This document shows positions 1 through 64,000 of a DNA stretch of 64,000 bases, one piece after another. The position numbers were made by a program, and so were the translations under genes. This DNA comes from Pseudomonas frederiksbergensis. Lineage in GTDB: Bacteria; Pseudomonadota; Gammaproteobacteria; Pseudomonadales; Pseudomonadaceae. Below the pieces are notes generated by a model that ran no database searches, was not told the DNA's origin, and was given only the letters and a program-made list of their open reading frames with translations. Position 1 is the first letter of the stretch. Each line of letters starts with the position of its first letter. The stretch lies in contig NZ_CP017887.1 in assembly GCF_001874645.1 (NCBI RefSeq), positions 1 to 64,000 on the forward strand, written 5' to 3'.

Positions 1-1
1 G

Positions 2-415
<414 letters not shown>

Positions 416-499
416 CCACTACACCCGAGATTCCGTGAGGAACCAAAAAACCGCTAAAAGTAACGGATAGCGTCACTGGTATTAAATGAGAATCCCCCC

Positions 500-755
500 C
501 TAGTTATCGTTGCTACAAGTTCCCCAGATCGGGTAACGCAAAAGATGTTGCTGCCCTTGCGAATCTTCATACAGCATTTCCACTTCATGGATTCCACAAA
601 CATCATTCAGGTCGGGCGAGTGAAGCACTCGTTTCACATCCAGACGCATACCGTAGTAGTAATCCTCTGCAACGGGCTTCGCGGGGCCATCAGCGGCACC
701 AGCTATCGTGCTTAGGCCAAAAAAAACAGACTGACAGTACAACGGAAGCTTTCAT
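500..755 (-). pseudogene. DUF2790 small secreted protein, frameshifted in an 8-T run
   Basis: The mature part has the DUF2790 hallmarks of Pseudomonas (YGMRLDV, then VCGIHEVEMLYEDSQG, then a final C near the end), a family of small exported proteins of unknown function. The best start is the ATG at 755, preceded at 6 nt by a perfect AGGAGG (762-767) and encoding a signal peptide beginning MKASVVLSVC. That frame meets the rest of the protein only if one T is removed from the run of eight T on the coding strand (719-726). As read, translation from 755 runs out of frame. Either a real inactivation, slippage, or a sequencing error. The family call is firm; the state of the gene is not. Confidence 0.7.
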
Positions 756-1066
756 AGCTGACCTCCTAATGCATCACAGAGATGGCAGCGATCAAATAGT
801 GTTTGTCGTCCTACGTCTCGCGATAAACTCCCGTGCATCCCTTCACGCCGCGCCATACCGCTACCATTTGTAGGGCAGGATGCCCTTAAAAAAGCGTAGT
901 CTATGCCCGGTGTTAGATGTGTAAACTTGAACAAATTAAGCGGAGAAATTTGGCAGTCGCGGTTGTTACGACTGTGCGCGGCCTCTCATCGTGACGTCCT
1001 TTGCTGCATCCGCTGCTCTGCGACCTCAACTGGACTGCCCGCGCCACCACAGACAATTCCATCCTC
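756..1066. other. Intergenic stretch without a supported gene
   Basis: No reading frame here has a plausible start, ribosome binding site and protein-like composition. It separates the DUF2790 gene from IS remnants and was probably assembled from several insertion events. Confidence 0.5.
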
Positions 1067-1262
1067 CTAATGAGGCCCTTTCAAAGGCCTCAGGGCTTAC
1101 GCCGCCCAGATGGCTGTAACGGCGTATTCGGTTGTAAACACCTCAATGTAATCGAACACATTAGCCCGGGCCATATCCCGAGTTTTGTAGATCCGCTTGC
1201 GGATGCGTTCCTTTTTCAGGCTGCTGAAAAAAAGACTCGGCCACGGCATTGACGCTCCCATG
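1067..1262 (-). pseudogene. IS3-family transposase C-terminal remnant
   Basis: Read on the minus strand in shifting frames, this gives the classical IS3 end: NAVAESFF, then SSLKKERIRKRIYKTRDMAR, a segment VFDYIEVFYN-R-R-SHLGG, and VSPEAFERAS followed by a TAG stop at 1067-1069. At least two frame changes are needed, one in a T run near 1235 and one near 1130. Only the last ~65 residues remain and there is no catalytic core, so it cannot move. Confidence 0.75.
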
Positions 1263-1431
1263 CCAACAGATCTAGCCGAGTCAGCCAGATCCGCCAAGAT
1301 TAAGGGTACAGATCCGAATGGCACTTACTTAGCTGCCGACAGCGTCATTTAAGCGGGAAAATGGGAGAAGGCTAGCCTTGGTCTACGGTGATAGTTGCGA
1401 ACACACGCCGAAAACCAAGGACACAGCCCAA

Positions 1432-2025
1432 ATGAATCGTAGACGCCAAATTTTTCAGCATCAACAAAATCGCCTGCGTCAGCATGCTTCCAATGCAGAC
1501 GCCTACGCGTTCTTCGATTTGCTTACGGCCCCGCAGCTATTGCCCGTTGTAGATTCCTTACTTCCTGAACATCGGGAGCGGTTGTTCCGCCGACCGAAAC
1601 ACTTTCCATGTTTCTCGCCCAAGCGTTGGGGGCTGATCGCTCCTGTCAGAATGCCGTCAATGATTTTTCAATAAAACGCGTCTGTGGAGGCTTGAGCCCT
1701 GGCAGCACCAGGACCGGGGGTTATTGCAAAGCCAGAAAGCGCCTACCTGTCGAAATGGTCTCTACATTGCTCCATCACACAGGTGCACTGATCAGCGATC
1801 ATGCCCCAACGTCCTGGCGCTGGCTAAACCGACCGGTACGGCTGGTAGATGGCACTACGATCAGCATGCCCGATACGGCGGAAAATCAGGCGGCCTATCC
1901 TCAATCTGGTAGTCAGAAAGCCGGTCTTGGTTTCCCGCTGTTTCGAATGGTCGGTATCGTTTGTTTGGCCAGTGGGGCTGTCTTAGATGCTGCCGTGGGC
2001 CGTTTCCACGGCAAGGGCGGGGATT
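1432..2025 (+). pseudogene. IS4-family transposase, frameshifted and truncated
   Basis: The frame from ATG 1432 (MNRRRQIFQHQQNRLRQHAS) matches the N-terminal part of IS4-family transposases. Near 1588 one base appears lost, and the match continues in another frame with LSMFLAQALGADRSCQNAV, then VRLVDGTTISMPDT, where the first catalytic Asp lies in LVDGT, and GAVLDAAVGRFHGKGGD. Homology stops at about 2025, before the remaining DDE residues; unrelated sequence leading into the first dnaB follows. A decayed, non-functional copy. Confidence 0.75.
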
Positions 2026-2112
2026 ATTCCCATGTGCCGGAGAATACGTTCATCTAAGAGCGCCGCTGCTTCCTGGATGCATGCCGGAATGGAAGTCCTC
2101 ACCGCTGCCTGT

Positions 2113-3723
2113 ATGATTGCGTTCGGCTTCCTGCGGGCGATTTTCCACTCCAAATGGGCCTTCCGGCTGATTCTCGGCACCGACCAAAGCAGACATCTTG
2201 ATGAACCTACCCACCCCGATGAGCCAACAGAAGCATTTCGGATTCCGCCTCACTCTATCGAGGCCGAGCAAGCAGTGCTTGGTGGGTTGCTTTTGGATAA
2301 CTCTACGTTCGAGTCGATGATTGACTTGGTTTCTGCGGACGATTTTTTTCTGGCAGACCACCGAACGATTTTTCACGCCATCAGCACCCTTGCTGACCGA
2401 GGTATGGCGTTTGACGTCGTCACCCTTCATGACCAACTGAGCAGCGAGACTCAACTTGAGCAGCCGGGGCATCTGAATTACTTACGGGAGCTTTTGGCCA
2501 ACACCCCATCTATCGCCAACATCGAGTCTTACGCGAGCCTGATCAGGGAACGTGCAAAGCTTCGGCAGATTATCTCGACCTGTGATGACATAACCCATAA
2601 TGCGTTGAGCCCAAACGGTAGAACCGCTCCTGATCTTATTGAAGATGCAGAACGGAGAATGCTCATGCTCGTTAACTCAAGCCGAAAGCGCGGCGGCCCT
2701 AAAGCTGTTACTCAACTCCTAACCAGGGCTAAAAAGAAAATCGATGCGCGCTCAAAGTCAGCGAAGGCCATTACAGGTCTGTCGTCGGGCTTTAGCGATC
2801 TGGATCGAAAGATTGATGGTTTTCAACCCGCGGATCTGATCATCGTTGCTGGTCGACCTTCGATGGGGAAAACGACTTTCGCGATGAATCTCGTAGAAAA
2901 CGCGGTTCTTCAGGGCGAGAAGCCCGTGCTGGTTTACTCCCTGGAAATGCCAGGCGAATCATTGATTATGCGCATGCTGGCATCCTTGGGCCGCGTCGAT
3001 CTGACAAAGTTTCGCTCTGGACGACTAGAGGACAATGATTGGCCCCGCCTGTCCTCGGCAATCGATCTTCTCAACGATCGTAAACTGTTCATTGACGATA
3101 CATCGAGCATCAGTCCGTCAGAAATGCGGTCCCGCACACGACGCATAGTCCGGGAGCACGGTGAGCTCGCGCTGATCATGGTCGATTACCTGCAGTTGAT
3201 GCAGATCCCCGGCGCCAGCGGCCTGAACCGCACGAATGAAATTTCGGAGATTTCTCGATCACTAAAAGCGCTGGCCAAAGAGTTCAACTGCCCCGTAGTA
3301 GCTTTGTCTCAGCTCAACCGATCCCTGGAACAACGTCCTGATAAACGCCCCGTCAACTCTGACCTGCGTGAGTCTGGCGCGATCGAACAGGACGCGGACG
3401 TGATTATGTTTGTGTACCGGGATGAAATTTATCACCCGGACACCAAATTCAAAGGGACCGCGGAAATCATCATCGGTAAACACCGTGAAGGCCCTACCGG
3501 TTTCTGCAGGTTGAATTTCCTTGACCGTTTCACACGGTTCGAATCGCTCCTACCTGGTACCCATGCCTTCACCGACCTCGAACTGGGCATCACGGAGGTC
3601 ATTGATGAACATCCTCGCTTAGGCAGGATGGTCGCCTCCGAGCTGGCCACACAAAGCAAATTAGTGAGGGTCATGACCCCATTATTTGGAATCAAGCGAG
3701 GTTCCAGCCGACCCAAAAAATAG
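2113..3723 (+). CDS. Replicative DNA helicase DnaB paralogue 1
   Basis: Hexameric 5'-3' replicative helicase. The N-terminal primase-interacting domain begins at PPHSIEAEQAVLGG, followed by the RecA-like motor with Walker A GRPSMGKTT, Walker B LALIMVDYLQLMQ, the SQLNRSLEQR segment and DLRESGAIEQDAD. It is very close to the second DnaB just downstream but has lower GC, a divergent N-terminal half and a C-terminal extension of about 50 residues. The start is uncertain: homology begins only at about 2240, the stretch before it carries no ribosome binding site, and an out-of-frame ATG at 2200 could be the original start if one base was lost. The sequence immediately upstream is IS4 debris, so the 5' end may have been replaced. 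Confidence 0.8.
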   Translation: MIAFGFLRAIFHSKWAFRLILGTDQSRHLDEPTHPDEPTEAFRIPPHSIEAEQAVLGGLLLDNSTFESMIDLVSADDFFLADHRTIFHAISTLADRGMAFDVVTLHDQLSSETQLEQPGHLNYLRELLANTPSIANIESYASLIRERAKLRQIISTCDDITHNALSPNGRTAPDLIEDAERRMLMLVNSSRKRGGPKAVTQLLTRAKKKIDARSKSAKAITGLSSGFSDLDRKIDGFQPADLIIVAGRPSMGKTTFAMNLVENAVLQGEKPVLVYSLEMPGESLIMRMLASLGRVDLTKFRSGRLEDNDWPRLSSAIDLLNDRKLFIDDTSSISPSEMRSRTRRIVREHGELALIMVDYLQLMQIPGASGLNRTNEISEISRSLKALAKEFNCPVVALSQLNRSLEQRPDKRPVNSDLRESGAIEQDADVIMFVYRDEIYHPDTKFKGTAEIIIGKHREGPTGFCRLNFLDRFTRFESLLPGTHAFTDLELGITEVIDEHPRLGRMVASELATQSKLVRVMTPLFGIKRGSSRPKK

Positions 3724-3805
3724 CTCCCGTGAAGTCACTACTTCCGTTGCGCCCCTCAAAGGTCGCTTATCTAAGGTCAGCTTCTAACCCATTGGGCTCG
3801 TGTCT

Positions 3806-5203
3806 ATGAACGATTTTTCCGCTCCTGAGCAATACGATCTGCAAACCTCCGCACTGAAGGTGCCGCCGCACTCCATCGAGGCCGAGCAAGCCGTGCTCGG
3901 CGGTCTGATGCTGGACAACAACGCCTGGGAGCGCGTGCTCGATCAGGTCTCGGACGGTGATTTCTATCGCCATGACCACCGCCTGATTTTCCGTGCGATC
4001 GCCAAGCTGGCTGATCAGAACTCGCCGATCGACGTCGTGACCCTGTCCGAGCAATTGGACAAGGAAGGTCAGACCTCGCAAGTCGGCGGTCTCGGTTACC
4101 TGGGCGAATTGGCGAAAAACACGCCGTCCGTCGCCAACATCAAGGCCTATGCCCAGATCGTGCGCGCACGGGCGACCTTGCGGCAGTTGATCGGTATCGC
4201 TACCGAGATTGCCGACAGCGCCTTCAACCCGGAAGGCCGCACGGCTGAAGAGATTCTCGACGAAGCCGAGCGGCAGATTTTCCAGATCGCCGAAGCGCGT
4301 CCGAAAACCGGTGGCCCGGTGAGCGTCAACGACCTGCTGACCAAGGCCATCGACCGTATCGACACCTTGTTCAACACTGACAACGCCATCACCGGCCTGT
4401 CCACCGGCTACACCGACCTCGACGAGAAGACCAGCGGTCTGCAACCGTCTGACTTGATCATCGTCGCCGGTCGTCCATCGATGGGTAAGACCACCTTTGC
4501 GATGAACCTGGTGGAGAACGCCGTGTTGCGCAGCGACAAGGCGGTGCTGGTGTACTCACTGGAGATGCCAGGCGAATCGCTGATCATGCGTATGTTGTCG
4601 TCCCTGGGTCGGATCGATCAGACCAAGGTCCGTGCCGGTCGCCTGGAAGACGACGATTGGCCGCGCCTGACCTCGGCGGTCAACCTGCTCAACGATCGGA
4701 AGCTGTTCATTGACGATACTGCCGGTATCAGCCCATCTGAAATGCGTGCGCGTACTCGACGTCTGGTGCGTGAGCACGGTGAAGTGGGCCTGATCATGAT
4801 CGACTACCTGCAGCTAATGCAGATCCCGGGCTCCGGTGGCGATAACCGGACCAACGAGATTTCCGAGATTTCTCGCTCGTTAAAGGCTCTGGCCAAGGAA
4901 TTCAACTGCCCGGTGGTGGCGCTGTCGCAGCTCAACCGCTCCCTGGAGCAACGTCCGAACAAGCGCCCGATCAACTCCGACCTGCGGGAATCCGGAGCGA
5001 TCGAGCAGGATGCCGACGTCATCATGTTCGTGTACCGGGACGAGGTGTACCACCCGGAAACCGAACACAAGGGCATCGCCGAGATCATCATCGGCAAGCA
5101 GCGGAACGGTCCAATCGGTACGGCTCGACTGGCTTTCATCGGCAAATACACGCGCTTCGAAAACCTTGCGCCTGGCAGTTATAACTTTGGAGATGATGAG
5201 TAA
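3806..5203 (+). CDS. dnaB: Replicative DNA helicase DnaB paralogue 2
   Basis: Full-length DnaB of 465 residues from ATG 3806 (MNDFSAPEQYDLQTSALKVP), the length and N-terminus of Pseudomonas chromosomal DnaB; an upstream in-frame GTG at 3800 is less likely. All motor motifs are intact: GRPSMGKTTFAMN, VGLIMIDYLQLMQ, SQLNRSLEQR, and the arginine-finger region RESGAIEQDAD. Codon use is GC-rich like a chromosomal gene, unlike its neighbour. It unwinds DNA ahead of the replisome and recruits DnaG. On a plasmid next to an iteron replicon it may provide helicase loading independent of the host copy, or this is a captured chromosomal gene. It follows paralogue 1 by about 80 nt in the same direction. 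Confidence 0.92.
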   Translation: MNDFSAPEQYDLQTSALKVPPHSIEAEQAVLGGLMLDNNAWERVLDQVSDGDFYRHDHRLIFRAIAKLADQNSPIDVVTLSEQLDKEGQTSQVGGLGYLGELAKNTPSVANIKAYAQIVRARATLRQLIGIATEIADSAFNPEGRTAEEILDEAERQIFQIAEARPKTGGPVSVNDLLTKAIDRIDTLFNTDNAITGLSTGYTDLDEKTSGLQPSDLIIVAGRPSMGKTTFAMNLVENAVLRSDKAVLVYSLEMPGESLIMRMLSSLGRIDQTKVRAGRLEDDDWPRLTSAVNLLNDRKLFIDDTAGISPSEMRARTRRLVREHGEVGLIMIDYLQLMQIPGSGGDNRTNEISEISRSLKALAKEFNCPVVALSQLNRSLEQRPNKRPINSDLRESGAIEQDADVIMFVYRDEVYHPETEHKGIAEIIIGKQRNGPIGTARLAFIGKYTRFENLAPGSYNFGDDE

Positions 5204-5279
5204 TCTAACTCATCACCTGTTGCTAATTGCTTCCTGTGGGGCAGTCTTTGGGCTTGCATTATTACGCGTCATGGGATGA
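5196..5279 (+). CDS. Possible 27-residue single-membrane-span peptide
   Basis: An ATG overlapping the dnaB stop region begins a 27-codon frame, MSNLTHHLLLIASCGAVFGL then ALLRVMG, with a hydrophobic core long enough for one membrane span. A GGAG lies 5 nt before the preceding ATG (GGAGATGATG). Such a short frame can arise by chance; it is listed because start, Shine-Dalgarno and composition agree. No function can be assigned. Confidence 0.25.
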   Translation: MSNLTHHLLLIASCGAVFGLALLRVMG

Positions 5280-5395
5280 TTACTGCGAGTATTCGAAGGA
5301 TGCGAAATTGCACCCCACTTGACACCCGGATGCAGCCCTATGGCCCATCAAGTCGCCATGAATACGCCACAATCACAGCGAACACGGAAGCTACC

Positions 5396-5797
5396 ATGCG
5401 AAATACCTCTATAATCCGCCAAGCTATTTTTGATGTTTCGTGTTCTGTCCGTTCCGATTTTGAAATGCAGACGTCCTCCTCGATGAGTGCGCTGGATAAT
5501 CTATGCGGCCCTATGAGCGAGTCATTGACTGCTGCTCTAATGGTCGCCGGCTTCGATGCCTGCACTGTTCGTGGAACCTACTTTGATTGCGATCCGAGTT
5601 ATGTTCCCGATTTTACTGAATGGGACGAAGAAGCAGTTGAAGGGCATGATTCAGCCAATGGTTACTCCCACTGCTGGGTATCGTGCGAAGGCTTGTTCAT
5701 CGACATCTGCGCCGCCCAGTTTCACCCTCATGAAAGGGACAAATATCGAGTGGTCGTGGTCAATCAAGATAGCCTCGACTATCAGGTAGATCAGTAA
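5396..5797 (+). CDS. Hypothetical protein with Cys/His transglutaminase-like pattern
   Basis: I chose ATG 5396 because CGGAAG lies 5 nt upstream; the longer frame from 5276 has no such signal. The 133-residue product is acidic and contains YSHCWVSCEGLFIDICAAQF, a layout (small-x-HxWV...DxxAxQF) seen in small plasmid and phage proteins with a transglutaminase-like or papain-like fold, where a Cys earlier in the chain (CTVRGTYFDC) could be the nucleophile. This is a pattern resemblance only. It stands alone between dnaB and a convergent operon. Confidence 0.6.
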   Translation: MRNTSIIRQAIFDVSCSVRSDFEMQTSSSMSALDNLCGPMSESLTAALMVAGFDACTVRGTYFDCDPSYVPDFTEWDEEAVEGHDSANGYSHCWVSCEGLFIDICAAQFHPHERDKYRVVVVNQDSLDYQVDQ

Positions 5798-5853
5798 CTA
5801 AAAATCATGAGCATGAAACCACTGGGTAATCCCGGAAAAACAGCTCCACCACA

Positions 5854-5871
5854 AGCCCTGCTTGCGGGGCT
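5854..5871. terminator. Hairpin between convergent genes
   Basis: AGCCC (5854-5858) pairs with GGGCT (5867-5871) around a 7-8 nt loop in the gap between the two convergent genes. No strong U tract follows on either strand, so it is a weak candidate. Confidence 0.4.
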
Positions 5872-5880
5872 AAGCCAGCA

Positions 5881-6975
5881 TTACAACGCCTCAAAGCTCA
5901 AGGTCTGCGCGGTGGCCTGAATTGTGGTCGGAATGCTAACCACGATCGGCGCGCGGAGCTCGTCAGCGTGAATGCGTACCTGGATTGAAGTCAGCTCGGA
6001 GGGTGGAGTGACCAAAAATATGTCGCCGCTTGGGACCGACTCTCCAGCATGAATTTTCCCAAAGCTGAATACGGCGGTGAGCCGATCGGGCTCCATGTGC
6101 TCGTCGAAGGGTGGATTTAGCAAGGTAGCGAGGTTGGCAACTTTCGGTACCGTATCGGTGCTGGGCATATCCTCAAGTTCAGCTTTAACACGCAGAGTTC
6201 CAGCTGGTTCAAAGCACAGGTGCACCCTCACGCTGTGTGCTGTTGCTGTGCCTCTGTTCACCAGGCTCAATCTGAATCCAAACGATCCTTTCTGCACCTG
6301 ATGGTAGAGAGCTAAGTCTCGATAGTAATTGCGATTCACCAGTATGTTGTTCAACTTGAGGTACCCGTGTGTCCCGTCGGTGTAGTCTGGGTACTCCTCC
6401 AACATCAAGTGTGTATAGGCAAAGCTGATGCCACTGTTGAGTGGTGTCTGACCTTCGATATTGGTTATCTCAACGGCCAGCAGGGGTTCACCTGTCGCTC
6501 CCCTCATGGCTTCCATTGCGCCCATTTTCGCTATCTGCGTTGGATCAGCGATCGCAGTTGAAGAGCCATAACGGACATACACGATGTCTTTATCAACAAT
6601 CCCATACTTTTTCTTTGCGTAGATCGGGCGCTCCTGAACCTCGATGGTGTAGAGCCCCAGCGAACGATCCTTGTACATGACTGCCCGGTAAGAGAACACC
6701 ACGTGCTTGTTTGTCTTTCCGTTGATGAACTGCTGCAGCCTCGAATCATCTGGGTGACGATTGACAGGGTAGAATTCCTGCTCATCCTCATCAAAGCCAA
6801 TCAGGATATAAGCGGGCTCCGTTCGCCAGGTATTGCTGAACGCCAGGATATCTTTGAGCAGTTCACTTTTTTTAACGTCATCGGACCCATCGGTAACGTA
6901 CCCTTCCCGCTTGTAATCGAGTGTGGTCCCTTCACCGGTGTAAAGCAGTCGATCGATCAAGTCTTCATCTGTCAT
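5881..6975 (-). CDS. AlbA_2 (Schlafen-like) domain protein
   Basis: The N-terminal ~150 residues have the AlbA_2/Schlafen AAA_4 signature: E-G-TLDYKREGY, then KKSELLKDILAFSNTW, then AYILIGFDED and a YVRYGSST segment. These domains occur in bacterial regulators and in defence-associated proteins and bind nucleic acid or nucleotides. The C-terminal ~200 residues form a beta-rich part I do not recognise. I prefer ATG 6975 (MTDEDLIDRLLYTGEG), where the domain starts, over the upstream ATG at 7026, which adds 17 unrelated residues. It is the last gene of a three-gene minus-strand run with the C39-like peptidase and the R-x4-H protein. Confidence 0.75.
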   Translation of the reverse strand: MTDEDLIDRLLYTGEGTTLDYKREGYVTDGSDDVKKSELLKDILAFSNTWRTEPAYILIGFDEDEQEFYPVNRHPDDSRLQQFINGKTNKHVVFSYRAVMYKDRSLGLYTIEVQERPIYAKKKYGIVDKDIVYVRYGSSTAIADPTQIAKMGAMEAMRGATGEPLLAVEITNIEGQTPLNSGISFAYTHLMLEEYPDYTDGTHGYLKLNNILVNRNYYRDLALYHQVQKGSFGFRLSLVNRGTATAHSVRVHLCFEPAGTLRVKAELEDMPSTDTVPKVANLATLLNPPFDEHMEPDRLTAVFSFGKIHAGESVPSGDIFLVTPPSELTSIQVRIHADELRAPIVVSIPTTIQATAQTLSFEAL

Positions 6976-7076
6976 GGGCGCACCTAGTTGAACAATACCG
7001 GTGAGTTCGAGTTCGCGGCGCACCATGGTCAGGTCTAAGCCGTCGTCTTTTAAGCAAGATTGGGAGGTTCGCGGAG

Positions 7077-7613
7077 TTAACTCTTGTGACCAGGACGCCT
7101 GACGGTGATCCAGTTTCCGTATGGCTTGAGCTCTGAAATTGATCGAAAGACAGTATCAAGCGGTGGATTACCGAAGCTAGGCAATGACCTTTCAGGGTCA
7201 TGGACGACAATCTCATACGCTGGGTGACTTTCCACCACCACCCAATGCCAACAATTAACGGGAGCCTCAGGGCCACAGCCCACCTTTACGACCCCCATTC
7301 CGCTCACATGACCCCACCCCTTCCATTGCATCATACGTGCTTCCAAGCGATGCTCGCTAAGAGCCGCGATCAGCTCACTGAAGTTTGAGGAAAACGGTTT
7401 GCGCTTCGGGCGACCATCGCCGTAGCCCAAACGAAGGAATGTTTCGCGTGCGTCCATATAGCTCGTACCGGCGAGCATGGCCAGACATGCTACGCCGCAA
7501 CCAAACGGATCTTCCTGGGAGACATGGCTGATTGTGCAAGACGACTCCCACTCCGGTACCGTCTCCAATATCGCCTGTGTTCTGTACTGTTCTTGAGTCA
7601 CTGTTCTAACCAT
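7077..7613 (-). CDS. C39-like papain-fold cysteine peptidase
   Basis: A 178-residue protein with the C39 layout: a Cys in EDPFGCGVACLAMLAGTSY (nucleophile) and a His in NCWHWVVVE followed by YEIVVHDPE, supplying the catalytic His and Asp. No signal peptide or membrane segment is visible, so it is not a complete bacteriocin exporter; soluble C39-like proteins may act on peptides or be inactive relatives. Its start overlaps the end of the upstream gene by 16 nt, implying translational coupling, and the AlbA_2 gene follows after 50 nt. Confidence 0.75.
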   Translation of the reverse strand: MVRTVTQEQYRTQAILETVPEWESSCTISHVSQEDPFGCGVACLAMLAGTSYMDARETFLRLGYGDGRPKRKPFSSNFSELIAALSEHRLEARMMQWKGWGHVSGMGVVKVGCGPEAPVNCWHWVVVESHPAYEIVVHDPERSLPSFGNPPLDTVFRSISELKPYGNWITVRRPGHKS

Positions 7614-8245
7614 ACCGCCAGCTTTTCGACCTCGCCGATCGCCGCATGTAGATCCTCACGAGTCACGTGGATTGCAGGATCGATTAGCCAGCGCCCACCG
7701 CAATCTTTCATCAGGTCCTTTTCATAGTCGCTAACGAACAATGGACTCGGGTATTTACGAAGCGTTGCAGGTTTATGGTTTGCTCGGGTGTCTGTGATCC
7801 AGTTGACATGCTGACTCGTATTTCTGGCGAGTACCACTTGTTCCAGGATGCTGAAGTCAGCAGGACAATTGGCCCAATTGACGCCGTGCTTCGCGAAACA
7901 AATCCGATAACCACGGATGAAGCCTTTCGCGAATGCCGCACGTCCACACTCGTTCTCACAATCCAATCCCGCGTTGCGTTCATACGTAGCGAACAATACT
8001 TTCAAGCTCTCCGAGAGCATTGAAACACAGGTTTGGCCAACTACTTCCAACCCTGTTTGTGCACGGAGCCATTCGTCAAGAAACGCGGGCTCATCGCTCA
8101 TCGTTTCAGGATCGAAATGCGGAGGCTCGAACGGTGCTTCTCCGGCATCGATTTTCCGGATTGTCTCCAGAAACGGCGCTGAGGCTTCGTCGAAATAGTG
8201 CCGGACGAAGACTGTGCGCTGCTCTAGAAAATATCTGACATCCAC
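7598..8245 (-). CDS. Hypothetical protein with HEPN-like R-x4-H motif
   Basis: A 215-residue, mostly helical, cytosolic protein of unknown family. Near residue 145 it has VLARNTSQHVNW; R-N-T-S-Q-H fits the R-x4-6-H motif of HEPN ribonucleases, and the preceding helical ILEQVV is compatible, but this short motif alone is weak evidence. It is the first gene of the three-gene run, and its end overlaps the C39-like gene. HEPN, peptidase and AlbA_2 modules all recur in defence loci, which is why the trio is flagged. Confidence 0.6.
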   Translation of the reverse strand: MDVRYFLEQRTVFVRHYFDEASAPFLETIRKIDAGEAPFEPPHFDPETMSDEPAFLDEWLRAQTGLEVVGQTCVSMLSESLKVLFATYERNAGLDCENECGRAAFAKGFIRGYRICFAKHGVNWANCPADFSILEQVVLARNTSQHVNWITDTRANHKPATLRKYPSPLFVSDYEKDLMKDCGGRWLIDPAIHVTREDLHAAIGEVEKLAVWLEQ

Positions 8246-8323
8246 TCGACCTACTCCATGGCTGATTGATGCGGTGCAGCGAAGGGCCCTATCTTTCTAT
8301 CCCCAACCAGGTTGAATGTGAAT

Positions 8324-9076
8324 TCAACCCACCGCGGCCAGGGCTTCGAGGGGCTCAAGGGGCTCAGAGAGGTCCAGGCGCATCTGATCGCTTTCCTTGA
8401 ACCGGAATGTCAGTCGCTTCACGGTACGGCCCTCGGTGTGAGTTTCGTAGGTGATATCAAGGTTACTCTTGGCCTTCAGCTCCTTGATCGACGGGTCGAT
8501 GACTTTCTGGCGCAGGTTGTTGAACCTGGCGTAGCTGTCACCCAACTCCAACATTTCCCGAAATGCATCGACTTCGATCGTGTACCAACCGGTTTCACGG
8601 AACTGCATAAACAGCTCGAACATTCGGATCGAGTGAATGCTGTTCAGATGGGCCACACGCCTCAACTCATAAGTCGTGAAGTGCTTGTTGAGCATACTGA
8701 GGTACGGGAGAACGTGAACCGTAAAGTGCAGCGTCGCGCAGCCCTCGCCTTTCTCGTATTCAACGCGATCAACCCAGCGAAAACGCACAGTCTTAGATTT
8801 GCTCTCTTTGGTCTTGATGTCGCGGTCGTACAACGTGTTGCAGGCGTCAATCATTGCCTCGTAGGCTTGCTTGAGCGGGATGTTGTAAACATCGGCAAAA
8901 TCCGTCGCGCGAACAGTGATTGGCTTATGGATCGGCTTACGTGAGTCGATCTGCCCAATCGTGATGAGCAACAACCGCTGCTCCTGCAATGTGAGCTTGT
9001 ACGACGCCGACACCAGATCGTTGGCCTTCGTGACCTTGTGACTGGTTTGTGGCTGCACCACGACGATATCGTTCAT
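8324..9076 (-). CDS. repA: Plasmid replication initiator, Rep_3 family
   Basis: A 250-residue initiator of the Rep_3 superfamily (relatives of R6K pi, F RepE). It has two winged-helix halves: the first with NDLVSASYKLTLQEQRLLLITIG, the second with LNSIHSIRMFELFMQF and GDSYARFNNLRQKVIDPSIKELKA, and a typical RTVKRLTFRFKE end. Such proteins bind iterons as monomers to open the origin and repress their own promoter as dimers. The iteron array lies directly upstream, and inverted half-sites flank its start codon, so autoregulation is likely. Start ATG 9076 is the only plausible one. Confidence 0.93.
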   Translation of the reverse strand: MNDIVVVQPQTSHKVTKANDLVSASYKLTLQEQRLLLITIGQIDSRKPIHKPITVRATDFADVYNIPLKQAYEAMIDACNTLYDRDIKTKESKSKTVRFRWVDRVEYEKGEGCATLHFTVHVLPYLSMLNKHFTTYELRRVAHLNSIHSIRMFELFMQFRETGWYTIEVDAFREMLELGDSYARFNNLRQKVIDPSIKELKAKSNLDITYETHTEGRTVKRLTFRFKESDQMRLDLSEPLEPLEALAAVG

Positions 9077-9144
9077 CGACTAAATACCAAAACTCGTTTA
9101 GTCGAATGTAATCGACTACGAGAGAAAAGGGAAATAGTCGATTC
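9077..9144. promoter_or_regulatory. repA operator: inverted iteron half-sites
   Basis: CGACTAAA at 9077-9084 and TTTAGTCG at 9097-9104 form an inverted repeat touching the repA start codon. Further half-sites, ATCGACTA (about 9111) and TAGTCGATT (from 9135), follow. The halves match the TTAGTCG core of the iterons, the arrangement used for dimer repression in RepE/pi systems. Confidence 0.75.
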
Positions 9145-9160
9145 AATTTATTTTCAGGAG

Positions 9161-9825
9161 CCGAAATTCTTAGTCGATTGCTCGCCCGGAATCATTAGTC
9201 GAACCAACCCGGAATCATTAGTCGCCAGCAGGCCGGTTTTTTTAGTCGATGGCGAAGAATGTTCTTTCGTGACGACATGCCCGGAATTCTTAGTCGTTGG
9301 TAGCAGAGGGTCATTTGCTGACAGCCGGAATTCATAGTCGATTCACAAAAGTCGGCCTGTAACCCCCGTGAATACAGGGCCTCGCGCCTTAGGCAGGCTA
9401 CCGGAATCCTTAGTCGATGGATCTTTAGGGGGCTGATTGAGACCGGAATTGGTAGTCGATACCTGACGACAGCCCAAATCCAGGCGCCGATCAGGCACTC
9501 AGAACCCGGTTTTTTTAGTCGTCAAAGAGATTTAAACCACCGACAACCTGAGGAAACTCTACGCAACCCGCTGAAACCTAGACAAAATTTGACCGTGAGA
9601 GCTTAATGAGTGCTGAACTGATCAAAGATTGTTCGCTCGCAGACGGTAAGCCGGAAAACGGAGTCGATTGAAACCGGAATTGGTAGTCGTTGCCGGCCGG
9701 AATCCATAGTCGATAGGACCTAAACAGCCTCTGTGGATAACAGCCGAAATGCTTAGTCGTCTTGGCCGAAATCGGTAGTCGAAGCACCCTGAATCGGTAG
9801 TCGTTGGGCCCGATTTACTTAGTCG
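9161..9825. repeat. oriV: sixteen 16-bp iterons
   Basis: Sixteen copies of CCGGAATnnTTAGTCG (variants in the A/T and nn positions) all read in the same direction, starting at 9161, 9186, 9209, 9233, 9281, 9325, 9401, 9443, 9506, 9651, 9674, 9697, 9744, 9766, 9788 and 9810. Spacings are mostly 22-25 bp or near multiples, about two helix turns, so bound RepA would line up on one face. The array spans 665 bp, longer than usual for Rep_3 origins, and copies at 9651 and 9788 are degenerate. An A-rich stretch (9870-9905) follows and may be the unwinding region. Confidence 0.92.
9732..9740 (-). promoter_or_regulatory. DnaA box in the origin
   Basis: TGTGGATAA is the exact reverse complement of the DnaA-box consensus TTATCCACA. 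It lies between two iterons inside the origin, as in many iteron plasmids, and suggests that host DnaA assists opening. Confidence 0.75.
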
Positions 9826-10061
9826 ATACCTACCCTGGAGCCCTTGATTTACGTGGCTTGCAGCCTCTTAAAAACAAGGAGAAACAAGAAGAAAGATTTA
9901 AAAAGGACACATCGACGACGAATCAAGCTACGACTGAGGGGGTGGATAGACTCACGACCGCTTCCATCTCAACCTCATAATCCCCTTTTGAACACCAAGA
10001 CGATTCTCATCTCCTACCGGCGTCCAGTTTGGAACGGTCCGGTCGCCATATCCGGTACCAC

Positions 10062-10967
10062 ATGACGATACCTCCTGAATTCCAACAGGCTTGCCTGCTG
10101 ATACTCGTCCTTTACCTCGCGCCCATTCTGGTGATTCGTGCCTGGACAGTAATTTTCTCGCTGATGACAAACAAAGCCTGGTCGATATTTGTCTGGACTG
10201 GAGCAATCGGTGTTCCAATTCACGAGGCCTCACACCTTTTGGCCTGCTGGATCTTCGGTCTCAAACCCACAAACGTGGTGTTTTTCAGGCCCGATCGTTC
10301 TACCGGTACACTCGGCTACGTGAATTTTCGCTACAGACCACGATCGGTCCGAGCGAACTTGGGTTTATTCGTTCAAGGCATTGCGCCACTGATCAGCGGC
10401 GCTCTCGTAGTCTCTCTCTGCCTTTCGCATGCCTCGGGAAAATCCACTGCGCCACTGTTCATTTTTGACAGTGAGAGCAATGGTGCAGGAGTCGTTCTGT
10501 TCGTAATCAACGCGACCCTCAATACGCTGACCATGGCCTCAGAAGGAATACTCAGCGGTTTTACCGGCGCCCTCACAGTGTGCTTTGCCGCATGTGTCTC
10601 GCTACACGCCATTCCAAGCTGGGCCGACATTCGAATTGGTCTGCGCGGAGCCGTTGCCCTTCTGATCACCACCCTCTTCGGAATTGTTTCCATCGGAGCT
10701 CTTTCTGAAGTCACTGGCGTCGGCACATCCACCTCTTTGACCAGCAAGCTCCAACCACTGATCGGTGAAGTCGGCAGTTGGCTGACTTCCTCTCTGTCGT
10801 TCGCTTTGTACGGTACGGTTTCAGTCATGACGCTGACGATCGTTACGACACTCGCCGCATATGCCGTCTCAGTTCTATTGAAAGCAGTTGTGAATTCAAA
10901 GCCCTGGTCAACAAAACGAGCCAGAAAACAATCTTCTGATGATCCACCTGATCTGAGACAGCACTGA
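10062..10967 (+). CDS. Membrane protein with HExxH motif (M50-like)
   Basis: An integral membrane protein of about 301 residues with at least six hydrophobic segments. Early in the chain, inside or next to a membrane helix, is VPIHEASHLLACW, an HExxH zinc-protease motif like that of site-2 proteases and M50 relatives. I did not find the second M50 motif (NPDG-like), so activity is uncertain. ATG 10062 is preferred; an upstream TTG at 10029 would add 11 residues, and neither has a clear Shine-Dalgarno sequence. It lies just past the origin, transcribed away from it, with a short gene following. Confidence 0.65.
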   Translation: MTIPPEFQQACLLILVLYLAPILVIRAWTVIFSLMTNKAWSIFVWTGAIGVPIHEASHLLACWIFGLKPTNVVFFRPDRSTGTLGYVNFRYRPRSVRANLGLFVQGIAPLISGALVVSLCLSHASGKSTAPLFIFDSESNGAGVVLFVINATLNTLTMASEGILSGFTGALTVCFAACVSLHAIPSWADIRIGLRGAVALLITTLFGIVSIGALSEVTGVGTSTSLTSKLQPLIGEVGSWLTSSLSFALYGTVSVMTLTIVTTLAAYAVSVLLKAVVNSKPWSTKRARKQSSDDPPDLRQH

Positions 10968-11039
10968 GATCGATCAGCACAGCCCAGTTGCATTTACCCC
11001 TGGCATGGGAAAATGAAGGCATCAACAGGAGAAAATGAA

Positions 11040-11222
11040 ATGCAAAATATCTGGATCGCAATCTGCAATTTGCTCTTCAATCTGGTCAACCCTCACTCTG
11101 CGGCAGCCCAGCCCACCGCACAAACCTCATACCGCGCGGATCCATTCAATCCTGCGACTGGTCAGGCCATGGTTGACCAGTTCGACTCAACGGGAGCGGT
11201 CTATGGATACGACGCCCCCTAA
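11040..11222 (+). CDS. Small protein with NPATG...YG C-terminal signature
   Basis: A 60-residue protein from ATG 11040 with AGGAGA about 9 nt upstream. It starts with a hydrophobic stretch (IWIAICNLLFNLV) and ends in DPFNPATGQAMVDQFDSTGA then VYGYDAP. The pattern NPATGxxM-x4-D-x2-Gx-x-YG recurs at the C-terminus of the otherwise unrelated membrane protein at 26068-26892, so this is a shared tail of unknown role. A possible membrane or signal-anchor peptide. Confidence 0.55.
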   Translation: MQNIWIAICNLLFNLVNPHSAAAQPTAQTSYRADPFNPATGQAMVDQFDSTGAVYGYDAP

Positions 11223-11416
11223 AACGCGAAAGGTCTCCAACGTCCAGCATCACATCCCACGCCCTCTTTGCCCTTCAAGCTCCCGGCTTGAGGGGATTCA
11301 CACGTTGCCAATCGCCTAACTGGTAAATCCTGGCAAGGCCTCCCCTCGCACCTCTCCTTTAGACATGACCGTTTGGCATTCCGCCTTGACGCAAATAGGC
11401 GACAGCACATAATACG

Positions 11417-11432
11417 CTGTATGTTTATACAG
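11417..11432. promoter_or_regulatory. LexA box (SOS operator) of rulAB
   Basis: CTGTATGTTTATACAG is a perfect CTGT-N8-ACAG palindrome ending 9 nt before the rulA start codon. It indicates control by LexA and induction by DNA damage. Confidence 0.9.
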
Positions 11433-11441
11433 GTATTTCCC

Positions 11442-11891
11442 ATGCACGCACTCCGCCTTATCGGACGAGCACTTCAGACATCGCCCACAAGGATTGTGGT
11501 CCCCTACTTCGGGCTCATTCACTGCGGATTTCCGTCTCCAGCGGAAGACTACGTTCTCGCAGAACTCTCGCTAGATGAGCTGATAATCCTCAATCCTCCC
11601 GCAACATTCATGCTGAGAGCCGCAGGCAACAGCATGCGCGATGTCAACATCAACGCCGGGGACATTGTCATCGTCGACAAATCCAGGTCAGCCAAGCACA
11701 ACAACATCGTGATCGCCGTGTACCAGGGAGACTTCGTGTGCAAACGCCTGGTGATCGATCGACACAACAATCGCATCATCCTTCAGGCTGAAAACCCGGA
11801 CTATCCGTCAATCGTGGTCGAGGACAGAGACCAATTAGAGATTTGGGGAGTGGTCACCTGGACCGCGCACTGCCACTTGGACACACCATGA
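11442..11891 (+). CDS. rulA: UmuD-like SOS mutagenesis protein RulA
   Basis: A 149-residue S24-family protein. The autocleavage site is CG in HCGFPSPAEDYV, the catalytic Ser lies in AAGNSMRD and the Lys in DFVCKRLVI, as in UmuD. RecA-stimulated self-cleavage yields UmuD', the partner of the error-prone polymerase. I chose ATG 11442, downstream of the LexA box; a longer frame would put the operator inside the gene. Its end overlaps the start of rulB by 4 nt. Plasmid-borne rulAB gives UV tolerance in Pseudomonas. Confidence 0.9.
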   Translation: MHALRLIGRALQTSPTRIVVPYFGLIHCGFPSPAEDYVLAELSLDELIILNPPATFMLRAAGNSMRDVNINAGDIVIVDKSRSAKHNNIVIAVYQGDFVCKRLVIDRHNNRIILQAENPDYPSIVVEDRDQLEIWGVVTWTAHCHLDTP

Positions 11892-13163
11892 CCACAAGAA
11901 CCTGGGGAGAAATCGCTCTCATTGATCTGAACAATTTTTACTATGCCGCTGAAGCCGCAGTTTCCCCTCACCTCCAGGGATTACCGGTGATCATATTGTC
12001 CAACAATGACGCCACGGTCATATCTCGATCTCCAGCCGCCAAGGCTCTCGGAGTCTCCATGGGCGAACCGGCGTTCAAGCTCAAGAACTTGATATGGCAT
12101 GAAGGTATCGAGGTTCGATCCAGCAACTATGAGCTTTAGTTCAATGAGTCGTCGTTTCGTACAGACCGTGTCATCAGTCGTCCCGCGGCTCTACCAGTAC
12201 AGTATTGACGAGGTGTTTTGTGACCTTCAGGGAACAACTGTCCCTTCCCTGGAGACCGCAGCGCTGCTTCGCTCACGGGTGCTCAAATGGACCGGGATGC
12301 CGTCCGGAGTAGGTGTTGGTCCTAACGCAACATTGGCCAAGCTCAGCAATCACATCGCAAAGAAATTTACTGACACTGGGGTCTTTCGCATCGAGAACGC
12401 ATTCGACCATGCTCAGCTGCTGTCAGAAATCGACGTATCGGAAATTTGGGGAATCGGCAGCAAGATTGCTTCGAAACTGTCCAGCCTGGGCATAACGTCC
12501 GTAGCTGACATGCTGAATGTCGATAAGGCCCTAATCCGGGAGCATTTCCCAATCACGGTCCAGAGAACGCATGCGGAATTACAGGGACACCGCCTCATAC
12601 ATCCCTGGGATGATGGTACAGAAAAACAGGCCATTTCCTGCGGCAGGTCGTTCGGTCGCCCAGTAACAACGCTCCATGAGCTGACCGAAGCTGCAGCCGA
12701 ATTTGCAGATAGGGCTACCACCAAATTGCGCGCTCAAGGATCCGTTACCTCAGTGATCCAGGTCTATGCACGTTCGAATCCATTTTCGGCACACGTGACT
12801 CCCTACAGCCGATCCAGGACTATCAAACTCATACGGCCTACAGATGACACCCGTGAAATCACCCGCGTGGTCGCCCTTGCACTGGCGTCCATCTTCAATG
12901 AGCGTGTTGCCTTTACAAAAGCTGGGGTGGTTCTTCTTGAACTTGATGCCAAGCATCGAATGCAGACTGACCTCTTCTCTGCGTTCAGTCTGAACCAGAA
13001 GGCTGAAGCCGTGATGTCAGTGTATGACGCCATCAACAAGAAATTTGGAAGGCGCAGCGTTCGTCTGGGACGCTCAACAGGGAAGAAAAACTGGGCCGCA
13101 AAAGCCGAGCACATGTCCATGCGTGCGACCTCTGATTGGCAAAGCATCCCCCCTTGTTACTGA
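11888..13163 (+). pseudogene. rulB: UmuC-like Pol V subunit RulB, frameshifted
   Basis: Y-family polymerase gene overlapping rulA by 4 nt. The first 83 codons encode IALIDLNNFYYAAEAAV and PVIILSNNDATVISRS, then reach a TAG at 12137-12139 just after VRSSNYEL. The match resumes in another frame as SSMSRRFVQTVSSVVP and continues through the catalytic YQYSIDEVFCDL to the end at 13163. Comparison with the usual NYxLYxxMS order suggests two bases lost near 12136. Without correction, the catalytic part would need a separate start. Rest of the protein looks intact, so the damage is recent or a sequence error. Confidence 0.85.
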
Positions 13164-13166
13164 GGC

Positions 13167-13299
13167 TCCCTGACCATTTTCCTTGGTACAGCGTTTGGCC
13201 CTTTTCCCTACCATTTTTCGATCAATCCGAGGCGTTTGCCTTTCCCTAGCCATTTGCGTTTGGGGGATTGGCGGCGTGAGCCTCTCCCTAACCATAAGC
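13167..13299. repeat. Four spaced TCCCTnACCATTT repeats
   Basis: TCCCTGACCATTTT (from 13167), TCCCTACCATTTTT (13205), TCCCTAGCCATTTG (13243) and TCCCTAACCATAAG (13285) recur every 38-42 bp, with a looser GCGTTTG motif before units two and three. They sit between the end of rulB and a convergent gene. Their role is unknown: binding sites or degenerate coding repeats are both possible. Confidence 0.55.
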
Positions 13300-13319
13300 C
13301 CTTACGGGCCTACTTCTCC

Positions 13320-13589
13320 TTAACGTGATGACACCAGGCGAAGTCGCCCGTACCCGCTAGAACTGATCTTGTCGGTATTGGGCTCAGTGCTTTGAGCTGA
13401 AGGTCGAGGTTGTTGCAGAGCAAGGTCCAAAGAGCTTCCGAGATTTTGAGTTGGCAGATAATTCCATGGTGCCAGGATGAACTGCGAGAACCTCAGATCG
13501 TGAGCAGCGCCCATACGTTTTACCTCACTGAACAGATCTCCCCACACGTCTAATTCTTCATCGGTAAATCGATGCTCACGCATGCTCAT
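13320..13589 (-). CDS. Hypothetical 89-residue protein
   Basis: ATG 13589 follows AGAGGG at a good distance, and the first half (FTDEELDVWGDLFSEVKRM) is acidic and probably helical, while the second half is low in structure and rich in Q, P and S. I do not recognise a family. It lies convergent to rulB and in the same direction as the MobI-like gene, about 50 nt downstream of it. Confidence 0.5.
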   Translation of the reverse strand: MSMREHRFTDEELDVWGDLFSEVKRMGAAHDLRFSQFILAPWNYLPTQNLGSSLDLALQQPRPSAQSTEPNTDKISSSGYGRLRLVSSR

Positions 13590-13642
13590 GCCCTCTTGTT
13601 GAGTAGTCCTCCGACTTTACCGGACGCCCCTCCAATGCAAGC

Positions 13643-14122
13643 TCACATCTGCGAATCCAGAAACTCCTTACGCATCGCCGCCAGAGCTCGTTGGGTTTCG
13701 ACAATAGCTGCGCGGTGTTTTCTGATCGCAATGCGGATGGCTGCAAATTTCGGCTCGAAAATTTGAAACAACTCCTCCTGACGCGCCGACATAGGGCCCA
13801 TGGATTTTCGGGTGAAGGTATCTCCCGCACCTTTCGAAACCGCAAACAGTTGCCAGCTCCTGGACTTACCAGGTGCAGAAGCCTGACGCCACCGAACCTT
13901 CGACCAAGTGATGGTTGGAGTACCTGAGGAACTCCGAAACACCCTACAGGTATGGGTTTTCAATTCCTCGGTCGAATCAAGCCTTCGCCAGTGCTCTTCC
14001 TTCAGGCTGAAAGCTAGCTCGTACAGAGCGTCAAGGGCCTCCTTGGAAGTACTCAGCACATGGGCAGCTGAATGTAAGTAGCCCGAGTTTTTTTCTATTC
14101 TATCTATCCGCATTTCAGTCAT
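13643..14122 (-). CDS. MobI-like conjugative transfer protein
   Basis: A basic 159-residue protein. The middle GTPTITWSKVRWRQASAPGK and the end FQIFEPKFAAIRIAIRKHRA, then VETQRALAAM, resemble the layout of MobI of SXT/R391 and IncA/C elements: a beta segment with W and R residues, a K-G segment, then a long charged helix of the ETExxFAxIR type. MobI is needed for oriT processing and its gene adjoins oriT, so the 480-bp non-coding region upstream is a natural place to look. The match is by eye and moderate. ATG 14113 is an alternative start. Confidence 0.45.
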   Translation of the reverse strand: MTEMRIDRIEKNSGYLHSAAHVLSTSKEALDALYELAFSLKEEHWRRLDSTEELKTHTCRVFRSSSGTPTITWSKVRWRQASAPGKSRSWQLFAVSKGAGDTFTRKSMGPMSARQEELFQIFEPKFAAIRIAIRKHRAAIVETQRALAAMRKEFLDSQM

Positions 14123-14601
14123 GTTTTGCTAATGTGGAAAAATCGAGACAAAAACCAGCCTCAACCCCCCGCAAATCCTATGTTTGGTTCTATTACCGGG
14201 CGTTGCTAATAATCTGCAAACACAGGTGAATTTACGAATATGGAAATTTCACTTCTTAAATCCAGCTGGTTTTACGAATAATCAGCAAGCAGCCATTCGA
14301 AACCCAATAGCACCACATCCCCTCTTCATGATCAGGTCCTAACAGCCCCCAACTAGGGGGTTGATGATCGACTTGCATTATTTTCAGGCGTGCCAAGATC
14401 AAATCGACTCAAGACGCACTCCAGCATTTCGCAGGAACGACAAAGCGCTGATTGGCGGTTTGAGAGGCTCTAGTCGTCCTTCAGAACGACAAAAGGGTCT
14501 ATCAAAGCACAGAGTCCAAATCTCACGCTGAGTGCCGCAATTTGTCGTTCTAGTGAACGACTGGTATTTGACTGAATTGATAAAGGGTAAGGAATTAGGA
14601 A
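14123..14601. promoter_or_regulatory. Non-coding control region: candidate centromere and oriT
   Basis: This 479-bp gap between divergent genes holds several repeats. GAACGAC occurs at 14435-14441 and 14484-14490 (the latter paired with GTCGTCC at 14473-14479). A perfect GTCGTTC-TAGT-GAACGAC palindrome lies at 14544-14561, about 40 nt before the ParM-like start. TTACGAATA occurs twice (about 14232 and 14272). The palindromes probably bind the adaptor protein encoded at 15637 or another regulator. If the minus-strand gene is mobI, oriT may also be here. Confidence 0.55.
14544..14561. promoter_or_regulatory. GTCGTTC-N4-GAACGAC palindrome upstream of parM-like gene
   Basis: Perfect 7-bp arms with a 4-nt centre (TAGT). 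The same arms with centre GCAC recur at 21176-21193, so one DNA-binding protein probably recognises both regions. Confidence 0.7.
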
Positions 14602-15633
14602 ATGGCTAAAGCCGCAGCAAAAACGGGAAAACTGGTAGTAGGCCTCGACATTGGGTACAGCAATCTAAAGCTCGCCTACGGTTTCAAAGATGGAGCTGAG
14701 CCAACCGTCGTCGTCAAACCTGCACAGGCAGCACCGATTACTCAGATGCCAACTGGCTACGAGGATGGGTCGGCTCGTCGAGAAGGGGAATATCGTGTGT
14801 TGGTCGATGGCCAACCCTGGATCGCTTGTATAGATCCGGGCCGATCCAGCGGCATGCAGCGTCAATTGCATGAAGATTTTACTTCGAGCGATGTTTACAA
14901 AGCGCTGTTCCACGCCTCTCTAATCGAGGCTTGCCAGGACGGTGATGTCGTCGATGTATTGGTGACTGGGCTACCGGTATCTCACAATCGGAACAGGGGG
15001 ATGCGTGAGGCGTTGATTGCCCGTCTCACGGGGGAGCATCAGGTCGCGGCAGCTCGAAAAATCACCGTAAAAGAGGTCATCGTGCTGGCTCAGCCAGTGG
15101 GTACATTCGTCGACGTCTTTTCCTACCATGAGGATGGGGTTGCCTTCAGCGAATCCAGCGTTCTTGTGCTCGATCCTGGGTTCTTCAGTCTGGACTGGGT
15201 TTTATTTGTAAACGGTGAACTGGTTGAAAGCTCGTCAAACAGCTCGTTGAAAGCCATGAGCGTGATGCTTGATGCGGTGAATGAAGAAATCATCAAGGAT
15301 CTGGGAGGGAGCCCCGGTACCGAAAAGCTTGAAATTGCCCTGCAACAGAACAAGACGTCTATTCGTCTCTTCGGAAAGGTGGTGGAGCTTGAAATTTACT
15401 TGCAGCGAGCAGCTGCGAGGATTGCCCCGGCAGCGCTCGAAGAAGTAAGACGCGATATGCGATTCCTGGCAGGAAAGGAGCTGGACTTTCTGGTGGGCGG
15501 CGGCGGTGGTGGAAAGTTCTATATGGATGCGGCTAAAGAGGTCTATCCGAAAACACAACCCATCATTTCCGACAGCCCTGTAACGTCCAATGCCACCGGA
15601 TTTTTCTGGTATGGCGTAGATAAGGCAGCCTGA
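14602..15633 (+). CDS. parM: ParM/StbA-like actin-family segregation ATPase
   Basis: A 343-residue actin-fold protein. The phosphate-1 motif is VGLDIGYSNLKLAYG, phosphate-2 is SVLVLDPGFFSLDW, and the adenosine region is DFLVGGGGGGKFY. The connection segments and overall length fit plasmid ParM/StbA/Alp proteins, which form filaments that push plasmid copies apart. A ribosome binding site (AAGGA, then AGGAA) precedes ATG 14602. The small gene 3 nt downstream is the probable adaptor, and the palindromes upstream the probable centromere, giving a type II partition module beside the separate parAB system. Confidence 0.85.
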   Translation: MAKAAAKTGKLVVGLDIGYSNLKLAYGFKDGAEPTVVVKPAQAAPITQMPTGYEDGSARREGEYRVLVDGQPWIACIDPGRSSGMQRQLHEDFTSSDVYKALFHASLIEACQDGDVVDVLVTGLPVSHNRNRGMREALIARLTGEHQVAAARKITVKEVIVLAQPVGTFVDVFSYHEDGVAFSESSVLVLDPGFFSLDWVLFVNGELVESSSNSSLKAMSVMLDAVNEEIIKDLGGSPGTEKLEIALQQNKTSIRLFGKVVELEIYLQRAAARIAPAALEEVRRDMRFLAGKELDFLVGGGGGGKFYMDAAKEVYPKTQPIISDSPVTSNATGFFWYGVDKAA

Positions 15634-15636
15634 TAA

Positions 15637-15972
15637 ATGCCCTCCATCAAAACACAAGTCATTGTTGATGAGTCCCATCCTGAGTTGCTGGCCGAACTGG
15701 AGCACCTCTCCCCTCGAAGCAGAGCGGAGCGTGTGAGAGCGTTGGCTACTGCCGCCATATATTTGATGAGAGGGCAGAGTCAAATGTCGAACTTCGCTGG
15801 GGCACCTAGGTTCCCGGTGGAGCCCAGCGAAAAAACAGTCACACCAGTTCCAGCGGTAACCGAAGAGGTACCCTCCTCGGTTACTGCACCTCAGCAAGCT
15901 GACCTCAAATTGGAACAACGACAACGGGCCCGAAGGCCGTTGCCCGGCAACATCAACGCAACAATGTCTTAA
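15637..15972 (+). CDS. Probable ParR-like adaptor of the ParM module
   Basis: A 111-residue protein starting 3 nt after the parM-like stop. The N-terminal half (IKTQVIVDESHPEL, then LSPRSRAERVRALATAAIYL) looks like a ribbon-helix-helix type DNA-binding unit; the C-terminal half is proline-rich and disordered. Position, size and layout fit the DNA-binding adaptor that links the actin filament to the centromere. The assignment comes mainly from context. Confidence 0.6.
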   Translation: MPSIKTQVIVDESHPELLAELEHLSPRSRAERVRALATAAIYLMRGQSQMSNFAGAPRFPVEPSEKTVTPVPAVTEEVPSSVTAPQQADLKLEQRQRARRPLPGNINATMS

Positions 15973-15976
15973 TCAG

Positions 15977-15996
15977 AAGGCCCCAGTAGGGGCCTT
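15977..15996 (+). terminator. Rho-independent terminator after the ParM module
   Basis: AAGGCCCC (15977-15984) pairs with GGGGCCTT (15989-15996) across AGTA, followed by GTGTTT. It closes the parM-adaptor operon. Confidence 0.8.
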
Positions 15997-16049
15997 GTGT
16001 TTCCTCAGACCGAGGTAAAAAAGGGAAATGAAATAGCGAGGGTGATGGA

Positions 16050-16733
16050 GTGAATAAAATTACTGCACTGCTGATACCGGAAAGATACATCGACCGAACA
16101 GAGGTACTTGCGTGCTACAGCGGCCTACAAGCGGGTTGGGAGGGGGTGCTCATCGGAAGGATCTCAGGAGTCTCAAAACCGCGCACGAGTAGCCTAGCAG
16201 CGTCTATGAGTCTTTCAGACAGCGTTGGCAATGAACTGAACGCTATAGTATGTACAAACAGCCCCGAATCAGTCTTAGAGGGAACTTCTTTTGCCTACGC
16301 TGGCCGAGTAACTGCTGAAGGAGATGGGCTCGTTTTCGAGTGTTTCAATCTGGCCAGGCGGTATGTTGGAAAAGTTGAGCCGCAGTATCGGAACACAACC
16401 AACGCAAGCCATTACTTCTCGCGTCTAACACTTGAGGAATGGGAGGCCGCAAAGTGGTTAGCAATCCATCACATGCATTTTGAGTTGGGTCCGGTCCTTC
16501 CAGGGCTTCTCTCCGTCCCTCCCGCCCAGGTAGATGTGGTGCTATCAAGAGTCCTTCAGGATCTGCATTACCCAGAGAATCCTGAGGCTGGAAGAAAGGC
16601 CAGGTCCCGAGTCGCCAGGATCCTCAAAGCCATCAGTCAGGAAAAAGCCCAATTCAAGCAGCTTTTCGCAAAGGGAAAAGGCTTCGATCGCTGGGCGCAA
16701 GGTTTCGGCTGCTTTCAGTCTGCTACCTGCTAA
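16050..16733 (+). CDS. Stand-alone RecG wedge (OB-fold)-like protein
   Basis: The 227-residue product starts at GTG 16050. Residues 5-110 follow the RecG wedge layout: LLIPERYIDRTEVLACYSGL, then GWEGVLIGRISGV, MSLSDSVGNELNAIV, GTSFAYAGRVTAE and KVEPQYRN, which parallel the lines LP-RYEDRT, V-G-V-V, L-D-G, GxxVxxxGxV and HPEY of RecG. No helicase motifs follow; the last ~110 residues are helical and unknown. RecG uses this domain to grip branched DNA, so a fork-binding protein without motor is the inference. It stands alone after a terminator. Confidence 0.55.
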   Translation: MNKITALLIPERYIDRTEVLACYSGLQAGWEGVLIGRISGVSKPRTSSLAASMSLSDSVGNELNAIVCTNSPESVLEGTSFAYAGRVTAEGDGLVFECFNLARRYVGKVEPQYRNTTNASHYFSRLTLEEWEAAKWLAIHHMHFELGPVLPGLLSVPPAQVDVVLSRVLQDLHYPENPEAGRKARSRVARILKAISQEKAQFKQLFAKGKGFDRWAQGFGCFQSATC

Positions 16734-16747
16734 TCCAGTTTCAGGCG

Positions 16748-17437
16748 TTACAGCGGGGTGACTTCAAAGTGGTTGAACAGTCGCCCGATTATGCTGACTC
16801 CAGGATCAGTTGGGTAAAACTCAGCGTCCACAGTCAAAGTAAATCCTGGGTAAGTGGAGTTCACGGGCATAGCCATGTATCCGCGGATAGTGGGGGAAAC
16901 AACCCTAATGATTGCGGACCCCTGAACCGCCAGAAGAAAGTAACCTTGAGTCAAAGGCTGCTTGCGAATATCCACTAAACAGTGATCCCCCGGTTTGAGC
17001 TTCGGGGCGTTGGTATCTGATGTGATAGTCAGCAGCCTGCACAGATCTGGATCCCTCCCACCCAGGGCAAAATAACTACGGTCTTGGGTGAGGACAAATT
17101 TAGTCGCCGTCTCATGTCCGACGGGCTTTTTGCTGATGTACCCCAACTGATAGGCGAGCTCATCCTCACTCAATGATACGAGCTGGGCTTCTTTCTCGTT
17201 TGCTGCCGCGGATTCGTCGCCCGTTACCAACCAGGTGAAATTCGCCCCGGTAGCCTGGCAAAAGGACATCAAATTACTCAGGGTGGGCTCCACCTCTCCC
17301 TTGAGGTAGGAGCGAAGTGTCGAATCTGAAAAGCTCACGCGATCACAGATCCATGAATTCCCCTTTTCGCCCATTGCACGTTTCATCCGGGCAGCAAAGG
17401 CTTCCTTATCGAAAGTCGTGGGTAACACATCACTCAT
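16748..17437 (-). CDS. CI-like repressor with degenerate S24 domain
   Basis: A 229-residue regulator. The N-terminal HTH is DRVSFSDSTLRSYLKGEVEP; the C-terminal half has the S24/LexA fold, with KLKPGDHCLVDIRK and a YPGFTLTVD end. Where the catalytic Ser should be (GDSMEP) it has SDTNAP, and the Lys position is hydrophobic (AIIRVV). Autocleavage is therefore unlikely. It is divergent from the transglycosylase-FlhD-FlhC operon, as SetR is from the setCD region in SXT-type elements, so it probably represses that operon and itself. A TTTGAAT-CC-ATTCAAA palindrome lies 27 nt upstream of its start. Confidence 0.8.
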   Translation of the reverse strand: MSDVLPTTFDKEAFAARMKRAMGEKGNSWICDRVSFSDSTLRSYLKGEVEPTLSNLMSFCQATGANFTWLVTGDESAAANEKEAQLVSLSEDELAYQLGYISKKPVGHETATKFVLTQDRSYFALGGRDPDLCRLLTITSDTNAPKLKPGDHCLVDIRKQPLTQGYFLLAVQGSAIIRVVSPTIRGYMAMPVNSTYPGFTLTVDAEFYPTDPGVSIIGRLFNHFEVTPL

Positions 17438-17814
17438 TTATAAGGGGTCTCATCGTTCAAGTGTTTGAATCCATTCAAAGCCTTAGGATTCTGCGTATTT
17501 AGTCTACATGAATACTAACCTTAAATAGTTACCTACCATCGTAGTCAATGACATGGCAGCGCGCCATCATTTTGACTGTTCAAGGGAAGTATTCTTGCTA
17601 GCGTCAAAAAAACTCAGAATCCTACAAAAGTGTAGGCTCAAACCACAGTTTAACCAAAAAATACCACGGTAAGCTGTGATAATTCCGCAGCTTTACGACG
17701 GCAACCTATTGCAACCCCCGACAACCCAAACTAGAATTCCGTCACAAATTAGGCGCCATTTTCCGTATCTCGCTGCGCTCATGCGTTGGGATACCAAAGA
17801 AAAGCCACGGAATT
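17438..17814. promoter_or_regulatory. Divergent promoter/operator region of the transfer switch
   Basis: 377 bp without a gene. TTTGAAT-CC-ATTCAAA (17464-17479) is a perfect palindrome near the repressor start. TAGGATTCTG (17484-17493) and CAGAATCCTA (17615-17624) form a distant inverted repeat, and the second runs into CCTACA-AAAG-TGTAGG (17621-17636). These are good candidates for repressor or activator binding sites controlling both directions. Confidence 0.6.
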
Positions 17815-18375
17815 ATGAGAAAAACACTTAGGATCATCGTCTTCAGCACGGCAGCAGCCTGCACCGCACCGAATGTTTTTGCGTTCGATTTGCGTGGGAC
17901 AGTGTGGGAGGAGTTTGGCAAGCCAAAAGCGTTGGATCCGTTGCTGCTTTATGCGGTGGCCCTCCAGGAAAGCCGAATAGCTGCTGGCGGATCTAAGGTT
18001 CGGCCGCACCCTTACGCAATCAATTGCAAGGGTACTGGCGCTTTTTACCCTGAGACTCGGGTAAAGGCAGAGGAGATTCTTCGTAGAGAGCTCAAGCGTA
18101 CCAACCTCTGCGATGTGGGGCTCATGCAAGTGAACATTCGATGGAACGGGTACCGGGTTGATCGCGTAGAGGATCTATTCGAACTAAGAACAAACGTGAA
18201 GGTAGGTGCGCAGATCCTGAGAGAGGCTATCGATGCTCGACCAGGAGACATGGAACTGGCCATCGGCGGTTACAACACCCAGAACCCCGATCTAGAGGAG
18301 ACAAGCCGCGATTATGCGAGAAAAGTCCTCTCTATTTGGCGACGGCTACAGATTTTGTCCGCCCAGGTGAAGTGA
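17815..18375 (+). CDS. VirB1-like lytic transglycosylase
   Basis: A 186-residue exported protein: the signal peptide ends near VFAFDL, followed by an SLT domain with catalytic Glu in LYAVALQESRI, then DVGLMQVNIRWNG and AIGGYNTQNP. It opens peptidoglycan locally so that the conjugation apparatus can be built. It is the first gene of an operon with FlhD-like and FlhC-like activators, matching the layout next to setDC and acaDC in SXT and IncA/C elements; its stop overlaps the next start (TGATG). Confidence 0.88.
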   Translation: MRKTLRIIVFSTAAACTAPNVFAFDLRGTVWEEFGKPKALDPLLLYAVALQESRIAAGGSKVRPHPYAINCKGTGAFYPETRVKAEEILRRELKRTNLCDVGLMQVNIRWNGYRVDRVEDLFELRTNVKVGAQILREAIDARPGDMELAIGGYNTQNPDLEETSRDYARKVLSIWRRLQILSAQVK

Positions 18376-18851
18376 TGTTTGAATCTCAGTTGCTTCTCGA
18401 AGCCCTCTCCTCACTCAGCCAATCACAACCTGATTCTTTCAGGAGCTTGACTGCATTCTCTCTCGCAGAGCGTGAGTGGATGAAAAAAGTCGACCATTCG
18501 ACCTACATGGGATTGGCCAGTAGTCCAGTCAGTCCGCTGACTATCAAATTTGATGACACTGCGACCTCTCAACTCAAAGACTCTGAAGACCTTTACAAGG
18601 TCATGTGTGTGCTTCTGGAGATTCGTGCGCAACTGAAGAGCGACAAACTCAAAGCCCAGTTACGGCACGGCCTCACGCGACAAATGGCGGGCTGGTTACA
18701 AAACGCAAACTTTCAATCTGTCCATGATGCCCTCCGTGGGGGACGTATCCAGTTCCAGTTGCGCGCCGGGACTGATGCTGCGGACAGAAACAGTGCATTA
18801 CAAACATTACGGATATTGGGCGGAAACGCTAAGCGAGGGAGAAAGCTATGA
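18375..18851 (+). CDS. FlhD-like transcription activator subunit
   Basis: A 158-residue protein from ATG 18375, overlapping the transglycosylase stop by one base. The C-terminal part, HGLTRQMAGWLQNANFQSVH then ALRGGRIQFQLRA and a following NSALQTL, matches the FlhD order LGI-x-MA-x-L-x-L-x-Q-x-LA-x-L-x-C-x-FR-x-L. FlhD pairs with FlhC to activate promoters; SetD and AcaD are its conjugative-element relatives. Similarity is distant but the next gene is clearly FlhC-like. Larger than FlhD (about 116 residues) through an N-terminal extension. Confidence 0.6.
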   Translation: MFESQLLLEALSSLSQSQPDSFRSLTAFSLAEREWMKKVDHSTYMGLASSPVSPLTIKFDDTATSQLKDSEDLYKVMCVLLEIRAQLKSDKLKAQLRHGLTRQMAGWLQNANFQSVHDALRGGRIQFQLRAGTDAADRNSALQTLRILGGNAKRGRKL

Positions 18852-19498
18852 GCCAGGCAGCATCATCGGACACCATCATCTTTGCGAGGAAGATGATCGG
18901 CGCAGGTTTTCGAAGTGTTGTGGTCAGAAACTCCACTGGGGTTTCAAGAAAGATCATTGAAAACATGCGAAAGAATTCCGACGCGCCTGAATCTTCGTGT
19001 GGGCCATTGAGTAGCGCTGAGACGTTGATCAAAAGCAATGCGGCTGCTGTCGAGGCAACCATTTTCTTGCTCAGCTATCGTCAACTGGCGATGAAGCCGG
19101 AAGAAGAAATCGATGTTGAAGCGGTGATCGCTGCATTCGACGTCTACCAGGATGCACACGGTGCTGCCCGAGGCGGAAAAGTCGATGAGACGGTTCTCCT
19201 CGATATCAATGACACCTGGGTCATTGCCCGAGATTATCGTTCTGCTGAATTGAGCGAGCATTACTGCGGTCACTGCGGGATATCGTTTTTTAGGCCCGTT
19301 CGTCTTTCTCAAAAGTCCTGCCCGCTGTGTCAACTGCAGGACGTCGAAGATCAGCCATCGGCATTTGATACTGGCCTTAATATTGCCCATGTGAGGGACG
19401 AGGCTTTAAAAATGCGCAACTGGGGTCAATCCGACGATGAAATAGCGCGTTCACTAGGTGTGTCCAGTGATGACGTTGAGAAGTTGCTAAGTCAGTAA
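18848..19498 (+). CDS. FlhC-like transcription activator subunit
   Basis: A 216-residue protein overlapping the FlhD-like gene by 4 nt. The central region, GVSRKIIENMRKNS then SAETLIKSNAAAVEATIFLL and AVIAAFDVYQDAH, ends in LLDINDTWVIARDYRSAEL and a zinc site CGHC-x15-CPLC, the diagnostic order of FlhC. It has a C-terminal addition ending in a small helix-turn-helix-like stretch (SDDEIARSLGVSSDDVEKLL). With its partner it probably forms a SetCD/AcaCD-type complex that switches on transfer genes, opposed by the divergent repressor. Confidence 0.75.
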   Translation: MSQAASSDTIIFARKMIGAGFRSVVVRNSTGVSRKIIENMRKNSDAPESSCGPLSSAETLIKSNAAAVEATIFLLSYRQLAMKPEEEIDVEAVIAAFDVYQDAHGAARGGKVDETVLLDINDTWVIARDYRSAELSEHYCGHCGISFFRPVRLSQKSCPLCQLQDVEDQPSAFDTGLNIAHVRDEALKMRNWGQSDDEIARSLGVSSDDVEKLLSQ

Positions 19499-19543
19499 AA
19501 CGAAAGGCCCTACCCTCCCCTCTCTCCACTACAGCAGCAGTAA

Positions 19544-21025
19544 ATGCACGTACAGACTGAAGAGCAGATCCACTGTGTGAACTCTGCTCTGCGAGCGGCA
19601 AACTCTTCCAAGCCATTGGTCATTGAGGCTGGTGCGGGATGTGGGAAGACTACCACTCTACAGTCAATCTCCTCCGCGCTGTTCCAAACAGGCCATGCGA
19701 ACCAGCTGTACCTCGCTTACAACTCCGCTTTGGCTGCCGCCGGAAGAGATGCTTTCCCGAGTGGTGTCGAGGTTAGAACGGTTCATAGCGCTGCCTATCG
19801 CGCGCTTTCTAAAGCCTTGGTACACCGCAAGACAGGCACCGTTTACAGCAAGCACATCATCGATGCGCTTGCTCTAGATGGTCGATCAGGGATTCCGGAC
19901 AAGTTCGCCTATGCCAGAGCGCTACTCACATCAATGGAGCGCTTCTGTGCATCAGCAGACAACAACATATGTCTGGATCACATAGCCCACTGGCTGCTGC
20001 ATGACTCCATTAGCAAGGAGCAGGCAATAGCGGATACCCAGAGCTTGTTCCAGCTAGTCTCCCCTCTTAGCAAAAGCAACATTCCCGTAAGCCACGACGC
20101 TTATCTGAAAACCTGGCACCTCCTGGGCGCACCAGGTATGAACGAATATGACTCGGTTCTTGTCGACGAGGCCCAAGACAGCTCGGCGGTCATGCTTGCG
20201 TGCTTGGAGCATGCGAACAATCTGATCGCTGTCGGTGATTCTGCACAGCAGATCTACGCATTCAGGGGCGCTGTAGACGCTTTGAGAAACATGGATGGGA
20301 TGCGTTGCTCTCTATCGCAAAGTTTCCGGTTCGGTCCCGAGGTAGCAATTCTTGCGAATAAGCTGCTTCAAAAGAAGAAGGTTAAACCTAGCTTGTTCCT
20401 GAAAGGTATGGCTGCCAAGGGCACAACCCTAACTGCTGCGCCGAAGGGCGAAGCAGTTACCAAAATTTATAGAACCAATGCAGAGCTCGTGAAAGACGCA
20501 CTAATGCTGTACGACTACAACCGTTCGGATCAGGTTTTCGTCATTGGAGATCTTGAAGATTTGGCATTGAAGGTCCGCACTGCTTTCGACCTAAAGTCAG
20601 GGGTGCAAAGCGGGAAAAAACACCCATCATTCTTTCAGTTCAAATCATTTTCTGAGGCTGAAGTCTGGGCTGAGAAATATGCCGACGCGGAGATTGCTCA
20701 GATAATATCGATGACGAAGGAGTTTGATTCCCGATCAAGCGATGTCGTTGGGATGCTGGAAAGTATAGGGGCTCGCACTAAAGCCTATAAGAAACCACCT
20801 AGTGATGCGAAGTTTGTTCTAACAACGGCTCATCGATGCAAGGGGCTGGAATGGGCGAACACAATCATAGCGTCTGACTTTGATAAATTGTTCACCCCGT
20901 TCAACCAGAAACGTCTTGGTTCTAAGGTTGATGATGAACTGAACCTTCTTTACGTTGCATTGACTCGTGGTATACAAACGGTCGACATTAGAAGCTCTTA
21001 TCTGATGGATATCGCCAAAGCATAA
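19544..21025 (+). CDS. Superfamily 1 (UvrD/Rep-like) DNA helicase
   Basis: A compact 493-residue SF1 helicase: Walker A IEAGAGCGKTTTL, motif Ia YNSALAAAGR, motif II VLVDEAQDSS, motif III GDSAQQIYAFRGA, motif IV-like LSQSFRFGPEVA, and motif VI LNLLYVALTRG. It is shorter than UvrD and resembles F-box helicase (FBH1)-type and plasmid helicases that strip RecA-type filaments or restart forks. It begins 45 nt after the FlhC-like gene and may share its transcript. No nuclease domain is visible. Confidence 0.88.
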   Translation: MHVQTEEQIHCVNSALRAANSSKPLVIEAGAGCGKTTTLQSISSALFQTGHANQLYLAYNSALAAAGRDAFPSGVEVRTVHSAAYRALSKALVHRKTGTVYSKHIIDALALDGRSGIPDKFAYARALLTSMERFCASADNNICLDHIAHWLLHDSISKEQAIADTQSLFQLVSPLSKSNIPVSHDAYLKTWHLLGAPGMNEYDSVLVDEAQDSSAVMLACLEHANNLIAVGDSAQQIYAFRGAVDALRNMDGMRCSLSQSFRFGPEVAILANKLLQKKKVKPSLFLKGMAAKGTTLTAAPKGEAVTKIYRTNAELVKDALMLYDYNRSDQVFVIGDLEDLALKVRTAFDLKSGVQSGKKHPSFFQFKSFSEAEVWAEKYADAEIAQIISMTKEFDSRSSDVVGMLESIGARTKAYKKPPSDAKFVLTTAHRCKGLEWANTIIASDFDKLFTPFNQKRLGSKVDDELNLLYVALTRGIQTVDIRSSYLMDIAKA

Positions 21026-21091
21026 TACTGGTGATCTACCCTCCCCCCTCCCGCTTCCACCCTCTAAGGCTTACATGATTGGCTGACGTTA

Positions 21092-21234
21092 GTCATTCGT
21101 TAGTCATTCGCTAGTCGTTCAGCCGCCATCCAGCCGCTGCATGAAGACTATCCAACATCCTTCTGTCGGCCTTCAGTCGTTCGCACGAACGACACCTTAA
21201 TGCGCTATCCTTTCTTCCTGTTCTACTGTCGTTC
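21092..21234. repeat. GTCGTTC-type repeats upstream of parAB
   Basis: GTCATTC at about 21092 and 21103, GTCGTTC at 21114-21120, a perfect GTCGTTC-GCAC-GAACGAC palindrome at 21176-21193, and GTCGTTC at 21228-21234. The same arms occur before the ParM-like gene, so both partition regions seem to carry sites for one protein. Confidence 0.6.
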
Positions 21235-21284
21235 AGGAGAGCCGCTGTAGAATGGCTTGAACTTTGATCACCATCAAAGAGCCT

Positions 21285-21863
21285 GTTCCTACTAGGAACG
21301 GGTTGCCGAATTGGAACGCGCATTGCGTGCCGACGGTGTTCCTACTAGGAACACGGTTTCTTCGAATTATGAATACAAACGGCGTTACCGCAATTGAAGA
21401 GGGAGCTAGGGTCGATGGTGTCGCATCACGACAATCATCTGGGTTGTCAGCGACGGGCACCAAATGTTCCTAGTAGGAACGGGACGGCGGACTCTACAGT
21501 GTCGTGTCCTACCCCTACCACTATGCCAAGTAGGACAACGCCGCTGCAGATTTCGAACAAAAAAAATCACAGCCAACGAACCGTAAACTAAGCTGATCGG
21601 TAGCCGGCGACGAGCCTTATCGGACCTGCCTGTCGTTAAGGGCTGGATATCGTTCCTACTAGGAACAAGGTGGAACAGCTCGCTTTTTGTGGATTTCAAG
21701 ATGGACGACTGTAGAATGGCCTCGTATCGACTTGGTCGATCCTCCACGACGCTGATGTTCAGAGCAGTACCACTGCAGAGCTATCGGGCGTAAGCCGTGG
21801 AAATCAACCAAAGATAGAAAATCAACGAGGGGCGCATCTAGATCGAGCGTTCCTAGTAGGAAC
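21285..21863. repeat. Five perfect 15-bp palindromes: candidate parS array
   Basis: GTTCCTACTAGGAAC at 21285-21299, 21338-21352 and 21652-21666, and GTTCCTAGTAGGAAC at 21466-21480 and 21849-21863. All are perfect palindromes apart from the central base, in an otherwise non-coding 900-bp region ending 70 nt before parA. A looser relative, GTCCTAC...GTAGGAC, lies at about 21508-21536. Position and symmetry fit a centromere bound by the ParB encoded downstream, though binding by ParA or another repressor is not excluded. Confidence 0.75.
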
Positions 21864-21934
21864 AGGGTATCGGTGCTTGCGTTCTTCAAACGTGCGGTAG
21901 CATCAGATCAACATTTTCAAATGGGAGTTGAGCT

Positions 21935-22747
21935 GTGGGAAGCACGCCAAAGTTGAAGAGGACAGTTGTTCTCGTAATCGCGAATCACAAGGGTGGGGCT
22001 GCAAAAACAACAACGGGTATCAATTTGGGGGACAACATCGCGCAGATGGGCAAGTCAGTTTGCCTCCTTGATATGGATCCCCAGGCAAATGCCAGTCGAC
22101 ACATAGGGTTGAGCCACCCATCAGAAATTCAATATACCGCGGCAGAAATGCTGTCGATCGTGGAGTTACCACTGGCACTGTTCATTCATGACGAAACGCG
22201 AGTTGAAGGGGTATCGCTGATTTATGGTTCGATTGGTCTTGAAAATTCCGATGACTTACTGAGGGCCGAACCGCGTCCGAACGAAGTGCTGAAGGAGCGA
22301 CTTGCTCCCCTTATGGGCACGGCTGACTTCATTATCATTGACTGCCCACCAAGTCTGAAATTGCTGACTACGAACGCACTGGCGGCTGGGACCCACTTGA
22401 TTGTTCCGGTTGAATCGGGCGATGCGTATGGCCTGCATGGTCATGAAGACTTGCTAAGTCGGGTTAAGAAAATCAAACAGATTAATCCAGAATTGATAAA
22501 TCTAGGGGTGCTGCTCAATCGTCATGATCAGCGCCAGGTGGTCTGTAAAAACATGGAAGAGAACGCAGCGAGTCTCTACGGGACAGTTGTCCCTGTAAAA
22601 TTGGGTACAACTACGAAGGTGAAGCAAGCATCAAGCCTGCAAATGACACTGCGTCAACTGGATAGCGGGAACACTGTAAGCCAGCAGTTCCGGCAACTGG
22701 CGGAGTGGCTTGTTGAGGAAACTAGAGAGTTCAGGGGGGAAGCATAA
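21935..22747 (+). CDS. parA: ParA partition ATPase
   Basis: A 270-residue deviant Walker ATPase: ANHKGGAAKTTTGINLG, then CLLDMDPQANAS, FIIIDCPPSLKLLTTNAL and LIVPVESGDAYGL. It positions plasmids by binding the nucleoid in its ATP form. There is no N-terminal HTH, so it is shorter than type Ia ParA. The start is GTG 21935 with GGGAG 7 nt upstream; the ATG at 21921 is in another frame. Its stop overlaps the parB start (TAATG). Confidence 0.92.
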   Translation: MGSTPKLKRTVVLVIANHKGGAAKTTTGINLGDNIAQMGKSVCLLDMDPQANASRHIGLSHPSEIQYTAAEMLSIVELPLALFIHDETRVEGVSLIYGSIGLENSDDLLRAEPRPNEVLKERLAPLMGTADFIIIDCPPSLKLLTTNALAAGTHLIVPVESGDAYGLHGHEDLLSRVKKIKQINPELINLGVLLNRHDQRQVVCKNMEENAASLYGTVVPVKLGTTTKVKQASSLQMTLRQLDSGNTVSQQFRQLAEWLVEETREFRGEA

Positions 22748-23715
22748 TGGGTGCGAAACAAGATGTTACTTCCCCGAAACCTCAAGCAGCAGCAAAAAGG
22801 CCGGGCTTGGCGGATATGTTGAAAAACTCATTGTCACAGCAAATGAGTCAACATCGGGAGATGCAGCCGAACGAGGATGACGAGCAGGGGGCGCGTATTG
22901 CTCAGCCTCTAAGGGTTGATTTGATCGACCCCAACCCTTATCAACCTCGAATGTCTTTTGACGCAGAGGAAATTGAAGAGCTTGCTCAGTCCATCGATGA
23001 ATTAGGCTTACAAAGCCCTATTACCGTCAGAGTGAAAGGTGAGCGGTTTGAGCTTGTCACTGGCGAATGCCGCCTAAAAGCTCACAAAGTGCTCGGAAGG
23101 ATAATGATCAGCTCCTTCGTAGTACAGATAGACGACGAAACCAGTGCTGCGAATGCATTGCAGGAAAATGTACAGCGTAAGAATCTCTCTGATTTCGAGA
23201 TATTTAACTCGATAATGCGAATGAGGGCTGACTTCAAATCGAGCAAGACGATCAAGCAAAAAATCAAAATCAGTAAAGCCCACTTGTCGAGAATTGATGC
23301 TTTCGAGGTGTTTACACCAGGTGCGATTGAGATCCTGAGGAAGAACCCGAAAATCATGGGCAGCAATACAGCTGGGGCCCTTCGATCAGCATTGAATCTG
23401 CTTCCTGAACTTGATAAAACCGCAATTGATGACGCTTTCTGCAAGGCTCTCAGGGACCTAACGAGTAATAAAATCAAGCAGAATGCTTTTGTCAGTGCCG
23501 TGCTTTCTCAGCTAGGTGTTACAAAACCCTCCAAGCCCATAACAGCATCGTCGGATATTCAGAAGGAGGGTGTAGCTATCGCATATGTGAAAGACACCAA
23601 GAAAGAACGTGTGATCTATCTAGATAAGAAAGAGTTCACAGAGGATCAATTTAAAAGCATTTGGGATTACATAAAGTCAGTATCCCCGACCAGTAAAGAG
23701 AAGGGCGCCCAGTAA
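22747..23715 (+). CDS. parB: ParB centromere-binding protein
   Basis: A 322-residue ParB/Spo0J-type protein. The N-terminal CTPase-type domain shows DPNPYQPRMSFDAEEIEELA, then LQSPITVRV and ELVTGECRLKAHK (GECR instead of the usual GERR), followed by ALQENVQRKNLSDFEIFNSI and an HTH region ISKAHLSRIDAFE. The C-terminal part would dimerise. It overlaps parA by one base and probably binds the palindromes upstream of parA. Confidence 0.9.
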   Translation: MGAKQDVTSPKPQAAAKRPGLADMLKNSLSQQMSQHREMQPNEDDEQGARIAQPLRVDLIDPNPYQPRMSFDAEEIEELAQSIDELGLQSPITVRVKGERFELVTGECRLKAHKVLGRIMISSFVVQIDDETSAANALQENVQRKNLSDFEIFNSIMRMRADFKSSKTIKQKIKISKAHLSRIDAFEVFTPGAIEILRKNPKIMGSNTAGALRSALNLLPELDKTAIDDAFCKALRDLTSNKIKQNAFVSAVLSQLGVTKPSKPITASSDIQKEGVAIAYVKDTKKERVIYLDKKEFTEDQFKSIWDYIKSVSPTSKEKGAQ

Positions 23716-23816
23716 TTAAAGTGGCCGGAGTGCAACTTCGCGTTCTGGCCTTCTTTCGAATCCAGCCAATCCTAAATAATCTTAACCATCAATTACCACA
23801 ATCGATTAGAGCCCTT

Positions 23817-24290
23817 ATGATTTCCCAAGCCCAGTTGCTAAGAGCGGCTTTCCAGTATTTACGGGTCAAAACTGAAGAGGATTGCCCAGGGCGCGAACAA
23901 AAGGCCTCGTTACTTCTTGCAGAATTGTTGACGCTGGTGCTGTTGAGAAACAGGAATCGAAAACTTGATGACAGCTATCCGTGGAAGGTCAGCGACCTAG
24001 CATCCCAGAAAACTGAAGATTGCTTGAAAAATGGAGGAGGGAAGTGGGAGTCATTAATTTGTCGCGATCCAGCCAGTCATGCTTTGTATTTAAGCTGGCT
24101 TGGTATGGAGCGAATGACAGCAGGAAAAGACGTTTTAACTCCCGATGATTTAATTTTTTTGGGACATAAAGGGATGGTCATGGAAGGGCTGGCAATACCA
24201 GATTTGATCGGTTTAGATGATGAGGAGGCGAGGGCGGTTGCGGAGCTCATCGGGTCCTACCTCCAGCGATTTGAGATCAGACCTAGATAG
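23817..24290 (+). CDS. Hypothetical protein downstream of parAB
   Basis: A helical protein of 157 residues if started at ATG 23817; a GTG at 23721, 5 nt after parB, would add 32 residues. It contains KASLLLAELLTLVLLRNRNR and DDEEARAVAELIGSYLQRF and no motif I recognise. Tight placement after parB suggests co-transcription and perhaps a role in plasmid maintenance. It meets a convergent gene with an 8-nt overlap. Confidence 0.6.
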   Translation: MISQAQLLRAAFQYLRVKTEEDCPGREQKASLLLAELLTLVLLRNRNRKLDDSYPWKVSDLASQKTEDCLKNGGGKWESLICRDPASHALYLSWLGMERMTAGKDVLTPDDLIFLGHKGMVMEGLAIPDLIGLDDEEARAVAELIGSYLQRFEIRPR

Positions 24291-24762
24291 GAGGAGTCGC
24301 TTTGGCCTGATTGTGCAGTAGCCTGCCAGTCGTCAGTCGGAGGATTTCGAGAGCGTCATGTACAGGACATTTTGAATAGAGAGCGAGTTGGGATAAACCC
24401 AGCCTCCCAATACTAAAAGCATCTGCAGGGCCAATCGGCACTGCAACCCGTTTCCCCCCTTCAGATACTCGGCAGAATATTCTTCCGCTTGCCGATTGAT
24501 TTTCCAGCATCAACGATTTGTTCCCAGAACCGTGGTTCGCTGCTGTAAACGTTGGTGTCCACCCAAAAATCGAAGCTAGGAGGGCAGGGAGTTCCCTGGT
24601 GGTCACCTGGAAAATTATCTTGTCGTCCCACTGATATTTATTCGGCTCGCCATTGGCAGCTTCGATCAGCAGTGTGGGATCACCTGCTTCAGTAACTGTC
24701 GGTTCAAATTTCAGCGCTCCGCTGCCGCCATAGACAGTAAACCCAATTCTAGTGGCTTTCAT
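24283..24762 (-). CDS. Hypothetical beta-rich protein
   Basis: A 159-residue protein, mostly beta strand in the first 100 residues (GALKFEPTVTEAGDPTLLIE, then KIIFQVTTRELPALLASIFG), ending in a helical region (SQLALYSKCPVHDALEILRL). The layout recalls small plasmid single-strand binding proteins of the PC4/Whirly type, but that is only an impression. It is convergent with the gene after parB and divergent from the Tus-like gene. Confidence 0.6.
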   Translation of the reverse strand: MKATRIGFTVYGGSGALKFEPTVTEAGDPTLLIEAANGEPNKYQWDDKIIFQVTTRELPALLASIFGWTPTFTAANHGSGNKSLMLENQSASGRIFCRVSEGGKRVAVPIGPADAFSIGRLGLSQLALYSKCPVHDALEILRLTTGRLLHNQAKATPPI

Positions 24763-24789
24763 GCATATGACCCCAAGATCCTGTAGCTC

Positions 24790-24977
24790 GTAATACCAGC
24801 CCTATACTACCAAATCACAACGCCCTCAACTCCGAAATCCCGGCTCGGCCACTGATTGCAGCGCTTCGCGCGATGGGAGGGAAAAGGGAAGGTAGGTTGA
24901 AGGTGGAAGGTAGGGAGAATGGACGGGGAAGAGGGTATATGGTTTATATTGAACATCGAGCATAGGGCTGGTATTAC
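24790..24977. promoter_or_regulatory. Perfect 16-bp inverted repeat upstream of the Tus-like gene
   Basis: GTAATACCAGCCCTAT at 24790-24805 reappears as its exact reverse complement at 24962-24977. With the Tus-like start placed at 25057, both copies lie in the non-coding region between divergent genes. E. coli tus is autoregulated by a Ter site just upstream, so these may be Ter-like sites in opposite orientation, or operators of another protein. Confidence 0.6.
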
Positions 24978-25056
24978 GCTGTTCGGCTTGGACCATGGGA
25001 ATGGCGCCACAAAGAACATGACCTTAGTGAACGTATGCGCTGGTAAGGGGGGAGCG

Positions 25057-26010
25057 ATGATTTTCGACTTACACGATGCGTGGAACGATATGAACCGCGC
25101 GCAGCATGATTTCAATTCAGAGTGGATGTCCAAAGTCGTTGCAGCACAGGTATGGGTTTTGCCAATAAAGGCCACCGCTCAAAGTTCAAACGCGATTACA
25201 CCAATAATGTTGGAAGGGCAGGAGGCTATCGAAGCTTCAAGTAGGGCCATGGCACAGTTTGAAAAGGAAGAGACTCAACACCCAGGAACGGTGATGCGTC
25301 TACCTGGCTGGATAGGCGTTCATACCTCGGTACTCGCTTCGGCCCGTGCGGCAAATAGGGCTCGGCAGAGTTTCTTGGATCTGCTCGACACTGAAACCCA
25401 AAAATCAAATCTAAAGACAATGTCCAAAGGGAAATATGCCCGGACGGTTTTAAAAGTACAGGTGGTTCTTAAGCAGATTGAACGCCGGATCCAGGTGTTT
25501 GACGGAACGCCACGACGTATTCTTTTCACCTGGGCGGGGAATACAGCCGCGCCGGAAATGGTGGCTCTCTCGACGGTTATCGAAAAGCTGCAGATGCAGT
25601 TGGAAGATGCTGTCCGTGCAGAGGATCTACCAAAAGAACAACAACGCCGAATGGAACTGAGAGCACTCAGTGGATTGAGTCAGGATGCTGTAATGCATCG
25701 ATACAGACCAATTGCCCCACATCCGCGCGTAATGCTCTACTTTGGAGAAGGTGCTCGATACGATGCCATGCCACACGCCAACCTACCTATTTTCGTTGTC
25801 ATGGATGAAAAAGCTCCCTGGCCAAGAGTGGATGGCTTAGGGACGTTCGATCCAGAAAAGGCTCGGCGTCTCCGATCGGACAAGGCAACTCGCCAACCCG
25901 TCATTCCGCGGTTGGACCTTTACCTACAGACGGATCGCGAGTCCGGTAACGGCGAGGTGGGTCACGGGACAGCTCTGCCCCTGGACTCAACGTACAACCA
26001 AAAAACGTAG
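25057..26010 (+). CDS. Tus-like replication terminus-binding protein
   Basis: From ATG 25057, with GGGGGGAG just upstream, the product is 317 residues; E. coli Tus has 309. The order of features matches Tus: a start MIFDLHDAWNDMNRAQHDFN, then VMRLPGWIGV, ILFTWAGNTAAPEMVAL (Tus RFGWANKHIIKNL), HRYRPIAPHPRVMLYFGEGA (Tus KVQPIARVWY), LPIFVVMDEKAPWPRVDGLG, and the end RQPVIPRLDLYLQTD (Tus LRLIIPRLHLYV). Tus bound to Ter blocks DnaB in one direction. Pseudomonads are not known for Tus-Ter systems, so a plasmid copy is noteworthy. An upstream extension to 24919 lacks Tus similarity. Confidence 0.75.
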   Translation: MIFDLHDAWNDMNRAQHDFNSEWMSKVVAAQVWVLPIKATAQSSNAITPIMLEGQEAIEASSRAMAQFEKEETQHPGTVMRLPGWIGVHTSVLASARAANRARQSFLDLLDTETQKSNLKTMSKGKYARTVLKVQVVLKQIERRIQVFDGTPRRILFTWAGNTAAPEMVALSTVIEKLQMQLEDAVRAEDLPKEQQRRMELRALSGLSQDAVMHRYRPIAPHPRVMLYFGEGARYDAMPHANLPIFVVMDEKAPWPRVDGLGTFDPEKARRLRSDKATRQPVIPRLDLYLQTDRESGNGEVGHGTALPLDSTYNQKT

Positions 26011-26067
26011 AGGACTTGCATTAAATCGGAGGGGGTTACAATGGAAGTACAAACCGAGGAGAACCCC

Positions 26068-26892
26068 ATGAACTATCTGAATCTGATTGTCGACGAAGCA
26101 CGGATTGTGGAGCTGCACATCGAGGCAGCTCTATCTGTACGGGTGACCATCAACCGGAATACCGGGGTAACTCCAGGTTTGAGCGACCACCAAAATCTAC
26201 TGCTGCGCTCGATGGCTGCCATTTTGACTAAAGCTGAATCGAACGGCGCGGATCAAGCATTGGCGGCTGACTTCATCAATATGGCCGATGAGCTGAAAGA
26301 AAGCGTATCGAATAAAGCAGAGTACCTAGAGCAGGCAAGTAGAGAAATATTGCCTTGGGAGAATCCAGCGCACTACGCAGTGAATGCAATTCAGAATGTT
26401 CTGCGTAAGATTGATAAAGCGACCGGCTCCTCAATGATTATGGGGCTGATCAAGCTAGGACTCGCATTAGCTATGGTCTGGGCCGTCAAGGAAGAAGGGA
26501 AGGGGACTGGTGAGTTTCTTGCCGCAGTAGCTGGGATGGTCTTCGTTATGGTCACTGTGATGGCTCGGGTTAAAGGCAAAGACTTGTCAATCGCCTCGTT
26601 CATTGTCGGCGCCGCTATTGCCTACGGTGCTGTCTACTTCACAACGCATGGTAGTACAGAGAATGCGCTTGGGATCTGTGCAGTCGGCGGTGTATTCGCA
26701 ATGTTGTACATACTTATTGCCAGCGCGCAGAAAGTAGATCCAGGCATGGGGCATTCGTCGACGACAGCAAACAGAAATGTGATGGGGGGCCCTGAAGAAA
26801 CCTTCCTGATGACAAATCCAGCAACTGGCTTGCCGATGATGGGTGATGTGGACATCGAAGGGAATGCATATGGAACGGGAATGGATCGTTAA
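26068..26892 (+). CDS. Membrane protein with NPATGLPM C-terminal signature
   Basis: 274 residues from ATG 26068, which follows GAGGAG by 4 nt. The first ~120 residues are soluble and helical; four hydrophobic segments follow (LIKLGLALAMVWAV, AAVAGMVFVMVTVM, IVGAAIAYGAVYF, ICAVGGVFAMLYILIASA). The tail ends in NPATGLPMMGDVDIEGNAYG, a motif shared with the 60-residue protein at 11040. The tail is presumably cytoplasmic. Function unknown; it follows the Tus-like gene by about 60 nt and may be co-transcribed. Confidence 0.7.
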   Translation: MNYLNLIVDEARIVELHIEAALSVRVTINRNTGVTPGLSDHQNLLLRSMAAILTKAESNGADQALAADFINMADELKESVSNKAEYLEQASREILPWENPAHYAVNAIQNVLRKIDKATGSSMIMGLIKLGLALAMVWAVKEEGKGTGEFLAAVAGMVFVMVTVMARVKGKDLSIASFIVGAAIAYGAVYFTTHGSTENALGICAVGGVFAMLYILIASAQKVDPGMGHSSTTANRNVMGGPEETFLMTNPATGLPMMGDVDIEGNAYGTGMDR

Positions 26893-27022
26893 TTTCCTAA
26901 AGATCACACCATGAACACATTGGACGCGGAATAGCAAAATGAAGCGGTCGACAACATGGCTAAACACCAATGTAGGCCGCCACGTTCCCCCTAACGAACC
27001 GAACAGAAAGGATTCAGAAGCG

Positions 27023-27265
27023 ATGCCCCTAATGATTAATACTGAACCGCTGCTGCCGTACCTGGCTGCCGTCGATGCGGCCAACGAGCCGCGCTACGCC
27101 TTGGCCAAGGCCTATCGCGAGTTGCCGCAACCGGTGACCCAAGCGCAAACCGACCAGTTCCAGGCAGACTACCAGAAGGCCAGCACCGACTGGGCGAACG
27201 CCTGCGGAACCCTAGCGCACTGGCTGGCGGTGGAAGTCGAGCGGGGCCAGGTCGCCGAGCAATAG
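27023..27265 (+). CDS. Hypothetical small protein, first of GC-rich gene cluster
   Basis: 80 residues from ATG 27023 (MPLMINTEPLLPYLAAVDAA), with AAAGGA about 12 nt upstream. Helical, acidic, no recognised family. GC content rises sharply here relative to the previous genes. It begins a run of tiny genes each preceded by a GAAAGGA-type sequence, which suggests one operon of foreign origin, possibly phage-derived. Confidence 0.6.
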   Translation: MPLMINTEPLLPYLAAVDAANEPRYALAKAYRELPQPVTQAQTDQFQADYQKASTDWANACGTLAHWLAVEVERGQVAEQ

Positions 27266-27287
27266 GCAACGAGAAAGGAACCCCGGT

Positions 27288-27549
27288 ATGGCGACGTTCA
27301 CCTACGACGAGAAAGCCGCCGCCCTAGAGCACTGGCAGACGTATTACCTGTCGGCGGTTTCGCGGGGGGGGGGGGGGGGATCGTCACGACATGCGGCAAG
27401 CCTGTCTGGTCGCCAATGGCGTGGCCAAGGGGCTGCAATTGGCCGGACTGCTGAGCCGTGACGAAATGATGGGGCTGATTCGCCAAGCCACGACCGTGCG
27501 CCGTAAACGGCAGGTACTTTTGGACGAACTCACCGACTCGGGCGAGTAG
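27288..27549 (+). pseudogene. Small gene interrupted by a 16-G tract (possible phase variation)
   Basis: ATG 27288 (GAAAGGAACCCC upstream) opens MATFTYDEKAAALEHWQTYY then LSAVSR, followed by 16 consecutive G (27364-27379). As read, translation continues out of frame and stops at 27459-27461 after 57 codons. With one G fewer it would continue as DRHDMRQACLVANGVAKGLQ and end at TAG 27549, giving a helical protein of about 86 residues. A G tract this long changes length easily, so the gene could switch on and off, or the count may be a sequencing artefact. Confidence 0.6.
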
Positions 27550-27595
27550 CCCGCCGCGTTACCTATAACGAATTCAACCGAAAGGAATCCCCGCC

Positions 27596-27826
27596 ATGCC
27601 AGAGTTAACCCCGAAAAAAGCGGCGGTCTATGCCGAGGTAAGTGACGCTCTGGACGTGGAAGGCTACGGTGATTTGTTGACCGGTCAGCCGGTGGATGTG
27701 CATGACGCCTTGGCGCAAATGGTGCTCGATGCTGAGCAGATGATGAACCGTGGCGAGCGGCTGCAATCGAAACTGGCCGAGGCGGATGATGACGCCGAGG
27801 TCGAGCGAGCCGACGCCGAAGGGTAG
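27596..27826 (+). CDS. Hypothetical small acidic protein
   Basis: 76 residues from ATG 27596 (MPELTPKKAAVYAEVSDALD) with GAAAGGAATCCCC upstream, the same leader type as its neighbours. Helical, strongly acidic C-terminus (AEADDDAEVERADAEG). No family recognised. Confidence 0.6.
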   Translation: MPELTPKKAAVYAEVSDALDVEGYGDLLTGQPVDVHDALAQMVLDAEQMMNRGERLQSKLAEADDDAEVERADAEG

Positions 27827-27870
27827 GGCGCCGGTACCGACATTTCCCCGATCAGAAAGGAACCCAGCCG

Positions 27871-27996
27871 ATGATCGACAGTGACAAACTCCAGTCCACC
27901 CTGGCGGCTTAGTAGGCCGCTGGCAACGCCATCGTCACAACCGTGCAGGCGGCCGACGCCGCGTTCCTGCTCGGCGATACGCCGGTACCGGAAAAG
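27871..27996 (+). pseudogene. Small gene with two consecutive amber codons
   Basis: ATG 27871 follows GAAAGGAACCC and encodes MIDSDKLQSTLAA, then TAG TAG (27910-27915), after which the same frame continues in coding-like sequence, AAGNAIVTTVQAADAAFLLG then DTPVPEKS, up to a 24-bp palindrome. Two C-to-T changes (CAG CAG) would explain the stops; so would suppression. Either way the reading frame after the stops keeps protein-like composition. Confidence 0.4.
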
Positions 27997-28020
27997 TCCC
28001 CCACCGGATCCGGTGGGGGA
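27997..28020. terminator. Perfect 24-bp palindrome, probable bidirectional terminator
   Basis: TCCCCCACCGGA (27997-28008) is followed at once by its exact complement. On the minus strand CTTTTCC follows, so it would end transcription of the gene at 28027-28188; it also ends the plus-strand small-gene cluster. Confidence 0.7.
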
Positions 28021-28026
28021 TCGAGG

Positions 28027-28188
28027 TCACCAGTGGTGGAGGACGTTGGCCACGGTGAACCCGCCGACCACGATGGCCACGACGACACTGAGGATCTGGA
28101 ACAGGGGAACGTAGGGTTTAACCTGGTCGGCCAGGTCGAGGGCCAGAATTTGGACGGACAGAAAGACGAATAGTAGATAGTCGAACAT
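28027..28188 (-). CDS. Small two-segment membrane protein (53 residues)
   Basis: MFDYLLFVFLSVQILALDLA then DQVKPYVPL, then FQILSVVVAIVVGGFTVANV: two hydrophobic segments with a short charged turn. It begins at 28188 and stops 6 nt before the palindromic terminator. No clear Shine-Dalgarno sequence. It resembles holin-like or small phage membrane proteins in layout only. Confidence 0.5.
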   Translation of the reverse strand: MFDYLLFVFLSVQILALDLADQVKPYVPLFQILSVVVAIVVGGFTVANVLHHW

Positions 28189-28482
28189 TGGATTGTTTTT
28201 AATAGGTTCTGACTATTTATAGGGGGTCGAGGTCGACCTGACCAATTCGAAGCCCGAGAACCGAAAAAAGTCCGGTGCACCGAAAATGGGTGCGCGGAGC
28301 CACGAAGGCGGGGAGAGGCTGGGGAATATCCCGTTATTCGCAGCCACGTACACGCGGCTTGCCGGCTCAGACCGGGGGAATTATTCGGAATTATGGCTGG
28401 GCCATAATTCACGTCAGACTGTCGAAATGTCGTGCTAACTGTGACATAATGTCATCTAACATACGACGCAAGCGGAGCAGCT
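28189..28482. promoter_or_regulatory. Intergenic region with two palindromes
   Basis: GAATTATGG-CTGGG-CCATAATTC (28388-28410) has perfect 9-bp arms, and TGACAT-A-ATGTCA (28442-28454) lies 29 nt before the next start. Both could be operators for the DNA-binding protein that follows. Nothing coding is seen. Confidence 0.5.
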
Positions 28483-29016
28483 ATGGTTGGCGACGATGAT
28501 TTTCTGAATGCCGAGCAGACGGTCGCTGTCTTGGCCGAGAAGCTGCGCAACGACCTGGACGAGCTGGGCTGGACGCCGGCTGCGCTGATGGATCGCATGC
28601 GCTCCTTGGGCGACTACCGCTCACCGCAGACCATTCTGCGCGGGATCAACCGGGCCCTTGAGGGCCAGATTAAGGTCTCCGGCGAACTGCTGGCTCTGGT
28701 GCGGCAGATGGTGCGCTTCAAGCGCCGTCTGTTGCGCACCTATGGCAACGCGCTGTGGACGGAGCTGGGCGATGGCTCGCACACAACGCAGATCGAGGAT
28801 TTCAGGATTACCGTGGCCCCGCAAACGAAGGGGCGGTGGCTGGTGATTGTGGTGCATAAGGACGGCTTCAGCCCGCCGTATCCGCGCTGGCAGGATACGC
28901 TGGAGGCCGCGCAACACATGGCCTTCATCACGTTAGATAATGCGCAGAACTGGATGCAGGATTACGCTGAAGAGCAGGCCCGTGAGGCACCAGAAAAGCA
29001 GGGTAGCGCCGGGTAG
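28483..29016 (+). CDS. Putative HTH regulator of the GC-rich cluster
   Basis: A 177-residue protein whose residues 14-80 (AVLAEKLRNDLDELGWTPAA then LMDRMRSLGDYRSPQTILRG) look like a Cro/CI-type HTH with a following dimer helix. The rest includes a beta-rich TQIEDFRITVAPQTKGRWLV then IVVHKDGFSPPY segment and an acidic helical tail. Two palindromes upstream support a regulatory role. No match to a named family. Confidence 0.55.
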   Translation: MVGDDDFLNAEQTVAVLAEKLRNDLDELGWTPAALMDRMRSLGDYRSPQTILRGINRALEGQIKVSGELLALVRQMVRFKRRLLRTYGNALWTELGDGSHTTQIEDFRITVAPQTKGRWLVIVVHKDGFSPPYPRWQDTLEAAQHMAFITLDNAQNWMQDYAEEQAREAPEKQGSAG

Positions 29017-29357
29017 GCCTGGAGCACAGGAGGTTGCTGGCGGGTTCGACGCTGCAGCTGCTGCGCAAGCGCAGAGTGGTTCGACAAACTGCTGGCCGCC
29101 GAGGACTATTTGGCGGCGCGCGCGATCCGCGACGGCGGCTGTAGGTTGTACAAATAAATGCGAATGACACAGCCTGTGACTCTCGTTTTTTCGCTAAATC
29201 TCTCCCACATTAAATGCGACCAATATCGGAATTAGCTGCGCCCACGTCTGGATTTACGCGCAATAGGTGCGACAGCCCTAGGGGGTAGGTAAAAGACAAG
29301 CCTGACAGCCATCATGGTCACCAACTCGCGCATTGGACCTTTAGTCGTAGCGCAGAC
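29017..29357. other. Gap with a short coding-like remnant
   Basis: Around 29077-29157 one plus-strand frame reads EWFDKLLAAEDYLAARAIRD then GGCRLYK and a stop, which looks like the C-terminal end of a lost gene. No start is visible. The remaining bases up to the Sel1-protein stop show nothing clear. Confidence 0.35.
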
Positions 29358-31067
29358 CTAACGACCATGGCAGTTCTTGAACTTCTTACCTGAGTCGCAA
29401 TAACAAAAATCATTACGCCCCAACTTCTCCCCGCCAGGCGCTCTGGTGAGAACCGGCTCCGAAGTCAGAAATGTGCTACGCGAAGATTCCTTTACGTCGA
29501 CAGCGGGGCGGAGCGGGATCACACAGGCCTCACGGTAAAGATATTTCGTGTTTTGTTCTTTTGCTTGCAGGCCGCGGCTCTCCAAAGTGGACTCTATATC
29601 CTGCGTGCGCGCGCTTCGGTCGACAACGGGAACACCGTTCTTATCGAAGAGCGCACAGATCATTAAATCTTCCACACCCGTCTCGCGATCTGAGCCATAA
29701 CGACCAATATGCGCTCGCACTCGTCCTATCAGCCTGGCAGCGATTGCCAGGCAGTCTTCTCTTAGGCTGTGGGGATCATCATCTTTGGAGATTGTTTCGT
29801 AGCAAATTTGTAAAAGGTCCGCTGCCTTAATTAGACCTTTCACATCCAGATGAAGTGCCTCAGTCAATTCGGCAAAGGACAGCGCCGCGCGAGCTCGGTA
29901 AGTCCGATACTTCCCGTAACGCACGACTCGCTCGAACTTAGCCAGTGCATCGGTTTTCAATCGGCCAGGGACTCTGCCGGCCTGAATCCAGCAAGCCAAG
30001 TTGTAGACAGCGCCGGGGTGGTCTTGGTCTGCAGCCTCGATAAGCCACCTAAGAGACTCAGCCTCGTCCTTCGGCAAGACATTCCCGTCATGGTAAAACA
30101 CGAATAGATTGAACTGGGCATGCGGGAATCCAGCCTCTGCTGCTTGGAGTGTGCATTGCGCAGCCGCTACGGGGTTGACCTCGCCGCCTAAGCCTTTCGC
30201 ATACATCGCTCCAAGTTGCCCAAGCGCTTGCGGATGTCCTTGCCTGGCCGCTCTCTCGAACAGCTCACGGGCTACAACGTGGTCTTCGATAAAAATTCCA
30301 GTACCGTCGATGTACCCGTGGGCCACATACACAAGTGCTTCAACATGGTCGGCGTCGGCAGCACGTGAAATCAGGCGTTCGCCATCTGATTTTTTTTGTT
30401 CACCTACATCGCTTCGATTTACTTCGTAGATGCCAGCCTGATACATGCAGTTGGGATGGCTCTCCTCTGCTCCTCGCTTAAACCAGTACATCGCCTGGTC
30501 TATATATGGCCAGGCTTCGACGCTGTATCCGTCAAACCGCAAAAGCGTTTTTTGCTTCGTGATCTGGTCAGCCTTTTCCTTGAAGTACTCCCCCGCCTGG
30601 TTCATGGCCTCAACGTCGCTTTCCAGCATGGCGCGATAGCACATGTCCCGCAGTGCGCTGGACTCCACTGCGACAATCTCGTACCGAGGCACCTCCTCAT
30701 AACGCAGCTGATAGATATGCTTGATCAGGTCTCGAGCCGCATCCAAGGCTTGGGCTACTAGTGCATGGAAATCATGCTCTTCGAACTCGAAGTCCTCAGG
30801 GTGAGCAGCGATGTTCCCTGTCCACTGAAGGGTCTTAAGGTAGCGAAGTGCCGGTGGTTTCAGCATGCTGCGGCCATTCAGGCTCTTGATTCTGGCATCA
30901 AGCCCAACATCAGAGAGATCCTTATCTAGGTAGACGCAAAAACTCGCCGCAAGCCCCCGAAGATAGGTAAGCGCATGAATGGGCGTGTCCACGCTAAAGG
31001 CTTTGCCAGCCTGGTAGAGGCGTCCAATTTCGGGCGTCGCGCCCTTCGCAAACTCGATGTCGTCCAT
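29358..31067 (-). CDS. Sel1-repeat protein with C-terminal SEC-C zinc motif
   Basis: A 569-residue cytosolic protein. Residues 1-120 look like a DUF4145/HEPN-type helical domain (RLYQAGKAFSVDTPIHALTY, then LKTLQWTGNIAAHPEDFEF). Residues 150-400 are Sel1-like repeats (AMYWFKRGAEESHPNCMYQA, ARELFERAARQGHPQALGQL, LRWLIEAADQDHPGAVYNLA). The end is a SEC-C motif, LGRNDFCYCDSGKKFKNCHG. Sel1 repeats bind partners, SEC-C binds zinc. This domain combination is typical of accessory islands and may belong to defence or signalling. It is divergent from the NTase/PP2C operon. Confidence 0.8.
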   Translation of the reverse strand: MDDIEFAKGATPEIGRLYQAGKAFSVDTPIHALTYLRGLAASFCVYLDKDLSDVGLDARIKSLNGRSMLKPPALRYLKTLQWTGNIAAHPEDFEFEEHDFHALVAQALDAARDLIKHIYQLRYEEVPRYEIVAVESSALRDMCYRAMLESDVEAMNQAGEYFKEKADQITKQKTLLRFDGYSVEAWPYIDQAMYWFKRGAEESHPNCMYQAGIYEVNRSDVGEQKKSDGERLISRAADADHVEALVYVAHGYIDGTGIFIEDHVVARELFERAARQGHPQALGQLGAMYAKGLGGEVNPVAAAQCTLQAAEAGFPHAQFNLFVFYHDGNVLPKDEAESLRWLIEAADQDHPGAVYNLACWIQAGRVPGRLKTDALAKFERVVRYGKYRTYRARAALSFAELTEALHLDVKGLIKAADLLQICYETISKDDDPHSLREDCLAIAARLIGRVRAHIGRYGSDRETGVEDLMICALFDKNGVPVVDRSARTQDIESTLESRGLQAKEQNTKYLYREACVIPLRPAVDVKESSRSTFLTSEPVLTRAPGGEKLGRNDFCYCDSGKKFKNCHGR

Positions 31068-31578
31068 GATTATCCGTTAGAGATGAGTACGACTGCCTCG
31101 CCCATCAAGCTAGAAATATCGTGGGCCGAGGCAATAAATTGTCGTTATCTGAGTATAGATACGAAGCTAGCTTCATACTTGAAAATAGAATTTTAACACC
31201 CGCCACATGAACACATGAACACATGAACATGAACACATGATTGTCCCAAGCCAAAGAGCGTCTGTGTCATCAGGTGGTCTTTTCTGGCTTGAAGGCGCCG
31301 TGGCCTATCTTACTGGACCAAGGTGCTTGCACTGACTGACGTGTATGAAGCAATGCCTGATGGCACAGGAGTGTCCGGGGCGATAGTCAAAGCAACCCGA
31401 CGCGTTCATTAATCGGCAAATGAATCGTATAGCTTCAACCTTCGCAGGGATCTTCCTCAGAAGGGATTCGAAAAATAGCTTTGACATCGACAAAAACAGC
31501 ATGCGACATTTGTCCACGTTTTATGGAATGTGGACAGAGAGAGGTTGTTTCCGTGTGAAAAGTCAAGACATTTTACTC
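31068..31578. promoter_or_regulatory. Divergent intergenic region with tandem repeat and operator
   Basis: An ACATGAAC unit is repeated about four times with slips at 31204-31240. TGTCCAC (31511-31517) and GTGGACA (31530-31536) form an inverted repeat with a 12-nt centre, placed upstream of the most likely start of the HTH gene, so it may be its autoregulatory operator. Nothing else coding is seen. Confidence 0.5.
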
Positions 31579-32310
31579 ATGTATAAAATGGCCAGCCTTC
31601 ACGCACAGGAAGAGGTGTCGCCGACTGGCCGCCAAACAGTGGCATGGGGCGGTCTTTCCTTGATTGACTTACTGCCTGATGGCTATACCCCTGAATTGAA
31701 ATTTATCACTTCCCCGCCGGCTGACGAATCCTGGGACAACATCGAGGTCGCCGTTAAACGCATCATCGACGCGGACTCGTTCAAGTGGGAGGGATGGGGC
31801 GCCGACGATGATATCCCCCAGAAAAGGGCCGCGGCTAAATGGGAAGACCGCTACACCCTGAGGTCTCTTGCTGAATCCTTGGGCTTGAGCAAAAGTGAAA
31901 TCTCAAACTCATTCGTCCGGTGCCGGGAGGCTGGGCTTGTAACAAACGACTATGAGACGTCCCTGCCCAAGGTGAATCGCCTTGCTCTTTTAAAAATAAC
32001 CGAGCACGCGCTGAAGTACTTTTTTCCAGTCAAGCCTGGCGCCCTGGTGAGAGGAATTCCAACAGGGTTTGCATCGCCGGTACTTTCCAAGCACCTCAAA
32101 AGCGCGGGTGGAAATATCCATGTCTGGCCCGACCCGCATGGCACAGAGCGTGGCCAGGCCGTCGAACCCATTTACAAGACAGTGCCTGAAGCTGTGAAGA
32201 ACGACCGCACCCTTTACCACTATTTAGCGCTAGTGGACTCCATCAGGCTGGGCGGACCCCGCGAAACCAGCGTTGCAATTCAACTCCTTAAAAAAGGTAT
32301 GGGCCTTTGA
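31579..32310 (+). CDS. Winged-helix regulator of the NTase-PP2C operon
   Basis: 243 residues from ATG 31579; upstream in-frame starts exist (for example 31501), but they would include the inverted repeat at 31511-31536. A wHTH is visible in KWEDRYTLRSLAESLGLSKS then EISNSFVRCREAGLV. The C-terminal part (FASPVLSKHLKSAGGNIHVW then PDPHGTERGQAVEPIYKTVP) is conserved-looking but unknown to me. It overlaps the nucleotidyltransferase gene by 4 nt. Likely represses the operon and may be the antitoxin-like partner. Confidence 0.65.
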   Translation: MYKMASLHAQEEVSPTGRQTVAWGGLSLIDLLPDGYTPELKFITSPPADESWDNIEVAVKRIIDADSFKWEGWGADDDIPQKRAAAKWEDRYTLRSLAESLGLSKSEISNSFVRCREAGLVTNDYETSLPKVNRLALLKITEHALKYFFPVKPGALVRGIPTGFASPVLSKHLKSAGGNIHVWPDPHGTERGQAVEPIYKTVPEAVKNDRTLYHYLALVDSIRLGGPRETSVAIQLLKKGMGL

Positions 32311-33011
32311 GCATTGCCTCAGATCACAACTTCGAGATGTTGAGCGCCGTCGCGGAAGGATTGGGCGACGAGCTTTTAAGGGAGGTCGCTTTTGTTGGCG
32401 GCTCTACAACCTGGCTTCTATGCACTGACGACATTGTGCTGGACGATATCCGCAGCACTGATGACGTTGACCTAGTCATTGAGCTGGGTGGAATTGCTGA
32501 TTGGCAAAGACTTACAGAACGCTTGGCGGCGAAGGGTTTCAAAATTACCGCCGAGCACAGCGATGTGACGTGTCGGTTCAAGTTCAACGACGTCATTGTC
32601 GACGTGATGCCATCCGTGAAGGAAATACTCGGCTATGAAAACCGCTGGTTCGTGGATGGTCTGGCGAACGCAGACACCACCACACTCCCAAGCGGGATTG
32701 CGATCAAAATCTTCAAACCAACCTATTTTGTCGCTACAAAGCTCGAAGCGTTCAAAGGCCGAGGTAACGGCTATGCCTACCATAAAGATGTCGAGGATAT
32801 CGTTCTCGTTGTAGACGGTCGAGAGAGCTTGCTAGAAGAGGTTAGCGAAGCGGATCAAGAACTACGGGCGTATATTGCGGCCGGTATCGCCGGTCTGCTG
32901 GCACTCAATTCTTTCGAACATGTTATTGAAAGCTCGCATTCAGTCAGCGCGAACCCGGGCCGAGGCAAGGTGATTTATCAACGTCTTAAACAGTTGAGTA
33001 ACGTCAAATGA
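32307..33011 (+). CDS. Nucleotidyltransferase (AbiEii/MNT-like)
   Basis: A 234-residue polymerase-beta-fold nucleotidyltransferase. The active site is VAFVGGSTTWLL followed by STDDVDLVIEL, the GG[ST]-x-DxD pattern of MNT/AbiEii enzymes, with a further Asp in FNDVIVDVMP and a KLEAFKGRGNGYAYHKDVED segment typical of AbiEii-like proteins. Such enzymes transfer nucleotides to tRNA or protein targets and are often toxins. It overlaps both neighbours by 4 nt, so the three genes are translated as a unit. Confidence 0.8.
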   Translation: MSIASDHNFEMLSAVAEGLGDELLREVAFVGGSTTWLLCTDDIVLDDIRSTDDVDLVIELGGIADWQRLTERLAAKGFKITAEHSDVTCRFKFNDVIVDVMPSVKEILGYENRWFVDGLANADTTTLPSGIAIKIFKPTYFVATKLEAFKGRGNGYAYHKDVEDIVLVVDGRESLLEEVSEADQELRAYIAAGIAGLLALNSFEHVIESSHSVSANPGRGKVIYQRLKQLSNVK

Positions 33012-33691
33012 TCTACTCAACAAGGTCTGTTAAGGGGCAAGCCAGAGACGAGAACCGCGATTGTGTAGGGGCAGCATTTGATGGAGTCCGGGGAATTTTT
33101 GTCGTAGTCGATGGCACGTCTAAACCCGGCAGCGGCCAGCTCGCACAGGCACTGATCGACCAGATACTCACACGATATTGCGAGAAAATCGCGAGTGGCT
33201 GCTCGGATAACAGCCATGAAGAGGCAGCGGTATTGCTCAAGGAGGTATTGAATGACGCACACGACACTCTCTTCTCGACGGCCTTCACAGGCTCGGCGAG
33301 TTATCTGGTCGGGGTAGCCGCCGCAGGACTTCTCACAATCGCTTACGAAGGCGACTGCTGTGCTGGTAGTGTGGAAATCTCAAGTAGCCCGATCACGTGG
33401 TTCACAGCACCTCACTGTCTTGCCAACTGGAAGCGTGATCGCGATCACAGACAACTGGCAGCAGATCTAGGCCGGCACCAAATAAGTCGGAGTTTCAAAG
33501 CACGGAAAAAACCAGACCCTGAGATAGTCACAAGGGCGACCGTTGAAGGTGAGAAACTGGTTTTTGCCACCGATGGCTTTTGGGCTGACTTGAGCGATGT
33601 GACACAAGCTCAGTTGCTTGGAGCTGAGATGTCCGATCCCACCTATGTCGATGACGACGTCTCCTGGATAGTCGTTCAGATCCCGGCTTAA
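33008..33691 (+). CDS. PP2C-family protein phosphatase
   Basis: A 227-residue PP2C-like protein: KGQARDENRDCVGAA holds the first metal-binding Asp region, GIFVVVDGTSKPG the DG motif, LTIAYEGDCCAG the G-D segment, LVFATDGFWADL the second DG, and YVDDDVSWIVVQI the final D-D-x-S. It would remove phosphate from Ser/Thr or be a non-catalytic relative; the key Asp residues look present. It is the last gene of the HTH-NTase-PP2C operon. Phosphatase plus nucleotidyltransferase suggests a modify/reverse or sense/respond pair. Confidence 0.8.
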   Translation: MIYSTRSVKGQARDENRDCVGAAFDGVRGIFVVVDGTSKPGSGQLAQALIDQILTRYCEKIASGCSDNSHEEAAVLLKEVLNDAHDTLFSTAFTGSASYLVGVAAAGLLTIAYEGDCCAGSVEISSSPITWFTAPHCLANWKRDRDHRQLAADLGRHQISRSFKARKKPDPEIVTRATVEGEKLVFATDGFWADLSDVTQAQLLGAEMSDPTYVDDDVSWIVVQIPA

Positions 33692-34310
33692 TATCACCCG
33701 ACCACAGTCACAACTCGTCAGCAGATCCTAGCGGTTGGGCTGCTGGACATGCGTTCGGCACAATATATCGGAGAGGCAATGTAATTTTGTGTGCACAGTA
33801 ATTTGCAGCTCTCACTTGACCGGTGGGGTGAATGCCAATGGCACCTGCACCAGATGGAAGCGAATTATCACGAACCGTCGAGCTGTGATAAGGAGCTCGA
33901 AAGCCTATGACGCCCATCGATGCGCGGCCTTGTTAGCGCCTGAAGGGCGCGAAATGCTTTTTGTGACAGTCGCATTTATCTCGAGGAATTCGCATTTATT
34001 TCGGAAACCGACAGCGGCCACGCCTTTACGGCCAACCAGGAGCAGCGGCGCGACATCACCCGAAGCGAGGCCGACATCATGCGCGCCCTTGAGCGTAACG
34101 CGGTCCGGAAACGGTAGACTGAAGATCTGGGGTGAACACCAAGCTTAGAACGTCGACTTCCTTCTCTGCAGGCTGAGCGGGGATGAGTTCTCCGACGGCA
34201 GAACTACTGTATCGTTCAGAATTCCACAGCACCTGCATCGTAAAACCATACCCATGGGTAGAGCAGATTAAGCATTTGCGGGATCTACAGGTGCCAACTC
34301 GTAAATAAAG
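33692..34310. other. Gap with decayed coding sequence
   Basis: About 33982-34119 one plus-strand frame reads LEEFAFISETDSGHAFTANQ then EQRRDITRSEADIMRALERN and a stop at about 34117, like the C-terminus of a lost gene. No start, ribosome binding site or family is recognisable. The rest up to the traG terminator is featureless. Confidence 0.4.
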
Positions 34311-34329
34311 AGCCCCGCCGAGCGGGGCT
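34311..34329 (-). terminator. traFHG operon terminator
   Basis: AGCCCCGC (34311-34318) pairs with GCGGGGCT (34322-34329) around CGA; on the minus strand CTTTATTT follows. It lies directly after the frame-corrected traG stop at 34334, which supports that correction. Confidence 0.85.
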
Positions 34330-34333
34330 TAAT

Positions 34334-37300
34334 TTACCGTCCAGGCATATAAGGCGGTTTATCAGTTGGTCCAGTTTCGGGAGGTAGCTGAGGGACATCC
34401 AGAAGGTCATGCCCACCGGAAGACTGAGCTTGAGGCTGTTTCGGCGCAAAGTCCGGAGACATGGCGCTTGGTCGTGTATCCGCTGGAAGATGAGGGACAT
34501 CGTATGGATCGTGCCCACCGGAAGACTGAGCTTGAGGCTGTTCCGGCGCGAAGCTCGGAGACACGGTGCTTGGCCGTGTATCGGCTGGAAGACGTGGGAC
34601 ATCGTGCAGATCGTGCCCACCGGTTTGAGGTGGGGCAGGGGGGGATTATCCAGTGAGGCAGGTACAGGCGAATCAGGCCGCAATTGTCCTGGTCCGTATG
34701 ATCCTGCCGCGTTGGGGTGGATGATCCCGGCTTCGGCAGCTTTCTCAAGCGCAGTCCCCATTACGCCCGCCGATTCACTCACAACCGCATGAGTCAAACG
34801 CTCGCCTGCACCAAATTGACCAACCTTCGGTACTTCAAGTTGGTCAGCACGCTCTCTGTGGTCAGAGCGCGCAGCATTGATACCTGAATTACCAAGATTT
34901 TCAGCCTCGCTTTTTCCACGTTGAAACAGTGAATCACGGGCACCAGCACCGGCAACGCCGCCCAAATCGTTGACACCCATGTGATCGAAGCGATTTGACA
35001 TCCCTTCGGCATCAACTGAAGGTCCCTTCATTGCCAGATTCGAGTTATGGGCATCGTTCGAGACACCGAAGCCCGCAGTTCCAGGCATGACAGAGGCAAC
35101 AGTTTCCCAGTCACCGCTGGTTGCCAAGGCCTGAACCATACCAGCGACTTGAGCCGCCTTAGGATCCGCCATTGTCGAACCATAGGTTGCTGCAAAGGAA
35201 GCTGCTTTTTCCTGTAGGCCTGACCCGTATACGGCTTGTTGAAGACGCTCCGCAGCTCCGTCGGACTTCAACACGTCCTGAGCCACAGCATCGAGCTTTA
35301 TAGAGCTGGAGGAACCGAACATGTTCTGCAGACCAGACATTTCCTGGTAACTCTTCTGAGCAGAAAGAGTTTGTTGGGACTGCTTGGAGATCTGTTCCGA
35401 ATCGGAAGAAGAGAAAGTCGATGTTTCAGCATTAGACAACGAGTGGGCCTGCTGTGCGTTGACTCCATTGTTAATGGAGCCAGTCAAAGCCTTATTGAAT
35501 CCCGTCTCTTCGCCAATTTGCGCGAGCCTGCCCAAATCCTTGTTATCAGACTCCGTCAGGTTCTTACCGACCTGGCCAGAAAGTTTGCCACCGGTACCTA
35601 GCGCCTCTAAACCAGCAGAACCGCTAGCACCAATAGCGCCCATGTACGCATTGACTGACTTCTCGGAGATCCCTTCCGAACGAGCTTGCGAAGCAAAGTC
35701 TTTGTACGATGAAGACCCAGAAACACCGTAGGCCCCACCGACAGTTTGTCCTAGTTGAGCAAGATCGGTCGACGAGCTCGCATTCTGGTACGAGTTCTGG
35801 ACACCACGGCTGAACGCCTGATTGAGCGATGTTTGGGCGCCTTCGGCTGTCTGTTGTGCTGACTGGACAGAGCTGGTAAGTGCAGAGTTCGCATTAAGGT
35901 TGGGTCGGTTCATTTCTGAGTTCGTAATGCGACTACCCATCGTCGGATCATTTTGCGCAAGAGCAGACATGGCCATACCTGCACCTGGGGTTACGACATC
36001 CGGGCTTACAATCTTCTCATCGATAGTATCTCGACCGTTCATTCGGTTGGCGATGCTCATACCAGCAACCGAGCCGCCCCACACAAGGAATCCGCACAGC
36101 ACAGGCACAGAAGCCGCCATGTAGCCACCAACACCCACCCAGGTACCGAGAATGCGCTCGACCTGCATAACGGACTCAAAGGTGATCTGAGAGGTTTGCA
36201 ACTGATTCAGCATCAGGCTCTGTATCTGATACTTGGCGCCCGAAATGATGAACAGATTGACGATCGCCATGATGGGTGTCCAAAGCATCATCCAGGCAGC
36301 CATCAACAGATACTTCCCGAGCATGGAAATTCCTTGGCTGCCAAGAACAAGGATGAAGGCCATCAACGGCGATATCGCGTAGATGAAACCCTCAAAAAAC
36401 GTCAAGAATGGCCTGACGTTCCGGACGAACATGTTTCCTTCCGCCGCCCACTGGGTGTTCTGCTGCATCATAGCCTGGCTCATCATGATTGCTGCAGCAT
36501 CCTGCATATCGGCCATGGCTTTGGAAGCGGGTCCGTCCTGGAACAAAGGGAGAAGGGCGCTGGCCAGCGCGAACTCACGGGCATCAGAAGCTGCAATCCC
36601 TAACGAATTCAACGAGTCGGTCACTTTTCCTTCAACTTCGAAGCCGTCATTAAGCTTTGGGAAGGCCGACTTAGTCGAGTCCATCAATGACGGTAGTTGG
36701 CTAGTTGTAAGCTCTACCAACCGCGTATGTGCATCAGAACAGTTCAACAACTCCTCTCCACCCGGAGCATAAATTAATGTTCCGTAAACTGCCGAATCAA
36801 AACGTAGAGCTTGCATAGGCGAGCCCTCGTTCTTGATCTTATTGAAAGCACTTGGATCTCTTTCAACATTTACCATTGTGCATTCGCGGACGTAGTTCAT
36901 CCATGAGGAGTAGAGGTCACCCGCTCCACCAGTCTGATTAAAAGCTGGTATAGCCGTCATATCTTGCGTGACTCTACGGAACTTCATCAGAGTATCTAGA
37001 GGGTCCGCAAAACCATATTGGGTCATGGCCGGCGTTGAAAATCCTTGCTCAAATAGTTCTGAGAGTGTGATACCGATACCGGACAAGAAGGAACCCACAG
37101 CAACTGGACCAAGTGGTACGCCATCTACAACTTCGACAGCACCGGTGTACTTATCTTCAACAATAGCTGTTGCCGTGGCCCCAAACATAGCAAGATACAG
37201 AATCACGCATGCCAATAATTTGTGAAACTGAATTCCAGTATTGTTGCTGACTGCTTGAAATGCAATCAAGAACACGCCAAACATCAAACCAATGCGAGCC

Positions 37301-37404
37301 AGCGCCTCGACATCGCCAGTACCGGATATCATGGCCACAGCGTTGAGGATTTCGCCCAGGAATCGGGCGTATCCAATGGAATTAATTGTAAATTCGGCAG
37401 CCAT
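34334..37404 (-). CDS. traG: TraG, F-type mating pair stabilisation protein (frameshift near 3' end)
   Basis: A large inner-membrane protein of the F-type T4SS with an N-terminal membrane region (MFGVFLIAFQAVSNN, LLACVILYLAMFGATATAIV, FIYAISPLMAFILVLGSQGI, MLWTPIMAIVNLFII) and a long, polar, Ser/Gln-rich periplasmic part. Read literally, the frame changes in a run of seven C on the coding strand (34638-34644) and ends at 34285, beyond the operon terminator. With one more C it continues as NPPPAPPQTGGHDLHDVPRL, into two 34-residue repeats, and stops at 34334, giving about 1023 residues. It overlaps traH by one base (TGATG). It stabilises mating pairs and, in F, blocks redundant transfer. Confidence 0.88.
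34411..34614 (-). repeat. Two tandem 102-bp repeats in the traG 3' end
   Basis: Units 34411-34512 and 34513-34614 are near-identical and encode, in the corrected frame, the 34-residue unit ending in QPQAQSSGGHD then DVPHLPADTRPS. A partial third unit follows on each side. The copy number could vary by recombination. Confidence 0.75.
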
Positions 37405-38828
37405 CAGTTAGATGCCTCTGGATAGTTAGCCGCGCGACCTATAAAAAGACTTGTTTTTGGCATGGCGGCCATGAATTCGCGATATTGACTGATCAATTGA
37501 GGTTCTCCACCGAACTGCATCCGCAACGAGATGATTTCAGAGTCAAATTTCTTCCGAGCCTCAGCAAGTTTACGAACGGCTTCTTCGGTATGAGGAATGG
37601 TAGCACCGGCAATCGCCATATCAGCACCTCTCAACAGTTCGTCCATAAAATATTGAGACATTGCAAGAGCAATAACGCGGGAGTTAGTTCTGACGTAAGT
37701 ACGAGCCAGACTATCGGATCGGCTAGCCAAGTTGCGGATCATTGTCCCGAACGGGGTCCCGTTCAAACTGCCGATCATGCGCTTCTCATCGTCGCTAAAA
37801 GAACCGGTGTTATGATAGAACTTACCGATAATACCGATGCTTCCACCAACACCGCTGAACGCCTTTTCGATTTTCTGAGCCAAACCCTCGATCTTTATCT
37901 CCTTCATAGAAGGCTTTGTACAGTAATCATCGTCATCGCACTTGTAGACAGGCGCCGTACCGTCCCCTGTGCCCTCAAGGAAGTCCTTAAGGCTCAGACC
38001 GGTAGGTTGGATGTAGCTTATGCTAGGGACTTTACCTTTCCCGTCCGCAGCGCTTTGATCAGGCGCGCCAAGGTTTATAGAGCCAACGATGCTCATGATC
38101 AATTCTTGAGTCTGGGTGTCGCCATAGGTATAAATACCTTTGGTGTTTTTCTCCTGCATAAGGCACCAGAGGACGTTACCCTGGTCCTTACACATTTCGA
38201 ATACACCGGCCTCATAGTTTTTTGAGCTGGTGGACTTTGTAGAGTCCCCCCAGCTACCGAACACGTCTGATAGACCTTTAGAGACAGATTTGGAACTAGA
38301 AGCACTCTCCCGCTTGCTATCTATGGCGCTGAATGCATCTGTAACTAGACCCTGTGCTAATTGGCAACTGTTGGAAAACATCTGATTCAGCTGTTGAACT
38401 TTTTTCTGGAGGGTTTCGATATGTTTCTGGCAGGTAGGGCACAACGCATCGAGGGCCATATTGAATGCATAACCAGATGCGATACCAACAGCGTTACTTG
38501 CTACCGACCGTAGTAACTGAACAAACTGTTGAGCGTTGATAAACGAGAACGAGCCACCAAACATATCAATGCCACCGCAACCTGATTCAAACGACGGTGG
38601 TTTAATCGAAACAAGTGAGGTCGTCATGATCTTGTTTCTCGTCGTGAACGCCCCCCCTGTTAAAACACCACGGCGAGCGGTTTCATAAGCACCAGGAGCT
38701 GTAGTGTTAGACATATTATTGAACATACTATCAAGCTGGGAATTCAGATTCGCATATGCACCAGTGGCACATAAGCCGAATGTTGCCGTGAGCATGAGAG
38801 ATAAAACAGTCTTACGGAGCGATTTCAT
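37404..38828 (-). CDS. traH: TraH, F-type T4SS pilus assembly protein
   Basis: 474 residues with a signal peptide ending at ATGAYANLN, then RRGVLTGGAFTTRNKIMTTS, SIKPPSFESGCGGIDMFGGS and FSFINAQQFVQLLRSVASNA, the hallmark block of TraH, plus ALCPTCQKHIETLQKKVQQL. TraH is a periplasmic/outer-membrane-associated component for pilus extension and mating. It overlaps traF by 17 nt and traG by 1 nt, a tight operon. Confidence 0.93.
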   Translation of the reverse strand: MKSLRKTVLSLMLTATFGLCATGAYANLNSQLDSMFNNMSNTTAPGAYETARRGVLTGGAFTTRNKIMTTSLVSIKPPSFESGCGGIDMFGGSFSFINAQQFVQLLRSVASNAVGIASGYAFNMALDALCPTCQKHIETLQKKVQQLNQMFSNSCQLAQGLVTDAFSAIDSKRESASSSKSVSKGLSDVFGSWGDSTKSTSSKNYEAGVFEMCKDQGNVLWCLMQEKNTKGIYTYGDTQTQELIMSIVGSINLGAPDQSAADGKGKVPSISYIQPTGLSLKDFLEGTGDGTAPVYKCDDDDYCTKPSMKEIKIEGLAQKIEKAFSGVGGSIGIIGKFYHNTGSFSDDEKRMIGSLNGTPFGTMIRNLASRSDSLARTYVRTNSRVIALAMSQYFMDELLRGADMAIAGATIPHTEEAVRKLAEARKKFDSEIISLRMQFGGEPQLISQYREFMAAMPKTSLFIGRAANYPEASN

Positions 38829-39840
38829 CGTTATTCATCCTCACGGTTTCGCGCAAATGGTCTTGAAGGTATTGGGAAAGTTGCGCCGGGTCTTCAAGTA
38901 CCGTCTTATCGACCGACTGCAGCTCTTTAGAAATTAGTAGGCCATTGTCAAATACAGGTTGTGTTGACTGATACTGTTTGGTGGTGATGACTTTTGCATC
39001 CCTTGCCACAACAACTATCCTATTGAGTAAAGTGTCGAGCGTAACAGCTCCAAAACCTACGACTTCCGTTCTAGAAGGAGGGATTGCCAGCGCTAAAGCT
39101 GGAGTTTGATAAATACCTAACTGTTCAGCTTGACCGGAGTCAACCTTATACTCCGGGAACAGTTGATTATCCAAAGATTTGCCATCTAGGGAAATTGGGA
39201 TAATTGGCACGCCTGTAGCATTCCGAAGAGCAACCAAAACGCCGGCCTGCTCCGTACATAGGATGCAGTTACTTTTAAAGAAGAAAAACAAGCCGGACTT
39301 AGTGCCGATTTCCTTTACTACTTCGTTACGCTTATCCAACGCTTCCCTAGCCATAGCGTTCGCCGCATAGGTAGCTTGTGGGCGACGTGAATCTTCATCA
39401 AGAAACGGGTCTCTCATAATGACGTTGGTCGACATTTCAGAGAACTTCGTGGCCTTGTCCATGGCCATCCGCTGAAGATAGTAATAAGCCCGGACGTTCT
39501 CTGGCGACGGATCGTCCATTGCCCTATCTCGAAATTTCGGCAGTTCAATCCTTATCCAAGCTGACGTGAAGGGCTTTGTTTCATCCCGCTCAACTTTGGA
39601 AACTTGCTCAGGGGCAGGTTGCGTTGGGGGGGAGGGCAAAGGTGGCATTTCCTTGACCTCGGGCTCAGCATCCGGGTACTCCTGGTACCAGAACCACCCT
39701 TCGCTTTTTCCTTGATAGAAGGACTGGCCTGCGATCGCTTCAGGATTGCTGCCCTCACGCTGACCGTCGGCCACAGCAAAAGGCGCCAGACACAAAGCAG
39801 CCGCACTCACGAGCAATCCTAACGATCGACTTTCAATCAT
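38812..39840 (-). CDS. traF: TraF, thioredoxin-like T4SS assembly protein
   Basis: 342 residues with a signal peptide (LVSAAALCLAPFAVADG), a Trp-rich region (EGWFWYQEYPDAEPE) and a thioredoxin fold whose CxxC is in FFFFKSNCILCTEQAGVL. TraF aids folding or disulphide formation of pilus-assembly proteins in the periplasm. Its start touches the stop of the upstream HTH gene, and it overlaps traH. Confidence 0.92.
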   Translation of the reverse strand: MIESRSLGLLVSAAALCLAPFAVADGQREGSNPEAIAGQSFYQGKSEGWFWYQEYPDAEPEVKEMPPLPSPPTQPAPEQVSKVERDETKPFTSAWIRIELPKFRDRAMDDPSPENVRAYYYLQRMAMDKATKFSEMSTNVIMRDPFLDEDSRRPQATYAANAMAREALDKRNEVVKEIGTKSGLFFFFKSNCILCTEQAGVLVALRNATGVPIIPISLDGKSLDNQLFPEYKVDSGQAEQLGIYQTPALALAIPPSRTEVVGFGAVTLDTLLNRIVVVARDAKVITTKQYQSTQPVFDNGLLISKELQSVDKTVLEDPAQLSQYLQDHLRETVRMNNDEIAP

Positions 39841-40142
39841 CAGCGATCACCGGCAGCGAATGCGGCTACCTTAATGGTAGAGAAGGCGTCATTGCGCCCA
39901 GGTCGGACCCTTGCATTTCTGATTGGAAGAACCCAGGGCAGGTGTTCAAAACGCAAACTCCCGAGCTTTTTCTTCATCGTAATTTCAGAAAGGCCCAGCT
40001 CAGAAGCAACCTGGGCCAAGGTCATTTTGGAGCCATACTTGTGCTTGTAGTCCTGTTCAAAATCCGACTTCGCGTCAGATACAAGGCGTACAGCATCACG
40101 GGCTAGGTTGCCCGCATAACTGAGATGCATTGAGGCGCTCAC
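39840..40142 (-). CDS. Small HTH protein leading the traFHG operon
   Basis: 100 residues from GTG 40142, with AAGGAG 9 nt upstream. The centre, KMTLAQVASELGLSEITMKK then KLGSLRFEH, is a helix-turn-helix resembling those of small plasmid regulators. Its stop overlaps the traF start by one base. It may regulate this operon or act in transfer. Confidence 0.65.
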   Translation of the reverse strand: MSASMHLSYAGNLARDAVRLVSDAKSDFEQDYKHKYGSKMTLAQVASELGLSEITMKKKLGSLRFEHLPWVLPIRNARVRPGRNDAFSTIKVAAFAAGDR

Positions 40143-40503
40143 CCTATAACTCCTTATCCCGGTTGGTTTTGTCTACCGTTAAGGTATTGAAGGTGGGGAG
40201 AGCAGGGGGAGGGTGTTTGCCCCCGGTCTGGGGGTCAGGTTTCAATGAGTTGTCGGTTAGGGGGAGTCAGCGAATTCGGAAAAAAACGTACGCTAGTACC
40301 GTATCGATTATTCAAGAAAGGCGGCGTCTCTGTGCACTGAATCAAAGACGATGCGTTTATATTTGGTCAGGGAATGTTCATCTAAACGCTAACGATTGGC
40401 CTCCTTTGCTGTAATGTTCACTGCGCGCACCGGCCCTTGATCGGGCTTTCGACAATACCTGGATGAGTTTTTTTGCGTCCACGAAAACGAAAGGGCTTTT
40501 CAA
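40143..40503. promoter_or_regulatory. Promoter region of the traFHG operon
   Basis: No gene. A strong minus-strand hairpin, CCCCC-AGAC-CGGGGG, lies near 40217-40233, about 75 nt before the GTG start. GCCC-TTGATC-GGGC near 40433-40446 is a second hairpin. If the FlhDC-like activator drives transfer genes, its site should be here. Confidence 0.4.
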
Positions 40504-40752
40504 ATGACTGAGCAAAAAGTCGAACTCTGCTTGCAGAAAACACGCCTCTACATCGCAGCGATCAGCACCGCGGCCAACGTCGTAGATCTAGATTTGAGCT
40601 ACGGCCAAGCAAATGGTTATCTTCGCTGCATGCTGGACACTGGGGCGATTTCTAATGACCGCTGGCAAGAGATGTCATTGCTTGCGCAGAGAGCCCACCT
40701 CGGAGGTCTAAACCATTTTGGTGTAGATCGAGTGATGGACTACAACAGATAG
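40504..40752 (+). CDS. Hypothetical 82-residue protein
   Basis: ATG 40504 follows GAAAGGGC by 7 nt. The product (MTEQKVELCLQKTRLYIAAI, then LSYGQANGYLRCMLDTGAIS) is helical and soluble. No family recognised. Its end is close to the convergent recombinase gene. Confidence 0.55.
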   Translation: MTEQKVELCLQKTRLYIAAISTAANVVDLDLSYGQANGYLRCMLDTGAISNDRWQEMSLLAQRAHLGGLNHFGVDRVMDYNR

Positions 40753-40796
40753 GAATCGGTCTGAAGTGGATGTTCTCAACGTATTCGTCCGCCAGG

Positions 40797-41855
40797 TTAG
40801 AAGTCTTCACCCTTCATTATTTTTTGCTTCTCCTTGTCCCCTCGCATGTCATAAAGCAGTGTGGTGGTGACGTTCGCGTGGTCCGCCAACTTCTGCGCCA
40901 TCCCCTCACCATGCTTGTCGATCATGCGGGTTATGAAGGTGCGGCGCAGATCGTGGGGTTTAACCTTGACGCCGCATGCTTTGGAACGTTTATCGAGAAT
41001 GTAATAGATCGCTTGAGGGGTTAGCCCCTCATCGGTTATCAAGCCTGGCGTGACTTTTTGCTCGGCAGAGTCTGAGCCAGATGCCTGGGCATGTGCTGAT
41101 TGAGTCACCACTTTTTTTCTACCTTTCCTGATCCGCGTAAATAAAGGCCCCTCTGATCCAACCGCCGCGTTGCGGATCTCCAACCAGGCGCTGATGCGTT
41201 TCACTGCGCCAGGGGCGATCCACTTTTTGAGTTCCTTGTTCCCCTTACCGATGACCGTCACAAACCACTCGCTTTGATCGAGGTTCTGAAGATCGATTGC
41301 TACCCCTTCGGCTCTACGAAGGCCGGAGCCATAGAGCAACGAAATGATCGCTGCGTCTCGAAGCCCCTGGTGTCGCCAGTCAGAAACACAGTCAGCCAAA
41401 AGTTTGTGAAAGTCCTGTTCCTCAACAAATTTGCCGGTAGGCAGCCGCTGCTCACGAAATGGCTTTACCTCGCGCAAGCTATGCAACCGATCGTAACTGA
41501 TCAGCTCGAGGTGTTTGGCTTCATTGAAGACACCCCTCAACGCCGATAAATAAAGCCCGCATGTTTTCGAAGCGTAGCCATGCAGACGCATTTTTTCGAC
41601 GAGGGCGTAAAGGTGAACCCGCTCAACTTTTTGCCAGGCAATTTCTTCCAGAGGCACATCCTCGGCCCCCAGCATGGTGGCGACCTCCTGGAGTGCGTAC
41701 CTCATCGTCAGTTTTGATCCAGGGCCAAGCCTCCGGATGAAATTGCTGTACGGATTGTTCTGAGGGTGCCTGGAAGAACTCAGAACAATGTTCTGATCAT
41801 CGTCGGCCAGTAGCGTGTCAATGTCGAAGCTGGCCAGGTCAGTCGAGGGTTCCAA
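40797..41855 (-). CDS. Tyrosine recombinase/integrase
   Basis: 352 residues. The N-terminal SAM-like core-binding domain is followed by the catalytic domain with Arg in LLYGSGLRRAEGVA, Lys in VTVIGKGNKEL, H-x-x-R in KPHDLRRTFITRM, a His/Tyr region KLADHANVTTTLLYDM. All catalytic residues are visible. It may resolve plasmid multimers or mobilise a segment; a repeat-rich AT stretch lies just upstream of its start. Confidence 0.9.
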   Translation of the reverse strand: MEPSTDLASFDIDTLLADDDQNIVLSSSRHPQNNPYSNFIRRLGPGSKLTMRYALQEVATMLGAEDVPLEEIAWQKVERVHLYALVEKMRLHGYASKTCGLYLSALRGVFNEAKHLELISYDRLHSLREVKPFREQRLPTGKFVEEQDFHKLLADCVSDWRHQGLRDAAIISLLYGSGLRRAEGVAIDLQNLDQSEWFVTVIGKGNKELKKWIAPGAVKRISAWLEIRNAAVGSEGPLFTRIRKGRKKVVTQSAHAQASGSDSAEQKVTPGLITDEGLTPQAIYYILDKRSKACGVKVKPHDLRRTFITRMIDKHGEGMAQKLADHANVTTTLLYDMRGDKEKQKIMKGEDF

Positions 41856-42306
41856 AGTGACGCTCCGCAGGTGAAACCGAGGAATTTCAATCTGCCTTAG
41901 TGAGCTTCGCGCTAAAGGACAGATTTCTTATAGCTTTTACTTTTCAAAACAACTATTTAGATAAGTAAAAATACAGCATGATTTTGTCACGCGCGTGTCG
42001 AGATTACTTAAATATGCGAAAAAACAGCTAAATATGAAACGGGATACAAATCAGGCCCTTAGCGAGCATGGTACCTAGCATTGGCCTGGAAAAATTATTT
42101 AAATATGCGTATCAGACTCAAGCCCCCCCGGATCAGGACGCCTACGGCCGGCGCCTCTACCGATCTAGTTGAATTCGTCGACGCGACCTGGCGAAGGGGC
42201 TGGAGCAGCTTGGCCCAACCATTCAGATCTTGCGCCTACGCGAAATCTGTCGAGCAATCAGGGGCAAACAGCACACATTTCACGTAGAGAACGGCCACAC
42301 GGTCGG
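41856..42306. other. AT-rich gap with TTAAATATGCG repeats
   Basis: TTAAATATGCG occurs at 42008-42018 and 42099-42109, and CTAAATATG at 42028-42036, close to the recombinase start; these could be its recombination or operator sites. From about 42150 a coding-like fragment, RDLAKGLEQLGPTIQILRLR, in plus-strand frame suggests a decayed gene without a start. Confidence 0.4.
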
Positions 42307-42855
42307 TCAGCCCAAGTTCACGTCGACCATCGACACCGTGTCCCCTGTGGTCATCGAAATGAGCTCAGTGATCGAAACTGTTCGGACATCCTCACCAAAG
42401 TCACCAGCACCGTTTTCTGCAAAGCGTTCTATCGTCGCAAGTACCTGAAGAGGACTTCCATCACTGTCTTTGTCAACTCTTATTGACTTTAAAACATAGA
42501 TCATCATATTAGGTCTTAATATCACATCTGCGTTCGGATAAAAACCATAGCCATACAAAATGGTATGAGAAAGCATTGTTAGTAACTGGACATTATTGGC
42601 CAGTGAAACAATTTGCTTTGCTGGCTTTTGCTTCGCCACTTTCTTATACAACTGAGGGTCCTGACTACGCAGAATAGTTAACATCTTATGTCGATGTTGA
42701 TCTATGTAGCCACGTACTACCTCTTCGGCTTGTTCATTTGTCAATGAGTCGCTGATAAATAGTTGCAAGGATAAACCTTCCTTTCCTTTCCTCAATAACC
42801 ATCTGCCAACCAGTTTTTGTTTGGTAGTAGAAAGTATTGTCTTGCCGAGATCCAT
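42307..42855 (-). CDS. Hypothetical protein
   Basis: 182 residues if started at ATG 42855, but that start lies 120 nt inside the upstream gene. The next in-frame Met is at about 42693 (MLTILRSQDPQLYKKVAKQK). The protein is mixed alpha/beta, with a hydrophobic LANNVQLLTMLSHTILYGYG segment. No family recognised. The long overlap suggests a start further in, or a frameshift joining both genes. Confidence 0.45.
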   Translation of the reverse strand: MDLGKTILSTTKQKLVGRWLLRKGKEGLSLQLFISDSLTNEQAEEVVRGYIDQHRHKMLTILRSQDPQLYKKVAKQKPAKQIVSLANNVQLLTMLSHTILYGYGFYPNADVILRPNMMIYVLKSIRVDKDSDGSPLQVLATIERFAENGAGDFGEDVRTVSITELISMTTGDTVSMVDVNLG

Positions 42856-43468
42856 AAAAAGCCCTTTTGTCCCGTATCACCTTCTGAGGAAGGGTAGTTA
42901 CCGGTAGAGCCCCTTTAATGTGTAACTGAATTTTTCGAAAAACTCTGTCTAAAGCGAGGTCTCCCCTCGTGCGTTGGTAGTACCTGTGAATCGCGTAAGG
43001 TGAAATGCAAACGAACCCCAGGCCCTGGGCCCATGCGCCGGGAAGCTGCAACGAGCTTTCTGTCCAGATGGCACAGGCAAATGGCTCAAAGTCTGTTGAC
43101 CAAGATGACACGCCGACGAAGCTGATTTCGGCCCCGATGAACTGTGTCCGAAGGAATGTCGCAAGCTTATTCAGACCAGCTGTCCTGCTCTGTAGGCGGC
43201 TAGCTAGAACCACCTCCTCACGTGAGAACTCTATTTTCAGGCCTGTCCCTGCCCTATTCTGGCCAGCGACTTCAAAATGAACGAGTAAAAACCAAGTGGC
43301 GATCAGCGTTGCTCTTTCATTATTTTTATGTTCGATTCGGTCACGCAGAGGATGCAGAACCTTGATTTCGAGAGACCGCGGTGGCTTCCCATCACACGTA
43401 TAAATGCAAAGGATTTTGTCCTCGCCGATGAGGTATCGAGCATCAATGTTAAGCGATAAAACCGACAT
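42734..43468 (-). CDS. Hypothetical protein
   Basis: 244 residues from ATG 43468 (MSVLSLNIDARYLIGEDKIL). It has alternating beta and helix, TGWQMVIEERKGRFILATIY near its end, and no motif I know. It overlaps the following gene by 120 nt. Probably a plasmid accessory protein. Confidence 0.55.
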   Translation of the reverse strand: MSVLSLNIDARYLIGEDKILCIYTCDGKPPRSLEIKVLHPLRDRIEHKNNERATLIATWFLLVHFEVAGQNRAGTGLKIEFSREEVVLASRLQSRTAGLNKLATFLRTQFIGAEISFVGVSSWSTDFEPFACAIWTESSLQLPGAWAQGLGFVCISPYAIHRYYQRTRGDLALDRVFRKIQLHIKGALPVTTLPQKVIRDKRAFYGSRQDNTFYYQTKTGWQMVIEERKGRFILATIYQRLIDK

Positions 43469-43585
43469 TTTAGGTCCTGAATGGCGTTCTATGGCTAGGA
43501 TACACCACTTAAAGAAATTGCAATCTCAACTATAGAAAATTTTCAAGCCCTGACACTTTAACTAGTAAAGCTTGGGTTTTTGCAC

Positions 43586-43611
43586 AAAAAAAGGCCGCAC
43601 TTGGCGGCCTT
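43586..43611 (-). terminator. Terminator of the primase operon
   Basis: AAGGCCGC and GCGGCCTT pair around a 4-5 nt loop (about 43591-43611); on the minus strand a run of T (complement of AAAAAAA) follows. It lies directly after the 43612 stop. Confidence 0.85.
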
Positions 43612-43893
43612 TTAATTTTCTTGCTTGTTACTACGATGACTTACAATCTCCTCTAGAATCTTAATAACTTCAAGACTATATGGACCTGTAACTGTCACTT
43701 GCCCAAGCTCAAAGCAGTTTGAAGTATCGCGGATTCGTCTTGTATCCAGAGCGCTAGAGCGCTTTCGCGCTCTTAGCAACTCCCGATACTCTAAATTACC
43801 TCCATCGAAACCAAGTGGTGGACAGAATGGATTTACTGCACACGATCCCGGCTTTGTCGGCACAACTCTAGGGTCAAATATATAGCTAGTCAT
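43612..43893 (-). CDS. Hypothetical 93-residue protein
   Basis: Start ATG 43893 (MTSYIFDPRVVPTKPGSCAV) has GAGGGGC 4 nt upstream, better than the ATG at 43905. It follows the primase stop by about 8 nt and precedes a terminator, so it ends that operon. Basic, with an ARKRSSALDTRRIRDT segment; no family recognised. Confidence 0.6.
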   Translation of the reverse strand: MTSYIFDPRVVPTKPGSCAVNPFCPPLGFDGGNLEYRELLRARKRSSALDTRRIRDTSNCFELGQVTVTGPYSLEVIKILEEIVSHRSNKQEN

Positions 43894-43901
43894 TATGCCC
43901 C

Positions 43902-45029
43902 TCACGCAGCGTGCCGTTTGGATTGAGGAAAGCCAAACCGTCCGAGCTGGATCAAAACATCATTCCAATCCACAGACTTTTCACCTTCCGGAACAGTTAA
44001 CGGAGGAGTGTGACGAGCACACTTCAACCCTAACGCCCAGGCACGAGCTTGCAAAGCTTTTGCAGCCTTCTCCCCTCCACCAGAAACGTCTTTATCCTCC
44101 CAGATGGCAATGCCTTTGAAGCCAGCTGGCGGGACAAATGTTTCCATCAGACCTGTATTGACCAGTGGCCATACTGGAACTCCCATAGCCATCGAAATGG
44201 CCAAAGCAGTTTCAATACCCTCGGCGACATGCAAAATCTCACCAGGTTTCCCCAGTTGAATTGAACCGCCTGTCACCGAACGATCGGAAGGAATTGGGCA
44301 CATCTTTTTAACGCTTTCAACAGGAGCTTTCTCACCTTTGGTGGTCAGAAAAATCCTGTGAAGTGTCACCGGAACACCTGCTGCATCGCGGATCAGCGCG
44401 ACAATTGCCGGGAATTCACCTTCACAAACACCGTCCTCGTTGTACGAGCGAAGCTTCGGGTGAAACCGCAACGTGGCGGCGTAACCAGGAGCATCCCAAT
44501 TAAGAATTTTTCTTGAGCTCAGATAAAGCCTTGCGGGCTCAGCCTGAACCGCACTTAGAGCTAAGGTTTCGCTCCAGATTTTTTTCAGGATGTAGCGAAT
44601 ACGCACATCATTTTCTTTCTGATCTTGAGCTTGTTTCTCTCTCAACCGTTGTATTTGCGCAGCTTCCTGCTGATTGTCATGTGCTGCTTTTCTTTCATCT
44701 TTACGGTCTTTGATGTTGAGGTACTCCCCAACCTCTTCAACCGCATCAGCAAAGACATATCTACCGTTGTAGGATTGGCGATACCACATGAGCAAAGCGA
44801 AACCATCTCCTTTGAACCCACATGTGTTGCAACCACCAGCTCCTTTAAATGCTCCGTCACCATTTTTCTTGAGCATTCTGAAACCATCCACTCCCCCATG
44901 CACAGGGCATGGGGAACGTTTACCAACTTTCTTACAAGATGGGCCAATTCCAGGAACAATGGCACTCAGTATTTCAAGCCACTTACCTTGAGCAGCTTCG
45001 CGTACAGTTTTAGCATTCAAGTTTCTCAT
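43902..45029 (-). CDS. Plasmid primase with zinc ribbon and Toprim domain
   Basis: 375 residues. The N-terminal zinc-binding part reads CKKVGKRSPCPVHGGVDGFR, then GGCNTCGFKGDGFALLMWYR; the C-terminal Toprim domain has ILHVAEGIETALAISMAMGV (the Glu) and FKGIAIWEDKDVSGGGEKAA (the DxD-like pair E-D-K-D). It resembles the primase part of P4 alpha-type and conjugative plasmid primases but lacks a helicase. It would prime lagging-strand or transferred-strand synthesis. A structured leader precedes its start. Confidence 0.88.
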   Translation of the reverse strand: MRNLNAKTVREAAQGKWLEILSAIVPGIGPSCKKVGKRSPCPVHGGVDGFRMLKKNGDGAFKGAGGCNTCGFKGDGFALLMWYRQSYNGRYVFADAVEEVGEYLNIKDRKDERKAAHDNQQEAAQIQRLREKQAQDQKENDVRIRYILKKIWSETLALSAVQAEPARLYLSSRKILNWDAPGYAATLRFHPKLRSYNEDGVCEGEFPAIVALIRDAAGVPVTLHRIFLTTKGEKAPVESVKKMCPIPSDRSVTGGSIQLGKPGEILHVAEGIETALAISMAMGVPVWPLVNTGLMETFVPPAGFKGIAIWEDKDVSGGGEKAAKALQARAWALGLKCARHTPPLTVPEGEKSVDWNDVLIQLGRFGFPQSKRHAA

Positions 45030-45098
45030 GGTGTACCTCCAGTGTTAGCCCAACTGGGGCTTCCCAAAACCCTCCAAGAGGGCTTCGGGAAGCCCCAG
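45030..45098 (-). promoter_or_regulatory. Structured 5' leader of the primase gene
   Basis: AGCCC (45047-45051) can pair with GGGCT (45057-45061), but GGGCT is also part of a 12-bp perfect stem, CTGGGGCTTCCC (45054-45065) with GGGAAGCCCCAG (45087-45098). The ribosome binding site GGAGG lies between the start codon and these elements. Related in style to the other leaders of this region, though the RBS-closing stem is not evident here. Confidence 0.6.
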
Positions 45099-45126
45099 AC
45101 AGGGTTTTGGAATCTGGGGGTACACC

Positions 45127-45159
45127 TTCCCTAAAGGGGGGGTGTCCCCCTTTAGGGAA
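45127..45159 (-). terminator. Strong 14-bp hairpin between small genes and primase
   Basis: TTCCCTAAAGGGGG (45127-45140) pairs perfectly with CCCCCTTTAGGGAA (45146-45159) across GGTGT. No U tract follows on the minus strand, so it may be an attenuator or RNA-stabilising structure rather than a simple terminator. Confidence 0.6.
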
Positions 45160-45179
45160 TTCGCACGGCTATTTCGGTG

Positions 45180-45320
45180 TTACTTCTTCGGATCCGGCGT
45201 GCTTGGTTTCTTAGTCGGTGGAATGTCGCAGAGTTGCTGCATCATTCTGACGAATGAATCATCAGACAACGCTGCGACAACAACCCGATTAGTATTTGTC
45301 GTCTTTTGATGGTTACTCAT
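45180..45320 (-). CDS. Small protein, 46 residues
   Basis: ATG 45320 follows GAGGAC by 5 nt and encodes MSNHQKTTNTNRVVVAALSD then DSFVRMMQQLCDIPPTKKPS and a Lys-rich end. It begins 9 nt after the stop of the 40-residue gene upstream, so the two form an operon. No family known; too short for standard gene finders to report reliably. Confidence 0.55.
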   Translation of the reverse strand: MSNHQKTTNTNRVVVAALSDDSFVRMMQQLCDIPPTKKPSTPDPKK

Positions 45321-45329
45321 GTTGAGTCC

Positions 45330-45452
45330 TCAATAAACGACAATGACGCGACCACATAAGAGAACCTCAACAACATGAGATCCGGCCAAAAAATGGACCT
45401 GATCAATTTGTTGAAGTCCAGCTATGCGGAAGCTTGAGATTTCAGCAGCCAT
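45330..45452 (-). CDS. Small protein, 40 residues
   Basis: ATG 45452 (AGAGGA 5 nt upstream) encodes MAAEISSFRIAGLQQIDQVH then FLAGSHVVEVLLCGRVIVVY. The ribosome binding site can pair with GAGG/CCTC in the leader (45459-45462 with 45468-45471). The first copy of the 106-bp repeat lies upstream and probably carries the promoter. Unknown function. Confidence 0.55.
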   Translation of the reverse strand: MAAEISSFRIAGLQQIDQVHFLAGSHVVEVLLCGRVIVVY

Positions 45453-45526
45453 GGGATTTCCTCTATTCGAGGCGAAGCTGCTCCCCACCGGGAAGAAGCC
45501 CCGCGTGGGTGTGCCTTTCGGCGATG

Positions 45527-45632
45527 GGTGGGTGTTTGTTTTGAGTGTTCACCGGTCACTATCAAACGATCAACCTCAAGGCTGAACGCAAGAATCTGCT
45601 TTCGTCGGCGCGGTGGCCGCGGAAGAAGACTC
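45527..45632 (-). repeat. 106-bp repeat, copy 1 (candidate promoter module)
   Basis: About 90 percent identical to 48271-48376 and in the same orientation. Both copies stand upstream of minus-strand operons and end before their leaders. On the minus strand both contain TTGCGTTC-GCCTTGAGG and TTTGATAGTGAC, which could hold -35/-10 elements. Copy 1 lies directly after the terminator of the preceding gene, as expected for a new promoter. Confidence 0.7.
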
Positions 45633-45637
45633 TAAAA

Positions 45638-45659
45638 AAGCCCCCTAGATAGGGGGCTT
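45638..45659 (-). terminator. Terminator of the 45-residue gene
   Basis: AAGCCCCCTA (45638-45647) pairs with TAGGGGGCTT (45650-45659) around GA; TTTTTTAGA follows on the minus strand. It lies 3 nt after the 45663 stop. Confidence 0.88.
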
Positions 45660-45662
45660 GAA

Positions 45663-45800
45663 TCAATGTGTCTTTTTACGATCGTCGAGGTGATAAGCGA
45701 GCCAGAAGGCTGCGCCTATTACGCCGATCGTGAAAATCATTGCAGATGTCACGTATATACCACCAGCGTCCTTACTAATCAGTCTCTCAGCAATTTTCAT
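45663..45800 (-). CDS. Small membrane protein, 45 residues
   Basis: ATG 45800 with GGAGG 5 nt upstream encodes MKIAERLISKDAGGIYVTSA then a membrane span MIFTIGVIGAAFWLAYH and a charged end DDRKKTH. Followed at once by a terminator. Its leader has the two-state hairpin layout. Single-span plasmid peptide of unknown role. Confidence 0.65.
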   Translation of the reverse strand: MKIAERLISKDAGGIYVTSAMIFTIGVIGAAFWLAYHLDDRKKTH

Positions 45801-45851
45801 ATCGCCCTCCAAGGCTTCATTAGCGGTGAGAGCGACCCCGCTAGGGGTGCT
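45801..45851 (-). promoter_or_regulatory. Two-state leader of the 45-residue gene
   Basis: Fold A: TCGC (45802-45805) with GCGA (45832-45835), enclosing the GGAGG ribosome binding site (45806-45810). Fold B: ACCCC (45835-45839) with GGGGT (45844-45848), extended by AGC (45831-45833) with GCT (45849-45851). Bases 45831-45835 serve both folds, so they exclude each other. Confidence 0.65.
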
Positions 45852-45906
45852 TCCCCGCGGGTTATGTCGTTAAATTGTTTTTACAGCGCTACAGCGGCCT
45901 TCCTGC

Positions 45907-46125
45907 TTACGCGGCACATGCCGGAGCAAGCCACTGAAGGTGCCATTCGTAGCAATTCAGAAAAACTCTCCGTTCGTTTTGCTTCGGCATGATCTCCTTG
46001 TAATACCAAGGAACTCTTGTCACGAACGTTGAACAGAAAACGTCTTTGTAGAACACGACGTCAAAGTTGTCGGTTTCTCCAGTAACGTCTGGTTCTTTAC
46101 GTGCAAATACTTTAATCGGCTGCAT
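45907..46125 (-). CDS. Hypothetical 72-residue protein
   Basis: ATG 46125 with CAGGAG upstream encodes MQPIKVFARKEPDVTGETDN then FDVVFYKDVFCSTFVTRVPW. Aromatic-rich and beta-like; no family recognised. Its leader repeats the RBS-closing stem and CCC/GGG hairpin layout of its neighbours. Confidence 0.6.
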   Translation of the reverse strand: MQPIKVFARKEPDVTGETDNFDVVFYKDVFCSTFVTRVPWYYKEIMPKQNERRVFLNCYEWHLQWLAPACAA

Positions 46126-46171
46126 GTCCTACTCCTGTGAGCGGGACTTCGCCCAAAGGGACTGAAATCCC
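46126..46171 (-). promoter_or_regulatory. Two-state leader of the 72-residue gene
   Basis: Fold A: GTCC (46126-46129) with GGAC (46144-46147), enclosing AGGAG (46132-46136). Fold B: CCC (46152-46154) with GGG (46158-46160), extended by GGGA (46143-46146) with TCCC (46168-46171). The GGGAC segment is shared, so only one fold can form. The weakest of the set. Confidence 0.5.
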
Positions 46172-46225
46172 AATGGGTTGCCAATTGGCGGCTAGATACC
46201 TGAAAGATGCAGGTCCAGATTTGAG

Positions 46226-46552
46226 TTACAAGTGAACAAGAGGCGACTCAAAAGTGAACCAATTTCCACACCGTACGATGTAACGGTGATCAATGATTCG
46301 GTCGTTAAATCGCTTGGAGCTTTCCACTTTTCTTGGCTCACCACAGTCTGTCAGATAGGCGTGAGCAACAGCCAACATCGCTGATGGTGCTCGGACCTCG
46401 ATTTTGTGTTCAGTGAGGGCATTCCTAACTAGATAAGCTGAGAAGCCAGATTGACTGTAGTGTCGCGACAGCGAACTCGTTTCCGAGTACGCAACCACTG
46501 GGGCTTCCCAACTCGGCGAATTGTTGAGAGATGGTTCAGCGTAGAGATCCAT
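46226..46552 (-). CDS. Hypothetical 108-residue protein
   Basis: ATG 46552 lies 6 nt after the stop of the upstream gene; a GTG at 46561 is possible. The product includes SGFSAYLVRNALTEHKIEVR and DHRYIVRCGNWFTFESPLVH. No leader of the structured type precedes it, so it is the second gene of an operon with the 104-residue gene. Unknown family. Confidence 0.55.
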   Translation of the reverse strand: MDLYAEPSLNNSPSWEAPVVAYSETSSLSRHYSQSGFSAYLVRNALTEHKIEVRAPSAMLAVAHAYLTDCGEPRKVESSKRFNDRIIDHRYIVRCGNWFTFESPLVHL

Positions 46553-46557
46553 GCTGC

Positions 46558-46872
46558 TCACCAATCAAAGCTAGGAAGCTCTTCGTGACAGTTCCCATCC
46601 TTATCAAACGCAACAATCAAGAGTCCTTCATCCAGGGCTGCATCCAAAAGCGATGCAAGCTCGTTACTGATGCCAGACAGCTTGATCTTAGCCACGGTGA
46701 TGGCTCCAATCATAATCACGAAGCCATGTTTAGAATCAAACACATACGGTGCCTCTCCCTCTCCCATCACGTATCGTGCAGCGAGACGCTCAAGGCACTT
46801 GGAATCAGCCTGTGTGATGTGTGCGGTGGAAAGTTCGACTGCTTGAACAGCAGCAATATCCAGAAGTTTCAT
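46558..46872 (-). CDS. DUF5983-like small plasmid protein
   Basis: 104 residues: AVQAVELSTAHITQADSKCL then ERLAARYV and GFVIMIGAITVAKIKLSG. The STAHIT-x-D opening and a following F-V/I segment resemble DUF5983 proteins common on plasmids, whose role is unknown. ATG 46872 follows CGGAG; the leader has the clearest 8-bp RBS-closing stem of the set. Confidence 0.6.
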   Translation of the reverse strand: MKLLDIAAVQAVELSTAHITQADSKCLERLAARYVMGEGEAPYVFDSKHGFVIMIGAITVAKIKLSGISNELASLLDAALDEGLLIVAFDKDGNCHEELPSFDW

Positions 46873-46919
46873 GTCGTATCTCCGATAGCAGGGGATACGA
46901 CCCCAAAGGGGTAGGATCC
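46873..46919 (-). promoter_or_regulatory. Two-state leader of the DUF5983-like gene
   Basis: Fold A: GTCGTATC (46873-46880) with GATACGAC (46894-46901), a perfect 8-bp stem with GGAG (46880-46883) at its loop edge. Fold B: ACCCC (46900-46904) with GGGGT (46908-46912) plus GGAT (46893-46896) with ATCC (46916-46919). Bases 46893-46901 belong to both, so the folds are mutually exclusive. Confidence 0.7.
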
Positions 46920-47077
46920 CCCAGGGTGGTTGTTTAAGGTGGCTGTTTTTTTTCTCAGGTCAGCAGCCTGATCAGTGCCTGGCGCCTCAAGGCGACAGTC
47001 AATGTTCTGCAGGTACCGCGATTGGTTAGAAGAATAACCAGCAGACTCCGCAAATCAAAGGCTCGATAATTTAAAAC

Positions 47078-47109
47078 CCCCGCACAGGGGGTTGTCCTCC
47101 TGTGCGGGG
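47078..47109 (-). terminator. Terminator of the 243-residue gene
   Basis: CCCCGCACAGG (47078-47088) pairs with CCTGTGCGGGG (47099-47109); on the minus strand GTTTTAAATT follows. It lies 11 nt after the gene's stop. Confidence 0.88.
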
Positions 47110-47119
47110 ATTACCGTTT

Positions 47120-47851
47120 TCACAGCCGCTTCGCAATCCAGCTCACGCGATCGACTGTAACTGGTTCTTCTCCAATGACATTGCCTAATTCGTCAATGAC
47201 ATTTTGCATGACTTGTACAGGCACTTTTCCGATTCGCTTAAGCGCAATTCGGTCTCCAATATCAATGTCATATTCAACCATGCAGCGTTCCAAATCGACT
47301 CCCCATACCTCAAGGGTACCGAGGCGTATCATATAGCTGATTTTTTCGCCTTTCTGGTGCTTGTATGGAAACGCACCAAAGGACGTAACCTCCCCCTTCA
47401 ACGCATCAGCCCACACATCGATCTCCGGTGTGGTGTCGGCGCAGTTTTGGAAGTGCTGCGCGTAGGCCTCCATATCCGCCTGCAGAGACTCGTTGTCGAC
47501 CTCTTGCTGATAGTCGTACACGCCTTCAGGAGTGTTCTGGCTCAATACACGATCCCACAGCTTGTCTTCCTCCGAACGGCTGGGCAAAGCCTTTATACGG
47601 TCGGGCGCAGACAACTGCTTAGGCCGAGCATCCTTGGTACGTCTAAAGGAGCGTAAAGAACCTTGGCTTTTAAGGGCGGCGGCACGTTGCTGAACCTCAA
47701 GACGGCGTTGACTGATCACTTCGTTTTCGCGGGCTGCAGATTCATTCAACAAACGAATTCTGTTGGCCAGCGGAGACTCTTCCAGAGAAGGCTCTACCAT
47801 ATGTTGAACGTAGCTTGCAGGTACAGTGCTATCGAATTGTTGAAAACGCAT
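47120..47851 (-). CDS. Hypothetical protein with plasmid relaxase/primase-type C-terminal domain
   Basis: 243 residues from ATG 47851 (AGGAG 9 nt upstream). The N-terminal half is charged and helical. The C-terminal ~70 residues, SYMIRLGTLEVWGVDLERCM then GDRIALKRIGKVPVQVM, follow the WGVDLE-x-A-x-GDRI-L-x-GxxPV pattern found at the end of large conjugative relaxase/primase proteins (LPD7-type). A stand-alone version may bind partner proteins or DNA. It has a structured leader and its own terminator. Confidence 0.6.
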   Translation of the reverse strand: MRFQQFDSTVPASYVQHMVEPSLEESPLANRIRLLNESAARENEVISQRRLEVQQRAAALKSQGSLRSFRRTKDARPKQLSAPDRIKALPSRSEEDKLWDRVLSQNTPEGVYDYQQEVDNESLQADMEAYAQHFQNCADTTPEIDVWADALKGEVTSFGAFPYKHQKGEKISYMIRLGTLEVWGVDLERCMVEYDIDIGDRIALKRIGKVPVQVMQNVIDELGNVIGEEPVTVDRVSWIAKRL

Positions 47852-48200
47852 GGTGTTTCTCCTGGTTGGAGGTAGCTACACCCCATTGGGGTGTTGAACC
47901 CCGATCATCGATTTCTATCTCGTCTTCGGAGCTCATGCAGTAGTTGTTTCGTGCAGCTACCGCAAAAGCGTTCGATTCAGACTCCTCACCAAATGCTCGG
48001 ACGCATTGACTGAACTCCAATCCATTTTCCTTCGCCGCCGACAGGATCTCGATCGGACTGGCGATGGCTTGAATTTCGTCGAGAAGCGCTTTGACACGAC
48101 CATCAGCGTCGCCCGGTGAATTCACCACTCGCAAAAGCGTGGACGCGAGCAACGATTGATCGTCTAGGGAGAGCAGAAGAATAATTTTCTGGTTTGACAT
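47829..48200 (-). CDS. Hypothetical 123-residue protein
   Basis: ATG 48200 (MSNQKIILLLSLDDQSLLAS) has GGAG 8 nt upstream; the longer frame to 48296 reads through the leader and is unlikely. It contains RVKALLDEIQAIASPIEILS and an acidic SSEDEIEID stretch. The last ~24 residues are translated from the next gene's leader and its first codons, so the original stop may have been lost. No family recognised. Confidence 0.55.
   Translation of the reverse strand: MSNQKIILLLSLDDQSLLASTLLRVVNSPGDADGRVKALLDEIQAIASPIEILSAAKENGLEFSQCVRAFGEESESNAFAVAARNNYCMSSEDEIEIDDRGSTPQWGVATSNQEKHHAFSTIR
47852..47894 (-). promoter_or_regulatory. Two-state leader of the 243-residue gene
   Basis: Fold A: GGTGT (47852-47856) with ACACC (47878-47882), with AGGAG (47859-47863) in the loop. 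Fold B: ACACCCC (47878-47884) with GGGGTGT (47888-47894), a perfect 7-bp stem with an ATT loop. ACACC is common to both, so formation of B frees the ribosome binding site. Confidence 0.7.
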
Positions 48201-48243
48201 GGGTACGCTCCAGATTGAGGGCGTACCAACCCAGAGGGTGGTA
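48201..48243 (-). promoter_or_regulatory. Two-state leader of the 123-residue gene
   Basis: Fold A: GGTACGC (48202-48208) with GCGTACC (48221-48227), a perfect 7-bp stem with a 12-nt loop and GGAG at its edge (48208-48211). Fold B: ACCC (48229-48232) with GGGT (48236-48239), extended past a bulged A by TACC (48224-48227) with GGTA (48240-48243). TACC is shared, so the folds exclude each other. Confidence 0.7.
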
Positions 48244-48270
48244 GCCCTATGGGTTTGAAATACAGCGAGA

Positions 48271-48376
48271 GGTGGGTGTTTGTTTTGAGTGATCACCAGT
48301 CACTATCAAACGATCAGCCTCAAGGCCGAACGCAAGAATCTGCTTTCGTCGACGTCGACGCCGCGGAAGAAGACTC
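48271..48376 (-). repeat. 106-bp repeat, copy 2 (candidate promoter module)
   Basis: Second copy of the element at 45527-45632. It stands upstream of the leader of the 123-residue gene and downstream of the methyltransferase stop, again where a promoter for a minus-strand operon is expected. Confidence 0.7.
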
Positions 48377-48427
48377 GATAAAACTGTGGCCCCTAAAGGC
48401 CACAGAGATTACATCATCGAAATGTTA

Positions 48428-50020
48428 CTACAGCAACATCTGCTGAGTAGATCCAACCGCCACCACGGAGGGCAGCATCAGGGATGCCGGGTTAAGATTT
48501 TGTGTGAAATCAGGCCCAGCAATGAGGCTCTTTACATCGAGGCTCAAAGAGTCCCGAGAAACAGGTAATTCAATGTTCGTTCTGAACAATGAGAGTCCGA
48601 TTTCTTCACCTATCGAGTCAAACTGCTCGTAGACGACACTTTGCCCCATAATTTCGTGTGCTGCAGTCTCCGATACCCCTTCAGTTACAACCGCAGGGAT
48701 CGTTTTCACTCGTCCGTGCTCAAGCCGTGTGAACAGCCGGAACAGGTCAGGATTTTCAGGGTGAATCAAGAAGGGTTCAGTCGATCGGCCTTTAAAGTAG
48801 TGTCGACCGATCGTTCCACAACCGCCCTCATTTCCTGTCAAACGCTGAAGTGCGAAGTTCTTTCCTGTCGCCTTATCTTTTACCGCCTTCTCAGACAAAT
48901 ACGTGTATGGCTTCCAACGCGGTGAGTCCAAAGGAACGGACTCAAGGATCTCATTGATGGATGCTTCACGAACCTTATGGGGTTTGAGGTTTTCGAAGGA
49001 AAACAGATCTCCCAGACCAGGAGTATAGGCAATCATCACCATTCGTTTCCGTTTCTCAAGCGCGCCGAAGTCGGAGCCATCGAGCACTTTTTCTTTGAGC
49101 ACGTATCCCAGCGATATCAAAACGCTGCGAATCACCGCCATCGAGGCAGTACTCTGGTACTCAGGCACGTTCTCCAGAACGACGATGGCAGGATTGGTTG
49201 CCTTCACCCATGCCAGGTAGTCAAAAAATAACGTTCCTGCGCTGTCATGCTCTTCAGCAAACTCTAAATCGTTCTTGGCCCGCCCCGCTTTTGAGGCCCC
49301 TACGCAAGGCACCCCTCCTGTCAAAATGTCGCTCTGGGGGATATTTCCCTCCAGACTGACATACCGAATATCGGAACAAATCGCAATAGAGTCCGCCTGC
49401 CAAAGATCCGGGTTGTTGCGCAATGAGGCGTTGAGGTACTCAGCTTCTAACTCAACACCCACTTGCACAAACGAACCAACCCCTGCTCGCAGTAGCCCAG
49501 AGTGGATGGCCCGATCGAGCACACCACCACCGTGGAATAGGCTGGTAACGGCCAATTTTTCGCCGCGTGCCAGCTTTTCTTTCAGACGCTTGAGTCGTTC
49601 TCGGATTTTGGTTTGCAGCTGTAGTGCCGTTATGACAATACGACCGTTTCGAATCGCAATCCGGACCTTCTCGTCATCCTCAAACACCTGGCGTATCTCA
49701 TCGCTGCGAAGTTGAAGCAGCGGATGCACTATCCCGTTACGCTCGCGCTTTGAGACAGTGAATGTGCTGCCGACAAAGCTCGTGGGTACCGCGATCAGCT
49801 CCAGGCGCCTGGCGGCTTTATCAGAACGAATCGTGTACTTGTCTCCGATCCGCAGACCTCCGTGAGTTAGCTTTTGGCCTTCGAAATTGCACCTCACTTG
49901 ACCACCTAATTGCATTGCCGCTGACCAGTCGTTTGCATTCGTGCTGACCACCCAATTGCATAGCCACTGACCGGTCATTTGCATTCGTACTGAGCACCCA
50001 ATTGCATTCGACTTGACCAC
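48428..50020 (-). CDS. DNA (cytosine-5) methyltransferase, 5' end replaced by IS21
   Basis: The frame holds a C5 methyltransferase: motif I KLAVTSLFHGGGVLDRAIHS, a VGVELEAEYLNASLRNNPD acceptor region, motif IV TGGVPCVGASKAG with the catalytic Cys, motif VI AIVVLENVPEYQS, and a long C-terminal target-recognition part. The first ~45 codons (50020 to about 49890) are translated from IS21 terminal repeats, so the native N-terminus is lost; residues from FEGQKLTHGGLRIGDKY onward look original. No cognate restriction enzyme is visible, suggesting an orphan protective methylase. Expression would need an IS-borne start. Confidence 0.8.
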   Translation of the reverse strand: MVKSNAIGCSVRMQMTGQWLCNWVVSTNANDWSAAMQLGGQVRCNFEGQKLTHGGLRIGDKYTIRSDKAARRLELIAVPTSFVGSTFTVSKRERNGIVHPLLQLRSDEIRQVFEDDEKVRIAIRNGRIVITALQLQTKIRERLKRLKEKLARGEKLAVTSLFHGGGVLDRAIHSGLLRAGVGSFVQVGVELEAEYLNASLRNNPDLWQADSIAICSDIRYVSLEGNIPQSDILTGGVPCVGASKAGRAKNDLEFAEEHDSAGTLFFDYLAWVKATNPAIVVLENVPEYQSTASMAVIRSVLISLGYVLKEKVLDGSDFGALEKRKRMVMIAYTPGLGDLFSFENLKPHKVREASINEILESVPLDSPRWKPYTYLSEKAVKDKATGKNFALQRLTGNEGGCGTIGRHYFKGRSTEPFLIHPENPDLFRLFTRLEHGRVKTIPAVVTEGVSETAAHEIMGQSVVYEQFDSIGEEIGLSLFRTNIELPVSRDSLSLDVKSLIAGPDFTQNLNPASLMLPSVVAVGSTQQMLL

Positions 50021-50069
50021 CTATTTGCATTCGCACTGACCACTCAATTGCATAGGACTTGACCACCCC
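49897..50069. repeat. Eight 23-bp direct repeats at the IS21 end
   Basis: CTGACCACCCAATTGCATTC and variants (CTTGACCACCTAATTGCAT) start at about 49897, 49921, 49944, 49967, 49990, 50013, 50036 and 50058. IS21 elements carry multiple terminal repeats for transposase binding, but usually two or three; eight in regular 22-24 bp phase is a lot. Confidence 0.85.
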
Positions 50070-50096
50070 ACAGGCAGGTAGAGTGGTCGTCGCTCT

Positions 50097-50840
50097 TCAG
50101 TTTTTCCTGTTCTTGAGTTTGCGCATCGATTCGCCCTTGAGCGGAATCACATGCGCCTTGTGAACGATTCGGTCCAACACCGCATCGGCAATCGTTGGAT
50201 CCGTGAAAAGGTCGTACCATTTTTCTTTGGGGTACTGACTGGTGATCAGCAAGGAGCCATTGCGTGATTGCTGATCGATGACATCCAAAAGGAAGGGGCC
50301 GAGCTGGGAGTCAATACCGCCGATTCCCAAGTCATCAATGATCAGGAGTTGCGCCTTGATCAATTGCCTGCGCAGTTTCGGAAGCGTGTGATCCGCGTAG
50401 GACAGTGTTATGTCTTCAAATAGCTGCGTGGCTGTACGGTAATAGGTATTGAACCCGAGGCGGCAGGCCTGATTGCCAAAGGCGCAAGCCAACCAGGTTT
50501 TTCCGGTACCGGTAGCACCAGTCAAAATAAGATTCTGCCGGCGACGTAACCATTCACAATCCGCGAGGGTCATGACCATGTTGCGATCCAGCCCTCGGCT
50601 TGCCTTGTACTCGACACCTTCCAGTGTGGCCTGTGACTCGCGCAGCTTGGCGCTTTTCAGAAAGCGCTCAACCTTACGTGTTTCACGCTCACTGGTTTCG
50701 GACTCCATCATCAGACCGAGACGCAAATCGAATGTCTGTTTCTGAAGGTTCGGTTGGTTCAGCTGATGTTCATAGGCACGGGCCATGCCTTTCAGGCCTA
50801 GCTCAAGCAGTTGCTGGCTGGTATTTAACAGCGGCTTCAT
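50097..50840 (-). CDS. istB: IstB-like transposition helper ATPase
   Basis: 247 residues, AAA+ ATPase of IS21: Walker A LILTGATGTGKTWLACAFG, Walker B QLLIIDDLGIGG, sensor LLITSQYPKEKWYD, then VLDRIVHKAHVIPLKGESMR. It binds target DNA and activates IstA. Complete; overlaps istA by 4 nt. Confidence 0.95.
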   Translation of the reverse strand: MKPLLNTSQQLLELGLKGMARAYEHQLNQPNLQKQTFDLRLGLMMESETSERETRKVERFLKSAKLRESQATLEGVEYKASRGLDRNMVMTLADCEWLRRRQNLILTGATGTGKTWLACAFGNQACRLGFNTYYRTATQLFEDITLSYADHTLPKLRRQLIKAQLLIIDDLGIGGIDSQLGPFLLDVIDQQSRNGSLLITSQYPKEKWYDLFTDPTIADAVLDRIVHKAHVIPLKGESMRKLKNRKN

Positions 50841-52435
50841 ACAGGCTTCTCCTCTTGGGTGGCGTAGTAGGTCGCTCCCCGGATATTCGAATGCTCAATG
50901 GCGGGAGTCGTAATCATTGGTGGACGTCGAAGGTCCGAGCCATTACGTAAAATGGCGCGCAACCGTTCGGAGCTGACAATGCCAAGCGAGTTCGCATACG
51001 CGCAGGCAGACTCCAGGCGCTGATGAGGTATCTGTTCCTTGCGCACATCTCGTTTGAGCGCGGTCACAGCCCTCAGCCCTGTTGCAAAGTCTCGACGGTC
51101 TTCCAAATTGCGCTGTACGTAGAGGTGAGTTTCAGGGCCAATGTCTGCCGCCCACGCCAGCAAGGCTGGTGGTTGAGAATCCTGAAATTGATGGTGGTTG
51201 GGAGCCAAGTGCTCACGCAAGGTGCTGACCCCAGGTGTGGTATCGATGCGATGACTGCTGATCACCCGTCGCTGGAAGGTGACCTCTAGCCAATCGGCAT
51301 TTACGCGCAAGTCCACCAGTTGATTAGCATGGTGATACGGCACCGAGTAGGACCGACCTTGAAACTCGACGTGGTAATCACCGCCAATACGCACCTGGTA
51401 CACCCATTGGCTATAGCTGTATTGCCTTTCAGGGAGAGCCTGTAAGGCGGGTGCATCCGTTTCTTGAAATCGTACCAGCCGACTCTTGGGGTAGGTGCGC
51501 GTGACCCGCTGGTTTAACTGTTCCATCCAGTAGGTGATCTGCTGATTTAGTTCGTCCAGAGAGAAAAACGTCCGATCACGTAATCGTGCCAAGACGAAGC
51601 GTTGGACGATTTGCACACCTACCTCGGCCAGCGACTTATCTTTTGGCTTTCGTGGCCGGGAGGGAATGATGGTGAAGCCGTAGTGCTCGGAGAGCTCTGA
51701 ATAGGCCTTGTTGAGGATGAGACAGTTACGGGTAGTTTTGATTACCGCGGCCTTCAGGTTGTCCGGTACGACAAAGCGCGGCACACCGTCGAAGTGTTCC
51801 AGTGCTTCGATGTGGCAACGAAGCCAGTCTTGTGTCGTTTGGCTGGCAACGGCTATTGCAAACAAGTACCCGGATGAGCCCAGTGTGGCAACAAATACTT
51901 GGCAGGAGGCGATTTCACCGGTGCTCGGATCGGTAATGGGCATAGTGCGTCCGCAGAAATCGACAAACATCTTGTCGCCTGGTGTATGCACTTGCCGCAT
52001 GCTGATTTTCTGCGTTTTCACCCAGGCCCCGTAGTGCCGAGTGAACTGCGCGTAAGACACCCCGTCGGGCTCTTTTTCACGAAACTCTTGCCAGAGCAAG
52101 TCCAGCGTCATGTCACGAAAACGCAGTTGCTCATGAATCTCATGCCACTGCGGTACGACTTTGCGCAGAGCCGGAGCACGACGATCGTAGTTAAAACGCA
52201 AGCTGAAGGTGGCGTTGTCGAGCACCTTGAGGGATTCCCAGCTTTCACCACTCAGCACGAGTTGATCACGCAATGCCCGTACCGTGTTGTGCGATACCTG
52301 CACGATTTGAGCGATTGCCCGGTTTGAGAGCGTAGAGCCGCTGGCAATGCGAAGAACTTCGCGCTGTTCATCAACGGATAACTTCATAATTTCTCCCCTC
52401 GACGGGCACAAGAAGGCCTCGCCGGTCGCGATCAA
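50837..52435 (-). CDS. istA: IstA-like IS21 transposase
   Basis: 532 residues: N-terminal HTH (STLSNRAIAQIVQVSHNTVR), DDE core starting GDKMFVDFCGRTMPI (first Asp), a second Asp in PRFVVPDNLKAAVIK, and Glu in KPKDKSLAEVGVQIVQRFVL, then the C-terminal SH3-like region with YHVEFQGRSYSVPY. Complete and probably active. Confidence 0.95.
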   Translation of the reverse strand: MIATGEAFLCPSRGEIMKLSVDEQREVLRIASGSTLSNRAIAQIVQVSHNTVRALRDQLVLSGESWESLKVLDNATFSLRFNYDRRAPALRKVVPQWHEIHEQLRFRDMTLDLLWQEFREKEPDGVSYAQFTRHYGAWVKTQKISMRQVHTPGDKMFVDFCGRTMPITDPSTGEIASCQVFVATLGSSGYLFAIAVASQTTQDWLRCHIEALEHFDGVPRFVVPDNLKAAVIKTTRNCLILNKAYSELSEHYGFTIIPSRPRKPKDKSLAEVGVQIVQRFVLARLRDRTFFSLDELNQQITYWMEQLNQRVTRTYPKSRLVRFQETDAPALQALPERQYSYSQWVYQVRIGGDYHVEFQGRSYSVPYHHANQLVDLRVNADWLEVTFQRRVISSHRIDTTPGVSTLREHLAPNHHQFQDSQPPALLAWAADIGPETHLYVQRNLEDRRDFATGLRAVTALKRDVRKEQIPHQRLESACAYANSLGIVSSERLRAILRNGSDLRRPPMITTPAIEHSNIRGATYYATQEEKPV

Positions 52436-52500
52436 TGCAAATTCATGGATGAATGGGCAGGTACTGACTTGACGTCAGTCGAGGGGAGACACAGAATGAG

Positions 52501-52563
52501 GCGTCAGGGGTCAAATCTGACGCTTCTCCTAAAAGCTCTGGGCTGCTACCCAGGGCTTTTTTC
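52501..52563. terminator. Hairpin and terminator beside the IS21 end
   Basis: GCGTCAG (52501-52507) pairs with CTGACGC (52517-52523). A second hairpin, AAAGC-CTGGG with CCCAG-GCTTT (about 52531-52562), is followed by TTTTTT on the plus strand and A-rich sequence on the other side, fitting a bidirectional terminator. Confidence 0.7.
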
Positions 52564-52694
52564 ATCTCCAAAGCCTGCTATTTCAATACGCTTATCCAGT
52601 TGCACTCATTGATATGTCCCTCCTTTTAAGTTTCAAAGTCTATTTCCTGCCGTTCGATTAGCCGAACGGCAGCTCTGTTCCTGTTCACCTGAGG

Positions 52695-52985
52695 TCAGCT
52701 GTTGTCCTGTGACAAGACGGGTTCGGGTTCAGTGGTGCACTGATAGCGCTGCTGGGCCACCCACAGGGCAACGTCCTTGGACAGCGCAAAGTATCCACGA
52801 CGGTGCTTTACCTCAAAAAGTGGAACCTCCATCTTTCCCCGAATAATCGCCTGGCTAAAAGCCGCAGCCGAATAGAAACCAAGCTCCCGCCATAAGATGC
52901 GACTTCCCAAAATGACGCCATAACGAGTTGTCAGTTCTCGCTCCAGTTCAGCGGCGAGCTCCTGAATAGAAGGTTGTTGGTCCAT
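52695..52985 (-). CDS. Hypothetical 96-residue protein
   Basis: From ATG 52985 (MDQQPSIQELAAELERELTT); in-frame starts further up (52994, 53030) are possible and none has a good ribosome binding site. It contains LWRELGFYSAAAFSQAIIRG then KMEVPLFEVKHRRGYFALSK, reminiscent of a small DNA-binding or pyocin-activator-like fold, without certainty. Divergent from the IS5-split gene. Confidence 0.5.
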   Translation of the reverse strand: MDQQPSIQELAAELERELTTRYGVILGSRILWRELGFYSAAAFSQAIIRGKMEVPLFEVKHRRGYFALSKDVALWVAQQRYQCTTEPEPVLSQDNS

Positions 52986-53502
52986 GGCAATCATCGTTTG
53001 AAGTAGTTGGACACATAGTAAAGAAAACAACTACAGTCGAGAAGTCGTGAAAAATCACAATATTTTACTGTGAAATTGCATGAGGGATTTCTCTATATGT
53101 CTGATTTTAAAAGAATTAAGGAGATCTATCTAAGTTTCGCAGAAGATGTGCGAAACTCTTTCGGTGAAAATAATTTCGCCGAAATCGAAACAATCGACAC
53201 TCTGCGAGTGCGTTATTGGTATGAGGTGTTGAGGTTGCGAACCCGGTTGGAGACGGCATCCGACATGGAGTACTACTTTGAGAGCGAGTCGTTCAAAAGG
53301 AACGCGAAGGGGGCTGTTGCCTGGTATCGGAACAAGTGGTCACGCTATGCGACTGGGCAGCATGTGCCTCAAGCCAAAACGCTTCGTCGAGTCGAGGCGC
53401 GAGAGCATGGCTCTATTCGAGAGCTCCACCTCCCGCTTTGGGAGGTCCTTGATGCCTCAAATACCCGTGTAATGAAGGGCGACAGCTTTCTCAAGTGTCT
53501 AG

Positions 53503-54694
53503 GGAAGGTCTGAAGTAGTCAGCGATTTTTGATGCCCTCGTTGGTAGAGGTTCAAAAAACGCTGGCTGGTCAGAAATCAGACCTTTCCTATTCTTAACTC
53601 ATCGTTTCACCCTTGAGCGACGCCTTTTCAAGGCGCTTTTCCCGCATTACAGGCGCATCTCTCCCGCGACCAGCAGCCGTTTTCGCATCATCCACAGGTT
53701 CGACAGGGCAAATAGCGTGGCCTGTTGCGCGGTGTTTTTCATCAGGCCGCGAAAGCGCACTTTCGTATAGCCAAACTGACGCTTGATCACTCGGAATGGA
53801 TGCTCAACCTTCGCCCGGACTTGTGCTTTCGCATATTCGATTTTGCGCCGCAGGCGCCCGATCAAACTCTTTTTCGCGTGTTTTTTATAGCTGCTGGGCC
53901 GTGCGGCAATCGACCAGATCATCTTGCGATTCTGATGCTCAGGACGCTTGTCCACACCGGTGTAACCGGCATCGCCAGACACGTATGATTCCTCGCCATG
54001 CAGCAACTGATCGACCTGCGTCACGTCCGCCACATTGGCCGCCGTGCCCACCAGGCTATGCACCAAACCCGACTCGGCATCGACGCCGATATGCGCTTTC
54101 ATCCCGAAGAAATACATGTTCCCCTTCTTCGTCTGATGCATTTCGGGGTCGCGTTTACCCTCTTTATTCTTGGTCGAACTCGGCGCATGAATGATCGTCG
54201 CATCGACCACCGTACCTTGGCGCAACATCAGGCCACGGTCGCCCAGATAACCGTTGATGACCTGCAAAATCCCGCCGGCCAACTCATGTTTTTCCAACAG
54301 ACGTCGGAAGTTGAGGATCGTGGTTTCATCGGGAATCCGATCCAGATGCAGCCCCGAAAACTGGCGCAGGATAGTGGTCTCGTACAGCGCTTCTTCCATC
54401 GCCGGATCGCTGTAGCCGAACCAGTTCTGCATCAGATGAACCCGCAACATCGCCATCAATGGATACGCCGGACGACCACCTTCGCCTTTCGGATAATTCG
54501 GCTCGATCAAGGCAATCAGACCCTTCCAGGGCACGACCTGATCCATCTCGATCAGGAAACGCTCGCGGCGGGTCTGCTTACGTTTGCCGGCGTACTCGGC
54601 ATCGGCGAAGGACATCTGTTTCATCGGGGCTCAACCGTCGTGTTCGGATCAGGCGGCTATTTCACCAAATCTGAAAGTCTTTTTCAGAGTTTCC
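53503..54694 (-). mobile_element. IS5-family insertion sequence with CTAG target duplication
   Basis: About 1192 bp. Ends are imperfect inverted repeats: GGAAGGTCTGAAGTA at 53503 and the complement of GGAAACTCTGAAAAA ending at 54694. CTAG flanks both sides (53499-53502, 54695-54698), as expected for the 4-bp duplication of IS5 elements. It appears intact. Confidence 0.88.
53647..54624 (-). CDS. IS5-family transposase
   Basis: 325 residues with the IS5 DDE layout: QGTVVDATIIHAPSSTKN (first Asp), SYVSGDAGYTGVDKR (second Asp), and RAKVEHPFRVIKRQFGYTKV (Glu with the Y-2-R-3-E type spacing). Full length and in frame; the element looks functional. Confidence 0.95.
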   Translation of the reverse strand: MKQMSFADAEYAGKRKQTRRERFLIEMDQVVPWKGLIALIEPNYPKGEGGRPAYPLMAMLRVHLMQNWFGYSDPAMEEALYETTILRQFSGLHLDRIPDETTILNFRRLLEKHELAGGILQVINGYLGDRGLMLRQGTVVDATIIHAPSSTKNKEGKRDPEMHQTKKGNMYFFGMKAHIGVDAESGLVHSLVGTAANVADVTQVDQLLHGEESYVSGDAGYTGVDKRPEHQNRKMIWSIAARPSSYKKHAKKSLIGRLRRKIEYAKAQVRAKVEHPFRVIKRQFGYTKVRFRGLMKNTAQQATLFALSNLWMMRKRLLVAGEMRL

Positions 54695-55475
54695 CTAGAT
54701 CCTGAAATCCAGGCGGTTATTTGGGCCCGATCATCGTCGGGGATGATGACATGCTATGCCCGAGTGGCCATCACGCAACTCGTGCTGGAAAAGCTGGAGC
54801 GTCGAGCCAGTCTGGATGCATTGGCTTGTTTGACATGGCTGCTGCGCGAATCATCCATGCAGGAAGACCAGCAGACCACGCTGAAGATAGCCCGCGCACT
54901 CCACAACGTTTTATTGATGGTGAGTATCGAACTGCACCCGCATAGAGCAGGTTTACCACTGCTGGGTTTTTTCATCCGAGACATTCTGCCGCTTGGGCTT
55001 GAGCGGCATTTGAAGATGTGGATGACGGAAAACGATTTTATGCACGCGTCCGCACGCCTCAATCTGCTGGTCTACCAGACCGACCAAGGCAACAAGCGCT
55101 CCTTGAGCTGGTTGCAACGGGTCAAAATCATGCGGCGGTTGTTGAAAGGTGATTTCGGGATGGATGTGCAGTTCGCCATGACCCCACAGTTCGACCTCAA
55201 CAATGAACTGGATATCCCAGAGGATATCCTCAAGAATTACCGGCGCGCAACACGACTACGCGAGTGGGGCTGGGAACAGATCATGGGCGGCCGATGTGAA
55301 GCATTTCCACCAACCGAACTCCTCCTATAATTCCAATGTAGCCGGCATTCGTGCATGCGCGCCCGCTAATGGCTCGATGATCTTGGACGAAGATTTTTTG
55401 AGTGGATGCCATTTTGGGTGCTGGCGTTTACAGTGGAAAACATAGCCTATTGCCGGTATTGCCCACTCTAGATCT

Positions 55476-56450
55476 TTATCGAATACCTATGTACTTGCGC
55501 CGTTTGTGGTTATTGCGACATTTGGACAGAAAAGAACACAGCGGACACCAGTGCCCCTGCGTAATAGAGTGAGGAATCGCGGCCCAGGTGTGTCCGTAAC
55601 TGCACATCCACTGCAACTTAGTTTGCGAATCGACATAGCGTTCCGAAAGACACTGACCGCCGCGTGCCTGGGCCATAGTCTGCATGGCTTTAATGTTGCT
55701 GCGCATGCTGTCGTAATAGCACTGGCGACACCAAGCGCCTTGCATGATGTTTGCAGGCCCTGCGTCCCAGATATGACCTTCAGCGCAACGCCAGGTGAGT
55801 GGTGTGACACCGTTGATGTATTGGGAGGAAAGGCACTCACCACCGCGTTCTTGTGCGATGGACTGAACCTCCTCCAAGGTATTGCAACGCGCCTCCACAG
55901 CACAGACTGGACACCAACTGCGGTGCTTGACACTGGCGGGCACCGCTTCCCAGCGATGCCCTTGGCCACACTCCCAGAGCAAGGCGCTTGCGCTATTGAC
56001 ATAGGTCTCGGACAAGCAGCGGCCTCCCCGTTGAGTTGCAATCTGTTGCATCGCCTCTAGCGTGTCGCGTTTGCCTAAGCGGAAACAGATTGGGCACCAA
56101 CTGCCCCGCTTGATACTCGCCAGCGTCGTCTGCCAGTGATGACCCTGCGCGCACTGCCACTTCAGGGGCACACGACCTGACTCGCATCGGATCGACAGGC
56201 AGTGGCCACCCCGTTCGACAGCAATACGCTGGGCTGTCGAAAGGGTGCTGCGTCGTTGCAGACGAGCACACACCGGACACCAACTCCCTCGGATAACGCG
56301 GTAAGGGTCGGCCAGCCACTCATGACTGTGTGCACAGCGCCAGAACAGCCGCGTAGACAGGTTATGATAGGTGTCGGACAGACACCATCCTCCCTGTGAC
56401 AGGGCCAGTTGCTGCATACCTTCAATGGTTTTAAGAGGCGATTCGGTCAT
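55476..56450 (-). CDS. Protein with five tandem treble-clef zinc ribbons
   Basis: 324 residues made of five repeats of about 60 residues. Each has GG-x-CLS-x-Y, L-W-x-C-x2-GH-x-W, and G-x-WCP-x-C (for example GGRCLSETYVNSASALLWEC then GQGHRWEAVPASVKHRSWCP). The Cys and His pattern fits DUF4379-like treble-clef zinc fingers found beside nucleases in prokaryotes; here there is no nuclease domain. It probably binds nucleic acid or a partner protein. It precedes the Rhs immunity gene on the far side of a hairpin. Confidence 0.75.
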   Translation of the reverse strand: MTESPLKTIEGMQQLALSQGGWCLSDTYHNLSTRLFWRCAHSHEWLADPYRVIRGSWCPVCARLQRRSTLSTAQRIAVERGGHCLSIRCESGRVPLKWQCAQGHHWQTTLASIKRGSWCPICFRLGKRDTLEAMQQIATQRGGRCLSETYVNSASALLWECGQGHRWEAVPASVKHRSWCPVCAVEARCNTLEEVQSIAQERGGECLSSQYINGVTPLTWRCAEGHIWDAGPANIMQGAWCRQCYYDSMRSNIKAMQTMAQARGGQCLSERYVDSQTKLQWMCSYGHTWAAIPHSITQGHWCPLCSFLSKCRNNHKRRKYIGIR

Positions 56451-56526
56451 GCTGAAGATCTATGGGTCATGGCTGTGGTCAGTCAGCGTGATATTGGCTC
56501 GTCCTATTTGCACTTTTTATGTTGCG

Positions 56527-56554
56527 CCGTGCATGGTCAAGCTCCCATGCACGG
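56527..56554. terminator. 10-bp hairpin between zinc-ribbon and immunity genes
   Basis: CCGTGCATGG (56527-56536) pairs perfectly with CCATGCACGG (56545-56554) around TCAAGCTC. It lies between the stop of the immunity gene and the zinc-ribbon gene; no U tract, so its role in termination is uncertain. Confidence 0.5.
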
Positions 56555-56677
56555 TGCCATGTTGTGCGACCACGACGATATACCAAGTGTAATCACCTGC
56601 CTTTCAGGTGGGCTACCAATGTTATTGAATTCCAAACGGAATCTTGGAGCAGTATACTGGTGATATATTTCAACCCC

Positions 56678-57037
56678 CTAACTTGGGAAACTCCCTTGCA
56701 TGTAGGTCTTCCAAAGATTGTTAATAAAATCAATGTCAACTTCATTCTTGAATGCCTGCGCAATCAGGCCCAGGTCGTCCGATACATATCCTGCAAGATC
56801 AGAATTTTTTGTTATTTGATAAACCTTCTTGAACGCAGACTCTCTTATCTCCTTAATTGATACATCTTCAGGCGGACATGACGAAGTTATTTTTTCGTAG
56901 CTAGCGCTCCACGCGCTATCAAACTCAATGGAATCCCTTGAGTCCAACTCAGCATCCCAATCGGTGTTTTTCTTAAAGACAAGCTCAAGAAAAACACCAT
57001 CATTTATCCTAGATAAAATCTCACTTGTGGTTATCAT
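56678..57037 (-). CDS. Probable Rhs immunity protein
   Basis: A 119-residue acidic, helical protein (MITTSEILSRINDGVFLELV, IKEIRESAFKKVYQITKNSD) whose start overlaps the rhs stop by 4 nt. AT-rich composition contrasts with the GC-rich rhs gene, usual for exchanged toxin-immunity ends. It should neutralise the Rhs C-terminal nuclease. Assigned by position. Confidence 0.75.
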   Translation of the reverse strand: MITTSEILSRINDGVFLELVFKKNTDWDAELDSRDSIEFDSAWSASYEKITSSCPPEDVSIKEIRESAFKKVYQITKNSDLAGYVSDDLGLIAQAFKNEVDIDFINNLWKTYMQGSFPS

Positions 57038-60000
57038 CTTAATCCTGTCTCCTTTAACCAGTTCTCTACTAGGTCTACAGCTTTAACTGGAGTGACGTTT
57101 TCACCCAAAACATGAGTTCCATTCGGAGAGCGCACATCGACTTTTATGTCATTCAAATCTTTGTAAGCATTCCGATACGCAGCAAAAAGCTCATCATCAG
57201 TGCCCTTAAAATCACCTTGTCTAGGACCAATGACGGACCGCTCCGCATCGTGCATTCGCCAGTGATCATGTTCCGCATTAGCCCCCCGAGGGAATAAGGT
57301 AGGTCTAGTTTTATCTGATCTGCTAACCGCAAAAGGCCTACCCACAGATTTCCTCACTGCTGGGACGTGGTGTCCAGATGAATTTACCCCCATACCTTTG
57401 TTGCACCACCCCCACGGATCAATCCACCCCAACGCATTCGGCGCATACCGATAAAGATTATCCCCGCCCAACAACCCAATCGGATCCTGCGTGGTAAATC
57501 TTCCTACCGCAGGATCGTAGTACCTGAACGTGTTGTAGTACAGCCCGCTTTCCCAGTCGTGGTACTGCCCCTGAAAGCGCAGGTTCTGCTCCACCAGATT
57601 CGGCGACAATGCCTCCAGCCCACCCCACGCCTTGTAATAGGCGCGCCACACCACTTGGCCCTCGGCGTTGGTCATTTCCTGCGGCGTACCGATTTGGTCG
57701 GTGTGAAAGTAGTAGTGCCTGGCTTCTTGCTCCGGCAGTTCGGGGTCGTTGTCGATACGGGCCAGCGGAGCGTAGCTGCCTGGTTCGTAGAGGTACAGGC
57801 TGTGTAATTGCGGCTGCTGTTCCTGGAGCAGGCGCAAGCCTTGCCAGAGGAACTTTGTTTCTTGAGTCTGGCCGTCTTGCGTAACGTGTTTGCCAATACG
57901 CCGGCCCAGGGCATCGTAGTGGTAATGGGCCTCGCTATGCAGTGTCAGGCCTTGCCAGGTTTGCGCTTTGATCAGACGGTTTTCACTGTCGTAGTGGAAG
58001 CGTTGCATGCCCCCGGCCGCACTGCTTTTCTCGCTGAGGTTGCCCCAGGTGTCGTAGCTGAAGCGCAGGTCCTTGAAGGCCACGAGGCGATTGTCCGGCA
58101 GGCTTTCAAATTGCCAGCGACCGCTGCCACTGAGGTTGCCTGCGGGATCGTAGGAGAAGTCTTCCGTCTGCAACTGTGGATGATCGGGTTGACGACTGCG
58201 CAGTTGGCCGCTGGCGTCATACGTGAAGTTTGTCACCCCACGCTGTTTGTCCGTCACGCGCTGCACTTCGCCGCCCGGACTGTAGTGGTAGCGACGGTGC
58301 AGGGCGGTGGTCGGGTGCTGCGGATGGCCGAGCAGGCTGTCGGTTTTTTCCTGAAGCTGGCTGAGTTGCTCGTGAGGGAGGTGGATTGCCGCCTGCCACA
58401 ACTTGCGCCCCTTGGTGTCGTAGCCATAGCGACTGGTCAGCGAGCCCTGGGTACGCAGGGTCTCGCGGTGCAAGGCGTCACGCTCGAAGTCGCTGATCAG
58501 CTGACCGTCGAGGTTGATCTGGTGCAGGTGACCGCTGCCATAGTAAAGGTGATTGACCTTGCGCCCGTCAGGTAACGCCAAATGGGTGAGATTACCCAGT
58601 TCGTCGTAGCTGTAACCGAGGTTGCCGGTGCTGCTGTCTTCGCTCAGCAGTTGGCCGGCGGCGTCGTAGCTGAACGCCAGATGGTCACTGCCGATTCCCA
58701 GGGCCTTGCCTGCGGCACTGGGTTGGCGGTCGACGGCAATCAGGCGATCGACATCGTCGTAGAGGTAGTCCAGACGCGCATCGTCGGTGATGCGGCTGAC
58801 CAGTCGCCCGGCGGCGTCGTGCTCGAAGTGTTGCTGACGTGAGACTTCATTGAAGCCCTGCCGAACAAGTTCGTTCAGATGCGTCAGCGCGCCACTGACG
58901 CTATAACTGAAGCGCCGGCGGAGTCCGTCCACCCGAACTTCTTCTTGCAGGCGATCGCTGGCGTCATAGCTGAAGCGATACGCCGCCTTGTTCTCGTTGA
59001 GCAACCCGATCAGGCGTTGGCATTTATCATATTCATAGTGAACGTGCTGACCTCGTGGGTTCTGGCGTTTGCTGAGTAACCCGCGTGATGTGCGGGTCAC
59101 GTAGGTGGTGCGATCATCGGCATCGGTGTGGCTGAGCAGTTGGCCAAGGGCGTTGTAGCTGTAACTGTCGTGGCTACCATCAGGATGTTCGATTCGAGTC
59201 ACTTCACCGTTGGCCTTGCGGGTCAGACGGGTTGTGCGTTCCATGGCATCTTTGATGCTGACCAGGTGCAGCCTTTCGTCGTAAGCATAGTGAGCACGAT
59301 GGCCGGAACAATCCTGATATTGCTCAATTTGACCCAGTCCGTTCCACCACAGGTGTGTGGTGTTCCCCTTTGGGTCGGTACAGCTATGGGGCAGCCCATC
59401 ATTGGTGTTGAGGTACTGGGTGAGCTGCCCCAGCGGGTCAATGCTATCGAGTAGCGTACCGCTGCGGTCGTAGACCCAACTCTGGATGCTCCCGTCCGGG
59501 CGCTGGATGCTGGCAATCAGGCTGGTGTTGAGGTGGTAGCTGTAGCAGGTACTGCGGCCCAGCGGATCGATCTCCTCGACCAGGCGAGAATAGTCATCGT
59601 AGGCGAATGCCAGCTTGTTGCCGTCAGGCAACTCCAGGCCGGTCATATTGCCCGAGGCATCCAGCTCGAAGCGGTATTGTTCGCCACCGAAGTCGCGACT
59701 GGCAACCACCCGACGCCCTTCGTTGTAGTGGATCTGGGCGACACGGTCGAGCACGTCACGGATATCGGTTTGCCACTGTGCAAGGTCGTAGCGGAAATGG
59801 TAACGCTCACCGTCGCTGGTCCAGTGCTCGACCACACGAGGCTGATGATCGTCGAAGCGCGTTGACCAGCGATAATGACAAGCCAGCCCTAGAGCATTCT
59901 CGTGGGCAACCATCAGCCCGTGCTCGTAGGCGAAGTGGCGCACGCGATCGCCGTTGCGATTGATGACGTGTTGGAGCTGCCCTTCGGCGTCGTAGTGGTA

Positions 60001-61272
60001 GTGAACCAGGGTTTCCACGGGCCGGTTGTCCACCACCCGCTCAACCCGGCTCAGGCGTCGTTCATGGTGGTCGTAGCACAGGTGAAGACGAATACCGCCG
60101 GTAGCACAGACATCGCTCAGACGCTCTTCCGCGTCGTAGTGGAAGGTGAGGAAGTGACCGAGTGCATTCTCGATGCGGCGCAGCGGCGAGGGTTGGCCGC
60201 TTTCGGACAACTCGCCGAAATAGAAGAAGGTATTGTCGAGGGTCTGAATGAGGTAGTGCCCGCCTTCAGAGCGCACCAGGAATATCTGCTCGCTGGCCAG
60301 GAAAAAGCGCTCCCCAGGCTCAAGGCCTGGCAGATTCAGATCTCGTCCCTGGTTGTCGCGCAAGTAAAGCTGATCGCCTTCCAGGCGTAGGCTTTGCTCC
60401 CACGGCAGTACCCAGCCGCGTCCCAGCAGGCCCTCGTGACTGATATCGCTGGCATAGAAACGCGCCCAAACAATAGGCATGAGGCCCGGAAGAGCAAAGT
60501 CTGTTTCGCTCTCTTCCAGAAGTAATTTGCGCCCGCTGATTGCATCCACCGGGTTGCCAAACAGGCCGCCGGCCACTCGGCTAATAGCCGGGCCGATGAC
60601 AAACCGGGAAGCCAGTTCACCCGCCACAAAACCCGCGGCGAACTGCAAGGCGCAGGGGGCGGCGGCCTTGAGTCCTGCCTCACTGGCCTTGATCGCTAGT
60701 TGCGCGAGGCTACCGGCAAGGCCGGCGACGATCATGAGGATGTCGACCGTGTTGCGCAAAAACTCGGGAACTTCGTCTTCGATCGGCAGGTACTGTTCTT
60801 TTTCGGCGCCGATAAAGACGTTCTCCGAACCACTGTCGATCACACTGCCGCAGGTCAGTTTGTCGCCCTTACGGGCCGCAGGCAGACCGTTGATAAAGAC
60901 CTTGGCCGAACCCTCCGCCACCATCGGCGGCGTCGAGTGCTTTTTGCAGATGCCGACACTGTCTTGTACGTAGGCTGCCTTGAGGCCATTGATACGGACG
61001 TTACTGGAACCACTCGTGATCCCTCCGGCGGGCGCCTTGCACATTCGTCCTATGGCTTCACCCGCCATAACCAGCCCCGTACCTCCCAGGCCCGCCAGTA
61101 ACCCCACCAACAACCCGGCCCCGAAGCCGCAGGTAGCAACGACAAAGATCGAGGCTACTGCGACCAGTGCCAGTCCCAGCGCGGCCCCCACCAGAAACCC
61201 CACGAGAGCATTTGTATGAGCAATCTCATCGTCAAAACGTGCTGCTTCAAACATCGGAAACTTCCATGTCAT
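57034..61272 (-). CDS. Rhs polymorphic toxin with PAAR domain (T6SS effector)
   Basis: 1412 residues. N-terminal membrane hairpin (VGFLVGAALGLALVAVASIF), PAAR domain (GSSNVRINGLKAAYVQDSVG, then VFINGLPAARKGDKLTCGS), more membrane-like sequence, then the Rhs shell (repeats such as YHYDAEGQL, FSYDAAGQL) and the core end GRFTTQDPIGLLGGDNLYRY. After the DPWGW cleavage region comes the toxin: SSGHHVPAVRKSVGRPF, AEHDHWRMHDAER, then RSPNGTHVLGENVTPVKAVD, a GHH-type HNH/EndoVII-superfamily nuclease. It would be delivered on VgrG by the T6SS. Chaperone and immunity genes flank it. Confidence 0.93.
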   Translation of the reverse strand: MTWKFPMFEAARFDDEIAHTNALVGFLVGAALGLALVAVASIFVVATCGFGAGLLVGLLAGLGGTGLVMAGEAIGRMCKAPAGGITSGSSNVRINGLKAAYVQDSVGICKKHSTPPMVAEGSAKVFINGLPAARKGDKLTCGSVIDSGSENVFIGAEKEQYLPIEDEVPEFLRNTVDILMIVAGLAGSLAQLAIKASEAGLKAAAPCALQFAAGFVAGELASRFVIGPAISRVAGGLFGNPVDAISGRKLLLEESETDFALPGLMPIVWARFYASDISHEGLLGRGWVLPWEQSLRLEGDQLYLRDNQGRDLNLPGLEPGERFFLASEQIFLVRSEGGHYLIQTLDNTFFYFGELSESGQPSPLRRIENALGHFLTFHYDAEERLSDVCATGGIRLHLCYDHHERRLSRVERVVDNRPVETLVHYHYDAEGQLQHVINRNGDRVRHFAYEHGLMVAHENALGLACHYRWSTRFDDHQPRVVEHWTSDGERYHFRYDLAQWQTDIRDVLDRVAQIHYNEGRRVVASRDFGGEQYRFELDASGNMTGLELPDGNKLAFAYDDYSRLVEEIDPLGRSTCYSYHLNTSLIASIQRPDGSIQSWVYDRSGTLLDSIDPLGQLTQYLNTNDGLPHSCTDPKGNTTHLWWNGLGQIEQYQDCSGHRAHYAYDERLHLVSIKDAMERTTRLTRKANGEVTRIEHPDGSHDSYSYNALGQLLSHTDADDRTTYVTRTSRGLLSKRQNPRGQHVHYEYDKCQRLIGLLNENKAAYRFSYDASDRLQEEVRVDGLRRRFSYSVSGALTHLNELVRQGFNEVSRQQHFEHDAAGRLVSRITDDARLDYLYDDVDRLIAVDRQPSAAGKALGIGSDHLAFSYDAAGQLLSEDSSTGNLGYSYDELGNLTHLALPDGRKVNHLYYGSGHLHQINLDGQLISDFERDALHRETLRTQGSLTSRYGYDTKGRKLWQAAIHLPHEQLSQLQEKTDSLLGHPQHPTTALHRRYHYSPGGEVQRVTDKQRGVTNFTYDASGQLRSRQPDHPQLQTEDFSYDPAGNLSGSGRWQFESLPDNRLVAFKDLRFSYDTWGNLSEKSSAAGGMQRFHYDSENRLIKAQTWQGLTLHSEAHYHYDALGRRIGKHVTQDGQTQETKFLWQGLRLLQEQQPQLHSLYLYEPGSYAPLARIDNDPELPEQEARHYYFHTDQIGTPQEMTNAEGQVVWRAYYKAWGGLEALSPNLVEQNLRFQGQYHDWESGLYYNTFRYYDPAVGRFTTQDPIGLLGGDNLYRYAPNALGWIDPWGWCNKGMGVNSSGHHVPAVRKSVGRPFAVSRSDKTRPTLFPRGANAEHDHWRMHDAERSVIGPRQGDFKGTDDELFAAYRNAYKDLNDIKVDVRSPNGTHVLGENVTPVKAVDLVENWLKETGLR

Positions 61273-61296
61273 ACCGACCTTTCAAGTCGGGTGTCC

Positions 61297-61746
61297 TTAA
61301 GGGATTGCGGTAACAGGAGGGTGCTGCTGAAAGCTCGCCAGAACATTCGTCCATAGCTGATTCAACTGATCGTCGAACGGCACCTGGCTGGTGGCGGTGA
61401 AAATCAGCGCCCGGTCAGGTGCCACAATGAAAGCCGCCTGGCGCTGATAAACCGGTCGACCATCGCTTTGATAGTGAGCATCGACTTGCAGGCCCGGTAT
61501 CGGCGATTGCGCCGACAGCTCGACAGGGGTGGTGCTCTGGCGCTGGTACTTGCGCAGCTTGGCCGCAATCAGGCTGACCTGACGCTCGACGTAGTCGGGC
61601 AAGGCCTCGCTCGGTAGTGTGTTATCGCGTGAGAGGGTCAGGCTGAAAGGTGCAGGTAGGGTGATACCCGGAACAAACATATTGACGCTGCGGTCTTGAA
61701 AACCTGTTGGCAACGTGAGCTTGCCTTCCTGAATCAAATATTCCAT
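61297..61746 (-). CDS. EagR-type T6SS chaperone (DUF1795/DcrB-like)
   Basis: 149 residues: MEYLIQEGKLTLPTGFQDRS then VNMFVPGITLPAPFSLTLSR and QRQAAFIVAPDRALIFTATS, the DcrB/EagR pattern. Eag chaperones hold the N-terminal membrane segments of PAAR-Rhs effectors until loading onto VgrG. It lies between vgrG and rhs, 25 nt before rhs. Confidence 0.9.
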   Translation of the reverse strand: MEYLIQEGKLTLPTGFQDRSVNMFVPGITLPAPFSLTLSRDNTLPSEALPDYVERQVSLIAAKLRKYQRQSTTPVELSAQSPIPGLQVDAHYQSDGRPVYQRQAAFIVAPDRALIFTATSQVPFDDQLNQLWTNVLASFQQHPPVTAIP

Positions 61747-61777
61747 TTACGGTGCTCTATTCTGTTGGGGGTCGGGA

Positions 61778-63733
61778 TCAGGAGGCCGGTTGCGGCGGAT
61801 TTGAAAAAACGCCGTCGACCTTGCCATCGATGGTGCCCTTGGCGCCATCGGCACCGGGATCCGTGGCGGCGGCCCCGCCGGGCATGTTGATATCGAGATT
61901 GCCGCCGGTATTGATCTGAGCGTCGCCTGTCACCGAAAAGTTGAACTTCGTGCCATAAAGGTTGATCTCCCCACTGGCATTCATCTCGATAACGCTCTGG
62001 CCGCAGACCAGACGCAGTTGCATCCCCGCTTCCATCAGGTATTGAGTGCCAACACTGTCTTGTTTGGCGCCGCCGACGAGCAGCGTGTCATTGACCTTGA
62101 CCGTCCTGACCCGGTTCTGACCGATGGTGACGGTTTCATTCTGACCGACGGAATGGGCACGATTAACACCGACCCAATGACTTTCATTGTTCCCGACGGT
62201 GCAATCCTGATCGCGCTGGGCGTGGATGTAGATTTGCTCCTGGCCCGCCCGGTCTTCGACGCGAACCTCGTTGGAGCCACCGCCTCCAAGACTGCTGTTG
62301 GTCTTGAAGACGCTACGGGTTTTGTTCGCCGGTAGCGGATACGGCACAGGCGTGATTTTGTTCGGGACACAACCGGTAATCAGCGGTTTGTCTGGATCGC
62401 CTTCCTCGAAGGTGATGAACACTTCCATTCCGATGCGCGGAATCACTACCTGGCCAAAGCCCGGCCCTGCCCAGCTGGACGCCACGCGCACCCAGCAACT
62501 GCTGTTTTCGTCGAAGCGGCCTTCGCGGTCCCAATTGAACTGGACCTTGACCCTACCGTACTGATCGCAATGTATTTCCTCTCCCGCAGGTCCCGTCACC
62601 TTCGCCGTTTGGCTGGCCAGAACCGGTTTGCGGGTTGGCATTGACGGTCGGTAGAAGGTGTCCCAGGGGATGGCGGAGAACGTGTTGCGATAGCCCTGCA
62701 CAAAACCATCCGCTGGCTTCGCATCGCTGGTGATCGACTCTTCGAGCACTTGGGGTTGCAAGCCTTCGTGACAGACCTCGATTAGCAACCAGAGATCGTT
62801 CCAGGCGGTACGTGGATGGTTAGCCAGTGTCAAGAAGTGACCGCTGACTAGGGCCGGTTCGTCGCCGTTGCCTTTCACCAGACGGTAGTCAGTACGGTGA
62901 CGCTCCAGCGCCCGCTGACTCAGCAGCTTGCCGCGATCGCGACTGATGAATTGACCAGGGTAGTCATAATCTTCCAGGTCAGGTTGCGGGGCCTGATTTT
63001 CTGTTTGGTACTTTGACTCCAGCAGCATGCTCGGCTTTTCAAAGTCATAGTCACGGCGCGTGGTACGGCTGGTACGCGCCTCGACCCTCAAATCAAACCC
63101 CTTGATCACAGGCCTGTCAGCGACCATGCCACTGCCGGCCTGATACTCGGTCGGTTGATCCAGCTTGGGAAACACAGTCTGGTCATCACCGAACACCAAT
63201 AGGTGGCCCGTTGGGCTGTGATGGTGGTGATAGTGAATACCTTCCTCGCTGCACAGACGCTGGACAAACTGTAGGTCGGATTCGTCGTACTGTACGCAGT
63301 AGTCGCGCGCCGGATAAACCGTGTTCAGCTGGAACTGATAGGTATTGCTCAGAATGCCGTGCTCTTCCAGTATCTGCGCGATGATTTTGTTGACCGGCAG
63401 GTGTTGGAAGATGCGCTGGTTGATTCGGTGACTCAGGTAAGTGAGGTGGGGCACCAGCGTGAGGCTGTAGCGGGTCAGACGCTTGCCACTGGCCCCTTGC
63501 TCCACCCGATAGATGATCCCGTGGATGCCATCACCTCTGTCGCTGAATGCGAGAAAAGCGGGCTTGTGGAGCAAGCTTTCAAGGTCCAGTTCGTGTCGTT
63601 CGCTGACCAACTCTACATCGAAGGCATACGGCGTGCTGATAGCCTCTTTACCGACAAAGGAGAGTACCTGGAGATCACTCGGAGTCCCCTCGATGGTCAG
63701 GCTAAAGTGCGTCTGATTGGCTGAACTGAACAT
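61778..63733 (-). CDS. vgrG: VgrG, T6SS spike protein
   Basis: 651 residues: gp27-like base (RYSLTLVPHLTYLSHRINQR, DYCVQYDESDLQFVQRLCSE, EGIHYHHHH), OB fold (CDQYGRVKVQFNWDREG, SSCWVRVASSWAGPGFG) and the beta-helical needle (NETVTIGQNRVRTVKVNDTL). The C-terminal extension is short and Gly/Pro-rich. It carries the PAAR-Rhs effector. Complete. Confidence 0.95.
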   Translation of the reverse strand: MFSSANQTHFSLTIEGTPSDLQVLSFVGKEAISTPYAFDVELVSERHELDLESLLHKPAFLAFSDRGDGIHGIIYRVEQGASGKRLTRYSLTLVPHLTYLSHRINQRIFQHLPVNKIIAQILEEHGILSNTYQFQLNTVYPARDYCVQYDESDLQFVQRLCSEEGIHYHHHHSPTGHLLVFGDDQTVFPKLDQPTEYQAGSGMVADRPVIKGFDLRVEARTSRTTRRDYDFEKPSMLLESKYQTENQAPQPDLEDYDYPGQFISRDRGKLLSQRALERHRTDYRLVKGNGDEPALVSGHFLTLANHPRTAWNDLWLLIEVCHEGLQPQVLEESITSDAKPADGFVQGYRNTFSAIPWDTFYRPSMPTRKPVLASQTAKVTGPAGEEIHCDQYGRVKVQFNWDREGRFDENSSCWVRVASSWAGPGFGQVVIPRIGMEVFITFEEGDPDKPLITGCVPNKITPVPYPLPANKTRSVFKTNSSLGGGGSNEVRVEDRAGQEQIYIHAQRDQDCTVGNNESHWVGVNRAHSVGQNETVTIGQNRVRTVKVNDTLLVGGAKQDSVGTQYLMEAGMQLRLVCGQSVIEMNASGEINLYGTKFNFSVTGDAQINTGGNLDINMPGGAAATDPGADGAKGTIDGKVDGVFSNPPQPAS

Positions 63734-63776
63734 CCCGTGTTCCTCTATGTAAGTCCTTCAGAAGCGACAAGCAAAA

Positions 63777-63806
63777 CGCCTGGGCCAACAAAAACTGACC
63801 CAGGCG
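63777..63806 (-). terminator. Terminator between hcp and vgrG
   Basis: CGCCTGGG (63777-63784) pairs with CCCAGGCG (63799-63806); TTTTGC follows on the minus strand. It allows high hcp expression relative to vgrG. Confidence 0.8.
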
Positions 63807-63825
63807 GTATGACGATCGGTCAGCC

Positions 63826-64000
63826 TTAGCCAGCGACCGGGGAACGCCAGTCATCGGAGCCCGAAGTACCGGATACTTCGTGGGTCCAGGTGATTTTGCG
63901 GTAGGTGAAGTGCACGTCTTCCAGGTGGGTGAAGTGCGAGTTCGCCGGGTCCTGGCAGTTGTGCATGTAGTCTTTGATGTCGACGATAATCGCGTCTTCA
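63826..64000 (-). CDS. hcp: Hcp, T6SS tube protein (C-terminal part, cut by window edge)
   Basis: The minus-strand frame ends at 63826 and reads EDAIIVDIKDYMHNCQDPAN then SHFTHLEDVHFTYRKITWTH and a final SGSDDWRSPVAG, the C-terminus of Hcp family proteins that form the secretion tube. It is the first gene of the hcp-vgrG-eagR-rhs-immunity island; its start is outside the window. Confidence 0.92.
   Translation of the reverse strand, partial: EDAIIVDIKDYMHNCQDPANSHFTHLEDVHFTYRKITWTHEVSGTSGSDDWRSPVAG

Follow-up and report, generated by a model that had tools for sequence, protein, structure and literature searches.

A family of two-hairpin leaders, probably translational attenuators, in gene blocks of MOBH-type plasmids and integrative elements

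A run of minus-strand genes on a plasmid of Pseudomonas frederiksbergensis raises the question of whether the hairpins in front of its start codons are chance foldings or a conserved device and, if conserved, what they control. We took up this question in the window, i.e., the whole stretch of 64,000 nucleotides analyzed here (contig NZ_CP017887.1, positions 1 to 64,000), where five genes on the minus strand, with their ATG at 48200, 47851, 46872, 46125, and 45800, have an ATG-proximal stem around the Shine-Dalgarno sequence (SD). All five stems of the original prediction were visible in the sequence: GTCGTATC/GATACGAC (8 bp), GGTACGC/GCGTACC (7 bp), GGTGT/ACACC (5 bp), GTCC/GGAC (4 bp), and TCGC/GCGA (4 bp).

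Leaders of the window

The consensus comprises two hairpins, H1 and H2, in a leader of about 55 to 80 nt, with one leader per cistron. H1 reads CCC-N3/4-GGG(G)-loop-CCC(C)-N3/4-GGG with variable spacers; H2, in which the SD is paired with a C/U-rich arm, adjoins H1 and terminates at the ATG. The blocks along the leader thus follow the order C-G-C-G-C-G. In 72 of the 93 leaders with a two-domain predicted fold, the gap between H1 and H2 was 0 to 2 nt, the hairpins lying side by side with no common arm. The shared arm initially proposed between the SD stem and an upstream CCC-loop-GGG hairpin held at 47851 but not generally; in most cases that hairpin makes up the 3′ half of the longer H1. The leaders occupy intergenic gaps within a long gene run, and H1 most often starts 10 to 20 nt past the upstream stop codon (30/127).

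Four of the five leaders, all on the minus strand, show both hairpins. For the 123-aa gene that begins at 48200, the leader (48198..48255) has H1 at 48255-48228 and H2 with the SD at 48227-48202, with a predicted fold of −29.4 kcal/mol and a cost of 8.1 kcal/mol for freeing the SD. That of the 104-aa DUF5983 gene (PF19419) starting at 46872 (46870..46928) has H1 at 46926-46902 and H2 at 46901-46873 (SD-freeing cost, 7.1 kcal/mol); that of the 72-aa gene with its start at 46125 (46123..46179) has H1 at 46177-46152 and H2 at 46147-46126 (5.1 kcal/mol); and that of the 45-aa gene with its start at 45800 (45798..45863) has H1 at 45861-45837 and H2 at 45836-45801 (8.8 kcal/mol). The fifth, before the 243-aa gene starting at 47851 (47849..47892), has only the 3′ half of H1, lacking the 5′ CCC, with the SD hairpin downstream. 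The remaining half is ACACCCC-AAT-GGGGTGT; two folds of this leader compete, ACACCCC/GGGGTGT and GGTGT/ACACC, and its SD cost was 5.1 or 1.6 kcal/mol depending on the length folded. A counterpart is present in pQBR55 (L001:20838-20898).

The original prediction had also placed related leaders at a 40-residue gene and at the primase; both are related by sequence, the second weakly, and neither gives the two-hairpin fold. The 40-aa gene that begins at 45452 has a leader (45450..45510, minus strand) that matches the regular expression for the consensus and is related to one in pQBR55 at L001:23451-23511. The possible divergent leader of the toprim primase gene (PF13362, PF08273) starting at 45029 (45027..45106, minus strand) also matches the regular expression; a long hairpin has grown within its H1, and its SD is weakly hidden (cost, 1.4 kcal/mol). 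In model R1, which was built from 17 leaders and has 5 base pairs, the leaders of 48200, 46872, 46125, 45800, and 45452 scored 41.5, 47.3, 39.5, 33.8, and 33.2 bits, values that are not independent because all five are training sequences. Outside the training set, the 47851 leader scored 22 bits (E 1.2e-4) and the primase leader 16.2 bits, a weak match (E 0.017). Model R1 gave no leader match at genes 46564 and 45320 or at the methylase open reading frame (ORF) at 48428-50020. More leaders lie along the same plasmid where the run continues, between 65 and 76 kb in plasmid coordinates and at 138.6 kb.

A DNA box, TTTGATAGTGACTGGTGATCACTCAAAACAAACACCCACC, lies upstream of the 48200 leader (48271..48310, minus strand) and again upstream of the 45452 leader (45527..45566, minus strand). 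It has six copies on the plasmid, every one upstream of a leader match, and six in the pQBR55 stretches. Its region is a candidate promoter or operator.

Size, spread, and pairing of the family

Matches to the consensus exceeded chance. On the minus strand of the window, the regular expression found 7 sites against 0.1 expected, six within 45 to 48.3 kb (47851 not included) and one stray at 11.5 kb; the plus strand had 1 site against 0.2 expected. In the pQBR55 stretch, the coding strand had 13 sites against 0.2 expected, two of them without a clear gene downstream. Leaders were found on 12 of the 17 annotated genes of the DNA-repair and anti-restriction block in pQBR55, and the majority of genes in this block of the window's plasmid have one too. 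The regular expression also matches before a traV-like gene in both plasmids, where the model has no match at E 1.

Leaders were also found on IncC, Vibrio, and Azospirillum plasmids. Leader matches occurred in 77 of 298 Pseudomonadaceae genomes and in 51 of 369 class-level genomes; outside the class, 7 of the 8 matches inspected were chance-like. A MOBH relaxase was present in 64 of 77 genomes with leader matches versus 40 of 221 without (Fisher p 1.3e-24). By PLSDB typing, the P. aeruginosa PA83 carrier is MOBP and Azospirillum p1 is MOBH plus MOBP, and no relaxase is listed for the P. mandelii and P. psychrotolerans carriers.

Among 512 pooled model matches, 488 end at an ATG; the model itself ends in ATG, and the pool takes in the training leaders and nearly identical copies, as well as matches up to E 1 at five loci. 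An ORF of at least 40 aa, or one running off the locus, is opened by 462 of these 488. Below 75% similarity, 150 leaders were left; this set, used for the SD cost and GGA tests, keeps L105, L117, L118, two weak minus-strand matches, and 10 training leaders. The seven chance-like matches from outside the class and L105 were kept in the 512-match pool and left out of the blocking test, the loop and spacer statistics, and the list of downstream proteins. We aligned 143 of 182 downstream proteins; the TraN start, with its leader match at E 0.42, was omitted, as were two minus-strand matches and the smallest proteins. The genes behind the leaders encode recombination, single-strand-binding, anti-restriction, and methylase functions, in plasmids and integrative elements across Proteobacteria. 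The five leaders first noted in the window are real and part of a far larger family.

The original prediction held that the folds are selected despite differing sequences, and the pairing bears this out. Unguided alignments gave few pairs in RNAalifold because stem lengths vary, and spacer, chimera, and motif-anchored tests were therefore used. H1 spacer cells were paired in 64/117 and 140/244 cases versus 42.9 and 101.1 in shuffles, a level reached by 0 of 2,000 shuffles. About 43 to 45% of the spacer cells are unpaired, so that it is mainly the GC blocks that keep H1 together. The H1 covariation score was 0.231 versus 0.086 (0/500), with pairs changed on both sides showing no excess (4 versus 3.7 in shuffles). 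A first chimera test used fold-defined halves and was biased to the native fold; in the repeat for H2, with sequence-defined halves and the SD block kept, native halves reached −12.71 kcal/mol versus −7.50 kcal/mol for chimeras, and were below the median chimera in 94 of 98 cases. The leader folds therefore look selected, with pairing retained through sequence change.

Access to the ribosome-binding site

Translation is the likely target of the leaders because the SD is paired and the structure terminates at the ATG. The SD was unpaired with a median probability of 0.007, and freeing it cost a median of 7.0 kcal/mol (interquartile range, 4.3 to 8.9; 136 of the 150 leaders). Genes with H1 had higher costs than genes without H1 of the same stretch (7.7 versus 3.6, 6.3 versus 1.8, and 5.6 versus 4.2); on the P. 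aeruginosa plasmid this gap was slight (p 0.047). H2 is thus predicted to hide the ribosome-binding site and to hold protein output low until opened. Overall, the leaders are probably cis-acting, SD-sequestering translational attenuators, one per cistron, in the DNA-metabolism and establishment block of conjugative plasmids and integrative elements of the MOBH type.

The mutually exclusive folds of the original prediction would make each leader a two-state switch. The SD would be exposed either when the 3′ GGG arm of H1 changes its partner to the anti-SD arm of H2 or when H1 splits into two small hairpins; a ribosome or factor on the 5′ arm of H1 would flip the fold. Adjoining blocks are mutually complementary because of the C-G-C-G-C-G alternation, the spacers are at least 3 nt long, as small hairpin loops require (first halves, 120/128; second halves, 114/128), and the 47851 leader does have two competing folds. 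RNAalifold on 18 bet/recT leaders also leans this way, with 4 bp joining the 3′ G-run of H1 to the C-run of H2 and only the inner part of H1 formed, but the H2 arms of that alignment are variable and possibly misaligned. Blocking the 5′ arm of H1 raised SD accessibility by more than 0.3 in only 1 of 131 leaders, while blocking the 5′ arm of H2 did so in 90 of 131. The SD-freeing cost had a median change of 0.0 kcal/mol: decreases above 1 kcal/mol occurred in 38/136 leaders and increases above 1 kcal/mol in 45/136. Such a switch is therefore unlikely as the general mechanism, with 47851 as the exception.

It is also improbable that H1 and H2 serve mRNA processing or stability, as RNase sites or as barriers to decay between cistrons, with SD pairing incidental. 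The filling of intergenic gaps and the common start of H1 shortly past the stop codon would suit this role, but H2 is tied to the SD and ATG, its native halves beat the SD-keeping chimeras, and the attenuation reported for SXT is translational (PMC4542580).

An element acting as DNA is a distinctly poorer candidate, with the paired CCC-N-GGG dyads as protein operators or as Frpo-like single-stranded-DNA promoters in the entering strand. In DNA, the CCC/GGG blocks do form dyads; some of the genes behind the leaders (SSB, ArdA, ArdC, and methylases) resemble the leading-region genes covered in PMC11541004, and the Frpo promoters presented there are likewise hairpins that precede early-entry genes, ssb among them. 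However, the leader hairpins hold the SD and end at the ATG, which leaves no 5′ untranslated region for a promoter there; moreover, the H1 spacers pair across the hairpin, and the candidate transcription box is separate, upstream of some leaders.

Rsm/Csr-regulated leaders in Pseudomonas also have hairpins with a GGA-containing SD, and the original prediction had likened a GGA in a loop to such sites. Although csrA homologues occur on the window's plasmid (C2:113598) and pQBR55 and at least two GGA are present in 107 of 149 leaders, the GGA of the leaders is paired rather than looped (the last GGA, at the SD, is wholly in the apical loop in 1/149; ANGGA at the SD, 46/149; both, 0/149) and H2 loops contain 6% G, so that control of this kind, e.g., by a plasmid-borne CsrA, is highly implausible.

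SD sequestration links the attenuator reading to leaders such as RNA thermometers, whose hairpin shuts the ribosome-binding site. Unlike these, the leaders need about 7 kcal/mol to open H2, have a second, sequence-constrained hairpin before it, and have no Rfam match. At the gathering score, Rfam gave 0 matches in the window, and known Rfam families were rejected; at relaxed E-values, L057, L122 plus L123, and L125 plus L063 gave only weak matches far below gathering scores. A ProQ-bound RNA was also rejected, with 0 matches to the ProQ/FinO domain (PF04352) in the window's own genome.

The bet attenuator and the wider family

The review PMC4542580 credits Garriss et al. (2013) with a strong translational attenuator that precedes bet in SXT and is present in IncA/C plasmids too. 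The IncC leader at L122:14448-14525 lies directly upstream of bet, ends at its ATG, and matches the family model with 32.3 bits. Among 62 loci with bet relatives, the 28 nearest to IncC bet had leaders in 26 cases and the 34 others in 0. With an equal gene position and an equal proposed effect, the SXT bet attenuator would be a member of the family, judged by its position. That attenuator is reported for one position, whereas in many elements the family accompanies the majority of the block's cistrons. The view that no plasmid leader of this kind had been described needs amending at the bet position; of the family, we found no description in the literature covered, which excluded most subscription papers. 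The consensus, size, and breadth of the family are new here.

In the attenuation that we infer for members other than the bet leader, H2 would shut the ribosome-binding site by default. H1 folds by itself, is constrained in sequence, and lies between H2 and the stop codon of the preceding gene; it may shield H2 from ribosomes finishing that gene, dock a factor, or both. According to PMC4542580, transcription of the SXT/IncC operon that contains bet and exo starts at promoters that depend on SetCD/AcaCD; after such transcription, the leaders would keep each protein low until some factor, or none, opens H2. Tentatively, one RNA-binding factor, element-encoded or conserved in Proteobacteria, might read the strand-specific CCC/GGGG blocks of H1 and open H2 on dozens of mRNAs. 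That would form a post-transcriptional regulon across many MOBH-type elements, giving a burst of recombination, anti-restriction, and methylation proteins, e.g., after entering a new cell. AcaB-type proteins next to the block were considered as a possible common factor, and eight proteins adjoining the block had no Pfam match.

The question that the family poses is which factor reads H1 and when the leader genes are translated. The leader signature offers a sequence handle for locating such gene blocks, and one reported attenuator would become a family-wide rule that includes the widely studied IncC group.

Two-hairpin leaders on the plasmid and on pQBR55

The window makes up the first 64 kb of a 371-kb plasmid-like contig (C2, NZ_CP017887.1), one of two contigs in this Pseudomonadaceae genome. 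The region is similar to plasmid pQBR55 of Pseudomonas fluorescens (85.7% identity across 51% of the query), which is typed as MOBH and has F-type conjugation genes. When the leaders of pQBR55 were folded, we found a common pattern 5′ of ssb, recT, exo, and the genes for a CobS-like ATPase, a DUF3150 protein, and a VWA/CobT-like protein, among others, and it was absent 5′ of the transfer genes displayed. An upstream hairpin, H1, with the consensus (A)ACCC-N3/4-GGGG-loop-CCCC-N3/4-GGGG, is followed by a second hairpin, H2, that contains the Shine-Dalgarno (SD) sequence and ends at the ATG. The stems described in the original prediction were present at all five genes it named (minus-strand ATGs at 48200, 47851, 46872, 46125, and 45800). 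Its extension to the 40-residue gene (45452) and the primase (45029) held only in part: the former does not fold into two hairpins, and in the latter freeing the SD costs only 1.4 kcal/mol.

In the pQBR55 stretch, a regular expression of the consensus hit the coding strand 13 times, versus 0.2 expected in first-order Markov sequence; 2 of these sites had no clear gene downstream. The minus strand of the window had 7 sites versus 0.1 expected, and the whole of C2 had 18 versus 2.0 on the minus strand and 2 versus 1.6 on the plus strand. From 17 leaders we built a covariance model, R1, with 60 positions and only 5 base pairs; five of the 17 come from the window, and their scores are thus not independent. 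At an E value of 1e-4 or better R1 gave 34 matches in six sources, training leaders counted. Of the 17 genes annotated in pQBR55 at L001:9648-25058, these matches assign a leader to 12, in two cases at an in-frame start that differs from the annotated one. By the regular expression only, consensus-like sequence was also seen 5′ of a traV-like gene, at 11829-11907 (minus) of pQBR55 stretch L003, where traV is annotated at 11310-11831, and at C2 98976-99054 (minus); the R1 matches listed include neither site.

Several other elements were observed. The primase leader (45027-45106, minus) has a very long hairpin inside H1 (-48.4 kcal/mol), and between the 45320 gene and this leader lies a long GC-rich hairpin, CCCTAAAGGGGG...CCCCCTTTAGGG (45118-45156, minus), that resembles H1 without H2. 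Open reading frames (ORFs) that we take from their translations to be transposase-like, an IstA/IstB-like pair at 50097-52435 and an IS5-type ORF at 53647-54624 (both minus), separate the leader block from its continuation at C2 65-76 kb. A CsrA homologue is encoded at C2:113598-113756, and pQBR55 likewise has one.

Evidence for the predicted folds

The minimum-energy fold had exactly two domains in 93 of 98 nonredundant leaders. H1 shows strong conservation of its CCC/GGG (outer) and GGG/CCC (inner) blocks, and its spacers carry near-zero sequence information. With leaders picked by the blocks alone, the spacers paired in 64 of 117 cells for 3-nt spacers (39 leaders; shuffled mean, 42.9) and in 140 of 244 cells for 4-nt spacers (61 leaders; shuffled mean, 101.1), and none of 2,000 shuffles reached either count. 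For 19 equally long leaders, covariation scored 0.231 versus 0.086 when shuffled, with 23 versus 10.5 cells changed on both sides (0/500 for each), and every covariation measure dropped when the partner was slid by 1 to 3 columns. The number of pairs with both-side changes in these leaders (4) was not in excess over the shuffles (3.7). These H1 tests ignore relatedness among the leaders. For H2, the mean energy of native halves was -12.71 kcal/mol versus -7.50 kcal/mol for chimeras of different leaders; the native hairpin lay below its own median chimera in 94 of 98 leaders and below all 30 chimeras in 40. The pattern was kept in several leaders with 35 to 39% G+C. The signal behind the original prediction is genuine, and the leader family is real, apparently selected, and widespread.

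Shine-Dalgarno access and the proposed switch

The SD was predicted to be largely paired (median unpaired probability, 0.007; below 0.3 in 119 of 131 leaders), and the start codon was mostly unpaired (median, 0.98). Freeing the SD cost a median of 7.0 kcal/mol (interquartile range, 4.3 to 8.9; 136 of 150 leaders analyzed). The cost was higher for genes with the H1 motif than for those without it in the stretches from P. psychrotolerans (7.7 for 21 genes versus 3.6 for 23; P = 7e-5), an IncC plasmid (6.3 for 9 versus 1.8 for 13; P = 0.003), and P. aeruginosa PA83 (5.6 for 25 versus 4.2 for 12; P = 0.047).

If, as had been proposed, H1 and H2 were mutually exclusive, opening an H1 arm would be expected to alter access to the SD; the proposal was not supported. 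Of 131 leaders, one gained more than 0.3 in SD access when the 5′ arm of H1 was blocked, and 90 did when that of H2 was blocked. The median change in SD cost was 0.0, with a drop of more than 1 kcal/mol in 38 of 136 leaders and a gain of more than 1 kcal/mol in 45. In the window, the cost with H1 intact and with its 5′ arm blocked was 8.1 and 7.9 for leader 48200, 7.1 and 7.8 for 46872, 5.1 and 3.4 for 46125, and 8.8 and 7.8 for 45800. Leader 47851, whose H1 lacks the 5′ CCC, does have competing folds, with costs of 5.1 and 4.5, or 1.6 and 5.1, depending on the length folded. RNAalifold also gave a 4-bp pairing of the H1 3′ G-run with the H2 C-run in 18 bet/recT leaders, and a rearrangement driven by a protein or the ribosome may thus be compatible with the equilibrium calculations. 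The reading of the leaders as Rsm/Csr sites was not supported.

In 66 of 127 leaders, the distance from a preceding stop codon to H1 was 0 to 40 nt, most commonly 10 to 20 nt (30/127), so that H1 often stands just past a terminating ribosome; in 38 of the 127 it was 120 to 250 nt, and no such preceding ORF was present for 13 of 140. It is suggested that H1 may shield H2.

A DNA box distinct from the leaders, AGTGACTGGTGATCACTCAAAACAAACACCCACC or a variant of it, contains the palindrome GTGATCAC and lies 5′ of six leader matches on C2 (window 48271-48310 and 45527-45566; C2 71896, 74975, 75887, and 138722; all minus) and of six in pQBR55 stretches (L001 9416, 13389, 20340, 22600, and 23395; L002 22735), and is possibly a shared promoter or operator. 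A 107-bp stretch containing the box (48271-48377) stands 5′ of three leader units, with a 94% identical copy at C2 138683-138789 and a visible repeat at about 45530-45640.

Genes served and distribution among mobile elements

The served genes form a block for DNA repair and establishment. The commonest Pfam families in 143 downstream proteins, many of which came from loci found through bet and are biased to its neighbors, were RecT (12), DUF3150 (10), AAA_5 (10), CbbQ_C (9), RadC (8), YqaJ exonuclease (7), and CobT (7). Rarer ones were SSB (3), DUF3577 (3), DUF3085 (2), and one each of ArdC, ArdA, Antirestrict, and cytosine methylase (best 25 of 39 families); the ArdA and ArdC members were checked. 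A first, overlapping set of 109 proteins gave DUF5983 (7), DUF3577 and RadC (4 each), DUF3150, CobS-like, and CobT-like (3 each), RecT and YqaJ (2 each), and SSB (1). Most served genes in the window had no Pfam match, with the exception of 46872 (DUF5983) and 45029 (toprim primase).

At an E value of 0.001 or better, R1 had hits in 77 of the 298 genomes of Pseudomonadaceae, covering 15 of 19 genera. In samples of the class and of the phylum, it hit 51 of 369 genomes (48 of 272 genera) and 23 of 299 genomes, respectively, 11 of the latter outside the class; the samples overlap, and the genome of the window is among them. One of eight loci inspected outside the class was convincing (L107), 5′ of an ArdC-type protein (PF08401), and clear leaders were found on the alphaproteobacterial plasmid p1 of Azospirillum sp. 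TSA2s. Further carriers include an IncC plasmid from Escherichia coli, Vibrio sp. YMD68, P. aeruginosa PA83, P. mandelii JR-1, and P. psychrotolerans YY7. On the IncC plasmid, the CobS-like ATPase and DUF3150 leaders (L122:11886-11952 and L122:16721-16787) share one H1 sequence, which suggests leader duplication or conversion. On the Vibrio plasmid, a very long, near-perfect hairpin (L123:15909-15987) lies directly 5′ of an annotated 47-codon gene, and a similar one lies 5′ of L122:11545.

Literature searches found no account of such a leader family, and no Rfam family matched in scans of the window and of several carrier loci. The claim that nothing of this kind had been described needs amending at one position: a review (PMC4542580) reports strong translational attenuation 5′ of bet in SXT (work dated 2013) and places the attenuator in IncA/C plasmids too, its functionality there still to be investigated. 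The IncC leader directly 5′ of bet scored 32.3 bits with R1 and, by its position, may correspond to that attenuator. In the papers on the SetCD and AcaCD regulons (PMC4344509 and PMC4207636), the main text has no occurrence of "attenuat-," "hairpin," or "translation."

Among 62 loci with an IncC bet relative, R1 matched 26 of the 28 most similar, the two exceptions being contigs shorter than 5 kb, and not one of the remaining 34; the leaders thus go with the element rather than with the gene. A TraI_2 (MOBH) relaxase was matched in 64 of the 77 leader-bearing Pseudomonadaceae genomes versus 40 of the 221 others (Fisher P = 1.3e-24, with related genomes not independent and TraI_2 also matching 3 of 14 control genomes), and in 10 of the 13 leader genomes without TraI_2 the best leader had an E value of 2.6e-5 or worse. 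Relaxase typing in PLSDB was less uniform: pQBR55 and the IncC and Vibrio plasmids are listed as MOBH, the Azospirillum plasmid as MOBH plus MOBP, and the PA83 carrier as MOBP, and those of P. mandelii and P. psychrotolerans have no relaxase type. On the predicted folds, the leaders are best read, with fairly good confidence, as SD-sequestering translational attenuators that would act cistron by cistron in MOBH-type mobile elements.
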